From Rhizophagus irregularis (Eukaryota; Glomeromycota; Glomeromycetes; Glomerales; Glomeraceae), in contig NC_089448.1 in the NCBI RefSeq assembly GCF_026210795.1, positions 1,860,001-1,924,000 on the forward strand: DNA of 64,000 nucleotides. Direction: 5' to 3'. Below, piece after piece: positions 1 to 64,000 of the stretch (positions are counted from its first letter, which is position 1; the number at the start of each line of letters is the position of its first letter). The position numbers were made by a program, and so were the translations under genes. The notes under the pieces were generated by a model. The model saw only the letters and a program-made list of their open reading frames with translations. It searched no databases and was not told the origin of the DNA.

Positions 1-2248
1 ATGAAGATCTTTTGAAAGAATTATTTAGAAATGAAGAACGAATTAGTACAATTGAGGTAATTTAATATTTTTTCAGTTTTATTATTTTGTAATAAATTCT
101 AATATTTATTTATTTATTCATATAGGATGATAAAAAATGTTTTACTATTATCCCCAGTGCATCTAAAAAACAGGAGTGTCGTAAGTAATTATTAAAATCA
201 TCAATGTTTAATATTTTTTAAACAATAAATTTTCCTATTTTTATATAGCAATTCCTCACGTTAAAGATGGAAAAATTGAAGCATTACCACTTGTAAAAAC
301 TGGATGTAATGTCATATTCCATAAATATGAACCATTAGATTTAGAATCATGTCCATATATAGTTATGGTTGTAAAAAACACTCACTCACATCCACCACCT
401 CCTCCTCATCGAATACCTGTTCATTTACAAGAAAATGTAAAAAATTTAATTAAAAATTCAAATGATCTTTTAAACGATACTACTCCACGAAAATTAATTT
501 CAGGTATAAGATATTTGATTTTTCTTTTTCTTTTATTTTATTGTTAATAATTAAATTTGTTTTTTAAAAAGGCCCATTAATAAAAGCTGTTTTTGGAGAA
601 ATTGTCTTATCAGATATTCATGCTTCAATGAATAATATTGATAAACTTCGTAATATTGTAATGAAAGAACAGAGATTATTACATCCACATGGACAAGGAA
701 TTATGGGAGTAGTTCATGCTTTTAATCAAAATGAAGCAAATTTACGTGATTATATTCAAAGAATTAGTAAGTATTAAATTAAAAAATGCTTAACTGTTAA
801 TAAATTTTGAAGATAATAATATAATTATTATTATTATTTATTTTTACTAGTATTCACAGATAGTGAAACGTTGTAATTTTATGTATGATTGAACTACAGG
901 CTATTCATATGTCAAAATTCAAATATTTTATGGTAGATATGTCATACAAACGTGTATTTGGAGAAATGAATGAATTTGAGTTTAATGCTTATGATGAAGA
1001 TAATCATAGCAGTAAGTAGTTAAAATTCTCAGCTTTAATTTTAATTTTAAATGTAAATTAATAATTTTTTTTTTGTTTAGTTGTAACATTTTGTAGAATT
1101 TTTACAAATGGAAGTGATTCTAAAATATACCAATGCATGTTTATGACTTTTTTTGAAGTTTATGAAAATTTAACAGGAGAAAAGCCAACTTTTTATCATT
1201 TTAATTCAGAAAAGAAAGGATGGGCAGCTATAATTGTGGATCTTGATAAAGGTCAAGCTAAAGGATTATCTTTAGCTTTAAATTCTTTATGTAATTCTAT
1301 AAGTGCTGAGCAACATTTACTTTATACTTTAAAGTCTTGTTTAGTTCATTTTGAAAGGTAAAAATAAGTTTCTTTTATTCATTTACAAATCAATTGTTAA
1401 TAATTATTTTATTTGTATTAATATAGAAATGTAAGAAATTCTAAATATTCTGATGAAAGCAAGTTTTTAATGCGTCAGCTTCCAAAAGCCAAAACCAAAG
1501 ATGACGTGAATTTTATATTTGAGCAGTTAGAGGTTATTGGTGATGAAAAAATTAACGGTAAATAATTTAAATTTGGATTATTTATATTGTCAGTTTGTCA
1601 CTAATATAATTTTCTAAAAAATAGATTGGATAGCTGAATACCAAACACCATGGATCTTAGCATCACTAAATCACAATTTTTCATTAATGGATCATGATAT
1701 TTGGATGACTACCCCTTTTGATACTAATGTATCCGAATGTTCACATGCAAATGTAAATAGAGAAGGGACGCGATTGAGATTAAAAACTGCAATATTTCAG
1801 TAAGTTATTTTAATTAAATAATCTTTTAATATATTTTATAATTATTAACAAAATTATTTTTTAGTTCATGGAACTATGATCTAACATTATATAGACGTTT
1901 TCATAACTACCAGCAGTATAATATCCCTATGTCAAGCAAGGATAAAAGTGGTACAAAACGAAAAATAGAGGCTAATAAGCGAAAAGGTAATTATTAATAT
2001 ATTTTTAATTAAACTTAATTCTTATTACTTATCTGTTATTATCTTTAGAAAAACGAAAAAATACCCAAATTCCAAAATTACCAAACAAAAGGCAGAAAGT
2101 GAGTGTTAAGGATGATTCAGAATTTCAAAAAAGAATTTAAGAGTTGGAATATGAAGAACGTAAGGAAGAATTAGAACGAAAAAGATTGGATAATCAATTA
2201 AAGAAATTAGAAATTGCACAGAAAGAAAAGGAGTTAAATGAAAATTAA
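1..2248 (+). pseudogene. MULE-transposase-like multi-exon gene, 5' cut by window edge, broken
   Basis: I read ten exons from GT/AG sites: 3-56, 126-180, 249-503, 572-766, 851-1011, 1081-1357, 1427-1557, 1625-1799, 1865-1986 and 2049-2248. The product has a Cys/His zinc-finger-like stretch ending SCPYIVMVVKNTHSHPPPPP, of the type associated with WRKY/GCM1 and FLYWCH fingers. A MULE-like catalytic core follows (FMVDMSYKRVFGEMNEFEF, then GWAAIIVDLDKGQAKG), then the segment TPFDTNVSECSHANVNREG, and a charged coiled-coil tail. Two lesions are visible. A single-base frameshift lies near 871-873: the frame runs into TAA at 874-876, while the conserved sequence resumes in another frame as VILCMIELQAIHMSK. 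An in-frame TAA at 2138-2140 interrupts the coiled coil, which then stays open to the TAA at 2246-2248. Naming it MULE-derived rests on family recognition. Sequencing error could explain the indel, but less easily both lesions. Confidence 0.7.
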
Positions 2249-3198
2249 ATAGCGTGTTAATAACCTGTACTTTTGAGAAATTAAATAAATCCAATATCGT
2301 TACATTACTTGTAAATTCTTTTTCTATGCTTATAAAATATAGGTTATTAAGTGTTTAAACTAAATAAATATAAGTTGTAGCATTAATTAATAATATAAAA
2401 AATTATTAAAGATGAATAGGTAGTTTTATTGGAATTAATATAATTATGATCACTTCTTTATACAAGTTGTAATATGTTAATAATTGAAACATAATAGTAA
2501 ACCAATTCGTCTCCTATTAATCACTAAAACTAAAACTGAGTAGAAAAGGAAGTGCTCTATTGATTACATTATAGTCCGACTACAATAATCTAATTTTTAC
2601 AGGAATATACTTTATCATAATATTTTGTAATGTGTATTTTAGAAAAGTTTAATTAAAGACCTAACAATAAATATTATATTTTTATCGCGTTTTCTTTTAT
2701 ACTTTTGTTAATTATTCAATTCTTCAATAAACAAAAGCAATTTTCAAGAAAATTGCAACTTTTTCTTTTATATATATACCAGTTATTTTTTTTTTATTAA
2801 TTTATGTTTTATATATTATATTGAAATATGGTAAAAATTCTAGCAATAATGGTTTCTCTTAAGAATGAAAATTTAATATAACTCTTTAGAAATGTAAGAA
2901 TAAAGTAGTGCAGTTTGGCTTTTAATAATATTTTCTTAAGTTTCGTCAAATATACTGTAACTCTGTAAGTACATGTGAGTACACGTGAGTACATGAGTAC
3001 ATGATATTGTGTTCACGTACTTGTAATCACAGCTGCGTTGTAATTGTAATAATTAACTATATAATCCATTTATTTTGGGCATTTCAGTCATATAATCTGG
3101 AAGTATGCATTGTGCCAATCTCAATTATTGTTTTTAAAAAAGAACTTAGAAATACTCAGCCCTCCAAAAAAATTTAATCCGGAAATGTGTACTATGTG
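2249..3198. other. AT-rich intergenic DNA
   Basis: I see no convincing gene. The only local structure is a short GTACATG-type tandem repeat at about 2968-3003, which includes one CACGTG. Confidence 0.5.
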
Positions 3199-4065
3199 TG
3201 ATGATCATTTTTTATTTACAAGTCTCCGTTATTTTAATATTTATAATCTTTGTACGCATAAACAAATGTACAGTAACATTGCTGCCATATGTTTTTAACT
3301 TAATCTAATTAAGTTGAACAGCTTCTCTAAAAGGAATTTGTAAAAATAATTGACCCCAGGATAACCAATAAAATGAAAAATGCGCTTTTTTATTTCCGAA
3401 AGTTAACGTAAAATTAGCCAAAATATCAAATTCAGGTTGTTTAACATACCAGGCATCTAAAATTAATATTGTAATAAACAACATATTATACTGTACCTAA
3501 TTTGTATTTATTATAAAAAAAATCTGGCATTTAAGGTTTCTCAAGTTACGCAAATGCATTTATGATTTATCACATAAGATCATATGATCATTCTGATTAA
3601 TAAAAAACCAGTTCTAATACTAGCAACTGAAGCCCTAACCTTATGTTTTGGTCAGTAAGAACGTAACGAGAACCGAAATGGTATGAACTCATGTTTTTAC
3701 TTTGCATTTATGCTAAACATTTTCAGTTATTAAAGCTAATTTTTTTTTCGGCAATAGTATTTTCCATTTTGTAATATTAACCGATTTCTGAAAACAATTA
3801 ATTTCCTATTTCAGAAGTAGTATTGTCTGACCGGTCGATCAACGAATTTAGAAAAGATAAAAATAGAAAATTCTTAGAATTTTTTTCTAAATAAACGTCA
3901 ACTCAATAATTTTAAAATGAATAGTTTCAAGAAAATGTATTTTTGGGGTTTTTTGGGCAACCGCACTTCTTCATTTCCTATTATTAATAAAAATTATTAT
4001 ATTTTATTTTGAAATTCATTTATATCAAGCATGGTTCCAAAATTTGCGGAGTTCATTATTTCCCA
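3199..4065 (+). repeat. Dispersed direct repeat, copy A (~0.86 kb)
   Basis: This segment matches 6651-7505 in the same orientation. Shared landmarks in order are TGATGATCATTTT, AAGTTGAACAGCTTCTC, AATAATTGAC, AACGTAACGAGAACCGAAAT, CGGCAATAGTATTTTCC, GTATTGTCTGACCGGTCGAT and AAAATTTGCGGAGTT. It has no coding capacity and I found no clear terminal inverted repeats. It is probably a non-autonomous element or a segmental duplication. Confidence 0.75.
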
Positions 4066-5023
4066 CCGGCATGGTATGCAGGATGTGCATGTATGCTAGG
4101 ACTCCAAAATATATATAAAGGGTCAAAGGCAGCCAAAAGATTTTTATTATTATTAGCTGTCCTCATTTTTCAGGGCCGGAATTATGATAATTTCGGTCAG
4201 TATCCAAAAAAGGTAACAGATTTACACAAGTCATTATCTATAAAAGGAAAGATTTTCATGATTTTTTTTTTTGGGCTCGTTGTACGCGAACTCGAACCGA
4301 CCTTTTTATGTATATTTCGGGGTCTTAATATACATTTTATTTACGTATGATATTTAATGTATATTCATAGGAAAAAATTTATAGGAAAAACAATATCATT
4401 GTTCATATCTTTATTTACTTTTTTTTTTAGCTGTATATTAAAACTTGTAAAATTATTTTTTACAATTAATGACATCACTTTCTTCATATGAATTCATCAT
4501 TTAAATTTCCATTCAATTTCTTTTGTGTAAGTTTTTATTTTCTAAACAACTTTTCAATGCGAAAATGATGATAATTTTATTCTGATCACAGTTTAATATA
4601 GAAAAAGATAATTAATGCATTCTTTTAGATATACAAATATATACAAATAATGTATTAATATTAACATAACAAAAAATATATATATATTTAGGACCTTCAA
4701 GAAAGTTAATAGATAATGTTTCTGCTAATTTGGAAGCTTAATTTGTGATTTAATAAGAATTTGCACAGAATTATAGCATAATCAATAGGAATCATGCACT
4801 CGCACTTCCTAAGAAAATTATCGACCTGTGGTTTAAACATTTGATTTAAAATCTTCTATATTTCTTTGAATTTATAAACCTTTACTTTTAATTACTTTTA
4901 AAAAATTATAAAAACGATTCAATATATTGGTTGATTAAAATAATAAATAATTAGGAAAATACATATATTGAGATCTTATATATAAATATACAATATTTAC
5001 AAAAGTCTATTATTCAGTATTAA
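4066..5023. other. AT-rich intergenic DNA with a small shared repeat
   Basis: The stretch around 4166-4210 (CAGGGCCGGAATTATGATAA) reappears in similar form near 26825-26870, so it is part of a dispersed element. The 113-codon open frame crossing this region begins in the repeat and has no recognisable domain. I see no gene. Confidence 0.45.
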
Positions 5024-6382
5024 TTAATGAATAATGATTTCCATATTTGAAGATTCTTTTAATGTGTCATTAATTTTTTGATCATCATCATTACTCTCAT
5101 CATCAACTTTAATCTCATCATCATCTTTAATCTCATCATCCCCATGGTTCTCATCATTCTCATCCTCATTTTTTAATACAGTGCTTGCACATTCGAAGAA
5201 TGATAATTTTTTCATTGACACAACTATTATTTTATCATTATCAATAATTTGGCTGTGAGTTTGATCGCTAGAGGATAAAGTAGATGATATATGATCATCA
5301 GTACTTTGGATAGATTTCACGGTCTTTGTTGACGATCCATTCTGTTGACCTTTACCCTCAATGACATGAACAATTTCAGCATCAATGGTGATTACGTAAG
5401 ATAGCAAAATGTATATTATGCATTTTACAGTCATCGATGGACCTTCTTCTAGAAGATAAAATATATCCAAAATAGCGAAAAGATGAAAGATGAAAGATAT
5501 TATCAATCGTAAAAAATTCCAGTACGTAACAGCTGTGAATAATGTTCTCTTGCTTCTAATATTTAAAGACAATTGAGAAGCATTTTTATTGGCATTTTTT
5601 AAAATAAGGATTAAACGTGTGGTCACATATGTATCAATTAAAAAGTCCGTGACAATTCCTCCAATACCGTAAGGGGCAATATTAAGATAATCGTAAGAAC
5701 AAATAGATGTTTCACTTTCGGATACATATTGGGTAGTTATTTGTTGGAAAATTAGGTATGGGATCTATAAAAATAATCATTGATGTCGATACTCAGTTAT
5801 TATTTGTTTTTAAAAAGAGAAAGGAAGAAAAATATCATATTTTAAAAGAAAATTTACCGTAAATGCAGTTCTAATTACAAATAATAAAATGCATATCCGT
5901 TTATCCCAGACTTTTCTTTTCATATCTATTTGCCTTATCCTCCATAATAAGAAAGCTGTTAATGATAATCTCGATATGATGTTTCCGATATACGTAATGT
6001 ATAAAGAGGCAGCGCATTGAAGGATTGTAGGGACTTTTGGAGTTATATAAATGCCAACAACTCCAGAATTGCGCACAATTTGACCAAAATTGAAAATAAT
6101 TTTAAGAATACTTGAAGCGTGTGTTTTACGTATTTTATATGAAATTATCGAAACTATCATGTTGTGAATGCATATCTATAAAAAAGGGATAAAAGTAGTA
6201 AATCATTAATTAACATTTAACACCTAAGAGTTCTTCTACTTTAGACTCAAGATTATTGTTGTTTAGAACTTCTCTGCTTAGTCTTTAATCAAAATTTTAT
6301 TTTAAAATTAATATCTTACCATAATAGATGCTCCCAACCAAAAGCCAACATATGCTTGCGTCTGAATAAAATTGATTTCCAT
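5024..6382 (-). CDS. Multi-pass membrane protein with acidic C-terminal tail (373 aa, 3 exons)
   Basis: Join complement of 6320-6382, 5858-6175 and 5024-5764. Both introns are phase 0 with GT...AG ends. Exon 1 gives MEINFIQTQAYVGFWLGASIM and runs directly into ICIHNMIVSIISYKIRK as the first membrane helix. About six or seven hydrophobic segments follow: around FGQIVRNSGVVGIYITP, LYITYIGNIISRLSLTAFLL, ICILLFVIRTAFTIPYLIF, APYGIGGIVTDFLIDTY, RLIISFIFHLFAILDIFYLL and CIIYILLSYVITIDAEIV. Residues from about 255 onward form a hydrophilic tail rich in Ser, Thr, Asp and Glu, with a dense Asp/Glu/Lys run near the end. Topology suggests a 7TM-like plasma- or internal-membrane protein, but I recognise no named receptor or transporter family. 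The gene sits between two direct repeat copies. Confidence 0.7.
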
Positions 6383-6650
6383 TTTTATGCTTTGGATGAA
6401 ATAAAATAATTATGAGAGAAGGTGTAGCGTATCTTTTTATATTATAAAAATTTTATTCATTCATTTCTAAAAAGGAAACCATATTAGTAAACTTCGGATT
6501 AAATATCCAGCAAAATGTCTCATTCATTTTGGTCATTTTGGTCTAATATTAAAAGATTGTGTCACGTAATCTTGTGCCGATCCAATTATAAATAAACTTA
6601 GTATTATATTTAGCCTCAAAATCAAAAAACTTAAATGGAAATGATAAATT

Positions 6651-7505
6651 TTGATGATCATTTTCGTCCCTGTTATTTTAAATTTATCATCTTGTACGAT
6701 AAACAAATGTAATTTAGCTGCAGTATGTCTAGTTAAGTTGAACAGCTTCTCTAAAAAGAATTTTTAAAAATAATTGACTTCGGGATAAACCAATAAAATG
6801 ATAAATGGACTTTTTTCTTACCGAAAATTAGCGTAAAATCAGCCAAGAAATTCAGATTGTTTATATTGTAATAAACAATTTATTAAACCTAATTTGTATT
6901 TAGTAAAAGAAGAAAAATCTAATCTAAATCTCTGTTTTGTCGACACCAAGTATTTAAGATTTCTCAAGTTGCGCAAGTGCGTTTATAACTTCTATCCGCA
7001 TATGGACATTATCGACTAATTAATAGAAAACGGGTTCTAATGCCAACTAGCAACTGAAACCATAATTTTATGTTTTGGTCAGTGAGAACGTAACGAGAAC
7101 CGAAATGGTTGATTTCGTGTTTTTATTCTGCATTTATACTAAACATTGTTAGTTATTGAGGTTAATTTTTTTTTCGGCAATAGTATTTTCCATTTTGTAA
7201 TATTAACCGATTTCTGAAAACAATTAATTTCCTATTTCAGAAGTAGTATTGTCTGACCGGTCGATCAACGTAAAAAAATTGATTCTTAGAATATTTTTTT
7301 TTCTAAATAAAACGTCAACTCAATAATTTTAAAATACGTTTTCTTGAAAACTATGAGCTAATATTATTATATATACACAATATATATACCATTTATCACA
7401 CTTTTTCACGCCTTCGTTTATTTTCTATTATTACATTTTATTTTATAATTCTTATATATCTTTTTATCGAAGCATGCTTCCAAAATTTGCGGAGTTTATT
7501 ATTTC
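6651..7505 (+). repeat. Dispersed direct repeat, copy B
   Basis: Second copy of the repeat at 3199-4065, same orientation, diverged by substitutions and small indels. The best preserved part is 7174-7269, from CGGCAATAG through the CCGGTCGATCAACG block. The pair brackets the membrane-protein gene at 5024-6382. Confidence 0.75.
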
Positions 7506-7540
7506 CATTGTATACAGTGTATACAGTATATGTACAAGTA

Positions 7541-8687
7541 GAGATGCGATTCTAAATCCGTCCATTCGGATAGTCCGCCTTAAATCCGATCCGAAACCAG
7601 ATAACGGGATACATAATCCGTAATCCGTTATCTATTAATATATAATACTGTATATAGTAAGAGGGACAATCTTAACGTACGCATCGTGTGTACTATCTTA
7701 ACTACTAAAAAATATGAAATTATGGTAAAATTCGTAATTTATGCTCAAAAATTGTGTCTAGATTTTATTTTATTTTTGTTTTGATTATTCTTTCTTTCTC
7801 TCGCTTTCTTAGTAGTAGTTAATAGTAGTTTGTTATTTTTTTTAAATAGAACTTTCATAGAACTTTGTGCAACTAAGTTAACTCTTTTCTCACTAAATAT
7901 TGTTTGGCGGGTATATATTATGTTCATAGAGTGTAATCAAAAAATTATATTTAGGTTCAAAGAGATAAAATTCTGAAACTAAATTGGTAGATAGAAGGTT
8001 ACTATTTTTTGTAGGTAAAATCCTAATTTTAACAAAATATTTAACAAAACGTTCCTTTTATGAAAAAATATATACACAACAAAATATAACATTATAATTA
8101 TGAAAAAATAAATAAATGTATATATATATACATACAGTATATCAATATATGTTCATAAAGTTGTAAATTGTAATTATACTCGTGTGCAGATTTGTTAATA
8201 GATGAAATATACAAAACTTCAATATATTTAAGTCAACTTATTACTCTATTTATTTTATATTGTACACATCCAAGGATGCTTACGATAATATTATACACTA
8301 ATACACATGATGCGTACGTTAAGGATGGGAGAGAACAAAACTCATTGATTCTTAATGTCGGCCGGCACTACCAATGTTCCGCCAACACTATGATTACTTC
8401 GGATTTAATCCAATACGGATATCGGATAAATTTTTGTTTTCGTATTCAATATGTAACGTCATGAAATTTTTAGTAGATCGGTCCATATAATTTTCCAATT
8501 ATCCTACGCGGATTCACATCTTTTCAATTTTTGTGTTCAGTTAATAGATTATAACATTTAATTCGGGCCAAAATTAACAATAATTCTGGCCATTTTTTTT
8601 TGTTAAATTCCTCCCTGGTAAATCTCAACCTTGTTAATATGTTAAACAATATATTGGATTGGTGTGGCCTTATCCAGATCGCATCTC
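7541..8687. mobile_element. Non-autonomous TIR element, 1147 bp, TA target duplication
   Basis: The left end GAGATGCGAT at 7541-7550 and the right end ATCGCATCTC at 8678-8687 are perfect inverted repeats. TA dinucleotides flank them at 7539-7540 and 8688-8689. Both subterminal zones hold clustered CGGAT/ATCCG motifs (about 7555-7635 and 8398-8435). No transposase is encoded. The TA duplication fits a Tc1/mariner-type mobiliser, but the inverted repeats are short, so the class is tentative. Confidence 0.6.
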
Positions 8688-8689
8688 TA

Positions 8690-9594
8690 GGGGAATGGAC
8701 CAAAATCAAATTTAGTGATTATACAGTACATCATTTTTCAGAAAATATAATTTTATTGATAAATATTAGTAAAAAGAATGGTTGACTTTTTTGGTATTAA
8801 CAGATAAAACAAAGAATACAAATTTATTAAAAGAAAACCGATAACATAGTAAATTGCTTCTCAAAATTGCATAATAACTAAGTATACCATCCCTTTTTGC
8901 CACGGTCCAATATAGGATTTTAATGACAATTTATTTACATAATATGATCGTTTCGATATTAAATAGCTTTATCACTAGGGAATGGAAAGCCATTGTGAGT
9001 CCGGAGCGTGATCACTTTCAGGAGGAACAATGTAAGGAAATTTCAGAATCCTAAATGAATAAAAAAAAGCTGGCTATACTTTGACATTAGAAGTTTTGGA
9101 CTAATACTGTATATAATAATATAATTTTTGATTTTTTAACAGATTTACGTGTTTTACCCTTATAACAATACATAATTATTCTAAAAGAATTTTTACAAGT
9201 ACTCTGATTTGATATTGAAAATCACGTGACTGCACGCTTCCCTTAAATTTTCCATTTATACGGCGACGCGTAAAAAATTTTGCTGTAGATAGGTCTTTCA
9301 ATCGAAAAGTGGGACCTGTATGGGATGACTTATGGGATGTGCATTTCTAGTCGGATTGTTGCCTTGACTATAAATATGATTGGCATGTCGATCATAGCAC
9401 ATTATGATTTACAATTTAATATCCTATCGATTTACGTGAGGTAGGCTTGATGCCTTTCACAAGACACCATACTGCTTCTTTTGTAGGGAAAGTAGTCTAG
9501 AGCGACGCTGGATACCATCCCTATAAGAAATATGTATACGGAAAGGATACGTTTTGTATACATTTTATGTACGTTTCTATAGATTCCGTATACA
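8690..9594. other. AT-rich intergenic DNA
   Basis: I see no gene. GTCCGGAGCGTGATCAC near 8999 resembles the end of the small element at 22040-22170, so a fragment of that family may be present. TACG-rich stretches from about 9530 resemble DNA near 19400, 35200 and 36450. Confidence 0.4.
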
Positions 9595-9790
9595 AATTCC
9601 GTATATTTAATAAGCAATTCATTTTTGAACATTTTTTAAAAAAACTGATGTATACGAAATGTATACGGAAAAAATTAATCATACGGAATGTATATGGAAT
9701 TTTTAAACTTAATATTTTTAGAAAATAATTTTACAAAAATCTCGTATCATAACACGAGATCACGTGATTGTTTTATGATACGTTTTTTGT
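9595..9790 (+). repeat. LINE 5'-flank/5'-UTR repeat, also present inverted at 36170-36490
   Basis: The order AGCAATTCATTTTTGAA, TATACGGA, GGAATTTTTAAACTT, CGTATCATAACACGAG, CACGTGATTG is found again on the minus strand from about 36485 down to 36170. It most likely belongs to the 5' end of the LINE, which would put the element's start at or before 9.6 kb. The exact boundary and any target duplication are not resolved. Confidence 0.5.
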
Positions 9791-9943
9791 TTTTTATATA
9801 TAAACCCTTACTGACCCTTATTCCGACTCTGACCATTTTTTTTTTTTGCTAAAGAAACATACTATAGAAACTACTTTTCCTACATATAAACCTGGTCTAA
9901 ATCGTGATTTTTCGGACTCTATACTCTTGTTTACATTATTTAC

Positions 9944-12088
9944 ATGAGTAGAAACACTCGTTCCAAGTTTTCTCAAAAAATTCTAAAAAATATTGAAAAA
10001 ACATATCATTCTACTACCGACAAAGAAGACATATATAGAACTTTCGCTCCTAACGTTAATAATAACAGAAATAGAAAAATGTCGAATATATCCACAACTA
10101 ACAACAACAATAGTCATAAGACAGCCGAGCCTGCTTTGACTTCACCTTCTCAAACTTCCTCCTCCGTGGAGCAAGTCCCTGGGAATAATTCTTTAATAAC
10201 ACGTGACTCCACTCCCCATTTACCAAATGCACCAATCGTTGAAACGGTTGATGAAATGGAAATAGAAGTTACCAATAATAATGAAACACAACAACTTTCA
10301 GAAGGATCTACATCCATTAATGGCAATCCACCACTAATAGAGGAAATTCCCATGATCGACAACATATTTTCAGCCTCAAATATACAAGCACAAACTTCCT
10401 TTGAAGGGTTTATCCCACGAGATAGTTTCCCACCGAAACTCACAGACAAAGAAATTTTACAAACACTCAACACCATCTTTATCGGAGACAAAGATTTTAT
10501 CAAAGTCAGATCTCTCAAAAAAATGACTTTCAAATTTTACATGATATCTGTGTCGACTAAAGAGAAATTGTCACACCTTATCAAAACATCACCCCCGTCC
10601 CTTAATAAAGTTAAAATTTATGAATATACACAACAAAATATAGATACCTTAATTGAACGAAAACTCCAATTACAAGACAACACCATTATCAAAATTTTAG
10701 ATATCCCCGTCAATTATGATGTCACGTTATTAATAAAACAAATAACTGATGCAACGGGAAAACGAATCACAACTTACAAAGAAACCAAAAAACCACCTCA
10801 AAGAATCCAAAACCGTAACAAAAATGATAAACCAATTTTTATCAAACCAATTTATAAACAATTAATAATCAGCTTTGAGGACAAAGCCGCAGCAGATTAC
10901 TTATTAGCACAAGACTGGTGCTTAGCCATTGAGGACTCAGTAGCCAGAATCTTACCAGGCAATCCAAAACATCCGATATACACACAACGAACCTCAGCTT
11001 TCTATAAAATTACCGGTCTACCTTTAAACACGAACGCAAAAGATTTAAGCCCTTTAGTTGAACATCTAAAGGGTCGTACGTGTACATTTACCCAAACCTC
11101 ACGCTCATCATTTTTCAAAAACGCATTCATATACGTTGACCTGAATGACGTTAAAAAAGATTACACCACAATCACGGGTACAAAATTTGGACAACACACA
11201 ATCTTTATCTTTCCCCATACCAATACCAAAAAAACTTGCAATGTATGTGGAAATCATACACACGAATATAAAAATTGCACTAGTACTGATTTTACCCTAG
11301 ACAAAAATGAACGTAAAATTTTCAGAAGACGTTTCATTACACGTAACAAAGAACGTATTCTTATCAACAAAACTACCAGACAAAACTATAACCACGTCAT
11401 AAGACTCTCTAAAGACAATCCTGGTAATTCAAATGTACAATCCCGCCCTCAACCGAACACACGAGGCAAACAAAGACAAACTTATAATAACACTACAAAT
11501 CACCCGGATAAGACGCATCAGAAGTCTAGTTCGTCCTGGTCCAATCAACAGCTCCCTCAAGAAATCTTAGACAAAATTGCACTTATGGAACAACAAATCA
11601 CTACCTTAACAAACCACGTTAACGTATTACAAGATTCCCACCAAACATTCACGGAGCAATACTCTTCGCACCATCAACAACTAACCACAATTGACACTAA
11701 CATAGCGTTGCTCACACATAGACAAGATAGTCTTGAAAATCAACATAAAACCTTGATGACCCAGATGCAAACGCTCATCAACACTCTACAAGCATCACAA
11801 ACGCCATCCCCCTGACAACAACCAGCCAGAAAAGCCAAACGTACCAGTACCCCATATGAAAAAAATTCTTTGAAGGATGTGAAAAAACGGTTTATCCAAC
11901 CATCCTCTGAATCGGTTATGACTGACAGTGATGCACCCCCACTTTCAGACGAATATTACACCGAATCTGGAGATGTCTCCGATACGGGCACCATTGAAAA
12001 TACATATGAAGCAGCTGAACAAGAAACTTCAGGACAATCGAGTTTCATTCTTAACCCATTTAATTGGGGCAATAAACCTCAGGTTTAA
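9944..12088 (+). CDS. LINE ORF1, nucleic-acid-binding protein with zinc knuckle, one in-frame TGA
   Basis: The frame starts MSRNTRSKFS and runs to a TGA at 11813-11815 (codon 624). It then stays open in the same frame to the TAA at 12086-12088, 715 codons in all. The first ~150 residues are Asn/Thr/Ser-rich and probably disordered. A CCHC zinc knuckle (CNVCGNHTHEYKNC, CX2CX4HX4C) sits at about residues 432-445 and is followed by a basic region. A Gln/His-rich coiled coil covers about 545-620. The part after the stop is short and acidic. Such ORF1 proteins bind the element RNA in the ribonucleoprotein. The TGA could have come from CGA by C-to-T change. Confidence 0.8.
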
Positions 12089-12204
12089 TTTGTGATTCAT
12101 TCTTTATAATCATAAAGAATTTAGACATACCGTTTTGATTCCCCTTATTGTTTTTATCTCAACTCTTGGTTTACATACACCCAATTTCATACATATTTTA
12201 AATA

Positions 12205-15200
12205 ATGTCATACACCAACCTAAATATATCTGATCCCTTTCCTACTATCTCACATTCTTTGTCACAAAATCCTGATCACGTGATTAATGAAGAACATATT
12301 ACAAACTTACACGTGATCAATCAAGATAACATTAATGATAATAATTTTTTTATTGATTATATTAAAATAGGCAGTATTAATATTCGACAAGCCTTTAATA
12401 ACAAACTTAACGACATTATAAATTATTTTGTCGAACACAACTTTGATATCCTTGGTTTAGCAGAAACTAGTCTCTTTGGAGACCAATCAAATACTATTAT
12501 TAACAAACACAAACACCCCACTTTACCTAACAATTTTATATATATAATTCACGACAACTCCGGCGCTAATAAAGGCACTGGAGTCGCCATCATGATTACC
12601 GACAAAATGGAAAAACATCTTCATCATACAGAATTTTCAGAAGGACGTATCATCAATCTTATCTTCGGTTTTAAGAAATCAAAACAACTGAACGTAACTT
12701 GTTGCTACTTACCATCTAGTCCTAAGAATGATGTCACCAAAACCAAAATCAGCGCTGCCTGCGTCGAAAAATTGAACAAATTAATTATTAAATCTAACAA
12801 CACCAAAAATTCATACGCCATTGTTATTGGCGATTTTAATGTGACCACAAAGAATAAATCAGATCCGAATTATCCTTCCATCCGTTTACTTAAAAATAAC
12901 GGATACAAAGATATGATTAAATATCATCAAGAATCCTTAGATAACAACTTTACCCATAGTACAAATAGAATCGATTACCATTATGGAAATAGGAATTTAT
13001 TAGAACAATCAATTCATTCATACACACAATCGATACCACAATCTTTCTTTAATACTGATCACAAAATTGTTATAACCCTTTTAGAAAAAACTTTTTTCGA
13101 CTCAAGAAACAAGGATTTATTTGAAAAGTTCATGAACGTCCTTCCTTTCAATAAACGGAATGATGAAGTTAAGAAAGTCTTCAAATACGATCGAATGACC
13201 GTTGAATTATGGTCCTCTTATACGAACCGTAGTCGTTCAACCTTTAAATATAGATTTTCCAAGGAACCTCAAGAAATTAATAACAATAATACTTTAAACC
13301 GGCAATGGGATCTCTTTGAGAAATGCTTAATTGAACTCAAAGAACATATTATACCACAAAAATCTATTAATTTTAACACATCATCAAACCTAGATTTGCC
13401 TCTTGAACTACGACAAATGAATAATCACGTGATTCTCTTATATCAAGTGAAACAATTTTTAAATTTAAAACATATTAAAATTCGTTTTAAATTATACTTC
13501 ACACCCACACTTTCAACCCTCCACAACATTCCACGACACGTATGGGCCACCTATTATGAAGGATGGATGAAATACCTCCCTCGCTTAAAAATTTTATTAG
13601 ATTTTAATAAATTATCAATCACTTTACCATCAACGGTTACTCCTGATAATTTTGTATCAACAAAGGATGAAATTTATTGATTATATCATACGATGAAAAT
13701 AGCTTACCAATCTGCGTACGATAAATACCTTACCAACAAAATTAGTTCTTATGTCACAGAACGCAATGACAATTTACAACATGATCAAACTAAAATGATT
13801 AACTCTATTTTAAATCGTAAACCACGCCGTATAGTGTTGGACAGACTTTCTTTTACCGACAACAAAGGTGAACAGGTATTTACTAATAACCCAGAGATTA
13901 TAGAAAAAGAAGCCATCAAACATTTCCAATACCAAGCGGGGCTTCCAAATGAAAAGAATATTTGGACTTTAGACTCCCTACCACAAGATTGGAAAGATCA
14001 TTATGATCCTGCTTTACAAAATATTAATGAAGAATGGTGGAATCATTTAACTGAACCAATCACTCTTTTGGACCTTTCCTCCATTTTCAAAAAATTGAAT
14101 AACAACAAAGCGCCAGGTCCTTCCAAAATCACATACGAAGATATCACACATTTACACGAGGACATTTTAATGATCCTCGTCAGAATCTTCAACGCTTGCA
14201 TTACACTTAAAGTGATTCCGGATAAATGGAAACACGCGTTGCTTTTTCCGATACCGAAACCACATGATTGGAATAGTAAACTAACTAACACAAGGCCTAT
14301 AACTCTCCTGGAAACTCCTAGGAAATTATTAGTCGATATTATTTCAACTAGATTAAATCAAGCCCTTTCCAAACACCCAATTTTACAATTCAACAACAAA
14401 GCGGGCGTTCTGGGCCAATCAACCTTAGAGCCGCTTATGATTACACAACACTTAATAGAACATGCGCGCATTAAGAAAAAACCCATTTGGATCGTATTAC
14501 AAGATTTATCAAAAGCATACGATCGCGTCGACCTACGACTATTGAAATTGGCGCTTGAACGCTTAAAGATTCCTGCTATTATTATTACCTTTTTTCTTAA
14601 TTTATTTACAGAAAGACATAATGAAATCATAACCACGAATGGTTTACTGCCATCTTATGCAGTTCTCCAAGGCATTGACCAAGGCGAAGTTGTTTCACCA
14701 CTTCTCTGGAATATATACTACGACCCGATGTTTCATCGCATCAATCAATTAACACATTTACACTACTCCACCTTTGCGACACAAAAGAAAAATTGTCAAC
14801 ATATAGAGAATGATGTCATTCACACCTTTGACATCTCCGTAGTAGGTTATCTCGACGACACTACGTGGTTTGGCTCTTCACAATTGCAAATCGAAGAAAA
14901 ATTATCAATTGCCAATTCTTTTTATGACCTTAATAACATTAAAGTTAATATGGATAAATACAAAATCTTAACTAATGACCGTACCATCAAACAACCGAAT
15001 ATCACCCTCACAATTAATAATCGGCCATACGCAACTCCTGTCACGCCTCGTAACAAAAGCGAACGCATATTAGGTTTATACATTAATGCATTAGATAAAC
15101 ATACGCAAACGATACGAAAAGGCAAACAAATAGTGATGGCTCACTACAACACTATGAAAAACAAAAAATTAACACATCATCATATACAATATATTATTAA

Positions 15201-18009
15201 CAAGATTGTTATACCAAAATTGGAATATATTTTCCAACATACGATCCTTAATTCGAAACAATGTCAATCTTTAATGGGACCATTGAAAAGATTATTCAAA
15301 CAACGTTTGAATCTTCCGTCAAACACGGCGGATAATATTATTTATAACCATATGTTCCAATCTATTAATAATTTTTTTGATATCCAAATGAAATCACAAC
15401 TTAATATTTTAGGTGCACTTTTTAATACACCGGTTCTTCGAGAAATAGCGACTCAGAAAATATATAATACGCTTTCGGAAATCTGGTATCCTACTATTCC
15501 GTCCAATATTAATACCTATTTGGACCATATAGTCAAGCCTACCTATTTAACGCAAGCTTTAGGCTTGCTTAATCAATATGGATTTTCAATTAATTTCACT
15601 TTCGATATTAACATTTTAGGAGGAAATACCCCTATACGAGATTATATGTCAGATCTTTCTGCTGCTGACATTAAATCTCTTAAAGCCAAGAACATTATTT
15701 ACATGGATCAAGTCATTTCATCAGACGGGAACTATTTACTCTCGTGGCATGATGTTAAAAGAAATAATAACAACAATTATAGTGGTCCAATCCCGGCGTG
15801 GTACAAAAATTTAACTGACAATTACGTACTTAGTAATAACTTACGCCTGATCCACCCTCTCAACGATGTTGTTTGCGACATTAATAGAACACATAAATCC
15901 CCTCCAACTCTACCAGATGTTACAACACCCAAATCACAATGGACGATACATTGGAATAATGTACAAAAACAAGTTATCTTTGGAAAGACCTTAATACAGG
16001 AAACAGATCGTTCAACTTCAATTTCTTATTTACAACATTTTATACCCCAACAAACCCATCATAATAATAGTTTAACACCTAAAAAACAATTACTTGGACT
16101 TGTTGCGTGCAAGGGTTGCCTTTTACACTCTTACTATCCACACGACGCTCGTCCGACATGTGTTATCGCAATTAGAACACAAAAATTATTATTATTTAAT
16201 ATTTTTAAAAAATCTTCCTTTGAACACACATCACTTTTAGATTTCTATAATCGTCAGAATTTCGTAGTAGCTACGAAACCTTTTCATACGCTTAGGCATA
16301 TTGCATACGAACATTTTATTAAAATAGATAAATCCCCTTTGAATACCTCTTCACAACGTCCTTTGGACACTATTCTTACACCTTATCCCTCTTTACTTTC
16401 AAATAATATAGATAACCATATTGATCACGCTCTAATTTGTCATCCAGACCTTAAAGAAGAATTAAAATTTGGTGCAAAACAATTAGAATTAGAAAATTTA
16501 TTAACCTTTTATACAGATGGTTCTGTCCAACATATTGGTACAACTCATAGTATTAGTGGATACGGATGGACCCAAGTTCAACCCTTCACGCCGCGAGTCA
16601 AGTTCAGTGGATCTACAGTCTTCTTCCCATCATCTTCCAAAAGTGAAAGCATGGGTATACTCACGGCCCTTATTGTATCTCCTTTCAACTGTAAAATTAA
16701 TATTTACACCGATTCAGCCAACTGCATTACCATTTTTAACACGCGTATGCTATCAGGCGTCGCTAGTCCGCGACAAAAACTGAAACAATCAAATTTTTTA
16801 ATATGGGATTTAATCTTTTTCTTAATTGAAGAAAAGCAACTTTTAGTCTCTTTGTACAAAGTTTCTGGACACAGTAACAACCCTTATAATGATGAAGCAG
16901 ACTTACTAGCAAAAGCTGGTGCTCATGTTATTGAGCCTATTATTGTTAATCATAAATTTTTTGTTAAACATAGTTTAGGTTTCATTTCTTGGAACCGTTT
17001 ACACGTTGTGGATCGCAACGTCAGAAAATGGGCGGATAATGTCATCCAACCTTTAATATTCAATTCGATGGTCAATAATAAAGCCTTATCTCCGATCAAG
17101 CAACATATTATCGATGGTGACATTGATTGGACTTTTACCAATGAATGGTTGAATTTTAACGATCAGGACGTTCCATGTAACGCCAAACTTTCCAAACAAC
17201 AAGGAAGTAGAATTAAAAAATGTAATTTTATATATCCAACAATCGATATACAACAACGCAATTACCCTCGTTTATACCCTATAGGCAGCATACCTTGCAT
17301 TGAATGCGCTAATGCCCGCGACGATAATACGCACGTGGGCTTATGCGAGGAACACTCAATTCATATCAAAAACATATTAATACGAGCTGCTCATGACTTA
17401 CACGACCTTATTATGAAGAATTCTAAGGATGGAAATTCTATTTTGGAAGAGACCATTAAAAATATTTCCCTTTTTAATACTTCTTTTGTTGATGCCTTAC
17501 CACAATCACATCCTGGTTATTTACTTATACACCATTTGGTCCCGAGTGACCTTACTAAAATTTTTATTATTTATATTAATGATAAAAAATTACGATTTTC
17601 CTTATTTTCAAAATTTTTTTCGACTTTAATGTCTTCAATTGATGCACTCATTTGGACGCGTCGTGCTTCCTTAGTTAAACAATGGGAAAGTACTTTATCC
17701 ATCACAAAAAACAAAAAACGATTTTATAGAAAACGACACAAGAATCGAGCTCCTCCTCCTCCTGATCCAGGTGCTCCTGATCACAATTTATCTCCAAGTC
17801 GACATTATAATTCTCGGCACTTCGCCACTATTCCTTATTATAGGGATGGCGGTTTTAATGATAATTTCGCCCATATTCGTTGGACGACAAGTAATTATTT
17901 ACATTCAGGACATTGGACTACTTATAGAGATAATATAGGGTTCAATAATATAGATTTATTTTTAACTTTACAAAATAGTTTTCTTAAAAATGTTTTTGAC
18001 ATTAGATAG
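12205..18009 (+). CDS. LINE ORF2: APE endonuclease - reverse transcriptase - RNase H, one in-frame TGA
   Basis: The frame is 1935 codons long and interrupted only by TGA at 13678-13680 (codon 492). The part after it continues in the same frame. Endonuclease landmarks are IGSINIR (about residue 55), LAETS, GDFN (about 209) and NTDHKIV (about 285). After the stop, counting from the ATG at 13693, the RT palm shows LQDLSKAYDRVD (about 269-280), GIDQGEVVSPLLWN and the catalytic box YLDDT (about 384-388, in place of FADD). RNase H shows FYTDGS (about 938), SESMG, YTDSAN and SGHSNNPYNDEADLLAK, with the expected D-E-D-H/D residues. A CX2CX8HX3C knuckle (CIEC...THVGLC) lies near the C terminus, as in other LINEs. 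The stop separates the endonuclease from the RT, so without readthrough no complete ORF2 protein is made. Confidence 0.88.
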
Positions 18010-19200
18010 TTTATCCTTTTATTTTATCTTTTCTTTGTTTTCCTTTTTTTCTTTTTTTACTTTTTTCTTTTTTCTTTTTCTTTTTTTTATTTCAAGGCGG
18101 GTGTTCTTGGGAAAGTTCGTGGTTCTGACTCGTGTTCACCTACTCCATAAAAGAACAGAATTCGTCACGCTTCGGGGTGGCTTGCCATGTAGTGATAGTA
18201 TTATATATAGACTTTTATGTTCTCTGTATAATTGAATCTACGGGTTCGCTTTTCTGTTTTCTAAAAATAAAAAATAAAAATAAAAATATATAAACCCTTA
18301 CTTTGATGAGTTTGATCTTCCGATCTTCCTTTCTGTCTTTCCCTTCCTTCTCTTTTCTCTTGTCTTATTTTTGTTATTTTTTCTAAATTTTCTTCTTTTT
18401 TCGTCACCCCCCTTTTAAAAAAAAATTTTTTTTTTCGTACCTCACTTTAAAATTTTTTTTTTCATCACTCTCCTTTAAAAAAAAATTTTTTTTTTGATTT
18501 TATTCTTTTATTCCCACTCTTCTTTTTTTTAAAAAAAATTTTCTTTCTATTTCTATTTCCTCTTTATAAAAAATTTTTTATTTTTCTAACTTTGACGTCC
18601 TCCCTTTAAAAAAAGAATTTTTTTTAACTTTCCTAACTTTGTTACTCTCTTTTTAAAAAAATATTTTTTTGATTTATTCTTTATTCCCCTTTCTTTTTTA
18701 TTTATATTTATCTCTTTTTTTATTTCATAGGCCAGCAGATTTTTTTTTGTGAGAAGATTCAGTTTCTTTTTTCTTTTTTGTAGATCAGTTTGGGAGTCCT
18801 TTCCTTTTTGTAGGATTGTTTAGGATTTTTTTCTTTTTTTAGGTCAGTTCAAATTTTCTTTTTTTTTTTTTTGTAAGTTGGGTTCAGATTCTTTTCTTTT
18901 TGTAGGTTGTTTCAGTTTTGTTGCTTCAGAGTTTGGATTTATTTTGTTGTTTTGGTTTCTTTTTCATCAGATGCTTCATAATTCTTTTCATTTATGTAGG
19001 TCAGACATTCTGGAGTTCTCTTTCTTTTTTTGTAGGAATGCTGACCTTTGGTGACTTGGACGATTGCAGATACTATATGAAGGGGGGGTTTTGTTTCCAA
19101 TTAAGTTAGAAGTTCTTATGTTTCTTTTTTTTGTTTTTTTAGGTTGTTTGACTCCAAATGAACCTGAACTTTAGATAATTTTGGTTGCAATAGGTGGTTT
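18010..19200 (+). repeat. LINE 3' UTR: T-rich with two kinds of internal repeat
   Basis: From about 18400 to 18680, CCTTTAAAAAAAAATTTTTT-type units recur every 60-80 bp; each can fold as an A/T hairpin. From about 18720 to 19150, T-tract units ending TTTTTGTAGG(T)CAG recur. The reverse complement of both parts is found at 35700-36160, which supports their belonging to the LINE. Confidence 0.6.
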
Positions 19201-20150
19201 TAATAAGGAGGAATTTTCATAATGCATTTGTATTTTGTTTATTTTTTATTTTTATTTAATTTAATGAAGTAAAATTAGATTTATGTAAATATAATTATAG
19301 TAAACTGTAATACAAATAGTAAATTCAGTGACCAAATCGTATAAATTTCGTGATAAAATCAGTGATCAAATCATGTAAATTCCATATGAATTCCGTGCAA
19401 ATTCCGTATCCAAACCATATTTTTAGTGATACGGAATTGTGCATTTTTCCGTATCCTATTATGATACGTTATTTCTAAGGAAAAAAATCGTATAAAAACT
19501 TTATAAAAAACGTATCCAATTTTTTTATAGGGCATACGCACTGATAGCGAGATGATCATCATGGTTATCCAAATAGAAGAGGTGGATGCAAACGCTGGAT
19601 GCAATACGCACTTATTGTTATTCTGATAGAAGAGGACGTATGGACTCTATCCCTTTTGTAGAACAAGTACTACACCTGATTCCCAGAAGCGTCAGATAGA
19701 AAGTTGGATACAATTTTTTGTTATCCTAATATATGGGCACGTGGTCTTGTAAACATAAACATTAACATTTATGAAACAAGAGGGTTGTAATCCATTACAT
19801 TTTATTTCGAAAGAATCCTTGACAACTTTATCGTTATACTAATATATAATTGATATTTGGTCTGCCCATAAAGATATAATGATAGAATCATTGAGAGGGA
19901 CAAAGAGAGAAGTATAACTACTAATAAGACATGTAATCATACCTACCGGGATCCTAGGCCCCTTACAGCAAGGAATATCGTGTCATTCATGTGCGAAATT
20001 TTATCGAAGATTCATTTTGTTGATCGAATCTCCTATTCATGCTTTGGATAAAAACATGTCGTTGATTGATTTTGTTTCAGAGTGATTCGATAGTTCTTCT
20101 GATTAATTCGGATTAGTGGCAATTTAGGCTTTTAGAACTCACTTGACTTC
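19201..20150. other. LINE-related flank and AT-rich DNA
   Basis: About 19370-19510 is rich in TACGGAATT/CCGTATC motifs resembling the LINE 5' flank, so it may be a further degenerate fragment. I see no gene, and no poly(A) tail or target duplication that would fix the LINE 3' end. Confidence 0.35.
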
Positions 20151-20164
20151 CCGGTAAGATTATT

Positions 20165-21015
20165 AAATATAGAAATAATATTTTGTGCTTCTGCTGTTGC
20201 ATAATTAGCATCATGAGAATTGATTTTTGCAGTAAGATCGTTATTAATTTCAGCTCTGATTCTGTCAATTTCTTCAATGATAATAGGTTGATACCGGTAT
20301 CACGAGAGCTTATATCATCGGCAATTTTACATTATCGCACAAAGTTTTTGGAAGTTTTACAGTTTCGTTAGCCATATGACAATGGATATATGCGAAGAAC
20401 AAAGAGCAGCCAAATCTTCCGAGACACTAAATGGATACACTATACAAAAAAAATGCGATTAGGTGAAGAACTAAATCACAAATAAAGATATCTTAATTCG
20501 ATTAAAGCTAAGTAAATTCCGCAAATTTTTATTAATCGTATCGTGTTGTTTATTGGTATTCTTAGAACTTGTGCTGGTTCTGCTAATTTGTAAGAGAGGT
20601 AATGAAAAATTTTAGATCTTTTATAGATTCATCATCATTAATTTCGTGAAAAAAAACCTGGAACTTGCTAGAAACACATGGATTCATTGTAAAGGTAATT
20701 ACATCTGAAAAGTATATATCCCTTATTAAACTAACAATAAAGCGATATGATGAAATTTTTACTAACCATACGGAGTATTATTAAACTTCATTATACGCGA
20801 AATAGTCTTTGAACAATTGTGTAATGTTGAATAATATCATTTCGAAGAGCTTCAATAGAGGTATTGAATTCGGATGAAATCCTGCCAAATTCATTACGGT
20901 TTGATAAGATTTTCTGCGTCTCCGCAGTGTAGCCTGCATCACGTGAATTAATTTTTTCTATTATTGCGGTAAATTTATTATTAAATTTACCGAGTTCAGC
21001 ATCAAAAAGGAGCGA
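20165..21015 (-). pseudogene. Relic of an unrecognised coiled-coil-like gene with a repeated motif
   Basis: On the minus strand, two open segments share a motif: about 20980-20820 reads FTAIIEKINSRDAGYTAETQ, and about 20275-20170 reads TAKINSHDANYATAEAQNI. A third, weaker version (SSRDTGI) lies near 20330-20300, downstream of a possible start MANETVKLPKTLCD at 20375. Between them are stops and frame changes, so I see no single intact frame. The segments are hydrophilic and helix-prone. They may be exons of one gene or decayed tandem duplicates; I do not recognise the family. Confidence 0.35.
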
Positions 21016-21069
21016 ACAATCATAAAATAATCTACATAACCATTAAATTTATAAAATTTTTTTGAATGT

Positions 21070-21778
21070 CCTCCATTATTTTGAACGATTGTAACGTATA
21101 ACAGTTTATCATAAGAATCTCAAGATCAAGATATTTAACATTTTCAATTGGTCTTCATTAGAACGACCAAAATTATTAATGAGCTTTTGGGTACCCTTTG
21201 CAACATATGATCAAAATATTAGAAGTATATTCTTAAATGATTTTAGTGTAAGGAGAACCTCTTATAAGGATTTACTTTAGAAATAATAACTTAAAATATT
21301 TTGAAGTTCATCTGAACTTCAATTAATTTAATGATTTCATGATTTAGTTTTGGAGTAGTATAAACAATGACGAGCCTCTGTATATGTTGACAGAAACGGG
21401 ATCATAATCCATAAAAATATGAAGAATCAATAAATGTGTCACATTTTAATTCACAAAATGATTTAAGGCTTCTGGAATATTAAATATTTAATATATTTCA
21501 TTAATATCACAAACTGAAAGGACTTTGCAAAATGCTGCATAATTAAACAATGGTAACTTTGACGTGGGTGCCGGAATAAATATTTCATTTTTATGTAAGA
21601 TTTCTTTTGACTCAAAGACAAGTACTAAGTATTGATGACGCCATATTTTCGACGATAGCTTTTAAAATTCAAATATTCTTTCACACCAAAGACGATTAAC
21701 GAATGTAAAGTGGGTTTATCTTTCTCCAAATATTCAAAAATTTCATTTAAACAGTCAGTTGGAAGTTGATAACCTCGT
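21070..21778 (-). pseudogene. Decayed, internally deleted F-box gene
   Basis: The minus strand from 21778 reads YQLPTDCLNEIFEYLEKDKPTLHS, clearly the F-box start seen in the genes at 49278-56946, but the ATG is missing and the frame breaks within about 30 codons. Around 21600-21500 a block matches the NIFILPPTP...LFNYAAFCKV region. From about 21450 to 21070 it matches the middle of the F-box gene at 23481-24956 (its 24060-24520 part), with frameshifts and a missing central portion. This is a dead paralogue and possibly a chimera of the two F-box lineages. Confidence 0.75.
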
Positions 21779-22039
21779 TTAAAAAAACAAATTCTGATGG
21801 GGTGTTATTACATACAATATGTAATTTATGACGATCATTTTGTTCAACAATCTAATTTTTATGATTCAAGGGATCATCGATGATAACACATGTGACATCC
21901 GAAGTATGTGACAAAGAGATCAGACTACTCAAGGTCTCTGGGATAAATACACTATCTCATTAATAAACATAACGATAATGAAAAAAAGGATTTGCCAAAT
22001 TTTAAAATTATAATATTTTATTAGAGGAAATTTGCAATT

Positions 22040-22170
22040 GTCCGGAGCAAAGCGAAGGAAATATATTTCTACGCTCTATAAAGAATTTGTAGTAACGAAT
22101 GTTTCTCAGTCCACGTGAGTGTCAGCCAATGAAATCGCAAATCTTAGTTTTACCTTTCTTTACTCCGGAC
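22040..22170. mobile_element. Small inverted-repeat element (MITE), copy 1
   Basis: The ends GTCCGGAGCAAAG and TTTACTCCGGAC form an inverted repeat. The interior, including AATGAAATCGCAAATCTTAG and a CACGTG, matches the element at 35502-35628 in reverse orientation. It has no coding capacity. Confidence 0.55.
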
Positions 22171-23480
22171 TGTTCCGTTTCCTTGTTAAATCTATAATTT
22201 AAATTAATGGCAACTGGCTGAGCTGTGGTTAATATTATAATATTTTTTCATTCGTCTATATCTCAAAATTTGATATATAAATATGTAAAAAATAACTTTT
22301 GATTGATGGTTCACATTCAGCCATTGTTAAGTATAAATTTAAACGTTGAATATATTTTCACCAATTATTAAGGCATGTATTAATCATATCATGCTATTAT
22401 TCAAAGGATGAATTTTTTTTTACTCAATAGTGGCTTTTACAATGGCCTGAAAACAAAATGTTCAAAAAAAATAGGGAAGGAAATTATAATATATATATAT
22501 ATATATATATTTGCGATGCAGTAAATTCTATTCATGACTATTGTTCCCACCCATTTACTTTTAAAATTTGGTTAGTCCTAGCTAGTACTCCTACAAAAAA
22601 GAACAAAAGAAAAAAAATATTAAAAATATTTCACAAACAAATAAATAAAAAAAATATATATCTCATCATTCACTTAAATCGGCTATTAGCCAACATTCAC
22701 AAAAAAAAAAAATGGAAAGTTACATTTTTATCATCTCTTAAAAAAAAATAAATAATCTCCTTCGCAAGATCTGTGTATAATAATCGGCATTTTTACAAAA
22801 AACACTTCACAATCACGCCTGGAAACACGTTTTTATACTTCTTATTTTGTCATCATTATTTGCAGAACAGCAGAAGTCCATTATACCTGTCGAGAAAAAT
22901 ACTCATTTTTGAATAATAAGAATTGAAGCTAATTCTATGGTAAATTGAGCAAGAAGGCTACCAGTAGTAACGTCAGTAGTGTTAGCAATTAATTTATTCG
23001 CCTATATTTGGTTGTAGTATAAATGGAATTGCATTATGCTTAACTATGTATAGGTCTAACCTATCTAATATTAGCTAAATTTTCATTTATATTCCGAATT
23101 CCAATATATTAGAATTTATTATATATAAAGAGTTAAAAAGGTTACATAAAGTTTCTTCTCACTCTCAGATTTTGAATAATACATTTATCTAACCTTAAAT
23201 CAACAATATAAAATTTTATTATTACTTAAATAAAAAAAAAAATGCCTAAAGTCTAGCTCTTACAACTTTTTTACAACTGATATTTGTGTAAAAATGTAGA
23301 ATAAAATAAAAAAATGGTTGCTAGAGTATTTTAGAATAAAAAATCCATTAGATATCGTGTTGTTTATTTATATTTATGGAATGAGTTTATCATATGAAAA
23401 TGTTAGATTTTTCTTACCTATATGTTATAAAATCCTTAACTTTGGTCGATTTTATATATCAGCGATATGAATACATTGTC
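22171..23480. other. AT-rich intergenic DNA with an (AT)n tract
   Basis: An (AT)n microsatellite lies at about 22489-22510. The 97-codon open frame across it is Lys/Asn/Ile-rich, driven by base composition, with no domain. I see no gene. Confidence 0.5.
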
Positions 23481-24956
23481 TTAAAGTCCATATATTACAT
23501 CAATGAAAGGTTCACATCTAAAATCTTTGATTACACCATCATTTTTATATTTATCAATTAATTTTGTATAATGTTCTCCTTCATAAATAGAATCAGTTGT
23601 GAGTATGGTAAGTGGACGACCTCTCCATTTTCCAAAAAATTCCTCCAAAGCTTCTAAAGAAAATATAAAATCATCAGAAAATCTAATTTCTCTTAGATTA
23701 ATTGGTGTTGATCTAATTAATACTTTTAATAATTCTTCCCCATTTTCTATAACTTTTTCATTAGTTTCTATTTCTTCTATGTTAAATATAGTTAATAAAA
23801 TTGATTTCAAATTTTGACAAATTTTTAATAATTTTTCAAATTCAGTAAAATGTTCCTTTGATGGTGAAAATGCAAGTGACAAATATTCAATTGAAGGACA
23901 ATTTTCATAAATTTTACGAATAAAAAAGAGAGAATCTTTAGTAAAGCTTTCATCATGAAGACTGAAATCATAAGGTTCTAATAAAATTTTCTTTAAACGT
24001 CCACCACTATTTTTAATTATAATAGAAGCTGCATTTAATAAAATACAATCTATTATAAGAGTTTCAAGATCATTATAAATCAACATTTTCAATTGGTCGT
24101 CACTAGAACGACCAAAATCATTAATTATTAAAGTTTTTAATTTATGAAGTTTTGGTAGTACCCTTTGTAACGTGTGATCAACATATAGAAAATAAAATTT
24201 TAAATGATTTAAAATATCTGCCTTTTTTTCTAATGCGAGAAGAACTTCTTTATAAGGATCTACTCTAGAATAATTGAATTCAAAATTATCTTCAAAAACA
24301 TCTTCCCATTCAAAATATTTCAAATTCATCTGAACTTCAATTAATTTAACAATTCCATAATTAACATTTGTGTTTACATTAACAATTATAAGTCTTTGTA
24401 TATATTGACATAAACGTGCTAATCCATAAAAATATGAAGAATCTATTGATGTATCACATTTTAATTCACAAAGTGATTTAAGACAAGTTTTAGATTCTGG
24501 AAAATAAAATATTTGATGTTTTATGGATTTCATATCTAAATATTTTAATACTATAAATTTCTTCATAAAGAGACTATAAAATTCTTGTTGTAAAAGAAAT
24601 TGATTATAAGCCAAAAAAGAACCAATAGAAATTATAGTATTTATAGTTTTAATATTAATATTTCTACAAAAAGATAAATAATCAAATAAAAGTGATTTGT
24701 ATGAAAATGATGGTAATTGAATTCCTTGTCTAGTTAAGTATTCTTTAATATCTTCAGTTAAATAGGAAGCGATTATTAGAAATAAATAATTTTTATCATT
24801 ATAATTAATATCATAACACCAAGGATTCCTCCATAAAATTGGAATCACAGTTTCACACCAAAGTTTATTAATCATTAGGCATGAAAAGAGAGATTTTGAA
24901 TCATTTTGTAATTCTTCAAATATTAGGAAAAGAATATCTTTATTTAGTTTCGACAT
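23481..24956 (-). CDS. F-box protein with degenerate leucine-rich repeats (491 aa)
   Basis: I start it at ATG 24956-24954 (MSKLNKDILFLIFEELQ), because the F-box begins right there. The open frame extends upstream to 25283, but that extension crosses an (ATT)n microsatellite read as poly-Tyr and is best taken as 5' leader. Residues 1-50 form the F-box (LNKDILFLIFEEL, then SCLMINKLWCETVIPILWRN). The remainder is a series of irregular leucine-rich segments. F-box proteins dock substrates to SCF ubiquitin ligases through Skp1, and the leucine-rich part would choose the substrate, which is unknown. It is divergent from the three tandem F-box genes at 49-57 kb. It appears to be a single exon. Confidence 0.85.
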   Translation of the reverse strand: MSKLNKDILFLIFEELQNDSKSLFSCLMINKLWCETVIPILWRNPWCYDINYNDKNYLFLIIASYLTEDIKEYLTRQGIQLPSFSYKSLLFDYLSFCRNINIKTINTIISIGSFLAYNQFLLQQEFYSLFMKKFIVLKYLDMKSIKHQIFYFPESKTCLKSLCELKCDTSIDSSYFYGLARLCQYIQRLIIVNVNTNVNYGIVKLIEVQMNLKYFEWEDVFEDNFEFNYSRVDPYKEVLLALEKKADILNHLKFYFLYVDHTLQRVLPKLHKLKTLIINDFGRSSDDQLKMLIYNDLETLIIDCILLNAASIIIKNSGGRLKKILLEPYDFSLHDESFTKDSLFFIRKIYENCPSIEYLSLAFSPSKEHFTEFEKLLKICQNLKSILLTIFNIEEIETNEKVIENGEELLKVLIRSTPINLREIRFSDDFIFSLEALEEFFGKWRGRPLTILTTDSIYEGEHYTKLIDKYKNDGVIKDFRCEPFIDVIYGL

Positions 24957-24967
24957 TCTCGTCCAAA

Positions 24968-24968
<1 letters not shown>

Positions 24969-24998
<30 letters not shown>
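24969..24998. repeat. (ATT)n trinucleotide microsatellite
   Basis: About ten AAT/ATT units lie just upstream of the F-box start codon on the minus strand, in the presumed 5' leader. In translation they give a spurious poly-Tyr run. Confidence 0.9.
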
Positions 24999-25567
24999 TA
25001 AATAAATAACGTTTTTAAAAAAAAAAATATTTTCAATCTGAATCTGAATATTCTTCGTTCTTTCTAAAAAATTTTTTTTTTTTGAAAAAAAAAGAAAAAA
25101 AAATTCAATAAAATTGAAAATTACATTAATTATTATATTTATATAGTAAAATACCGGAATCAAACTCCGAAATGTTGAAATATGTGCGACATTGCTTAAA
25201 TCATGTTTCATGTATGTCATACGTAACATAGCGAATATTACGCCAAATAACGTGAATTTCAAACGCTTTATTAACATAAACAAGCAAAATTTTTACGTTA
25301 AATAATAAAGAAATTGTGAAAGTTTTATTATAAATGATATATAAATTATTAATATTCAGATAAAAATGCTAATAAAAAAATGATACACATTCGCTGATCT
25401 GCAGAATTGACCTAAAAAATGATCATCTTAAGTTATTATTACGGAAATGATTGACGAGGCTATACTATCACGTGTGTAGATATAACGATAATAAACGTAC
25501 GCTAAATTTCATGTATATCATCGATTATCAAGAGGAGGATCGCGGATGCTCATATGACGGCGGAATA
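24999..25567. other. Intergenic region upstream of the F-box gene
   Basis: It holds poly-A/T tracts at 25015-25100 and AT-rich DNA up to the inverted-repeat element. I see no gene. Confidence 0.4.
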
Positions 25568-25817
25568 CGGGTCTGGCTCATTTCACCGACAATCATTTCA
25601 CCGACAATTATCTCATTTCACCGACAGTTTTGAAATCCTAATCCACTTACCTAACCTAATCCAACCCTAATTTTCTTACCTAACCTTAACTTTAATCCTA
25701 AATTCCATCGGTGAGATGATTGTCGGCGAAACATTTGTCTAAATGACCCTGTCGGTGAACCGTCTGTCGGTGAGATAATTGTCGGTGAATGATTGTTAGT
25801 GAAATGAATGCGACCCG
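25568..25817. mobile_element. MITE with long inverted ends rich in TTTCACCGACAAT
   Basis: The left arm (CGGGTC..., then repeated TTTCACCGACAAT) and the right arm (ATTGTCGGTGAA..., ending GACCCG) are inverted copies around an AT-rich centre containing CCTAACCTAATCC-type repeats. A partial relative occurs at about 27180-27235 (GTGTCGGTAAAATGATTGTC). No unambiguous target duplication is visible. Confidence 0.6.
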
Positions 25818-28049
25818 TTAAGGGGTTAAGGGAAGGGTAAAGAGGGAGGATATTATCTTGATGTAATATCTAAACTCAATGTATAATTTTGTATTAGTTT
25901 GTATGTTCTTTATCATATAAATAATAAATTATTTCGTTTACCTTAAAAAAAAAAATAAACATCGATTATGATATAGATATTTGGACCAACCGTACCGTAC
26001 AGATTTTGCAAATTCGTACTAGTACCTATAATGATCCTATTATTTAAACCAAACGAATTTTTACATAAATGGATTTAATAATAGCTAAATTATTTATTTT
26101 GTAAAATACTATCAATTTACTCCAAGAAAAAAAAATATTTAATATAACTTTTATTATAATCAGATGAAATTATATCATAATATAGTTTTAGTTAAATATA
26201 AATAATTATTGGATAAGGATTACATAAAGTTTCCTCGCCTTCTCAGATTTTGATAATAAATTCATTTTACTTTAAAATCAACAATAATAAAAGTTTGTTT
26301 TTCAAATTTTTATTTAAAATATGAAATACGGTATATCTTACAACTTTACGTTAAAAAACTTACAAAAAACATGAAAAAATAGTTGCTAATTATGTTTAAT
26401 ATGTAAATAAAATTAATATCGTCTATACCGCCGTCCGTCGGTCGAATATTAAGATGATCAAGCGATGTAACTGAAATTAGATATTAAGACTTTCGGAGAT
26501 TTTCATGAGAAAAATGTTTGAAATTAAAGACTTTGGGGAAGTTAGATAAAATGAATGATTTAAGCATTAATAAAGTTAATTTAATTTGAGATTTGTGAAC
26601 ACATAATATAATGGGTTCTTTCAAATCCTATAATATGTTGGAAAATACTCTGAAACATTAATCGATCACATAATGATAGTAAATTTAGCAATTGGTATAA
26701 CAAAGAGAGCTTATTGATTTGATGGTGAAATAGAGATGTCGATCGAAGACCGATATCTCTATCTGTTCTCCCCTCCAATAACAGGATCCCGAAATATATA
26801 TATAGAAACCAGAGTCCATTCTTTCAGGGCCGGAATTAAGATAATGTCAGCCAGTATCTAAAACATATGGGCGGATTTGTTTGATATTTTTATATTATAT
26901 ATTAAATATATTTTTTTTTTATATTCTATTAATATTACATACATTTTAAAAAATTTTGACCGGAATTATCCATAAAACAGATCTACTCAGACCTCATTAT
27001 ATGTAGATCTGCGTCAACTTCCTATCATATGTGCGTTTGTGGTAAATTTTTGCATAAAAATAAAAATACTTTATTATAAAAATATTAAATATAATATTGT
27101 ACACATTAATTTCAAAAAATAATTAAAACGAAAATCTTAATTTCTTAATTTAATATCAACTAATAATTCGGTGCAAATATGAGTGTCGGTAAAATGATTG
27201 TCGGTAATGTGATTGTCGGTAATGTGAACGGGTCCCGGAATAATATCAGCAAATCGTTAGTGTTACACTGGCAATCATTTTGCAGATCATATAATCCGTT
27301 TATCACTTGATTTTCTGTTTACCCAGTGTTTACCCCTCCTCTAAAATTTAAATTTAGATAGATACCAAAAAAAGCAAAAATTTATCAATTTTTTTTAAAT
27401 CCCCCTCCCCCCTCAAAAATTTGGATATTATATAATAATATTCCCTAGATTTCTTTTTTTTTTTACTTTTTCCTCCTCCCCTTCATATTTTCAAAATTTT
27501 AATGGTAAAAAATAATTTAAAAAATTTTGTAAATTATTTTATAATACTCCTCTGGCTTTTTATTTTAATTAAGTACCCATACTCTGAACATTAGTTTAAA
27601 GTGTTGTATGATAACATGGGACCATGATTAGTTGTACATTAGTGTAACGCTTCATATAGTCAAATTTTATGTTGATCACATCATTAAAATGTAAAAAAAG
27701 GAATTTTTATTTGAATAGAAACGTCTATTCAAGCCTAACGTTTAACAAGATCCTTGATTTTATTGTTTAAAAATTTAGGCTTTATTACACTAGACTTTTT
27801 TGATAAATATACTAACTGATAAAGGCAAATAAAAAAAAAATGATGCCTTAAAAGTACCCATATGATATCATGTGTTACTACATTGATCGTCAAAATGTCG
27901 TATGGTTTTCTTTTTAGACGCTGTTTTGTAATAAAATGACTGTACTGTATAACCTACTTGCGCAAAACTTCTGTAAAATATTTTTTTATCTATAACGAAC
28001 AAATTTTATTTTTACTAGCTATATTTATTATATTTACAACAGAAATATC
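25818..28049. other. AT-rich intergenic DNA with element fragments
   Basis: A fragment at about 26823-26870 resembles 4164-4212, and 27180-27235 resembles one end of the MITE at 25568-25817. The remainder is AT-rich. I see no gene before the kinase start. Confidence 0.45.
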
Positions 28050-31000
28050 ATGTCTGACAACACCGAATTTGAAGTTATCAATAATTCAAAAGAATTATTT
28101 AATCGGATTGAAGAAGCCATTGTTACGAATCATTTTAAACAATACGAGTACAAAAATTTCAATAACATTAAAGAAATTGATTCTAGAGAATTCATAAAAG
28201 TTTATCGCGCAAGTTGGAAAAATTCAAGCCAATATGTAACGTTAAAATATTTTTTCAAACTTAACAATACTGTTGTTGAAGAAATCATTCGTGAGGTAAT
28301 TACTAAATATGATTATATACATATACTATTGATTATCATATTCTTAATATTTATACCAGATTTTAAATTATTTTTTAAAAGATTAAATTATATCGAGATG
28401 ATTATTTTCACAATAATATTATTCGCTTTCATGGGATAACAAAGTCTGAGTCAGGTATTTTATAATATTTTGTTGCAATAAAAAAAATTATGATTTAACG
28501 TATTTCTAATAAAAAAAAAAACAATTATATATATTTTTATTTTATCAGAAAATTATGATGTTGGATACTGGTTAGTAATGGAGTACGCTGATGGTGGTAC
28601 TCTTCGAAACTATCTAAAGAAAAATTTTGGTGGCCTCACTTGGGAGAATAAATACAACTTGGCATATCAGTTGACTTGTGCTGTTTTATATTTGCATGAT
28701 AAAGGAGTTGCTCATCGTGATTTGGTAATTTATTAATTATTCGATTACTGAAATTTAATATATTATTTATTAATAGTTGTTTTATAATAGCATTCTAATA
28801 GTGTATTGGTTCACCAAAATACCATAAAGTTGGCGGATTTTGGCTTGTCAAAAAGGATTAAAGAAACATTTAATTCACAATCAAATTTAGAGGATGACAT
28901 AGTTCCCTATATTGATCCAAAAATATTCAATAAACCAGGAAATAATGACAACACGACAAAATTATACACGTTAAATAAAAAAAGTGACGTTTATAGCGTT
29001 GGAATCATTTTATGGGAATTATCTAGTGGGAAACAACCTTTTTATATTGAAGGTGAACAATATGATATTAATTTGGCTGTAAAAATTTCGCAAGGTCTTA
29101 GAGAAAAAATTATTCCTGATACACCTGAAGATTATGTAAACATTTATAGCGGTAATTATATTCTAAATTTAATTGACGGTTCGCCAGTCAAGAATATTTA
29201 TTGTGCCGTTGCAGATAAAAAATTACCGTGCAACAAGATTTTTCACTTATTATTTGACCGGCAAACCATCAATTGATAACAATCATATAGTAATTTCTCT
29301 TGTTTTTAAATTTTTTTTTTTTTAGAATGTTGGAATAATGAACCTGATGATCGTCCAACAATAAAACAAATAGTTGAAAAATTAAAAGCAATTATTAAAA
29401 AATCAGATATAATAACAGAAGAAGATAATCAAACGGACAATTCAATAAATGACAATATTTTATCTAAAAAAGATTTACGTCACAGTATTTGTTATAGTAT
29501 AATAGTGGATGAATTAGTTGATGATATTTTAAAAGATATAAATGAAGGAAAAGAATTGAAAGTAGATATTCTCAATTATAAGTATAATATAAATTTACAA
29601 GAATTTTATAATTGGTTATCAAATAATCAAACATATTCAAAATCTATTTTTTTACTTGGCTATTTTAATTTTTATGGAATAATAATAAGTAAAAATTATG
29701 AAAATGCGTTTAAATTATTTATTAATGCTTTAGAACAAAATAATACATTAGCACAATATTTTATTGGAATATGTTATCAATATGGATATGGAATTATAAA
29801 AAATGAAAAATTATCTTTTGAACATTATAAAAATGTAGCTAGTAATAAAAATTACCCTGCAGGAAAATTTAAAATTGGTTATTTTCATGAAAATGGTATG
29901 GGTACTGTAAAAAATATCAAACTAGCTATTTATTGGTATGAAAAAGCAGCCAATTTAGGAAATGGAAAAGCTCAAAATAATCTTGCTCTAATGTATAAAA
30001 ATGGTGTAGGTTTTGATAAAAATTATAGCAAAGCTATTGAATTATATCAGAAAGCAGCAAATTTAGGTATTACTAGTGCTCAATATAATCTTGCTCTAAT
30101 GTATGAAAATGGTGAAGGTGTTAATAAAGATTATAATAAAGCCGTTGAATTATACCAGAAAGCAGCCGATTTAGGAAGTAGTAATGCTCAAAATAATCTT
30201 GCTTTGATGTATGAAAATGGAAAAGGTGTTAATAAAGATTATAATAAAGCTATTGAATTATATCAGAAAGCAACAAATTTAGGAAATGTTACCGCTCAAT
30301 ATAATCTCGCTATAATGTATGAGGGTGGTAAAGGTGTTAATAAAGATTATAATAAAGCTATCGAATTATATCAGAAAGCAGCAGATTTAGGAAATATTAA
30401 CGCTCAATATAATCTTGCTGTAATTTATAAAAATGGAGAAGGTGTTGATAAAGACTATAAAAAAGCTATTTATTGGTATGATAAAGCAGCTAATTTAGGA
30501 GATAGCACTTCTCAACTTAATCTTGCTATAATGTATGAAAATGGGAAAGGTGTAGATAAAGATTATAAAAAAGCCATTTATTGGTATGAAAAAGCAGCCG
30601 ATTCAGGAAATAGTATTTCTCAATACAATCTTGCTATAATATATGAAAATGGAATAGGTGTCAATAAAGATCATAGTAAAGCCATTGAATTATATCAGAA
30701 AGCAGCAAATTTAGGAAATAGTAACGCCCAAAATAATCTTGCTATAATGTATGAAAATGGAATAGGAGTTGATAAAAATTATAAAAAAGCCATTGAATTA
30801 TATCAAGAAGCAGCAGATTTAGGGTGTATTAGCGCTCAATATAATCTTGCTCTAATATACCAAAATGGGAAAGGTATTAATAAAGATTATAATAAAGCTA
30901 TTGAATTATATCGGAAAGCAGCAAATTTAGGAAATATTAGTGCTCTATATAATCTTGCCATAATGTATGAAGATGGAAAAGGCGTTAATAAAGATTATAA

Positions 31001-33581
31001 TAAAGCCACGGAGTTATATCAAAAAGCAGCAAGTTTAGGAAGTATTAGTGCTCAAAACAACCTTGCTTTAATGTATGAAAATGGAAAAGGTGTTGATAGA
31101 GATTATAGTAAAGCTATTTATTGGTATGAAAAAGCAGCAAAATCAGGATGTATTAATTCTCAATATAATCTTGCCATAATGTACGAGAGTGGAAAAGGTG
31201 TTAATAAAGATTATAATAAAGCCGTTGAATTATATCATAAAGCAGCTGATTTAGGAAGTATTAGCGCACAATATAATCTTGCTCAAATATATAAGAATGG
31301 AGAAAGTGCTAATAGAGATTATAAAAAAGCTATTTATTGGTATGAAAAAGCAGCCAATTTAGGCGATATTACATCTCAACTTAATCTTGCTATAATGTAT
31401 GAAAATGGAGAAGGTATTGATAGAGATTATAAAAAAGCTATATATTGGTACGAAAAAGCAGCTCATTCAGGAAATAGTATAGCTCAATATAATCTTGCTA
31501 TATTATATAAAAATGGAAAAGGTGTTAGTATAGATTATAAAAAAGCTATTCATTGGTATGAAAAAGCAGCCGATTCAGGAGATAATATTGCTCAATATAA
31601 TCTAGCTTTAATGTATAAAAGTGGAGAAGGTGTTGATAAAGATTATATAAAAGCTATTTATTGGTATGAAAAAGCAGCCAATTCAGGAGATATTATTGCC
31701 CAATATAATCTTGCTTTAATGTATGAATATGGAAAAGGTGTTGATAAAGATTTTAAGAAAGCTATTTATTGGTATGAGAAAGCGGCTAATCTAGGAGACA
31801 ATATTTCTCAGTATAATCTTGCTTTAATGTATGAAAATGGAAAAGGTGTTGATAAAGATTATAACAAAGCTATTGAATTATATCAGAAAGCGGCTAATTT
31901 ATGTAGTAATAGTGCTCAAAATGATCTTGCTTCAATATATGAAGATAATAACAAAGTTGTTGAATTATATCAAAAAGAAGCAAATTTGGGAAGTAGCAGT
32001 GCACAGTATAACCTTGCTATAATATACAAATATGGAAAAGGAGTTGATAAAGATTATAAAAAAGTTATTTATTGGTATGAAAAAGCTGCCAATTTAGGAA
32101 ATATAATTGCTCAATATAATCTTGCTTTAATATATGAAAATGGAAAAGATGTTGATAAAGATTATAAAAAAGCTGCTTTTTGGTATAATAAAGCAGCTAA
32201 TATGGGAGATAGAGTTTCTCAATATAATCTTGCTATAATGTATGAAAATGGAAAAGGTGTTAATAAAGATTATAAAAAGGCCGTTGAATTGTATCAGAAA
32301 GCAGCCGATTTAGGAGATAATAGTGCTCAAAATAATCTTGCCCTGATGTATGAAAATGGAAAAGGTGTTGATAAAAATTACAAGAAAGCCATTGAATTAT
32401 ATCGAAAAGCAGCAAATTTAGGAAGTATTAATGCTCAATATAATCTTGCTTTAATGTATGAAACTGGGAAAGGTGTTGATAAAGATTATAATAAAGCCGT
32501 TAGATTATACCAAAAAGCAGCAAATTTAGGAAATAGTAATGCACAAAATAATCTTGCTTTGATGTATGAAAACGAGAAGGGCGTTGATAGGGATTACAAA
32601 AAAGCTGTTTATTGGTATGAAAAAGCCACTAATTTAGGAAGTATTAATGCTCAATATAATCTTGCTATCTTATATGAAACTGGGAAAGGTGTTGATAAAG
32701 ATTATAATAAAGCCATTGAATTATATCAGAAGGCGGCTGATTTAGGAAATATTAATGCTCATTATAACCTTGCTCTGATGTATGAAAATGGAAAAGGCGT
32801 TAAGAAAGACTATAATAAAGCCATTGAATTATATCAAAAAGCAGTAGATTTAGGAAGTATTAGTGCTCAAAATAACCTTGCTATAATTTATGAAAATGGA
32901 AAAGGCGTTGATAAAGATTATAATAAAGCCATTGAATTATATAATAAAGCAGCAAGTTTAGGAAATATCAATGCTCAAAATAATCTTGCTTTAATGTATA
33001 ATAGTGGAAAAGGTGTTAATAAAGATTATAAAAAAGCTATTGGATTGTTTGAAAAAGCGGCAAATTTAGGAAGTATTATTGCTCAATATAATCTTGCTAT
33101 AATGTATGAAAATGGTAAAGGTACTAGTAAAAATTATAAAAAAGCTATAGAGTGGTATGAAAAAGCAGCCAATTCAGGAAATACTGGTGCTCAATATAAT
33201 CTTGCCATGATGTATGAAAATGGAAAAGGTATTAATAAAGATTATAAAAAAGCCATTTCTTGGTATGAAAAAGCAGCTAATTTAGGAAGTAGTGTTGCTC
33301 AAAATAAACTTGCGATTATATATGAAAATGGGAAAGGTGTTGATAAGGATTATAATAAAGCCGTTGAACTATACCAAAAAGCAGCAAATTTAGGAAATAG
33401 CAAAGCTCAATATAAACTTGCTGAAATATATGAAAATGGAAAAGGTGTTAATAAGGATATAAATCAAGCAATATATTGGTATAAAAAATCTGCCAATCAA
33501 GGTAACCAAGTTGCTCAAGATAAGTTAAAATTACCTAAAATTAGGAATAGAGGAAAGAAGAATCCATGTATAATAAATTGA
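28050..33581 (+). CDS. TKL-like protein kinase fused to ~35 Sel1 repeats (1703 aa, 5 exons)
   Basis: Exons 28050-28295, 28382-28454, 28549-28724, 28791-29151 and 29326-33581 join in frame (5112 nt). The kinase domain spans about residues 38-310. Lys66 is the VAIK-type lysine (YVTLK), the catalytic loop is HRDLHSN (Asp164, Asn168), and DFG is at 181-183. The closing CWNNEPDDRPTIKQIVEKL is typical of the TKL kinases expanded in Rhizophagus. The glycine-rich loop has decayed (IDSREFIKVYRASW, no GXGXXG), so activity is uncertain. After a linker, about residues 428-1690 are near-perfect 36-residue Sel1 repeats (AQYNLALMYENGKGV...), a solenoid that scaffolds partners. Repeat 21 is short. The exon 2 to exon 3 join restores the classical IIRFHG...YWLVMEYADGG sequence, which supports this model. 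An AATAAA lies just after the stop, at about 33584. Confidence 0.85.
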
Positions 33582-33653
33582 AAATAAAGACATTTCTTTT
33601 GATTTTTTAAAATGTGCAGTTTTATGCTTTTATAATTATTGATATCTTCTACG

Positions 33654-34000
33654 GGGATCTGTACAAAATACCGAAACTTGAAACCCAACAGTACATTATC
33701 CGAACTCTAAATTTCGAAATGACAAAATCTCAAAATGCCATAATCCTGAATTGTCAAAATCCCGAATTGTCATAATCCCAAATTTTATAATCCCGACAAT
33801 ATATATATATATATATACCCCCATAATATTGATTTTCTTTCTTTTATTAATAAATTTCAAGATTTTTCGTTTCGGTAATTTGAATTTCGGGATTATGAAG
33901 TGTCGGGCTTATGAAATGTCGGGATTTTGCCATTTCGAGATTTAGAGTTCGGGATAATGTACTGTCAGGTTTTCGAGTTTCGGGATTTCATACCAAACTC
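33654..34000. mobile_element. TIR element with 8-bp target duplication, hAT-like (347 bp)
   Basis: Long inverted ends (left GGGATCTGTACAAAATACCG; right end reading inward GAGTTTGGTATGAAATCCCG) continue as imperfect arms of about 90 bp full of ATCCCGAA motifs. The direct repeat CTTCTACG flanks it at 33646-33653 and 34001-34008. A duplication of 8 bp is characteristic of hAT transposons. It has no coding capacity. A larger relative lies at 59400-60230. Confidence 0.72.
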
Positions 34001-34008
34001 CTTCTACG

Positions 34009-35501
34009 TTCATGAGCTATATGAATAGTTTTCGGATTCTGTATTCCCTATAAACAAATTCTAGAAAAATTCCGATAAATGATCATTCTAGTTTTTATTC
34101 CGATAAGACTTTTCAAAACTCCTCTTTCATTAAATGGAGTACACACCCTCCCATAATCAAACGCAAATATTCCCTCATCAATTACATGAATTTGTAAAGA
34201 ATCATTATCATTCCAACTATTCATAAATGCTAATCCGAAGAAACTCAGACGTGGTCATTTTTCTGGAAAATTTTTTATAGGGATTCTGATATGCCTTCAA
34301 TTTTGTTCAGTAGTAATCTACCCGTAATCTTCTAATCTTACTTAATTGACCTATAATCTGGTAATTTTTTATTTGGCAATTAGCACGATTATTTAAAGCA
34401 GCGTCTGCGGTGATTGTAATTGTTATACAAAAATTATATTTCACACCGCGGTGTTCAACATCACAGTTATATGGTTTATGTATTTTTTTATTTGTTACCC
34501 TAACTTTTTATTCTATATTATTAATAGTCTAGCTGAGCTGATTCTATTAATTTAATAATTATATTTCACATCAAAGTACTTAATGCTGCAGCATATACTT
34601 CACTTGCTTATATTTTATAAGTTTTGATTTTTTTTTATTTCGCAACATTTCTAGTACAAAAAAAAATATATTCAAATTCTTTTTTCTGACCACTTTCAAG
34701 GGTGCTGAACAATTTTTATTAGTACAACTTGTCTAGTTTAGGCTATAGTTTTTGTGAAATCACATACTATACCAGTGGGTGTTTTAGTAAAGTCGTTACA
34801 AGTGCCGCCCGTTATAACAAAATTTTTCTAATTGTCTCCGTAATGAGATCTATTATGATTTAGTACAGTATATAACGACATCAAAGGAATCCAAAAAATG
34901 GTATGTCATTATACAATAATATGTCTTTATAACGAGATATCGTTATAACTGTATTTAATAAAAATTTTATATATAATTTGATATTTGTTGGATTACAGCT
35001 TATAACTTTGTACTGTTAGGGTTAGGTTATCTGTAGTGTTACTATGCCCTATAAAAAATCTGCATACGTTTTTAATATGTTTTTATATAGGGATAAACGT
35101 AATAAACATATAATAAACGTACAATAAACGATTAAACGTACAATAGTATTTATGTATTGAAAAAAAGATACGGAAAAAAATACGTGATACGGAAATCTGT
35201 CCAATTCTGTATTCAGTACAAAATTACGGTTTATATACGTTTTGTATGCTGAATATTTCGGAATAAACACGTTTTATCAGTATGTTATACACATATTTTT
35301 ATACATTTATATAGAATTTATACGATTTTAATACATTTTTTAAACACTAAATTATATTTATAAATTTTAATAATACATTTTATTAAATCAAATATAAATA
35401 AACAAAAAAAAGAAATGTAAGAACGTTTCTTTAATTCAATTGAAAGACAAACTCCCTCCTATATAGTATCTACAGTAACTAGAAAACGGGAACCGTTGTA
35501 A
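34009..35501. other. AT-rich intergenic DNA
   Basis: I see no gene. About 35050-35280 contains TACG-rich sequence resembling the LINE 5' flank and its relatives near 9530-9610. Confidence 0.4.
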
Positions 35502-35628
35502 GTCCAGAGCGAAAAACTAAAATTTGCGATTTCATTTGGCGACGATCACGTGGCAGACAGAGAAATTCACGTGATCGTTTTTTTTTCATAGTGCGTAGAC
35601 ATATATTGTCCTTCGCTTCGCTCTGGAC
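35502..35628. mobile_element. Small inverted-repeat element (MITE), copy 2
   Basis: The ends are GTCCAGAGCGAA and TTCGCTCTGGAC. The interior (TTTGCGATTTCATT) matches the copy at 22040-22170 in reverse orientation and holds two CACGTG hexamers (35547 and 35568). Confidence 0.55.
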
Positions 35629-35639
35629 AATTAAAGCCC

Positions 35640-36490
35640 AGTAACCTAAAAAAGAAAAAAAGAAATGTTACTACGTTCCTTAAACATAAATGAACCATCT
35701 ATATAATACTTACAAGTAATTCCAGGTTCGTACAAGTCTCCAAGATCCGATATTCCTAAAAAAAGCAGCTCAGAATCATATAAATAGAAAGAAGTCCTAG
35801 CGCCCTACAATAAAGAAAAGCGAACCACTCTAGAAAATGAAAAGAGAATACCAAACCGCCCTAGAAAAACGAATCGCCTACAAAAAAGAGATCGAACCAC
35901 CTTACAAGAAAAGAAGAAAAATAGAGAAATCTGAAATGTCTTACAAAAAAAAAGTCCTTGGTATCCTACAATAAAAGAAGAGAAATTTCAGCGACTTACA
36001 GATAAAGAGTCCAATGTAATATAAAAAAAGAACCAAAAAATTTTTTTTCAAAAGACTTTTAAAAAAGGGGAAGACAAAACAACGAGGTGGAAATAAAAGA
36101 AATTTTTTTTTTAAAAAAAAAAATTAAAGGGGAACGAAATGAAAATAAAAAAAAGAAACTTTTACAATAAACAATCACGTGGTCACATGTTATGATACGG
36201 ACGAACCTAGCGTCGCCTCCAAAAAATGGTAGCCGGATTAATTTTGCCGGTTCTTTAGAATTAGGGTTATGACTAGAGGTAAGGGATTAGGATTAGGATT
36301 AGGGACATCCATAATATTATATAAACCGGCAAAATGAATACCATTTTTTGGAGGCGACGCTAGGTAGTTTTATGATACGGGAATGATGATAAAATTATTT
36401 TTAAAAAATGAAGTTTAAAAATTCAATATAAATTCCGTATCCGTATACATTGAATTTTTTTAAAAACCTTCAAAAATGAATTGCATATGA
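35640..36490 (-). mobile_element. Internally deleted LINE derivative, reverse orientation
   Basis: Read on the minus strand, 36490-36170 matches the LINE 5' flank (9595-9790), and 36160-35700 matches the LINE 3' UTR (A/T hairpin units, then CCTAC-A-tract units). No ORF1 or ORF2 lies between them. It is therefore a short derivative joining both ends of the element, and it is itself interrupted by the small element at 36201-36369. Boundaries are approximate. Confidence 0.5.
36201..36369. mobile_element. MITE inserted in the LINE derivative, 11-bp target duplication
   Basis: A perfect 26-bp inverted repeat lies at 36206-36231 and 36339-36364 (CCTAGCGTCGCCTCC... and its complement). The direct repeat TTATGATACGG flanks the element at 36190-36200 and 36370-36380. 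The related sequence near 9747-9755 has the site only once, as expected of an empty site. A duplication of 9-11 bp points to a MULE-type mobiliser. The interior includes (GGATTA)n-like repeats. Confidence 0.7.
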
Positions 36491-37596
36491 AATTTACGGA
36501 ATTGTGATACGTAACATTTCCATCATTCACAAGGTTTAGCCAAAATATTATCAACTTAGCAACCTGAGAAATAAAGATGACATCAAGCGGGTGATTATAG
36601 TCAAGTTCAACTATAAAGATTATGACTTGATTGGCTAGCACGACTCTTGCGTTTTAGTTTTAGTACTACGGTAGGTATCGGCATTGTTGCGAGACAAAAG
36701 CATATTTAGTTTAATGTTTTGACGGGTTATTTGTCAAAAAAGTTGAACATCGTTAGAGGGATTTTGTGATTATCATATGTTGGATTTCAAAAAGCCTTGT
36801 CCATGTGAATTCCTTTTTCTTGTAAAACCATAAAATGATACTTACCACAATGACAAAACAATCCACATAAATCAAAATGTTTTAGAGACGGATTATTTAC
36901 GGTATATATAAATAAGGTATCAAGTTTACGACGAGTTGCATCACGAGTAATCAAAAGTCAATTTTTTCATGTTTTATAGTTCCAATAATTTTTTCACGAA
37001 TAATTTGAGTAATTATATTTGATTTTCAACAACATATAATTATACAATATTATTTTTATTTAGTTTTGATATATATACAAATAAAGTATAACTTCTTGCA
37101 TAAAATTAATTACTGTGTTTAGAATAAGGATGAATCAGACTATGTGAATTTCAGTATTAGTACAAAAGGTAAAAAAATTAACTACAAGTATCAGTATATA
37201 CTGTATATCACGCAATTTTTGAAATCAATCCTATAATTGTTAGATCATATACAGTATATAATATATATAATATAAGGTTTTATAAGTGTAACTACTGTAA
37301 CAAAAAGAAAAAAATATGAAAGCTTCCAATAAAATGTTTATTTTCCATAATAAAAACTAAAAAAGAAAAGATGGTAGTTAACTAGCTTCAAATATAATTA
37401 ATAATCGTAAAAAACGAAGCGAATTTCTAAATCAACGTGTAATATATAATGCATGTGAATTTAAGCAAAAAAAAAGGAAGATGAAAGACATTTCCCATTT
37501 GGAGGCTAATCAAAGGTTGTAAGAAATTGAAAAAAGGAAAGTCAAAGAAAAGAGATTAGTCTTCGTTTTCCATCAGATGTTATTTAATAAGTTTTA
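36491..37596. other. AT-rich intergenic DNA
   Basis: I see no gene; open frames here are short and without domains. Confidence 0.4.
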
Positions 37597-37599
37597 TTA

Positions 37600-37721
37600 G
37601 TCCGAAGTGGACTATATATTTCTACGTTTGATGACGTCATATCCGGATGTCCAGCTCATCTCAGAAACTGAACCTATATTCCTTAGATGACAGAATTTGT
37701 AATTTAACCACTACTTCGGAC
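37600..37721. mobile_element. 122-bp MITE with TTA target duplication (PIF/Harbinger-like)
   Basis: GTCCGAAGTGG at 37600-37610 is the inverted partner of CCACTACTTCGGAC at 37708-37721 (one-base offset). TTA flanks it on both sides (37597-37599 and 37722-37724). A TWA duplication is typical of PIF/Harbinger elements. Confidence 0.55.
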
Positions 37722-37724
37722 TTA

Positions 37725-39684
37725 ATGACGGTTTCCGTTTATTTTCGAATAATATATTTATTAATATCTTAACCAGTAAATCTCTACATAATGTCGATTT
37801 TGATAGGTTAGGGCATTCTACAAATCTATTAATTCAAATGTATATAATGAATCTTATCGTAATCTTTGTTACAAAATTTAATTGAACGAGCACGAACGCA
37901 GCAGTAATTATGAGAAACGAAATGAAAGAACAAAAATAATGTTAAAATGAACGCATAGTCTTTTTATTTGTTCATTATGGTTAATTCAAGATCCGGCTAT
38001 AAATCAGTGAAAAAAATGGGGCAAAATTTTGTAGATCATTAATGAAATTTATTTGATTGGCATTTTTGTGTGTGTAAGGTATCACTGCATCCAGTGCAAC
38101 AAAATGAAAATGGTATGCAGCTTTCGAATGCATTATTAATTTCTCTTCCGATAAAAATTAAAAAATGACTTGTCTTTGTGGCGACGGCAGACTCTTATTA
38201 TTTACGAATTTTCACTGATCGACATCCGGATCACGAATTAAATAAGTTTTTAATTAATTTTCTCACGCAAAATATTCGCCGACTACTGGTCATATAAGTT
38301 AATAAATCAGTTTAAGAATTAGGAAAACGTGGTTTTATATTCAGCATTTACAATATTGAAGGATAGCACGTAAAATATAATGATTGCTAAAAACCTGATA
38401 ATAATAAAGAAGTTGTTTTAATTAGGTGAAATTCTTATTATAAATTTGATGTTATTTACTTTATTAAATATAACGGTAGGCTTATTTTGTTTTAATAGGT
38501 TATGACAAGATTTTTCTAATATATAAAACATTTCGAAATCCAGATACTATAGTAATTGATTACGCACCATATTATTCCGTATAATTAAATGGCTCATCAT
38601 TTCTTTCATACAGGAAATATGTTGTTAAATTCTTATTCGCTATGCGGTCATAACTTTTTACGTCGTGTATTCTCAGATATAGAATATGTGGAAAGTTCAA
38701 ATTGGTAATATACTATAAATAAAACAAAAATCGTGGCATAACTGTACTCAAAGTGAGAAAACAAGAAAGTAAATATAATGAATACAATAGTATGTAACGA
38801 TTAACTCGATTAATTCTAAAAAAAGGGATCACATTGACCTGACAAAAAAGTATTGGTTCGAACGTTATTGAACTATCGATAAAAAGTAAATGTTTCATCT
38901 ATTAAATATAATAAATCAACTATTCATTCGAATACAAAAACAACACATTTATCTAAATACTGTGTTCATAGATAGTATATTTCGATATATAGCCATGTAT
39001 ACCTTATTATTATCATTTATTTAACGTAAATAAATTAAATTTTTACGATAAAAAAAAAAAAAGATTATCATTAGTGTTAGCGCTCATTAAATAAAAAAAA
39101 TCATTTTTTTTTTCGAAGTTTGCACTTCGAAATAGGTCAGAACCGTACCTTTGTGAAATTTTTATTTGTTAGGAACATTAAGTTTGAAACTAATTAATTA
39201 TATAGATTGATAATTTTCAATAATGCGTAAGAAGTCACTGAACCAATTACTCGTCTTAATTTTTGATCATGGTATGAATATGAAAATATGGTTTAAAATA
39301 ATCTACTATTTGTTTATCGATTCGATTTTCAATTTTTTAAAAGGCTTATTATTACAAAAGCCTCTCCCAATAAAAGCCACAATTTTAAAAATTTTTTGTG
39401 GCTTATACTTTATTTTGCGCAGATTAAGCCACGTTGTAAAAAAAAAATGATTATGTGTTGAAAATTTTCGTTATCCACGTAAATTATATCTTTAAAATAA
39501 ATAATATCTATATGAATAAAATTTTTTTAATTAATGTGGCACTGCTAATCCTAATCATGGCGCAGTATGGATAAACGTGGCAAAAATATTTTTGTAACGC
39601 CTCCTTTACTTTGCCTTCGTTAATAATAATATGGTTTTCTAAAAAATAAAAAAAAAATATGTGATTTAAAGAAGAAAAATTTTT
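37725..39684. other. AT-rich intergenic DNA
   Basis: I see no gene. About 39343-39430 contains AAAAGGCTTATT and repeated AAGCCAC motifs in both orientations, like 41925-42030, and may be a decayed small element. Confidence 0.4.
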
Positions 39685-39692
39685 TATATAAA
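39685..39692 (+). promoter_or_regulatory. Possible TATA box of the secreted repeat-peptide gene
   Basis: TATATAAA lies about 115 bp before the start codon and is followed by a CCCCTTGAGAAGGGG palindrome at 39693-39707. Other AT-rich stretches nearby make this tentative. Confidence 0.35.
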
Positions 39693-39807
39693 CCCCTTGA
39701 GAAGGGGAGAAAAAAATTTATCAAACAAATTTACGAATAATAATAATAATAAATAAGTAAATAAACGTATATATATATATAGATATAGATATAAAAAATC
39801 CGGAATC

Positions 39808-40993
39808 ATGCATTTAAAATATTTATTGCTGATGATCTTCGCCTTTGGCTCAGCAAGTAAATAAACAATTTTTATAATTTTTAATATGTGTAATATATTA
39901 TGTTTCTTTTTTATTCATATTAATACTAATTTTCAAATATTGAAATTTTTTTAAAATAATTTAGGAATGATACTTGCATTCCCACTAGGTAATTATTTAA
40001 TAAAACAATTAAAATCATTGTTCCTTTCACATAACCCCTATATACATTATTTTTTCATATACAGATAAACGTTGTGGTGGTTACAAGCGGGACGCATATG
40101 GTTACAAACGTGACGCCGAAGCAGAAGCATATGGTTACAAGCGGGACGCATATGGTTACAAACGCGACGCCGAAGCAGAAGCATATGGTTACAAGCGGGA
40201 CGCATATGGTTACAAACGTGACGCCGAAGCCGAAGCATATGGTTACAAACGCGACGCCGAAGCAGAAGCATATGGTTACAAACGGGACGCATATGGTTAC
40301 AAACGTGACGCCGAAGCAGAAGCATATGGTTACAAGCGTGACGCATATGGTTACAAACGCGACGCCGAAGCAGAAGCATATGGTTACAAGCGTGACGCCG
40401 ACCCAGTAAATAAACGCCAAGAAGAGAAACGCCAAGAAGAGAAACGCCAAGAAGAGAAACGCCAAGAAGAGAAACGCCAAGAGGAGAAACGCCAAGAGGA
40501 AAAACGCCAAGAGGAAAAACGCCAAGAGGAGAAACGCCAAGAAGAAAAACGCCAAGAGGAAAAACGCCAAGAGGAAAAACGACAAGAGGAAAAACGACAA
40601 GAGGAAAAACGCCAAGAGGAAAAACGACAGGAAGAGAAACGCCAAGAAGAGAAACGACAAGAAGAGAAACGACAAGAAGAGAAACGCCAGGAAGAGAAAC
40701 GCCAAGAGGAGAAACGACAAGAGGAGAAGCGTGACGCCAACCCAGCAAAGAAACGACAAGAAGAGAAACGTCAAGAGGAGAAACGTCAAGAGGAGAAACG
40801 ACAAGAAGAGAAACGACAAGAAGAGAAACGACAAGAAGAGAAACGACAAGAAGAGAAACGACAGGAAGAGAAACGACAGGAAGAGAAACGACAAGAAGAG
40901 AAACGACAAGAGGAGAGACGTCAAGAAGAAAGACGCCAAGAGGAGAGACGCCAAGAGGAGAAACGTCAAGAAGAGAGACGCCAAGAAGAGTAA
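39808..40993 (+). CDS. Secreted Kex2-type repeat precursor: 11 YGY cores plus 37 KRQEE units (333 aa)
   Basis: Exons 39808-39856, 39965-39988 and 40065-40993 join to 1002 nt; both introns are GT...AG. Exon 1 encodes MHLKYLLLMIFAFGSA, a signal peptide. A short pro-part (RMILAFPLDKR) ends in a dibasic site. Then come CGGYKR and eleven YGYKR units (residues 34-134), each preceded by DA (five) or DAEAEA (six). The spacer DADPVN follows, then KRQEE x21 (141-245), the spacer KRDANPAK (246-253) and (K/R)RQEE x16 (254-333). In yeast alpha-factor, Kex2 cuts after KR, Ste13-type dipeptidyl aminopeptidase removes X-Ala pairs and Kex1 trims KR; here this would release YGY. Synonymous codon changes within conserved units support translation. 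It belongs to the class of fungal KEX2-processed repeat proteins. Whether it is a pheromone-like signal, an effector or a RiPP precursor is open. Confidence 0.85.
40091..40393 (+). repeat. In-frame tandem array coding YGY units (21/33-bp alternation)
   Basis: Units of 21 bp (DAYGYKR) and 33 bp (DAEAEAYGYKR) alternate in the order 1L-2L..., broken once by two successive long units (numbers 6 and 7). This is markedly more GC-rich than the surrounding DNA. Confidence 0.9.
40412..40990 (+). repeat. 15-bp coding minisatellite (KRQEE), 21 + 16 units
   Basis: AAACGNCARGARGAR units occupy 40412-40726 (21 units) and 40751-40990 (16 units), separated by 24 bp coding KRDANPAK. Variation is nearly all at third positions; the only amino-acid change is Lys to Arg in the last units. 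The repeat produces long spurious open frames on both strands. Confidence 0.92.
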
Positions 40994-41090
40994 CGCGCTT
41001 TAGCTTAATATGAAACATAGTATTATATTTTGATTCTTTGTAAATATATGTAATTAAATATATTGTATATTAAAAATTTTAATTATTTAC

Positions 41091-41096
41091 AATAAA
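41091..41096 (+). terminator. Possible poly(A) signal of the repeat-peptide gene
   Basis: AATAAA lies about 100 bp after the stop codon. The AT-rich context makes chance occurrence likely. Confidence 0.3.
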
Positions 41097-42409
41097 TATG
41101 TAAATTCTTTCTGGTCAAATTAAAGATTAAAACATCAAACGTTAAATATTTGCTATTGTTCTCATATTCATTATGCAATATTATTTCGATAAAATATATC
41201 TAAGTAAATGTATATTCAAAGATTTTTTCTTAAATTTTACCACAAAATTTCAAAACTCTGTATTGTGATTCTATTCTACATGTATGTCTCTAATGATACG
41301 AATTTTTCGAATAAATTTTAAATTTTCTGAAATTAGATGTTTCCTCAAAGTATATTCTATTAACAGCGACCTATATATAATACAGTACAGTATATATCTG
41401 TTTACATGAATAAAAATAAATTTAATATTCACGCATTGTTATAATTTTATTTTATTTTTTAATTCGAACGTAGTTTTTAATTCTTCTTTGTAGTCAAAGG
41501 AGTAGTGATTATATGAAAGGATACGGATTACAATCTATAAGATTGGAGGTCCGGTTCGTAATTTTAGATAGACTAATATATATAATTATAATTCACTCGG
41601 ATCGTTCTATCTCGGAAAATAAAAAAAAATTCTTTTCACTAAAACTTTTACATTCGTTAAACTGCCAACTAACGTTCTGCACAGTACTTCATCTCTATGA
41701 ATCTTTGGACAAAACATAGACAACTAATAATAAAACATATTACCTCACATACCATCATTATCATTGTAAATTATTATAATACATATTTGACTAACTAGTA
41801 TGTTATATTTTGCACGGAAGTCCTCTATTTCAAATAGAGATGGATCATTACGATTATCATGTTCACCATAATATTGACGCGTAGTCTTAATATTGGGACA
41901 AAATTACAGCCATTCTTTTTAAGCCACGTAATAAGCCACGTAATAAAAAGTGGCTGGAGAACTGACAACAAAAGTTATCATAATTTATGTAAATTAAATT
42001 AAGGCTTATATTACATAAGCCATTGGGCTGTTAATAATAAAGACTTCACATTAAATCAGAGATTGTTATCTAATCTTTTTTTTTTTAAAAAAAAAAAAAA
42101 AAAATCCCGCGGGATAACCGTATGATCTTCACAGGCGCTGTTTAAATTAGTAAAGTTCATTAATAATGCAAATCATTTCGAATACCCGCAGCATTACTAA
42201 TTATTATTACTGATGATTTCAAATTTCCATAATAATCTTAGCCCGAATAATCCACAATGGCACAACGGTATTAAATTTTACGCCTATATAGTATGACAAA
42301 GTCAAATGATCTACGGGTCTCAACTAATACGGTATTTAGTGAATTGAAAATATAAGTACAAAAAATTAAACTCTTAAAATTCTAGTAACTCTGTTCTTTT
42401 AATGTTATA
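41097..42409. other. AT-rich intergenic DNA
   Basis: A poly-T/poly-A palindrome lies at 42077-42103. About 41925-42030 has repeated AAGCCACGTAAT and GGCTTAT motifs. I see no gene. Confidence 0.4.
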
Positions 42410-45400
42410 ATGGACATAATAAAAGAGGTATGCGTGAGAATTATTTTTTTATATATGATGTAATGATTAAAAAATTACAAAATACTTTGTCATAGATTGG
42501 CGGCTCCAAACCAATCAATGATCGACAGGCATGCGATATTATTGACCGAATCCGCAGCAGAAATTTGAGATTACCTTCCGATTATTGTTCGCTAAAAAGT
42601 TTGTTAGACGATCGTTCCAATCCGTTGTCAAAAAATGTTCTCAACTCCGCATTAGAAGTACTATCTGACTCATCAATTTTTGGACTTTATGATGAAGAAA
42701 AATCGGTCATACTAGAGTTTCACCTTCGTACTTTACTGTCCACAATAAATGCTGCTTCTCGCTCTGAAATTTGCCTAACGCATACTTCACGAGATGATCT
42801 TTTTGCTCAGCTAATCAAATTTGCAAAATTCTACATCTCAGGAGATGATTCACGATCTGAAGATATTGAAGCAATTAGTATTGATGAAAAAATTCTCATG
42901 AGGAATTATAATAACGATTTTTTACTCTGGATTCTTCGAGATGCAGTTCATGCTATGTCTGATAACGTTAATCAAAAATCGGAAGCAATAGACCTCACAT
43001 CAATAAATGGTGTAAAAGATGAAAATATAAGCATTACGTCCGATATTAATTCTCAATTACAAGAGATATTTAGCTTCAAGAATCCGATATCATTATGGTA
43101 TTCACAATGGAAGAAATTAGATACTATTTTACAAAATTTAATCAACTTAAATAAGGATAAAAATGATTTAGAAATACAGGAACCAGATGAGAGATTCTTA
43201 CTTGAGCAGTTGTGGTCATACGCTTCAGTTGAGTTAATACAATTTCGGAATGTTAAGGATGATATAACTCAAAATACAAACGCTTTAAACGCTTTACTGA
43301 GAAATGATCCTATAGCTCGTTCATTATGGTTTGGAGTGCTTGACTTATCTCAAGAACTTGCAATGATAACTCAATCTGTCCAAAATTTAGTTTTCTTATA
43401 TTATTTAGGTTTACGATCATTACAACATGCGCCTAATATCTACATTCGATCAAAGGCGGTAGAAGTTTTGATTATCATATCGAAGAAACATAAAATTTTT
43501 AATTCTCAACTTAATATCGATTTTCAAGATATGTTGAAAGTATTCAGAGAGATTAGTTCAAACGATGCAGTAAAATTTCAAAAACTTTTCAATATAATCT
43601 CGAGACGTTGTCTTGCGACCAGAAACGTATCAGAACTTACCTTGAACTTATATAAAAATATAAAAAAGGATGATAGACTACAAAAAACAATTTATGATAT
43701 ATTGGCAGCTGAGTTAACATGTCCTATTACTCAAGATATGAGTGAACAATTTCAAAAATTACCATGTGGTCATTTTCTTAGTGTTCAAGCGGTAAAAACT
43801 TGGTCAAACGAATGTCAGAATAAGAAAAAATTGTTTTCATGTTGTCTATGTCGAAAAGAGTTTCAATATGAAGAAGTTCAAAATGAGAAAATCTCTGCAA
43901 TGCATCAAGGTCTTTATCAACAACTCGTTTTAGTAAAAAATATATCAAACATTCAAAACACAAGTGAGTTCAAGACAATTAACGGTGAATTGACACCACT
44001 TTCACTCCCTAATATCGCTATTAACCAAGATCAAAGAAAGAAAAAGACGCTTGGATTATTGAAAAAAGCACATCCTGCATACTCTAAAGCAAAAGCTGCA
44101 ATAAAGGAAGAAAAATTTCCTGTTGCAATATTTTGGTTAAATCGGTTACTAGAAAATTGGCCGGATAGTTATAGTATTCGTTGTGAACGTGCTTACGCTC
44201 TAAAACAGCTTGGTGACTTTTATCAATCAATTTGTGATCTAAATATTGCAATTCACTTTAAGCCCAACAAACCACATGCTTGGTGTCTTCTTGGATCTGT
44301 ATATCATCAAATGGAAAATAACAATCTTGCACTTTCGCATGTTACTCAAGCTCTAAATTTGGAGCCAACCAATCTACAAAGCTTATTGACACGTGGATTA
44401 ATATATATAAATATGAACAGGTTTAATGATGCATTACAGGATTTTGATGCTCTTTTGGCCTTTTATTCTCAAAAAATGATATTCTCTCGATCAACTTCAA
44501 AAGTTACCTCAATTATTCAAAAGTTACATCTTGAGAAGTTTGCATTTAATAATCCTGCAAATAAAGTAGTTATCGTTGAATGTTTAAGAAGACGAAGTGG
44601 ACTTTATTACAAAAAGAACAAATTTCAACTTGTGAAACAAGATTTGGATCGATTATTACGATTGGAACCCAAAGATCGTGATGCATTATTACTCCGTGGA
44701 AAATCACATCAATTAATGAATGAATTTGATTTGGCTATAAAAGATTTTAACAAAGCATTAATGATGAATCCTAAAGATTCATGGGTAATTAATAGAAGAG
44801 CAAGGTGTTATGCAGAAATCGGAAAACGAGAAGAAGCTATTAATGATTCTAATAGAGCATTAAAATATAATCCTAGTAATGGTTATTTTTACACTTCTAG
44901 GAGCTCTATTGTTACATCTTTCGGACATTTGGAACAAGCATTAGAATATGCCAACCTTGCTTCCATAATCGATATGTCAAATAGCGAAAATGCTTATCGT
45001 CTTGCGTGGGCGTACTTTCATTTGAAACGATACGGTGATGCCGTACATGAAATTAATCTTCCAGTATATGCGGACGACGATGATCCAGAGAATGCATGGA
45101 GATGGTCACTCAGTGGGTTCATTTTACATTTTTTTGAAAAAGAACATGATAATGCTCTCTCAAATTTTAACAAAGCAATTGAACTAGATCCAGATTTAGT
45201 GGATATATATTGTTATAGGGGACAATTTTATACGTTTCGCGGAGAATATGATAAAGCACTCAAGGATTTAAATCAGGCAATAGATATGTTACCCAATGAA
45301 ACTTATTTATACCAGAATCTGGGTCACTTATATTTCGAAATGGGAGAATATAATTTAGCTTTAAAAGCTTTAAATAATGCAGATAGATTATTATCAGGGT

Positions 45401-46032
45401 ACCTTTCAAATTTTTCGAACAAAGTTGCCAGATCTCGTATACTTACATATCGTGGAATGACTTATCATAAACTTGAGAAATATACCGAAGCATTAGAAAA
45501 TTTAAATAGAGCGATTGGTATTCAAGTAATTAATCATGATGTGATGGCAATTGCTGAACGTGGATCACTCTATTATTCAATAGGTGAAGCGGACAAAGCA
45601 TTGATTGACTTAGAAGAGGCGTTAAAAATCATGCCAAAAAATGATTACATGTGTAAAAGTTTGCGTAATGCATATACGATTAAAGGAAAAATTTATTTTT
45701 CTCGTGGACAACAAATTGAAGCTATGGATGCAATAGAAAAAGTGAAAACACTTGAATCAAAATTTCAAAACCAATGGGGTACAAATACTGAATTGTCCAA
45801 GGAATGCATAGAACAAATCACTCAGATCAAGGGTATCGGACTTGACTTATTGAGAGAGATACGTGCTGGATTCGAGAACGAGAAAATCATTTTTGATCAA
45901 CATACTTTTAATAAATTATTATCTCATTGGGAGAAAGTTCTTGAAATTGACTCATGTGATCCATTGTCTAGCTCCATGGTTTCGGCGCTCCGTTTAATGC
46001 GGAAGAATCATCAGAATCTTATTAAACCATAG
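42410..46032 (+). CDS. RING/U-box-like TPR protein (1184 aa, 2 exons)
   Basis: A tiny first exon (42410-42427, MDIIKE) joins across a 68-bp intron to exon 2 (42496-46032), which opens IGGSKPINDRQACDIIDRIR. Without it the open frame would lack 29 residues of plausible N terminus. Residues 1-400 are an alpha-helical region that I do not recognise. At about 415-465 lies a RING-like module (CPITQDM, LPCGHF, CCLCRKEF). The first Cys pair is CPIT rather than CPIC, as in U-boxes, while PCGH and CLC are RING-like. From about 520 to 1110 there are many tetratricopeptide repeats (for example AHAWCLLGSVYHQM-type and DIYCYRGQFYTFRGEYDKAL). A role as an E3 ubiquitin ligase with a TPR substrate or chaperone dock is inferred, not shown. 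It may be zinc-poor or degenerate. Confidence 0.82.
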
Positions 46033-47482
46033 AAATCCTATCCTTATTATCATTTAAATAAGTATATATATATAATAATCAAATATTTCATAATTATAAA
46101 AATTCCTAATCATATAATATTCTTTTCCATAAATATCATAAATATTTATTTATTTTCTAATTATAAGAATTAAGAAAAAAAAAAATATGTAATAAAGATT
46201 TACCGAATAAATATTAATTATTAGGTGTAAGTTTGAATAATTCACATATTAAATTCATAAGCACACTTTCAAAAATAAATACTAAGCTCGCATTAAAATG
46301 ATCTTTGTCTGCAATACCTATTTTTAAGTTTAGCGTTAGAATATGCTTTAAGCTTCAAGCTTTTACGCATTGGATCCATAACCAAGCTTCTCCGCGGATG
46401 GTAGGCTAAAAAGTGATGATGAAAATGAACATAATACGTAATATGACAAACGTAAAAAAAAAATTTACCATGAAATTACTATGAAAATAAGAAATGATTA
46501 ATTTTTCATGTTAAGGTAGGTTTCACTACAGGGTTTTATTTTTCTTATATAATTTTGGAAAATTACCGTAACAACGTCGAATTTATTCTCCTAGTTGAGA
46601 GGATTAATCCAAAGAGATAAACAATGTTTACCATTTTAGTTGATTGTGTTGGTTGATAATAACAAATATTACAATTACAAAAGAATGAACATGAAAAGAA
46701 ATGTATGAAAATTTTTAATCATTATATTTAATATATATATAATTTACTTTATCTAGGGAAAAACGTTTGCACATTATAGTTTATACTTTTTTTATTAATA
46801 TTTTGATCGACTTATTTACTATATATTTACTTATAAGTACTAAATAACTCTGAGGATATAATAGATTTATTTTTGATAAATTAAAGATATGGAGTATGCG
46901 GTAATCTTGAAAGTTATTTTGCAAAAAAAGATCTAAAAAGTGAAAATATTATGAAATATCTCGTAATTTTACGACGGTAAAACATCCATCGTAGGATAAG
47001 TACTTGTTTCACTTTTCCAATTATCACAACTATAATTATATATATATATATATTATATAGAGGTCAGGACTGGTCAGGTGGCAAAAAAACTTTTTACTAT
47101 TTATAGCTCTACACAGGGGTTTTTTATAAGATCGCTACGCGTTATTGATACCCAAAACTTCAGGCTTAAGGGTCACATGATTTATTGTATTATTTTTTAC
47201 TATTAAGTTTAAAAAAAAATTTCACCAATGTCTTTTCGTCCAAAATAATCAAATATTATTATAATAATAAGTAAAATTACAATAAAGAAAATTGTTTGAT
47301 AATATTACAATGAAATTAGTCAAATAAGTCTAAATTTAAGCAAACTAAATTTCTTACATTAAAGTTTTGATAAAAATATGTAATCTGAACATCTGACTAT
47401 TAATAAAATTTCTTAAATTCTACGCAAATCAATACCTTACTCTGCCTAGTTTTATGATAAAGGCTACGTGCTAGCGAACATG
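46033..47482. other. AT-rich intergenic DNA
   Basis: An (AT)n tract lies at about 47035-47055. I see no gene or clear element. Confidence 0.45.
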
Positions 47483-47492
47483 ACCCCTATAT

Positions 47493-48039
47493 AAAGATGG
47501 TCATCGGTCCTAAAAGACCACGGTCTCGCGGTCCTACACCTTAAAAAGACGGACCAGTCCGTCTTGATGTAGGACCGCGGTCTTTTGGTCCTGTAACATG
47601 TACAATAAGACCGACGGTCTTTTTAAGGACTGCAGTCTTTTTAAGACCGATCAGTCTTTTTTCTTTTTTCTGCAAATAAAAAATTTTCTATTACTTTACT
47701 AGGAACAGTCTTCCTTTATAAATGAACATTGATTGCATAAATTTATAGGAACCATTCCAGACGTATATTATAAGCAAATAACATGTATAAAGACGGATTT
47801 ATTATACTTTATTAACGTTAATTTTCTTTTTCCTTGGAGACAGGGAGACAGTCTTTTCTAGAAGTTTCAATATGCATGTAATAACTTATATATAAAGACC
47901 GATACAAAGACCAGGTCAGTCTCAGGACCGGTCCTACTGTGCCAAGGAAAATGAAAGACCACGGTCCTACAGGTCCTACAAGTCCTGGGACCGCCCGGTC
48001 CAGGACCGAGTAGGACCTGTAGGACCTATGACCATCTTT
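47493..48039. mobile_element. MULE-type MITE, 547 bp, 10-bp target duplication
   Basis: The inverted ends are AAAGATGGTCAT and ATGACCATCTTT (the left arm goes on CGGTCC, the right arm GGACCT, imperfectly paired). The direct repeat ACCCCTATAT flanks it at 47483-47492 and 48040-48049. Both ends are packed with GGTCCT/AGGACC and GACCGCGGTC motifs, giving a strongly palindromic element. It has no coding capacity. Confidence 0.75.
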
Positions 48040-48365
48040 ACCCCTATATATATATTTTTTGAGTCTCTGTATAGGATAAACGTCCTGAATTAATGAAAAT
48101 ACTCCACAATGACATACAGATTTGACAATAAGTGATCCATTAAACCATCTTTAGAGTTTTAATAATGAATTATGGAATAATATTAATGAAGAATTGAAAT
48201 GCATTGTTATGGAATAGAATATTTTTTATAAGCTGAAAAATAGAATACAAAATAAAAATTTAAGCATGAGATAAATATAGAGAGTAAGTGTATGCTATAT
48301 TCTTATGAATAGCAGAAAAATATCCTTGGAAAAAAAGGAATAATAATTTTAGCATAACCAATAGG

Positions 48366-48934
48366 TAACACCTCAAAAAGACGGACCGGTCGGACCGCAG
48401 TCTTTCGGTCTCACATCACGTGACCTAAATTGGCGAGAGACCACGGACCGTCGGACCGATCAGTCTTTTTTTTTCACCCTTACAGCTGATTTCATAATGT
48501 ACGGGACACTTAACAAATTTTAAAAAACTCTGAAATATTCGGTAAAGCTTGATATAAAATAAAAATTATACGCTAATTTTGGAGTACTATTCCGAGAATG
48601 GTGGTGTAATTTTATCTTATTTTGAGCTTTACCGAATATTTCCGAGTTCTTTAAAATTTGCTAAGTGTCCCGACCTTTATGAAATCAGCTGTAAAAACGT
48701 TTAGATTTTTAGGTTCGGGGCCTCAAAGGTTTGCTATAATATCTCCCAAACTAGATGAAAAAAAGTTTTTTTTCTTTATAATTTTTTGCAAGTTGCAGTA
48801 AATATATAATTTTCAATATAAAGACCGGTATGACCTGCATCGGTCCTAGGACCGGTCCTAAAAAAAAAAAGACCGCGGTCCAGTCCTACAAAGTCCTAGA
48901 CCGAGACGGACCTGTAGGACCGCTGAGCATTTTT
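48366..48934. mobile_element. Related MULE-type MITE, 9-bp target duplication, carrying a nested element
   Basis: The direct repeat ACCAATAGG flanks it at 48357-48365 and 48935-48943. Terminal and subterminal GACCG/GGTCC palindromes match the neighbour at 47493-48039. Its right end read inward (AAAAATGCTCAGCGGTCCTA) aligns with the neighbour's left end; its own left end is diverged. It is interrupted by the insertion at 48483-48691. Confidence 0.68.
48483..48691. mobile_element. 209-bp nested MITE, TA target duplication, ~70-bp inverted repeats
   Basis: The left end CAGCTGATTTCATAA and the right end TTATGAAATCAGCTG belong to long arms that also contain GGGACACTTA/TAAGTGTCCC and ATTCGGTAAAGCTT/AAGCTTTACCGAAT-type matches. 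TA flanks it at 48481-48482 and 48692-48693. The nesting shows that it inserted after the host element. Confidence 0.75.
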
Positions 48935-49277
48935 ACCAATAGGAAATTTATAATAATTTGTCTAGTCTTAAATTTTAATAAAAAATGACGTTGATAATAT
49001 TTTCAGTTGTTAATTAAAATATTTTATTTATGTACTAATTATGATAAAATTCATAAATCAACATTACATGAAATTAAATGTAAATTCAGGTTCTTAGAAT
49101 AAAGAACCTTTTTTTACTTATTCTATTAGATCATGATCATTTTAAAAAAAGAACAATTCTTAACCATTAATAAAATAATGAATATTATATATATTTTATT
49201 ATTAAAATTCAGTCCTAGAGTTCTCTATTGCTAAAAAGAAGCTAATTTTAAATTATAAACAAAACTTAATAGAACAT

Positions 49278-50786
49278 TTAAAAATAATAGTGAAATTTTT
49301 CTTCCTTTTCTTCTTCATCGTACCATTTAGTTTCAAATTTAATGATACCTAAATTCTCATATTTTTCAATTATTTTCATATTTTCCATACTTAAATCAGT
49401 ATAGTAATCACCCTTAATCATTATTAAAGTAAGTAAATTTTTTGGTGTCCTAATTTTCCAGCTTATAAAAAAAGATTCTAAAACTTCTGAAGATACATAT
49501 GAATATGAACTACTATGAATTTTTAATTCACAGAAATTATTTGGGGAATACTTTGCAATAGTTTCTAGTACCTCTTTTTTGTTTAGATGCTTTACTCCAC
49601 ATAAAATTTTAACACTTTCTAAATATTGACAGCTAATAAATATAGTTTTCAATATATCTAGCTCTCCATTTTTAAATATTATATATAGACTCTTAATGTT
49701 TGGACAAAACTTAGCAATAGATAAACTTAAATCTCTATTACTTCTAGAAATATATAATTTTTTAAGGTTTTTTCCATTATTTTCTAAAAATTTAATTACA
49801 TACTCAACTTTTGGGCAATGAAAAGGGATTTTTAAAATTTGTAATTTAGAAAAATTGGCATATTGTAATTTTTTAAAATCTATGAATTCCCTATTAAAAT
49901 CTTCAAATTCTTCAAAATTTTCAAAAATTTCAAAAACATTAGGAAATGAAAATATAATTTCTTGTAAATTTGAGAATAGATCAATAAATGATAATGGTAA
50001 ATTATCTTCATCACTATAAAGATGTAATTTTGTTATTGAATCAGAATGTTTTGTTAAAAAAGGTATAATATCTGCCCAACTCCCATCAAAAGCTGATAAA
50101 GCTATATTTTTTAAATTATTCTGTAAAGAAATTAATTCTTTTAACTCATTTGAAACATCATTATTATCAATATTTATAGAAATTGATTGTAAATTATGGC
50201 ATACTTGAGACAACTGATAAAAAAAATCAGAAGAAAGATTTGACTCACAACATAATTCTAAAAGGTCTCTTGCTCCAGGAAAATTATCAAAAGAAAAATT
50301 AACGTGATAACAGTAATAATTGTAGTAATAATCCAATTTTTTTAAGGAAGAGATTTGGGATGTGAACATTTTGATAATTTCATTGGTGATTAAACTAATT
50401 CTATCACTCAATAATGTTTCAATAGTTAATTTATCTCTAATACTATAAACTATTTTATCAATCTCATAAATTGAAAGAACTTTGCAAAATGCTGAATAAT
50501 TAAACAGTGGTGGTTTTGGAGTAGGCGGTAAAATAAAAATGTTATTTTTATGTAGGAGCTCTTTTGATTCATTAGGAAGACAAGCAATTAATGTGCTAAG
50601 AATTGATGATGCTACTCTCAATGGACGTTTTTGTTTTTTAAAATTCCAAATATTCCTCCATAAAATTCTAACAGAAATTTTACACCATAGACGATTAACT
50701 AACAAACATGAATGTAAAGTAAGCTTATCTTCCTCTAAATATTCAAGGATTTCACTCAAACAATCGGCTGTAAGTTGACAAGTCAT
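49278..50786 (-). CDS. F-box/LRR-like protein, tandem array member 1 (502 aa)
   Basis: It starts MTCQLTADCLSEILEYLEED. Residues 5-50 form the F-box (CLSEILEYLEEDKLTLHSCLLVNRLWCKISVRILWRN). From about 150 to 460 there are irregular leucine-rich segments (for example ISLQNNLKNIALSAF, LKKLYISRSNRDLSLSIA), and the C terminus is acidic with a DEEEKEEK run. It is a single exon. The expected role is an SCF adaptor binding Skp1, with the leucine-rich part choosing an unknown substrate. It is closely related to the genes at 53161 and 55426. Its start is supported by the shared upstream block 15-34 bp before the ATG. Confidence 0.88.
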   Translation of the reverse strand: MTCQLTADCLSEILEYLEEDKLTLHSCLLVNRLWCKISVRILWRNIWNFKKQKRPLRVASSILSTLIACLPNESKELLHKNNIFILPPTPKPPLFNYSAFCKVLSIYEIDKIVYSIRDKLTIETLLSDRISLITNEIIKMFTSQISSLKKLDYYYNYYCYHVNFSFDNFPGARDLLELCCESNLSSDFFYQLSQVCHNLQSISINIDNNDVSNELKELISLQNNLKNIALSAFDGSWADIIPFLTKHSDSITKLHLYSDEDNLPLSFIDLFSNLQEIIFSFPNVFEIFENFEEFEDFNREFIDFKKLQYANFSKLQILKIPFHCPKVEYVIKFLENNGKNLKKLYISRSNRDLSLSIAKFCPNIKSLYIIFKNGELDILKTIFISCQYLESVKILCGVKHLNKKEVLETIAKYSPNNFCELKIHSSSYSYVSSEVLESFFISWKIRTPKNLLTLIMIKGDYYTDLSMENMKIIEKYENLGIIKFETKWYDEEEKEEKFHYYF

Positions 50787-50800
50787 TCTTTTTGTTAAGA

Positions 50801-50820
50801 AATTAATTTACAGTAGTGTT
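50801..50820 (-). promoter_or_regulatory. Conserved upstream block of F-box gene 1
   Basis: AACACTACTGTAAATTAATT (minus strand) lies immediately before the start codon. It is repeated at the same place in front of the other two array members, so it is either a retained leader element or recent duplication. Confidence 0.5.
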
Positions 50821-53160
50821 CAAAATGCAAAAAAAAAGAAAATAAGTTATCTTTTTTGTGTAATAAAAACACGGAGTTTTCGGATATAAATTAACGACCT
50901 GCATTGATGCATTGTGTAACAACAAATCTTTGTCTATCTATAAATCATGTGATAATTGATCATCGACATGACTATTGCAATAAATATAACTGATAACTCC
51001 GATATGTTTATTACACAACAGGATTATCAAATAATTACGTGCACCAATCAATTGACGAAATTTTATTTTATTTTGATTCTTTGATTCAAAAAACTGGCCG
51101 CACATTTATTTAAAATTGATAGAATACAAACTATAATTCTTGGCGGAAATGAAAGATCAGCTTAATAAAAAGAGGCAATATGTACCAAACTATTTTTATA
51201 TTTTTCCCGAGAACCAATAATATATGCAGTATAAATATTATTATTTTATCAAATTGCCGTATGAAATTTAAGAAAACTGACAATTTTCAAATAGTTTGCC
51301 AATTTTCTAGTCTGTTCTAAGTAACCATAACTGAAACTCCTATGCTATATTAATAAAACCAAAATGTAAGTTATTTTGTTGTTTATTTTCTGAATAGATT
51401 AATTATTTGATATTATATGGCTTATTTTATAATATTGTAATGAGTATTTTTAAATTAATAAAATATTTTTGTCTTTTTTAAAATTTTTTAGATCAAACAT
51501 AAGATTATTTAATATGTTTAAAAATATAAAATTCATATTTTCAAAATTATATTAGTCATAATATTAGTTTACTAATATACAGTATTATGACTATCACTTG
51601 CATGTGACAATAATCCTTAGATCGATCGCAAATTTGTACCCTTAGATAATTGGTTACTGATTCAGTCATACGGTCAATCCGATCCGATCTAGAAATGAAC
51701 TGGGCTAATGATTGACCGACAAAAAATCTCTGACACGTGATCTATGATGGTCTGACGTCCGAGTTTGATTGGCTTTATCTTGTGTAACATTTAACTTAGT
51801 CTTTTCGCGGTTTTGTTTTCAAAAGTAAAAAGAAGTTCAAAATAAACTTAATAAATTAATATTTTTATAGTAAAGATAGTATGCTTTTATTTAAATTCTT
51901 ATTTACGCTTTGTTGAAGAAAATTTTTTTTTCATATATAGTTTAATATTATTAAATATGTATGTGTAAAACTATGTATGAAATATGATGTTGTACTCCTA
52001 GTCTGTTATATGAAATTATGTAAAATAATAATAATTAATTAAAATAAGATATAAAATTATGTATAAAAAATAATTAATTTAAAAAAGATAAAATTTTGTA
52101 AAAAAAAAATCAATTAAAATTAATTAATTAAAATTATGTAAAAAAAAAAAAATTAATTAAACCCACCAGGATTGGTGGCTGGAATTATATAATCGGCATA
52201 TAAATTTCGCTTTTTTGAATTTGTTTAACGTCATGTAATAAACTGGCTAATGGAAGTAAGGTTGCATAATTTAGAATTTGTAATCTAAACGTTACAAAAT
52301 TTTTTTAATTATATAGAAGGTATAGATTTTTTAAAAAAGATGACATGTTTATAATGATAAATTATTTACTGATAAATTATTTACAAAACAAAAGAAAATA
52401 TTTATACAGCCACATTTCACAGGTCATGTGTCTAAGCTTTTTTGTCGGGGCCGCTGGTGAAGATTAGCCCACGATGTCTATAAAAAAAGAATGTTCAGAA
52501 AATGTCCAGTTGTCCGGAAAATTGCAATATTCCGGACGTCAAGACATTATGAATTTCCGAAAATGCCAAAAAAATGTCTAGGAGGCCAGCCTGGTTTCCA
52601 GAGAGTGGTCGGAATATTGCAATTTTCTAGACATATTTCATTTTCTGGACATTTTTGATGGCAAAAATTGATTATATTGTGCATTTTGCCCTTAATCATA
52701 AGCAAAAAAAGATTTTTAAATAATTACCCTTTAAATCTTGGATGAAATAACAACTAGAGTGTATTAAATAAAATTCATAAGTCATGTTAAAATTAAATAT
52801 AGATTGGATATGATTTTGATTCAGAATAAAGAACTTTTTATTTACTGAGGCTTATTTAATAAAAAAAGAATTATAATAAATAGTAAGTAATATATATATA
52901 TTATATTAAATTTAACCCTAAAATAAAGAAGTTTTAAAATCATAAATAATATGAGATACATATATGAATGAGCTGCGTAATCTCTAACATTGGGAAGTAT
53001 CGCGCAAAATACTCAAGCCCAATTAGTCAATATATAGAGAGAACGTGATGATAGTATAAGAGAACGTGATAAGAGTAGAAAAAATGCTCACAGGTTACTG
53101 ACATAAAGAAATAGGAAATATTAGTAATCATTTCTTTACAATGAAAATCAAATAAAAAAA
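50821..53160. other. AT-rich spacer between F-box genes 1 and 2
   Basis: It contains extreme A/T stretches (about 51890-52170) and the inverted-repeat structure at 52482-52670. A TGCATTGATGCATTGTGTAA-like stretch near 50900 resembles ones at about 54786 and 57052 upstream of the other members. I see no gene. Confidence 0.45.
52482..52670. repeat. Inverted-repeat element with GGAAAATTGCAATATTCCG arms
   Basis: The left arm (about 52489-52540) and the right arm (about 52609-52660) are imperfect inverted copies containing AAAATTGCAATATTCCG and GTCCAGAAAATG. It is probably a decayed MITE. I found no target duplication. Confidence 0.45.
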
Positions 53161-54675
53161 TTACTCTAATTCTTCTTCCTCTTCTTCTTCATAATATTGT
53201 TTAGTTACAAATTTAATAATTCCTAAATTTATATATTTTTCAACTATTTTCATATTTTCCAGATCTAAACAACTAAAATAATCACCCTTAATCATTATTA
53301 ATTTAAGTAAATTTTTTGGTGTTCTATTTTTCCAGCTTATAAAAAAAGTTTCCAAATCTTTCGAAGATATATATGAAAGTGAACTACTATATATTTTTAA
53401 TTCACAGAAATTATTTGATGAATAGTTTGCAACAGTTTCTAGTACCTCTTTCTTATCTAGATGCTTTACTCCACATAAAATTTTAATACTTTCTAAATAT
53501 TGACAGTTAATAAATATAGTTTTTAATATATCCAGCTCATTATTTTTAAATATTACATACAAGCTCGTAATGTTTGGGCATAAGTTAGCAATTGATAAAC
53601 TTAAAGCTCTGTCAGTTCTAGAGATATATAATTTTTTAAGATTTTTCCCATTATTTTCTAAAAATTTAATTATATACTCAACTTTTGGGCATTGAAAAGG
53701 GATTTTTAAAGTTTGTAATTTAGGAAAGTTAGCATATTGTAATTTTTTAAAATCTATAAAATCCCTTGTAAAATCTTCAAATTCTTCAAAATTTTCAAAA
53801 ACTGAAAGAAAATTATTAGGAAATGAAAATATAATTTCTTGCAAATTTGAGAATAAATCAATAAATGATAATGGTAAATTATCATCATCACTATAAAGAT
53901 GTAATTTTGTTATTGAATCAGAATGTTTTGTTAAAACAGGTATAATATCCGCCCAATTATTATAAAATGCTGATAATTTTACATTTTTTAAATTATTCTG
54001 TAAAGAAATTAATTCTTTTAACCCATTTGAAACATCATCATTGTTAATGTTTACAGAAATTGATTGTAAATTATGGCATACTTGAGACAGCTGATAAAAA
54101 AAATTAGAGGGAAGAGTTGATAAACAATCTAATTCTAAAAGGTCTCTTGCCCCAGGAGAATTATTAAAAGAAAAATTAATATAACCACAGTCAAAACGAT
54201 AACAATCCAATTTTTTTAAAGAATAAATTTGGGATGTGAGCATTTTGATAATTTCATTTGTGACTAAACCACTTTTATCAGATAATGAATAATAAAAATT
54301 CGTTTTATCACTAAGAATACTACGAACCATTTCATTAATCTTATGAGTTGAAATAACTTTGCAAAATGCTGCATAATTAAACAATGGTGGTCTTGAAGTA
54401 GGTGGTAAAATAAAAATATTATTTTCATATAGGAGCTTTTTTGATTCATTAGGAAGAAAAGTAATTAATGTACTAATAATTGATGATGCTATCCTTAATG
54501 TATGGTTTCGGCAAGGGCTTTTAAAATTCCAAATATTTCTCCACAAAATTCTAACAGAAATTTTACACCAAAGACGATTGACTAACAAACATGAATGTAA
54601 GGTGAGCTTATCTTCCTCTAAATATTCAAAAATTTCACTCAAACTGTCCGAGTCAGCTATAAGTTGACAAGCCAT
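53161..54675 (-). CDS. F-box/LRR-like protein, tandem array member 2 (504 aa)
   Basis: It starts MACQLIADSDSLSEIFEYLE, two residues longer than its neighbours at the N terminus. The F-box and leucine-rich layout are as in member 1, and the leucine-rich surface (about 200-430) is almost the same, for example FENFEEFEDFTRDFIDFKK and KTIFINCQYLESIKILCGVK. The C terminus is shortened to an acidic YYEEEEEEELE run without the HYYF-type end. It is a single exon. Product role as for member 1: inferred SCF adaptor. Confidence 0.88.
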   Translation of the reverse strand: MACQLIADSDSLSEIFEYLEEDKLTLHSCLLVNRLWCKISVRILWRNIWNFKSPCRNHTLRIASSIISTLITFLPNESKKLLYENNIFILPPTSRPPLFNYAAFCKVISTHKINEMVRSILSDKTNFYYSLSDKSGLVTNEIIKMLTSQIYSLKKLDCYRFDCGYINFSFNNSPGARDLLELDCLSTLPSNFFYQLSQVCHNLQSISVNINNDDVSNGLKELISLQNNLKNVKLSAFYNNWADIIPVLTKHSDSITKLHLYSDDDNLPLSFIDLFSNLQEIIFSFPNNFLSVFENFEEFEDFTRDFIDFKKLQYANFPKLQTLKIPFQCPKVEYIIKFLENNGKNLKKLYISRTDRALSLSIANLCPNITSLYVIFKNNELDILKTIFINCQYLESIKILCGVKHLDKKEVLETVANYSSNNFCELKIYSSSLSYISSKDLETFFISWKNRTPKNLLKLIMIKGDYFSCLDLENMKIVEKYINLGIIKFVTKQYYEEEEEEELE

Positions 54676-54690
54676 TCTTTTTTATTAAAA

Positions 54691-54710
54691 AATTAATTTA
54701 CAGTAGTGTT
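54691..54710 (-). promoter_or_regulatory. Conserved upstream block of F-box gene 2
   Basis: Identical to the block in front of member 1 (AACACTACTGTAAATTAATT on the minus strand), again directly upstream of the ATG. Confidence 0.5.
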
Positions 54711-55425
54711 TAAAAATTTCAAAAACGTAAAAAAAAAAAAATTATTTTGTGTAATAAATATACGGAATATTTCGGACGTACAATATGCATTGATTGACAT
54801 TGTGTAAGCGGTAGATTGTGATTTGTGATAAACCAAGCATCACATGAATTTTGCAGTAAATATAACTCTGAAATGTTTTATTGCACAATAAGTCAATAAG
54901 CGATCGTCGCCAGTTTCATGCTTACCAATTAGTTGCAAATTTTTTTTTATCTTAATCAAAAATAATGGAGAGTTTGCGCATTTATTTAAAATTGATAGGC
55001 TTAAATCATGAAATTTGTTGAACAAAAATAATTTTTCAAAATGACCTCTTAAACTTATATTAAACAATAACTAGAGCGTTATCAATATGATGAAGATTTA
55101 TAATAATTTGCCTCACCTTAACATTTTAATAATGAATAATAATTACAAACTTAAATTTTTTATTTATTCGAAAATGTACTAAATAAAAATTCATAAATCA
55201 ACATTGTGTGAAATTAAATATAGATTTATATGTATTATAGATCTTATAAAAACGAACTTTTTTTTTATTATTTACGTCTTCCTTGATAGTTTAAAGAAAA
55301 AAGAACAATTCTTAATAATAATAAAATAATAAATATTATTAAGTTTAGCTTTTAATAGAGTTTTCTAGTTCTTTAAGAAAATAAATAAGTTTTTAAGATT
55401 ATAAATATACATGAATAGAATTTAC
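54711..55425. other. Spacer between F-box genes 2 and 3
   Basis: AT-rich, with upstream sequence of member 2 partly resembling that of members 1 and 3. I see no gene. Confidence 0.4.
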
Positions 55426-56946
55426 TCAAAAATGTGAATAATGTAATTTTTCTTCCTCTTCTTCTTCATAATATGATTTAGTTTCGAATTTAATAATGCC
55501 TAAATTTTCATATTTTTTTACTATTTTCATATTTTCCAGATTTAAACAACTAAAATAATCACCCGTAATCATTATTAATTTAAGTAATTTTTTTGATATT
55601 CTATTTTTCCAGTTTATAAAAAAAGATTCTAAATCTTTTGAAGATACACAAGAATATGAACTACTATATATTTTTAATTCACAAAACTTATTTGGTGAAT
55701 AGTTTGCAACAGTTTCTAGTACCTTTTTTTTATTTAGATGCTTTACTCCACATAAAATTTTAATACTTTCTAAATGTTGACAGTTAATAAATATAGTTTT
55801 TAATATATCCAGCTCATTATTTTTAAATATTACATATAAGCTCGTAATGTTTGGACATAAGTTAGCAATAGATAAACTTAAATCTCTATTACTTCTAGAG
55901 ATATATAATTTTTTAAGGTTTTTCCCATTATTTTCTAAAAATTTAATTACATACTTAACCTTTGGACAATGAAAAGGAATTTTTAAAGTTTGTAATTTAG
56001 GAAAATTAGCATATTGTAAATTTTTAAAATCTATAAACTCCCTTGTAAAATCTTCAAATTCAAAATTTTCAAAAAGTTCAAGAACATTAGGAAACGAAAG
56101 TATAATTTCTTGCAAATTTGAGAATATACCAATAAATGATAATGGTAAATTATCTTCATCACTATTATAAAGACGTAATTTTGTTATTGAGTTAGAGTGT
56201 TTTATCAAAGTAGGTATAATATCCGCCAAATTATTATCAAAAGTTGATAAAGCTATATTTTTTAAATTATTCTGTAAAGAAATTAATTCTTTTAACCCAT
56301 TTGAAACATAATTATTATTAATGATTATAGCGATTGATTGTAAATTATGGCATACTTGAGACAACTGATAGAAAAAATTAGAAGGAAGAGTTGATAAACA
56401 ACCTAATTCCAAAAGGTCTCTTATTCCAGGAGAATTATTGAAAGAAAAATTAATGTAATCACAGTCAAAGCGATAGCAATCCAATTTTTTTAAAGAATAA
56501 ATTTGAGATGTGAGCAATTTGATAATTTCAGTTGTGACTAAACCACTTTTATCAGCAGAAAATGAATTATAAAAACTCGTTTTATCACTAAGAATACTAA
56601 AAATCATTTCATTAATCTTATGAGTTGAAATAATTTTGCAAAATGCTGCATAATTAAACAATGGTGGTCTTGAAGTAGGTGGTAAAATACAAATATTATT
56701 TTCAAATAGGAGTTCCTTCGATTCATTAGGAAGACAAGCAAATAATGTACTAATAATTGATGATGCTACCCTCAATGAACGTCTTCGGCAAGGGTGTTTA
56801 AAATTCCAAATATTTCTCCATAAAACTCTAACAGAAATGGTACACCAAAGACGATTAACTAACAAACATGAATGTAAAGTGAACTTATCTTCCTCTAAAT
56901 ATTCAAAAATTTCACTCAAACAGTCAGCTGTAAGTTGACAAGTCAT
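55426..56946 (-). CDS. F-box/LRR-like protein, tandem array member 3 (506 aa)
   Basis: It starts MTCQLTADCLSEIFEYLEED. It has an F-box at residues 5-50 and leucine-rich segments to about 465; its C terminus EEEEEEKLHYSHF resembles member 1. In the central part (ARDLLELDCLST/IRDLLELGCLST and the INEM block) it is closer to member 2. This mixture suggests duplication with later sequence exchange within the array. It is a single exon with the role inferred as for the other members. Confidence 0.88.
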   Translation of the reverse strand: MTCQLTADCLSEIFEYLEEDKFTLHSCLLVNRLWCTISVRVLWRNIWNFKHPCRRRSLRVASSIISTLFACLPNESKELLFENNICILPPTSRPPLFNYAAFCKIISTHKINEMIFSILSDKTSFYNSFSADKSGLVTTEIIKLLTSQIYSLKKLDCYRFDCDYINFSFNNSPGIRDLLELGCLSTLPSNFFYQLSQVCHNLQSIAIIINNNYVSNGLKELISLQNNLKNIALSTFDNNLADIIPTLIKHSNSITKLRLYNSDEDNLPLSFIGIFSNLQEIILSFPNVLELFENFEFEDFTREFIDFKNLQYANFPKLQTLKIPFHCPKVKYVIKFLENNGKNLKKLYISRSNRDLSLSIANLCPNITSLYVIFKNNELDILKTIFINCQHLESIKILCGVKHLNKKKVLETVANYSPNKFCELKIYSSSYSCVSSKDLESFFINWKNRISKKLLKLIMITGDYFSCLNLENMKIVKKYENLGIIKFETKSYYEEEEEEKLHYSHF

Positions 56947-56960
56947 TCTTTTTGCTAAAA

Positions 56961-56980
56961 AATTAATTTACGGTAGTGTT
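56961..56980 (-). promoter_or_regulatory. Conserved upstream block of F-box gene 3
   Basis: One base differs from the blocks of members 1 and 2 (AACACTACCGTAAATTAATT, minus strand); the distance to the ATG is the same. Confidence 0.5.
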
Positions 56981-58104
56981 TAAAAAATTTTTAAAATGTA
57001 AAAAAAGAAATTATTTTGTGTAATAAATATGAGAAGTTTTTCGGATGTACACTATACATTTGGTGCATTATGTAATTTAATGAGTCAATCAGTCAATCCG
57101 GATGAAACGGATGTTCATCAACGGGTAATCGGATTAATTCGGTCAATCTTAACCTCCGGAGTGGCCAGAATTAAATGATCATCTCGAGAATTTCCTTTTT
57201 TGGTCCCATTTTTCCATTTACGTATAAACTAAATATCCTTTTTTGGAAAGTATTGTAACGTATCATTTAGACGAACATCGGTAGATCATGTGATTAATTA
57301 AGCATCACATGGCTCGCAATTAATATAACTCCGAAAAAAATCCATATCTGATAGCCAATTTTGTGCTTACTAATCAGCACTTAGAATTGATAGGTTTAAA
57401 AAAAAAAATTTTCCAAAATAACGCGCGATGTACAGTATTAAGTATTATATGATTAATTATTAATTATAAATTGGTACACAATAGGCCAATAGAGCAGGTC
57501 TCTGGAATAAAAAATGTGTACAGAGTAAAATTTAAAATATACTTTGATATATTTTATGGAAATACAATAATAGGTTTAAATTCAGCAATTACCCTTTTAA
57601 TACTTAAGTGAACAATAAAAATTTTTGTTTCATAATTCACTGTGTTTACGTATTTTTGAAAACTGACATATATAAATTTTAAAGGTTTTAAACACAAAAT
57701 TTCTTTTTGGAATAATAAAAAAATGGCTTTTCAGTTTCCAGCTGATGTTTAAACCAAATTTTAAGAGGAAAATAAAATTACATTCATAATTGTTAATCAA
57801 TTGGCTTTGGTGTAAAATTTCCGTTAGAATCTCATGAAAATATTTGAATTTAAATTTTTCGATCTACACTAATAATCCTTCTTTACTCTTATTGATAAAT
57901 CATTTAAAACAATTAAATAAAGTAGTGTAGCCATAAATAATAAATTTGTTATTGTCTAATTTAAAACTTCTAGAATTGAATATTTATTAAATTTATTTTC
58001 TTACATTCTATTATGTTACATGAAAATCGCTAAATCTTCGAACCATGTGATTGTTGGTCTACAATCACGTTAAACTTAGAACGTGATGCCATACACATTG
58101 CATA
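56981..58104. other. AT-rich intergenic DNA
   Basis: About 57080-57170 has CAATCCGGATGAAACGGATG-like sequence resembling 51660-51720, perhaps a decayed small element. I see no gene. Confidence 0.4.
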
Positions 58105-58307
58105 TCTTCCCCAGCGTCGCCCCAAGATTTTTTCACCCCACGTGACCTGCATAAAATGTCACCCCGTATCAGACCCCACCGTTTTCATTTTTTCATAAGT
58201 ATTCTGGGGACAATTTTTAGTGGCGAAAAAAATATTTTTCACGCCCCTTAAACATCACTGGTCACGTGCGGGTGGAATTTTTACTTAGAAATCTTGGGTA
58301 AATCACA
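58105..58307. repeat. Imperfect inverted-repeat element around two CACGTG sites
   Basis: CCCAAGATTTTTTCACC...CCACGTGACC (58120-58147) pairs with GGTCACGTGCGGGTGG...AATCTTGGG (58260-58298). TGCATAT occurs close to both outer edges (58098 and about 58310) and may be a target duplication. Confidence 0.5.
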
Positions 58308-58883
58308 ATGCATATGTATTACATAAAGATGCAACATGTTTTATAATAATAACAAATTTACATATGATTTAATTTGATTTATTTATTAATTTTCACTATC
58401 AATTTCTTCATTATTTATTTCCTCATCCATTTTTAGTAAGAATTTATTACAAATAACTTTATTAATTTAAAGAAAGTTGAGTGAAAAGAAAGGTTCCGAA
58501 GTAAACTGTAATTTTATCGTGTATCATTAATTTATAGTATATTGCAAAGTTAAAATAAAGTTAATAAAAAAAATAGTATTTATTTTTATTTTTATGCACA
58601 AAGTACACAAAATTATAAAGACAGTTTAAAAAAAAGTCGAAAATAATTCTAACACTAACAACCAAATCGTGTCCGTTAGGAGATGATGATACCTTGGCCT
58701 TGGAAATAAAAACAGGAAATGGAAGGGCTCCAAGAGCACTTCCGGGACCCGAAAGCCGAGGAAAGAAAAAGAACTACAAAAGTGAATATAATAAAAAAAT
58801 TGATGCGCAGTTATGCACGTGCATGGTGCGATTTGTGCGTGTATCATCATCCAGTGCCCATCTCAGTTAAATTTAGTTAAATA
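58308..58883. other. AT-rich intergenic DNA
   Basis: A short GC-richer patch lies at about 58650-58860, including CACGTG at 58816. The open frames are short and I recognise no gene. Confidence 0.4.
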
Positions 58884-59362
58884 TTACTGCGCCATTCGTT
58901 AAGCCACTTGAACTAGTATTATATAAATATCCTTTTAATCTAATCAAAGCTTTTCTTAAAAGATACTTCCACCATCCTGCTGAATATAAAAGTGCTGATA
59001 AACTTTTCAAAAATGTTCAAACATTTGCAAATCTTAAGTCTACGTATAAGTAAAGAACTTGTAAGGGTCGACATGGTGAATTACATTGCAATCGATGTGG
59101 TACTTACAATAACTCTTGGGTCTTACTGAGGAAATACGCCAAAGATATAAAAACATGAGATTAATTAACTAGCCCTTTTGAATTGTATGCTGCTAGACAT
59201 AATGATTTATGGCACTTAGAAATTCGTAATGCAAATCATACCTTCAGAAAACATATCAGGGCATCCAATTGCTCGTAAACTTACAGAAACTTTTGCAGCA
59301 ATGACAGTTGCTGGATCACGTCCTCGAAATTTTATCAACCGGTTTAACGAATGGCGCAGTAA
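58884..59362. mobile_element. Element with perfect 19-bp TIRs carrying a MULE zinc-finger fragment
   Basis: TTACTGCGCCATTCGTTAA at 58884-58902 is perfectly inverted at 59344-59362. It is 479 bp long. It encloses a decayed piece of a MULE-type protein (see 59050-59343). The target duplication is not clear because both flanks are AAATTTA-like. Confidence 0.68.
59050..59343 (+). pseudogene. MULE/FAR1-type zinc-finger N-terminal fragment, decayed
   Basis: Forward-strand pieces read CKGRHGELHCNRCGTYNNSW, then SPFELYAARHNDLWHLEIRN (59171-59230) and, after a frameshift near 59241, SENISGHPIARKLTETFAAM. The C...C...H.H pattern is typical of the finger at the N terminus of FAR1/MULE transposases. Stops (TAA, TGA, TAA) and the frameshift show that it is non-functional. 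No DDE core follows. Confidence 0.65.
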
Positions 59363-59453
59363 AATTTAATAATTTATTACAAGAAAAGGTACGAATAACG
59401 GGATCCGTCCAAAATCCGAAATTCAAAATCCCGAAGGTACGTTATCCCGACTA

Positions 59454-59809
59454 GGGATGGCAACGGTCACGGTCATTAACCGGTTATGACCGGTCATGAC
59501 CGTGACCGATATCGGTCGGTCAAAGACCTCTGACCGACCGTTTGACCGACCGTTTAACCGATCCTGAAAACGTTTGCGAAACGTAATTTAATAAAAAAAT
59601 GTTTCGCAAACGTTTTTTTAATTATTTTAATAGAAAATGTTGCGAAAACGTTTTTTATTAAGTATTTCAATTAAATTACATTTCGCAAACGTTTTCAGGA
59701 TCGGTCAAACGGTCGGTCAAACGGTCGGTCAACGGTCGGTCGGTCGGTCAAAGGTTCTTGACCGGTTATGACCGACCGATGACCGACCATGACCGACCGT
59801 TGCCATCCC
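59454..59809. mobile_element. Nested 356-bp palindromic MITE, TA target duplication, GACCG-rich
   Basis: GGGATGGCAACGGTC at 59454 is inverted as GACCGTTGCCATCCC ending at 59809. TA flanks it at 59452-59453 and 59810-59811, and the host sequence (ATCCCGAC) resumes after the right TA. Both arms are built of tandem GGTCGGTCA/TGACCGACC units. Confidence 0.75.
59561..59701. repeat. Third-level hairpin with AACGTTTGCGAAACGT arms
   Basis: ATCCTGAAAACGTTTGCGAA... at 59561-59590 is mirrored almost perfectly at 59672-59701. It sits at the centre of the nested GACCG element, with further AACGTTT/GCGAAAACG copies in the loop. Confidence 0.7.
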
Positions 59810-60230
59810 TAATCCCGACCCAAAATGTCAAAATCCCGAATTGTTTACAGCAAAATTCGAAATATAGTGGACACTTGAAAATTTTTATTGTCGGAATTGT
59901 GGGTTACCCGGCTAGTCGGGTTATTAGAAAAGAAAATAAATTTTACTATAATATAACACATTCTAACCCGAGTACCCGACAATCCCAACAATAACATTTT
60001 CAAGTGTCCACTATATTTCGAATTTTGCTGTAAATCCCGGATTTTATAATCCCGGCACTCCCATAATACTGATTTTCTTTCTTTTATTAATAAATTTAAA
60101 TTTCAAGATTTTTCATTTCGGTATTTTTCATTTCGGGATTGTGAAGTGTCGGGATTTTGACGTTTAGGGATTTTGAGTGTCTGGATAATGTACCTTCGGA
60201 TTTCGAGTTTCGGGATTTCGTACCAAACCC

Positions 60231-61739
60231 ATACATGACACTAATGTATTCATATGTGTAAATATATTAGATCGGCTCCCAGGATCAATTCCTTGTTTAA
60301 AAATAGCCAGGATCGTATATATAATGCATGACGTGTTTGCATTTCATTTTATTCTGGTTTAAATTATATTTTTTCTCAGTTTATTAACAAAGAAAGTGTC
60401 CTTTTGCATGTTTACAAAAAGTTTAAATGTTCATTAACTGTTAAGTTAAATCCTGTAAACTAATCCAAAATTTAGAAATATAATAATTATTTAACCATTT
60501 TTAGTGAACTTATATTGGTAACTTTACCAACATGATTGACATAAAAGTATTTTAAATCTTTATTAGTAGTTTTTACGATGAGATTAAATGAGATTTTCGA
60601 AACACTTTCAATTTGTTATTATAATGTATATGAATCATATTGGAGATGATTATTTTTTAATATTCCCAGAATAAATCCTGTATGTTAAAGGTAAGTATAA
60701 TCTAAATAAGGTAAGTGAATTTAATAAATTTGAGTCAATAGGAAATTTTGGCGCGCAGCTGCGCGTTAGTACGTATCCAAATTTATTTTAGCGTTAATAG
60801 TTTTGGCAGTTAAAGCTAAATTCAGTACGGGATTAAATTTTAAGTTTTTGTTACAATCATAAAAAATGTTTATTTTACCACGTTTCACAGATAACAAAAA
60901 CCAATTATTTTTAATTGAAAGGAGATAGCAATCGGTTTTTCGCTGATGATAGGTCAATATATTTGAAAAAAAAATTGGTATATGTGATAAAAATCCGGTT
61001 TTTCACAGTTATTTCATAGAAGAATTTTTTAATTAAAATGTATAAATTCTAGAATATGCAAAATATAATTAACATGATAATAAATTTTGATCAATTAAAT
61101 AAATAATTTGAATAATAACAAATAATAATTAATTAGTAAATTCCTAAACTAAAAAAAAATCATAGAAAATTTATTGTAAATTGGTCGTCGATTCAATCAT
61201 TTATAAATAGATATTCAACGAAAAAATTGTTTTGGGCGATTTATTTTCACAAAAGAATTTATATGTTCACCTAAAAATCATCATTAAAAAAAAAAATATT
61301 TATATACGTAACAGTAGTGACATTCTAACGTCAGCGAAAATTTTTTCAAATTTTTTAGAGATAAAATTAAAAATCAATGTTTTTTTTAGAGAAAAGTTAA
61401 TTTGTAAAAGAACCTTAAATGGATTTTTTTTGTGTTAAATAGTTTTTTTCTCGTGATTATACAGTAGTTGTAGTATAGTAAAATTGTAGGTAACTGCTAT
61501 ATAGGTTATTATGTAATAAATTCGGCTTGTATCATTTATTTATTTTTCAATTATTTCTACAGTCTTATATGAATAAAACTCAGTCATACAGTGAATACTG
61601 CGCCTCATACACGCGATAGTTCGAGACGATATATTGATCATGTGATCAGTCATCTTGACAAAAATATTGATTTAAACACCGATCTTTAGAAAAAAAATTC
61701 CAGTTATTTTTCAATTACTCTTATTCCTAGGAAGCAAGA
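60231..61739. other. AT-rich intergenic DNA
   Basis: I see no gene or clear element. Confidence 0.4.
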
Positions 61740-61869
61740 GTAGAAGGAAAGAAACTCAACCCGGAATTAAAGACCCAAAACGAGAGCCTCCTGTTCCTAT
61801 TCTTACACGAAAAGAATATCCCTCTCTTCATCTTGTTTATTATAACAAGAAATATTATTTTAATGAAGT

Positions 61870-62680
61870 TTTGCATTCCCTTTTTTGAAACTCACTTCCG
61901 ATTTCCGAAAAAATTAAGTGTGTGAAAAAATTTTTTAAAAAATTTCAAACTTCCTTTTTCGAAACTTATTATTATCTGGGATTCTAGTTTTTTAACAGAG
62001 CTGATTCCCTAATCTCTACAAGAAGGACGAAACTTAAAGTATTTTGGAGTTCGGAACTAATTTTTCCTACAAAAAAGAAAAAAAATTAAATAAAATCTTT
62101 TTTTTAAAAAGGTTTGAATCATTTTTTTGAAATTTATCTGAAATTTCAGTTTTCAGGTTGAAGCCAGTTTTCTACAAAAATGAAAACTAAAAAAAAATTT
62201 TTTTAAAAAAAGCTTCAAATTCATTTTTTTGAAACTTACAATATTTTGAAATCGGTTTCCAAGTCAGAGTGGATTCCTTACAAAAAGAAAAAATAAGAAT
62301 AAGTTTTTTTTTAAAAAGTTTCAAATTTATTTTTTCGAAACTTACCATTACCTGGATTCTCGATTTTAAGTTGGAGCCGATTTTCCTACAAAAATGGAAA
62401 AAGAAAGTTTAAAAGAAAAGTTTTTTGTTACAGTAAAGTTACGAATATATTCTTCGAAACTTATCTGAGATTATGGTTTCCAAGTTGGAGCAGATTTCCC
62501 TACAAAAAAGAAAAAAGAATGTTTTTTATCTGTTTTGTAGAAAATTTAGCTCCGACTTAGAAACTGGAATCCTAAGTTTCAAAAAAAAAACGAATTCGAA
62601 ACTTAAAAATAAAAAAAAAATTTTTTCTCTAGTTTTGAATTCTTTTTTTTTTTTTTGAAACTTACCTGTCCCAAGCGTCC
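61870..62680. repeat. Degenerate tandem repeat, ~90-120 bp unit, A/T-tract rich
   Basis: At least six units recur. Each combines CCTACAAAAA(A)GAAAAA, an A/T hairpin (TTTTTTTAAAAAG), TTCAAATTTATTTTTTCGAAACTTA and a TTCCAAGTTGGAGC-like stretch. The CCTACAAAAAAGAAAA part resembles the reverse complement of the LINE 3' UTR repeats at 18720-19150, so this may be an expanded relative. Confidence 0.6.
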
Positions 62681-62699
62681 AAACTCATCTAAAAGTTAG

Positions 62700-64000
62700 C
62701 AAATCCGAGTCACAGAGATCCTACGTCTAAAAAAGAAAGAATAAAAATTATTACAGAATAAAGAAATTAAATAAATAATACACTCACCAAAATCCCGCGT
62801 CCATAGAGCCAAAAAAATGCCTAAAAAAGAAAAAAATGAAACGGTTCTCCTAGCGTTTCGTTGAAACTATTATTCTTTTTTAGACTTTTAAATATTTCGA
62901 AAGTATATTAAAAGTATAAAAGTTTAAAAAAATGTAAACTGCGATTGCTGCTGTAGTTATTAGTTCATGTAGTCTTATTCCACATTAATTATTTATTTGT
63001 TTATCGTTTACTATTAACGTTAATGAAAATAGATCTTTTCTCTCTAGTTTTCTTTCAAAAAATATTTTAAATGTTTTGTTAATAAAGTTATGATCCCTCC
63101 TCTCTTACCCATATTGATAAAAAAATATCAGAAGTATAAAGTATTGTCATAAAGTTATAGAAATTTCATAATGTCATAACAAATATATTTTTTATACTGT
63201 AAATATTTTCAGCACTTTGGTCAGACTAAACACTCGAAAAATACCTAAGAAAAATTTTTGTAAGATATGTTAATATTGCACATTAATGTTTGCTAGTCTA
63301 GCTTGAAATTATGGTGGTTGAATAATATTAAGATGCATTTGTCTTTTACTTTTAGAGTATAAACGGAACGAATGCTTTAGAGTTTTAGACCTTTAGTCAA
63401 AAAAATAAGTTATTCAGTAAGTATTGAAATTTTGTATATTAACTTTCATGGGGAGCTTAAATAGTTGCGAAGGTACAAAATTTTTTTTAATAACATTAAG
63501 ACGCATTCCTTTAATAAAAATTTCAGGTTAAATACTATTATCATTTAATAACATTAATGGATTGTGGTTTTGGCATTAATTTAATAAACTTTTACTTAGA
63601 GTAAACTTTGTATTTTCAAGATTAAACTAATACTTTTTAAATAAAATAAATAATTTTATTATGATTTATTAATTAAAATCTTTAAATATTCAAAATTGCA
63701 TAAAAATGTAAATTTTTAAAAAATTTTTGACGCGCGCGAAAAAAAAAAAAATATTTTCTATTTTCTAGGATAAATGAATGTTACATGAAAATGTGTGGTT
63801 GAACCAATAATATTCAGAAGGAGGGATAAAGTTGTAATTTCCGTAATTTTCCGACCTCTTGTAATTGGTGTTCGGAATGGGTGATCACTGCGGTAAAAAT
63901 TGCCTGCAGTGAGAACTCTTAAAATGCTGCATAAATTCTTAATTCATAATAAAATAATGTACGTTAGTATCATGTGGATGAAGTCCCCGATAATGAACGA
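62700..64000. other. AT-rich intergenic DNA to the window end
   Basis: I see no gene. AATAACATTAAGACGCATT-like sequence occurs near 63323 and again near 63490, a weak local duplication. Confidence 0.4.

What the first reader, a model, noticed from the sequence alone, without database searches (positions are those of the whole stretch)
39808..40993. Alpha-factor-style precursor predicted to release an 11-fold Tyr-Gly-Tyr peptide
Seen: joining two short exons to the third gives a signal peptide, then eleven YGYKR units, each preceded by DA or DA-EA-EA. Known: Kex2 cuts after KR, Ste13-type dipeptidyl aminopeptidases remove X-Ala pairs and Kex1 trims C-terminal KR, as in yeast alpha-factor. Inference: the mature product is YGY, far shorter than known mating pheromones. 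Tyr-rich cores released by KR cutting also occur in dikaritin RiPPs (ustiloxin type), where UstYa (DUF3328) oxidases crosslink them, so a modified or cyclic tripeptide is an alternative. No UstYa or Ste2-like gene is recognisable in this window.
Basis: partly seen in the sequence, partly recalled or inferred. Interest (0 to 1): 0.87.

Follow-up and report, generated by a model that had tools for sequence, protein, structure and literature searches.

The report
Mycorrhizal fungus precursor of ultra-short peptides
A gene of the root-symbiotic fungus Rhizophagus irregularis looks built to be cut, the way yeast makes its mating peptide, into eleven copies of a three-residue peptide and dozens of a second one, and it belongs to a family of gene copies in this genome that share a similar start but carry different tiny peptides.

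Summary
Window 39808-40993 encodes a precursor with exactly 11 YGYKR units, 5 preceded by DA and 6 by DAEAEA. Of 12 distinct changes between repeat copies, 11 are synonymous; the twelfth, K to R, keeps the dibasic site. The host matches Rhizophagus irregularis. YGYKRD (Arg as CGN) occurs there at six loci only, one a relic; in the four other intact genes 64 of 64 dibasic-ended units end in YGY. The larger result: at least 53 loci match all or part of an upstream-leader-intron module and carry different short cores, about half ending in an aromatic residue. Relatives occur in R. diaphanus and Glomus cerebriforme. Kex2-, Kex1- and Ste13-type protease families are present; STE3 is found; STE2 and UstYa gave no match, with silent controls. 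R. irregularis KEPs with STE13 signatures and Tyr-rich peptides were reported in 2019 (PMC6339444): the kind is known. Peptide release, mature sequence and function remain undemonstrated.

The parts
39530..39807 (+). upstream region homologous to that of other family members
   Evidence: (query 39530-39960): 26 matches, 22 merged loci including itself; 12 of the 22 are also hit by other members' leaders
39808..39856 (+). exon 1: leader MHLKYLLLMIFAFGSA, phase-1 donor
   Evidence: homologous to the family leader exon MQLKHLLLIFGFTMALA
39857..39964 (+). intron 1, 108 nt
   Evidence: inferred
39965..39988 (+). optional 24-nt exon 2 (RMILAFPL with shared codon ends)
   Evidence: splicing inferred
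39989..40064 (+). intron 2, 76 nt
   Evidence: inferred
40065..40090 (+). start of exon 3: dibasic site, then unit CGGYKR
40091..40393 (+). YGY array: 11 YGYKR units with DA or DAEAEA spacers
40394..40990 (+). DADPVNKR, then QEE array: 37 QEE units split by KR/RR, interrupted by DANPAKKR
40991..40993 (+). stop codon TAA

Best explanation
This is a Kex2-processed repeat protein (KEP) gene of Rhizophagus irregularis. The signal peptide sends the precursor into the secretory pathway; a Kex2-type protease cuts after each KR/RR; a Ste13-type dipeptidyl aminopeptidase removes the X-Ala/X-Pro pairs; an S10 carboxypeptidase trims the basic pair, releasing linear YGY (11 copies) and, from the second array, QEE (37 copies, the Gln possibly cyclised). 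The gene belongs to a large family in which one upstream-plus-leader module precedes different very short peptides, about half of them ending in an aromatic residue; the most likely role is extracellular signalling, either between hyphae or towards the root. Shown here: architecture, core conservation, family, protease-family genes. Inferred: splicing, cleavage, mature sequence, linear state, role.
For: Architecture and unit counts. 11 of 12 distinct changes between repeat copies are synonymous, against 2.6 expected; the one replacement, K to R, keeps the dibasic site. In the four other intact YGY genes 64 of 64 dibasic-ended units end in YGY (7 of them as VYGY), in the window 11 of the 12 units of the first array (the other is CGGY); over the 77 YGY triplets Gly uses three codons and the second Tyr two, and 70 of 77 spacers consist only of X-A/X-P pairs, 7 being DAEPV. 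At least 53 loci match the leader module in whole or part. 5 of 22 predicted family precursors equal database proteins letter for letter, and a YGY gene with the same leader and junction but 4 units is annotated in another R. irregularis record, P0013. Subtilase plus proprotein-convertase P domain at C32, two DPPIV_N plus S9 loci at C5 and C12, S10 carboxypeptidase exons. One STE3 gene. Mushroom KEP peptides, some with STE13 signatures, have been detected by mass spectrometry (PMC9769878, passages).
Against: No transcript, peptide or receptor evidence for this gene. The leader was judged by sequence and conservation only; no signal-peptide predictor was run. QEEKR repeats could also form a charged helix that resists cutting. 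No STE2 match, so the receptor of such peptides is unknown. 4 of 22 family models have no dibasic site in the cargo, and several matched loci gave no coherent precursor.
Confidence: 0.62

Rival explanations
1. Modified peptide (dikaritin-like RiPP): YGY is released by Kex2 and cross-linked at its tyrosines by UstYa (DUF3328) oxidases and a tyrosinase.
For: KR-flanked Tyr-containing cores are the dikaritin precursor plan; PMC6339444 itself raises cyclisation for R. irregularis KEPs (passages).
Against: No PF11807 match in the genome (but the control genomes were silent too, so sensitivity is unproven); PMC7329392 states that no DUF3328 proteins were detected in the phyla other than Ascomycota and Basidiomycota (passage; it may refer to the surroundings of KEP genes). 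Seven of the 16 window frames of 130 aa or more were scanned with Pfam and contain no such oxidase. PMC6339444 states that STE13 signatures are absent from known cyclic-peptide precursors. Tyrosinase genes were not searched.
Confidence: 0.1
2. Sexual pheromone in the strict sense: YGY is the alpha-type mating signal of this fungus, read by a pheromone receptor.
For: Spacer and cut-site pattern as in yeast alpha-factor; a STE3 gene is present; PMC3834313 reports a STE3 orthologue and pathway but found no pheromone genes (passages). A yeast mating factor was a weak hit of the window precursor, E 0.58, with 52% identity over 15% of the query (P0004).
Against: No MF_alpha domain in exon 3, no STE2 match (silent control); STE3 receptors bind farnesylated a-factor-type peptides (recalled); five genes with the same core and other members with other cores are unlike a single mating signal; PMC7490403 reports no up-regulation of pheromone genes when isolates coexisted (passage).
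Confidence: 0.15
3. Host-directed peptide: the products act on the plant root as effectors or hormone mimics.
For: PMC5293756 reports a group of putatively cleaved R. irregularis secreted proteins with very short repeats, mostly expressed in planta (passages); whether this gene is among them could not be seen.
Against: No plant peptide was compared; no expression data for this gene.
Confidence: 0.25
4. Repeat expansion without peptide function: a low-complexity secreted protein with slippage-prone repeats, not cut in vivo.
For: Tandem DNA repeats are frequent in this window (58 rows) and the QEE array resembles a charged helix.
Against: Nearly all changes synonymous, dibasic sites kept in the window's units, X-A/X-P spacers, and the same core in four other intact genes and in other records.
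Confidence: 0.1

Closest known systems
KEX2-processed repeat proteins (KEPs) of Rhizophagus irregularis, Le Marquer et al. 2019 (PMC6339444)
   Same: Signal peptide, near-identical short units split by KR, STE13 signatures, Tyr-rich peptides; the paper reports that most R. irregularis KEPs have STE13 signatures.
   Different: In the passages and sections read I saw no description of a shared upstream-leader module, of the YGY gene set, of a second QEE array or of the aromatic C-terminus; the supplementary tables, which may list this gene, could not be opened.
Saccharomyces cerevisiae alpha-factor precursor (MFalpha1)
   Same: Signal peptide, KR sites, EA/DA spacers, Kex2/Ste13/Kex1 processing plan.
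   Different: Core of 3 residues instead of 13 (recalled), 11 units, no MF_alpha domain match in exon 3, no STE2 match, member of a large gene family.
Dikaritin RiPP precursors (ustiloxin, phomopsin)
   Same: Secreted precursor with KR-flanked short Tyr-containing cores.
   Different: No UstYa/DUF3328 match here; STE13 spacers present here.
Agaricomycete KEPs with STE13 signatures (PMC9769878)
   Same: Same architecture; the detected Lentinula and Pleurotus peptides end in W; pyro-Gln peptides occur in that study.
   Different: Longer cores; peptides detected by mass spectrometry, which is lacking here.

Membership tests
KEP (KEX2-processed repeat protein) | N-terminal signal peptide | tested here: inconclusive
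   Hydrophobic leader ending G-S-A, homologous to the family leader; no predictor run.
KEP (KEX2-processed repeat protein) | Repeated near-identical motifs separated by KR/RR/KK | tested here: met
   51 dibasic sites, 11 YGY and 37 QEE units.
KEP (KEX2-processed repeat protein) | Actual cleavage by Kex2 | not testable with these tools
   A Kex2-like gene is present; cleavage itself is not testable.
Alpha-type mating pheromone | STE13 signature (XA/XP pairs after the cut site) | tested here: met
   All 11 window YGY units; 70 of 77 YGY units over five genes. The CGGY unit and the QEE units lack it.
Alpha-type mating pheromone | MF_alpha Pfam domain | tested here: not met
   (exon 3 only): one sub-threshold Antistasin match, E 0.81.
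Alpha-type mating pheromone | STE2-type receptor in the genome | tested here: inconclusive
   no match, but the control genomes were silent; STE3 was found by the same method in the same genome.
Alpha-type mating pheromone | Role in mating | not testable with these tools
   Needs experiment.
Dikaritin RiPP | UstYa (DUF3328) gene near the precursor | tested here: inconclusive
   No PF11807 match in the genome (silent control); 7 of 16 large window frames scanned without it.
Dikaritin RiPP | Cross-linked Tyr product | not testable with these tools
   Needs mass spectrometry.
Leader-sharing peptide family described here | Homologous upstream region, leader exon and first intron | tested here: met
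   for the 12 best of 22 members compared the score exceeds all 30 shuffles. Against it: simple global identity of the 150 upstream bases is 0.59 against 0.57 shuffled.

The most novel reading that the evidence does not exclude
Rhizophagus and its relatives own a peptide language: a family of at least 53 loci, several in clusters, in which one regulated leader module exports interchangeable peptides of mostly 2 to 6 residues, about half of them capped by an aromatic residue, with cores differing among genes and apparently among isolates while the processing signals stay fixed. YGY would be its most repeated word, used for hyphal self/non-self recognition or for talking to the root.
Probability: 0.3. 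Interest if true: 0.85.

Novelty: new member of a known kind. Interest (0 to 1): 0.6.

Why it matters
Arbuscular mycorrhizal fungi colonise most land plants, but their peptide signals and mating signals are poorly known; PMC3834313 (passages) found a STE3-type pathway without any peptide ligand gene. A set of conserved tripeptides that can simply be synthesised, and a leader module that finds family members by sequence, make the question directly testable.

Tried and rejected
Pfam scan of exon 3: nothing above threshold. Single-sequence protein searches gave five hits each, among them unrelated repeat proteins, three R. irregularis relatives (P0003, P0007, P0010) and one yeast mating factor at E 0.58; no YGY gene was returned, perhaps because of composition correction. 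The profile search worked; it scored only the 7986 candidates sharing most words. L011 (C22) was checked as a sixth YGY locus and looks like a relic: two units in different frames and no leader seen. The other short YGYKR matches among L001-L006 and L014-L018 are single hits, not arrays; the list was cut, and with a longer pattern gave the whole count.

Identity by segment: upstream 0.73, exon 1 0.85, intron 0.78, exon 2 0.63 (medians among members other than the window). I do not use exon 2 as a clean contrast because spacers are shared and the shuffled controls differ in level (0.58, 0.42, 0.58, 0.22). In the same call the window against others gave upstream 0.59 (shuffled 0.57), exon 1 0.71 (0.37), intron 0.73 (0.64): its upstream homology rests, not on this measure.

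Rows dropped: for the locus count I copied by hand 40 of the 82 rows (left out: rows matching only the repeat end of the query, inside known YGY arrays, and one 40-base row next to a counted locus), 40 of 41 rows and all 26. Some matches cover only part of the module, so the 53 are not 53 proven genes. Of 30 family loci (L061-L083, L090, L091-L096), 21 gave the 22 precursor models; L070, L071, L073, L078, L082, L090, L092, L093 and L096 gave no coherent model (L078 and L082 overlap). L019, L024, L025, L038 and L058 gave none either; that scan was narrow, so this does not show that they are broken. Four of the 22 (L067, L074, L075, L077) have no dibasic site in the cargo; L069 has an in-frame stop after five units. 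The database core count began with 34 proteins, skipped 5 identical to models, and kept pieces of 2-10 residues, some of which contain leftover leader; the model core count includes fragments such as N, VN and AK. Both treat related cores as independent.

Full report
What is there. The window is C20:1860001-1924000 of a 146.7-Mb genome in 32 contigs. Five predicted proteins from this genome equal database proteins letter for letter, among them P0012, labelled Rhizophagus irregularis DAOM 181602 = DAOM 197198; I therefore take the host as R. irregularis. The gene runs from 39808 to 40993 on the + strand. Joined, it gives MHLKYLLLMIFAFGSA, with or without RMILAFPL, a dibasic site, CGGYKR, then 5 DAYGYKR and 6 DAEAEAYGYKR units in mixed order, DADPVNKR, 21 QEEKR, DANPAKKR, 15 QEE[KR]R and a final QEE.

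Splicing. Exon 2 (39965-39988) is 24 nt, so inclusion and skipping both keep the frame. The upstream region, exon 1 and intron 1 align with other family members; of the 12 best of 22 alignments, 7 end at 39947-39963, next to the first acceptor, and 5 run on to 39976-40018. The mature peptides do not depend on it.

Selection. Comparing repeat copies inside the window, 12 distinct changes were seen, 11 synonymous against 2.64 expected from one-step changes with transitions weighted two (binomial P 5.6e-7). The one replacement is AAA to AGA, K to R, which leaves a dibasic site. Copies of a tandem array are not independent, so the P value is a guide.

The YGY genes. The codons of YGYKRD, with Arg as CGN, occur at 67 sites in the genome, in six loci: the window (11), C2:1754929 (6), C20:2223296 (17), C24:1408209 (17), C24:1712019 (14) and C22:3313698 (2, a relic); the reversed pattern occurs once. 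In the four other intact genes all 64 units that end in a dibasic site end in YGY, 7 of them as VYGY; in the window 11 of the 12 units of the first array do, the other being CGGY; two of the four genes end in tails without YGY. Over 77 YGY triplets the first Tyr is always TAT, Gly uses GGC, GGA and GGT, and the second Tyr TAT and TAC. Spacers differ (DAEPEA 34, DAEAEA 10, EA 9, DAEPV 7, DAVPEA 6, DA 5, others 6) but 70 of 77 are made only of X-A/X-P pairs. P0013, another R. irregularis record, is a YGY gene with the same leader and junction but 4 units; P0031 and P0038 carry YGY among other cores.

The family. A 261-base query made of upstream DNA, leader exon, intron and the start of the cargo exon of the C24 YGY gene hits 39 merged loci; a second leader hits 40; together 53 distinct loci, in whole or part. 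This is a lower bound for matches, because only 40 candidates were scored each time, but not a count of intact genes. The window's own upstream and leader hit 22 merged loci including itself, 12 shared with the other searches. Clusters lie on C16, C17 and C20. I built 22 precursor models besides the window; 18 have at least one dibasic site in the cargo. Cores include YGY, EDFN/KDFN, QHY/QRY, QLSY, GNY/LNY, FGAF, SRSYSY, LVAV, WGAF and HWSPIW. The EDFN gene (L066) shares 93% identity with the YGY query over bases 1-215, that is upstream, leader and intron, and the match ends about 12 bases into the cargo exon. Of 38 distinct cores in the 23 models, 18 end in F, W or Y, against 13 of 131 other core positions (Fisher P 1.5e-6). 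Among 38 further cores from database relatives, 24 end so, against 23 of 165 (P 2.5e-9).

Breadth. The profile search returned 45 proteins at E up to 1: 31 named R. irregularis, 2 R. diaphanus, 2 Glomus cerebriforme, 2 Acaulospora colombiana (weak, E 0.02 and 0.26) and 8 without an organism name (my count of the table). A G. cerebriforme protein has a WGY unit (P0035). The R. irregularis names carry prefixes such as RhiirA4, RhiirA5 and RhiirC2, which I take for different isolates (recalled).

Machinery. Frames with a subtilase domain and a proprotein-convertase P domain lie together at C32, DPPIV_N with peptidase S9 at C5 and C12, and S10 carboxypeptidase exons at C2, C15 and C19. Which of them are the true Kex2, Ste13 and Kex1 was not tested by phylogeny. 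STE3 is present, STE2 gave no match, UstYa gave no match. The control genomes were silent in all three, so absence of STE2 and UstYa is not proven, although the STE3 result shows that such receptors can be seen here.

Neighbours. Seven of the 16 window frames of 130 aa or more were scanned with Pfam: a reverse transcriptase/RNase H frame, a protein kinase piece and a TPR protein next to the gene (42496-46032) were found, three frames gave two or more families, four gave none, and no oxidase was seen.

Literature. PMC6339444 (passages and two sections) already says that R. irregularis has many KEPs, mostly with STE13 signatures nearly identical to yeast, rich in Tyr, and asks about cyclisation. 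PMC5293756 (passages) reports expressed R. irregularis proteins with very short cleavable repeats, mostly in planta. PMC7329392 (passages) lists a KEP type shared by Rhizophagus, Diversispora and Trichomonascus and reports no DUF3328 in phyla other than two. PMC3834313 (passages) found STE3 and the pathway but no peptide pheromone gene. PMC7490403, PMC8786786, PMC6960344 and PMC9769878 were read in passages. In seven text searches and the passages read I met no description of the leader-sharing family or of a YGY peptide, but supplementary tables, which may list this gene, could not be opened.

Judgement. It works like an alpha-factor precursor; by architecture it is a KEP; it is not shown to be a mating pheromone, and nothing found here supports a dikaritin beyond the Tyr-containing core. 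The single gene is a new member of a known kind; the shared leader module with changing, often aromatic-capped ultra-short cores is the part that a specialist may not expect.

Noticed in passing
window 40418-40990: Second array of 37 QEE units split by KR/RR without STE13 spacers; would give QEE or pyroGlu-EE, or a charged helix if uncut.
   Followed up: partly
L020 (C1:7315072-7318086, - strand): Another KEP-like frame with a different leader and repeated YRGGGGQ-KR units with EA/AD/EP-type spacers.
   Followed up: no
L026 (C3:3196165-3199179, - strand): A KEP-like frame with long Tyr-, Lys- and His-rich units ending SSYKR.
   Followed up: no
L066 (C16:3898264-3901478): Family member whose upstream, leader and intron DNA is 93% identical to a YGY gene but whose cargo is EDFN/KDFN repeats: apparent exchange of cargo under one leader.
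   Followed up: partly
L074 and L075 (both on C7): Two family members about 0.9 Mb apart with the same predicted 49-residue product and no dibasic site.
   Followed up: no
window 9908-18009: Frames of a LINE-like element (named by eye); reverse transcriptase and RNase H confirmed in 13681-18009.
   Followed up: no
window 29310-33581: Very long repeat protein that looks Sel1-like by eye, behind a kinase piece, with 108- and 324-base repeats.
   Followed up: no
window, about 39374-39404 and 41921-41955: Short inverted AAGCCAC/GTGGCTT motifs on both sides of the gene, seen by eye; possible small mobile element.
   Followed up: no
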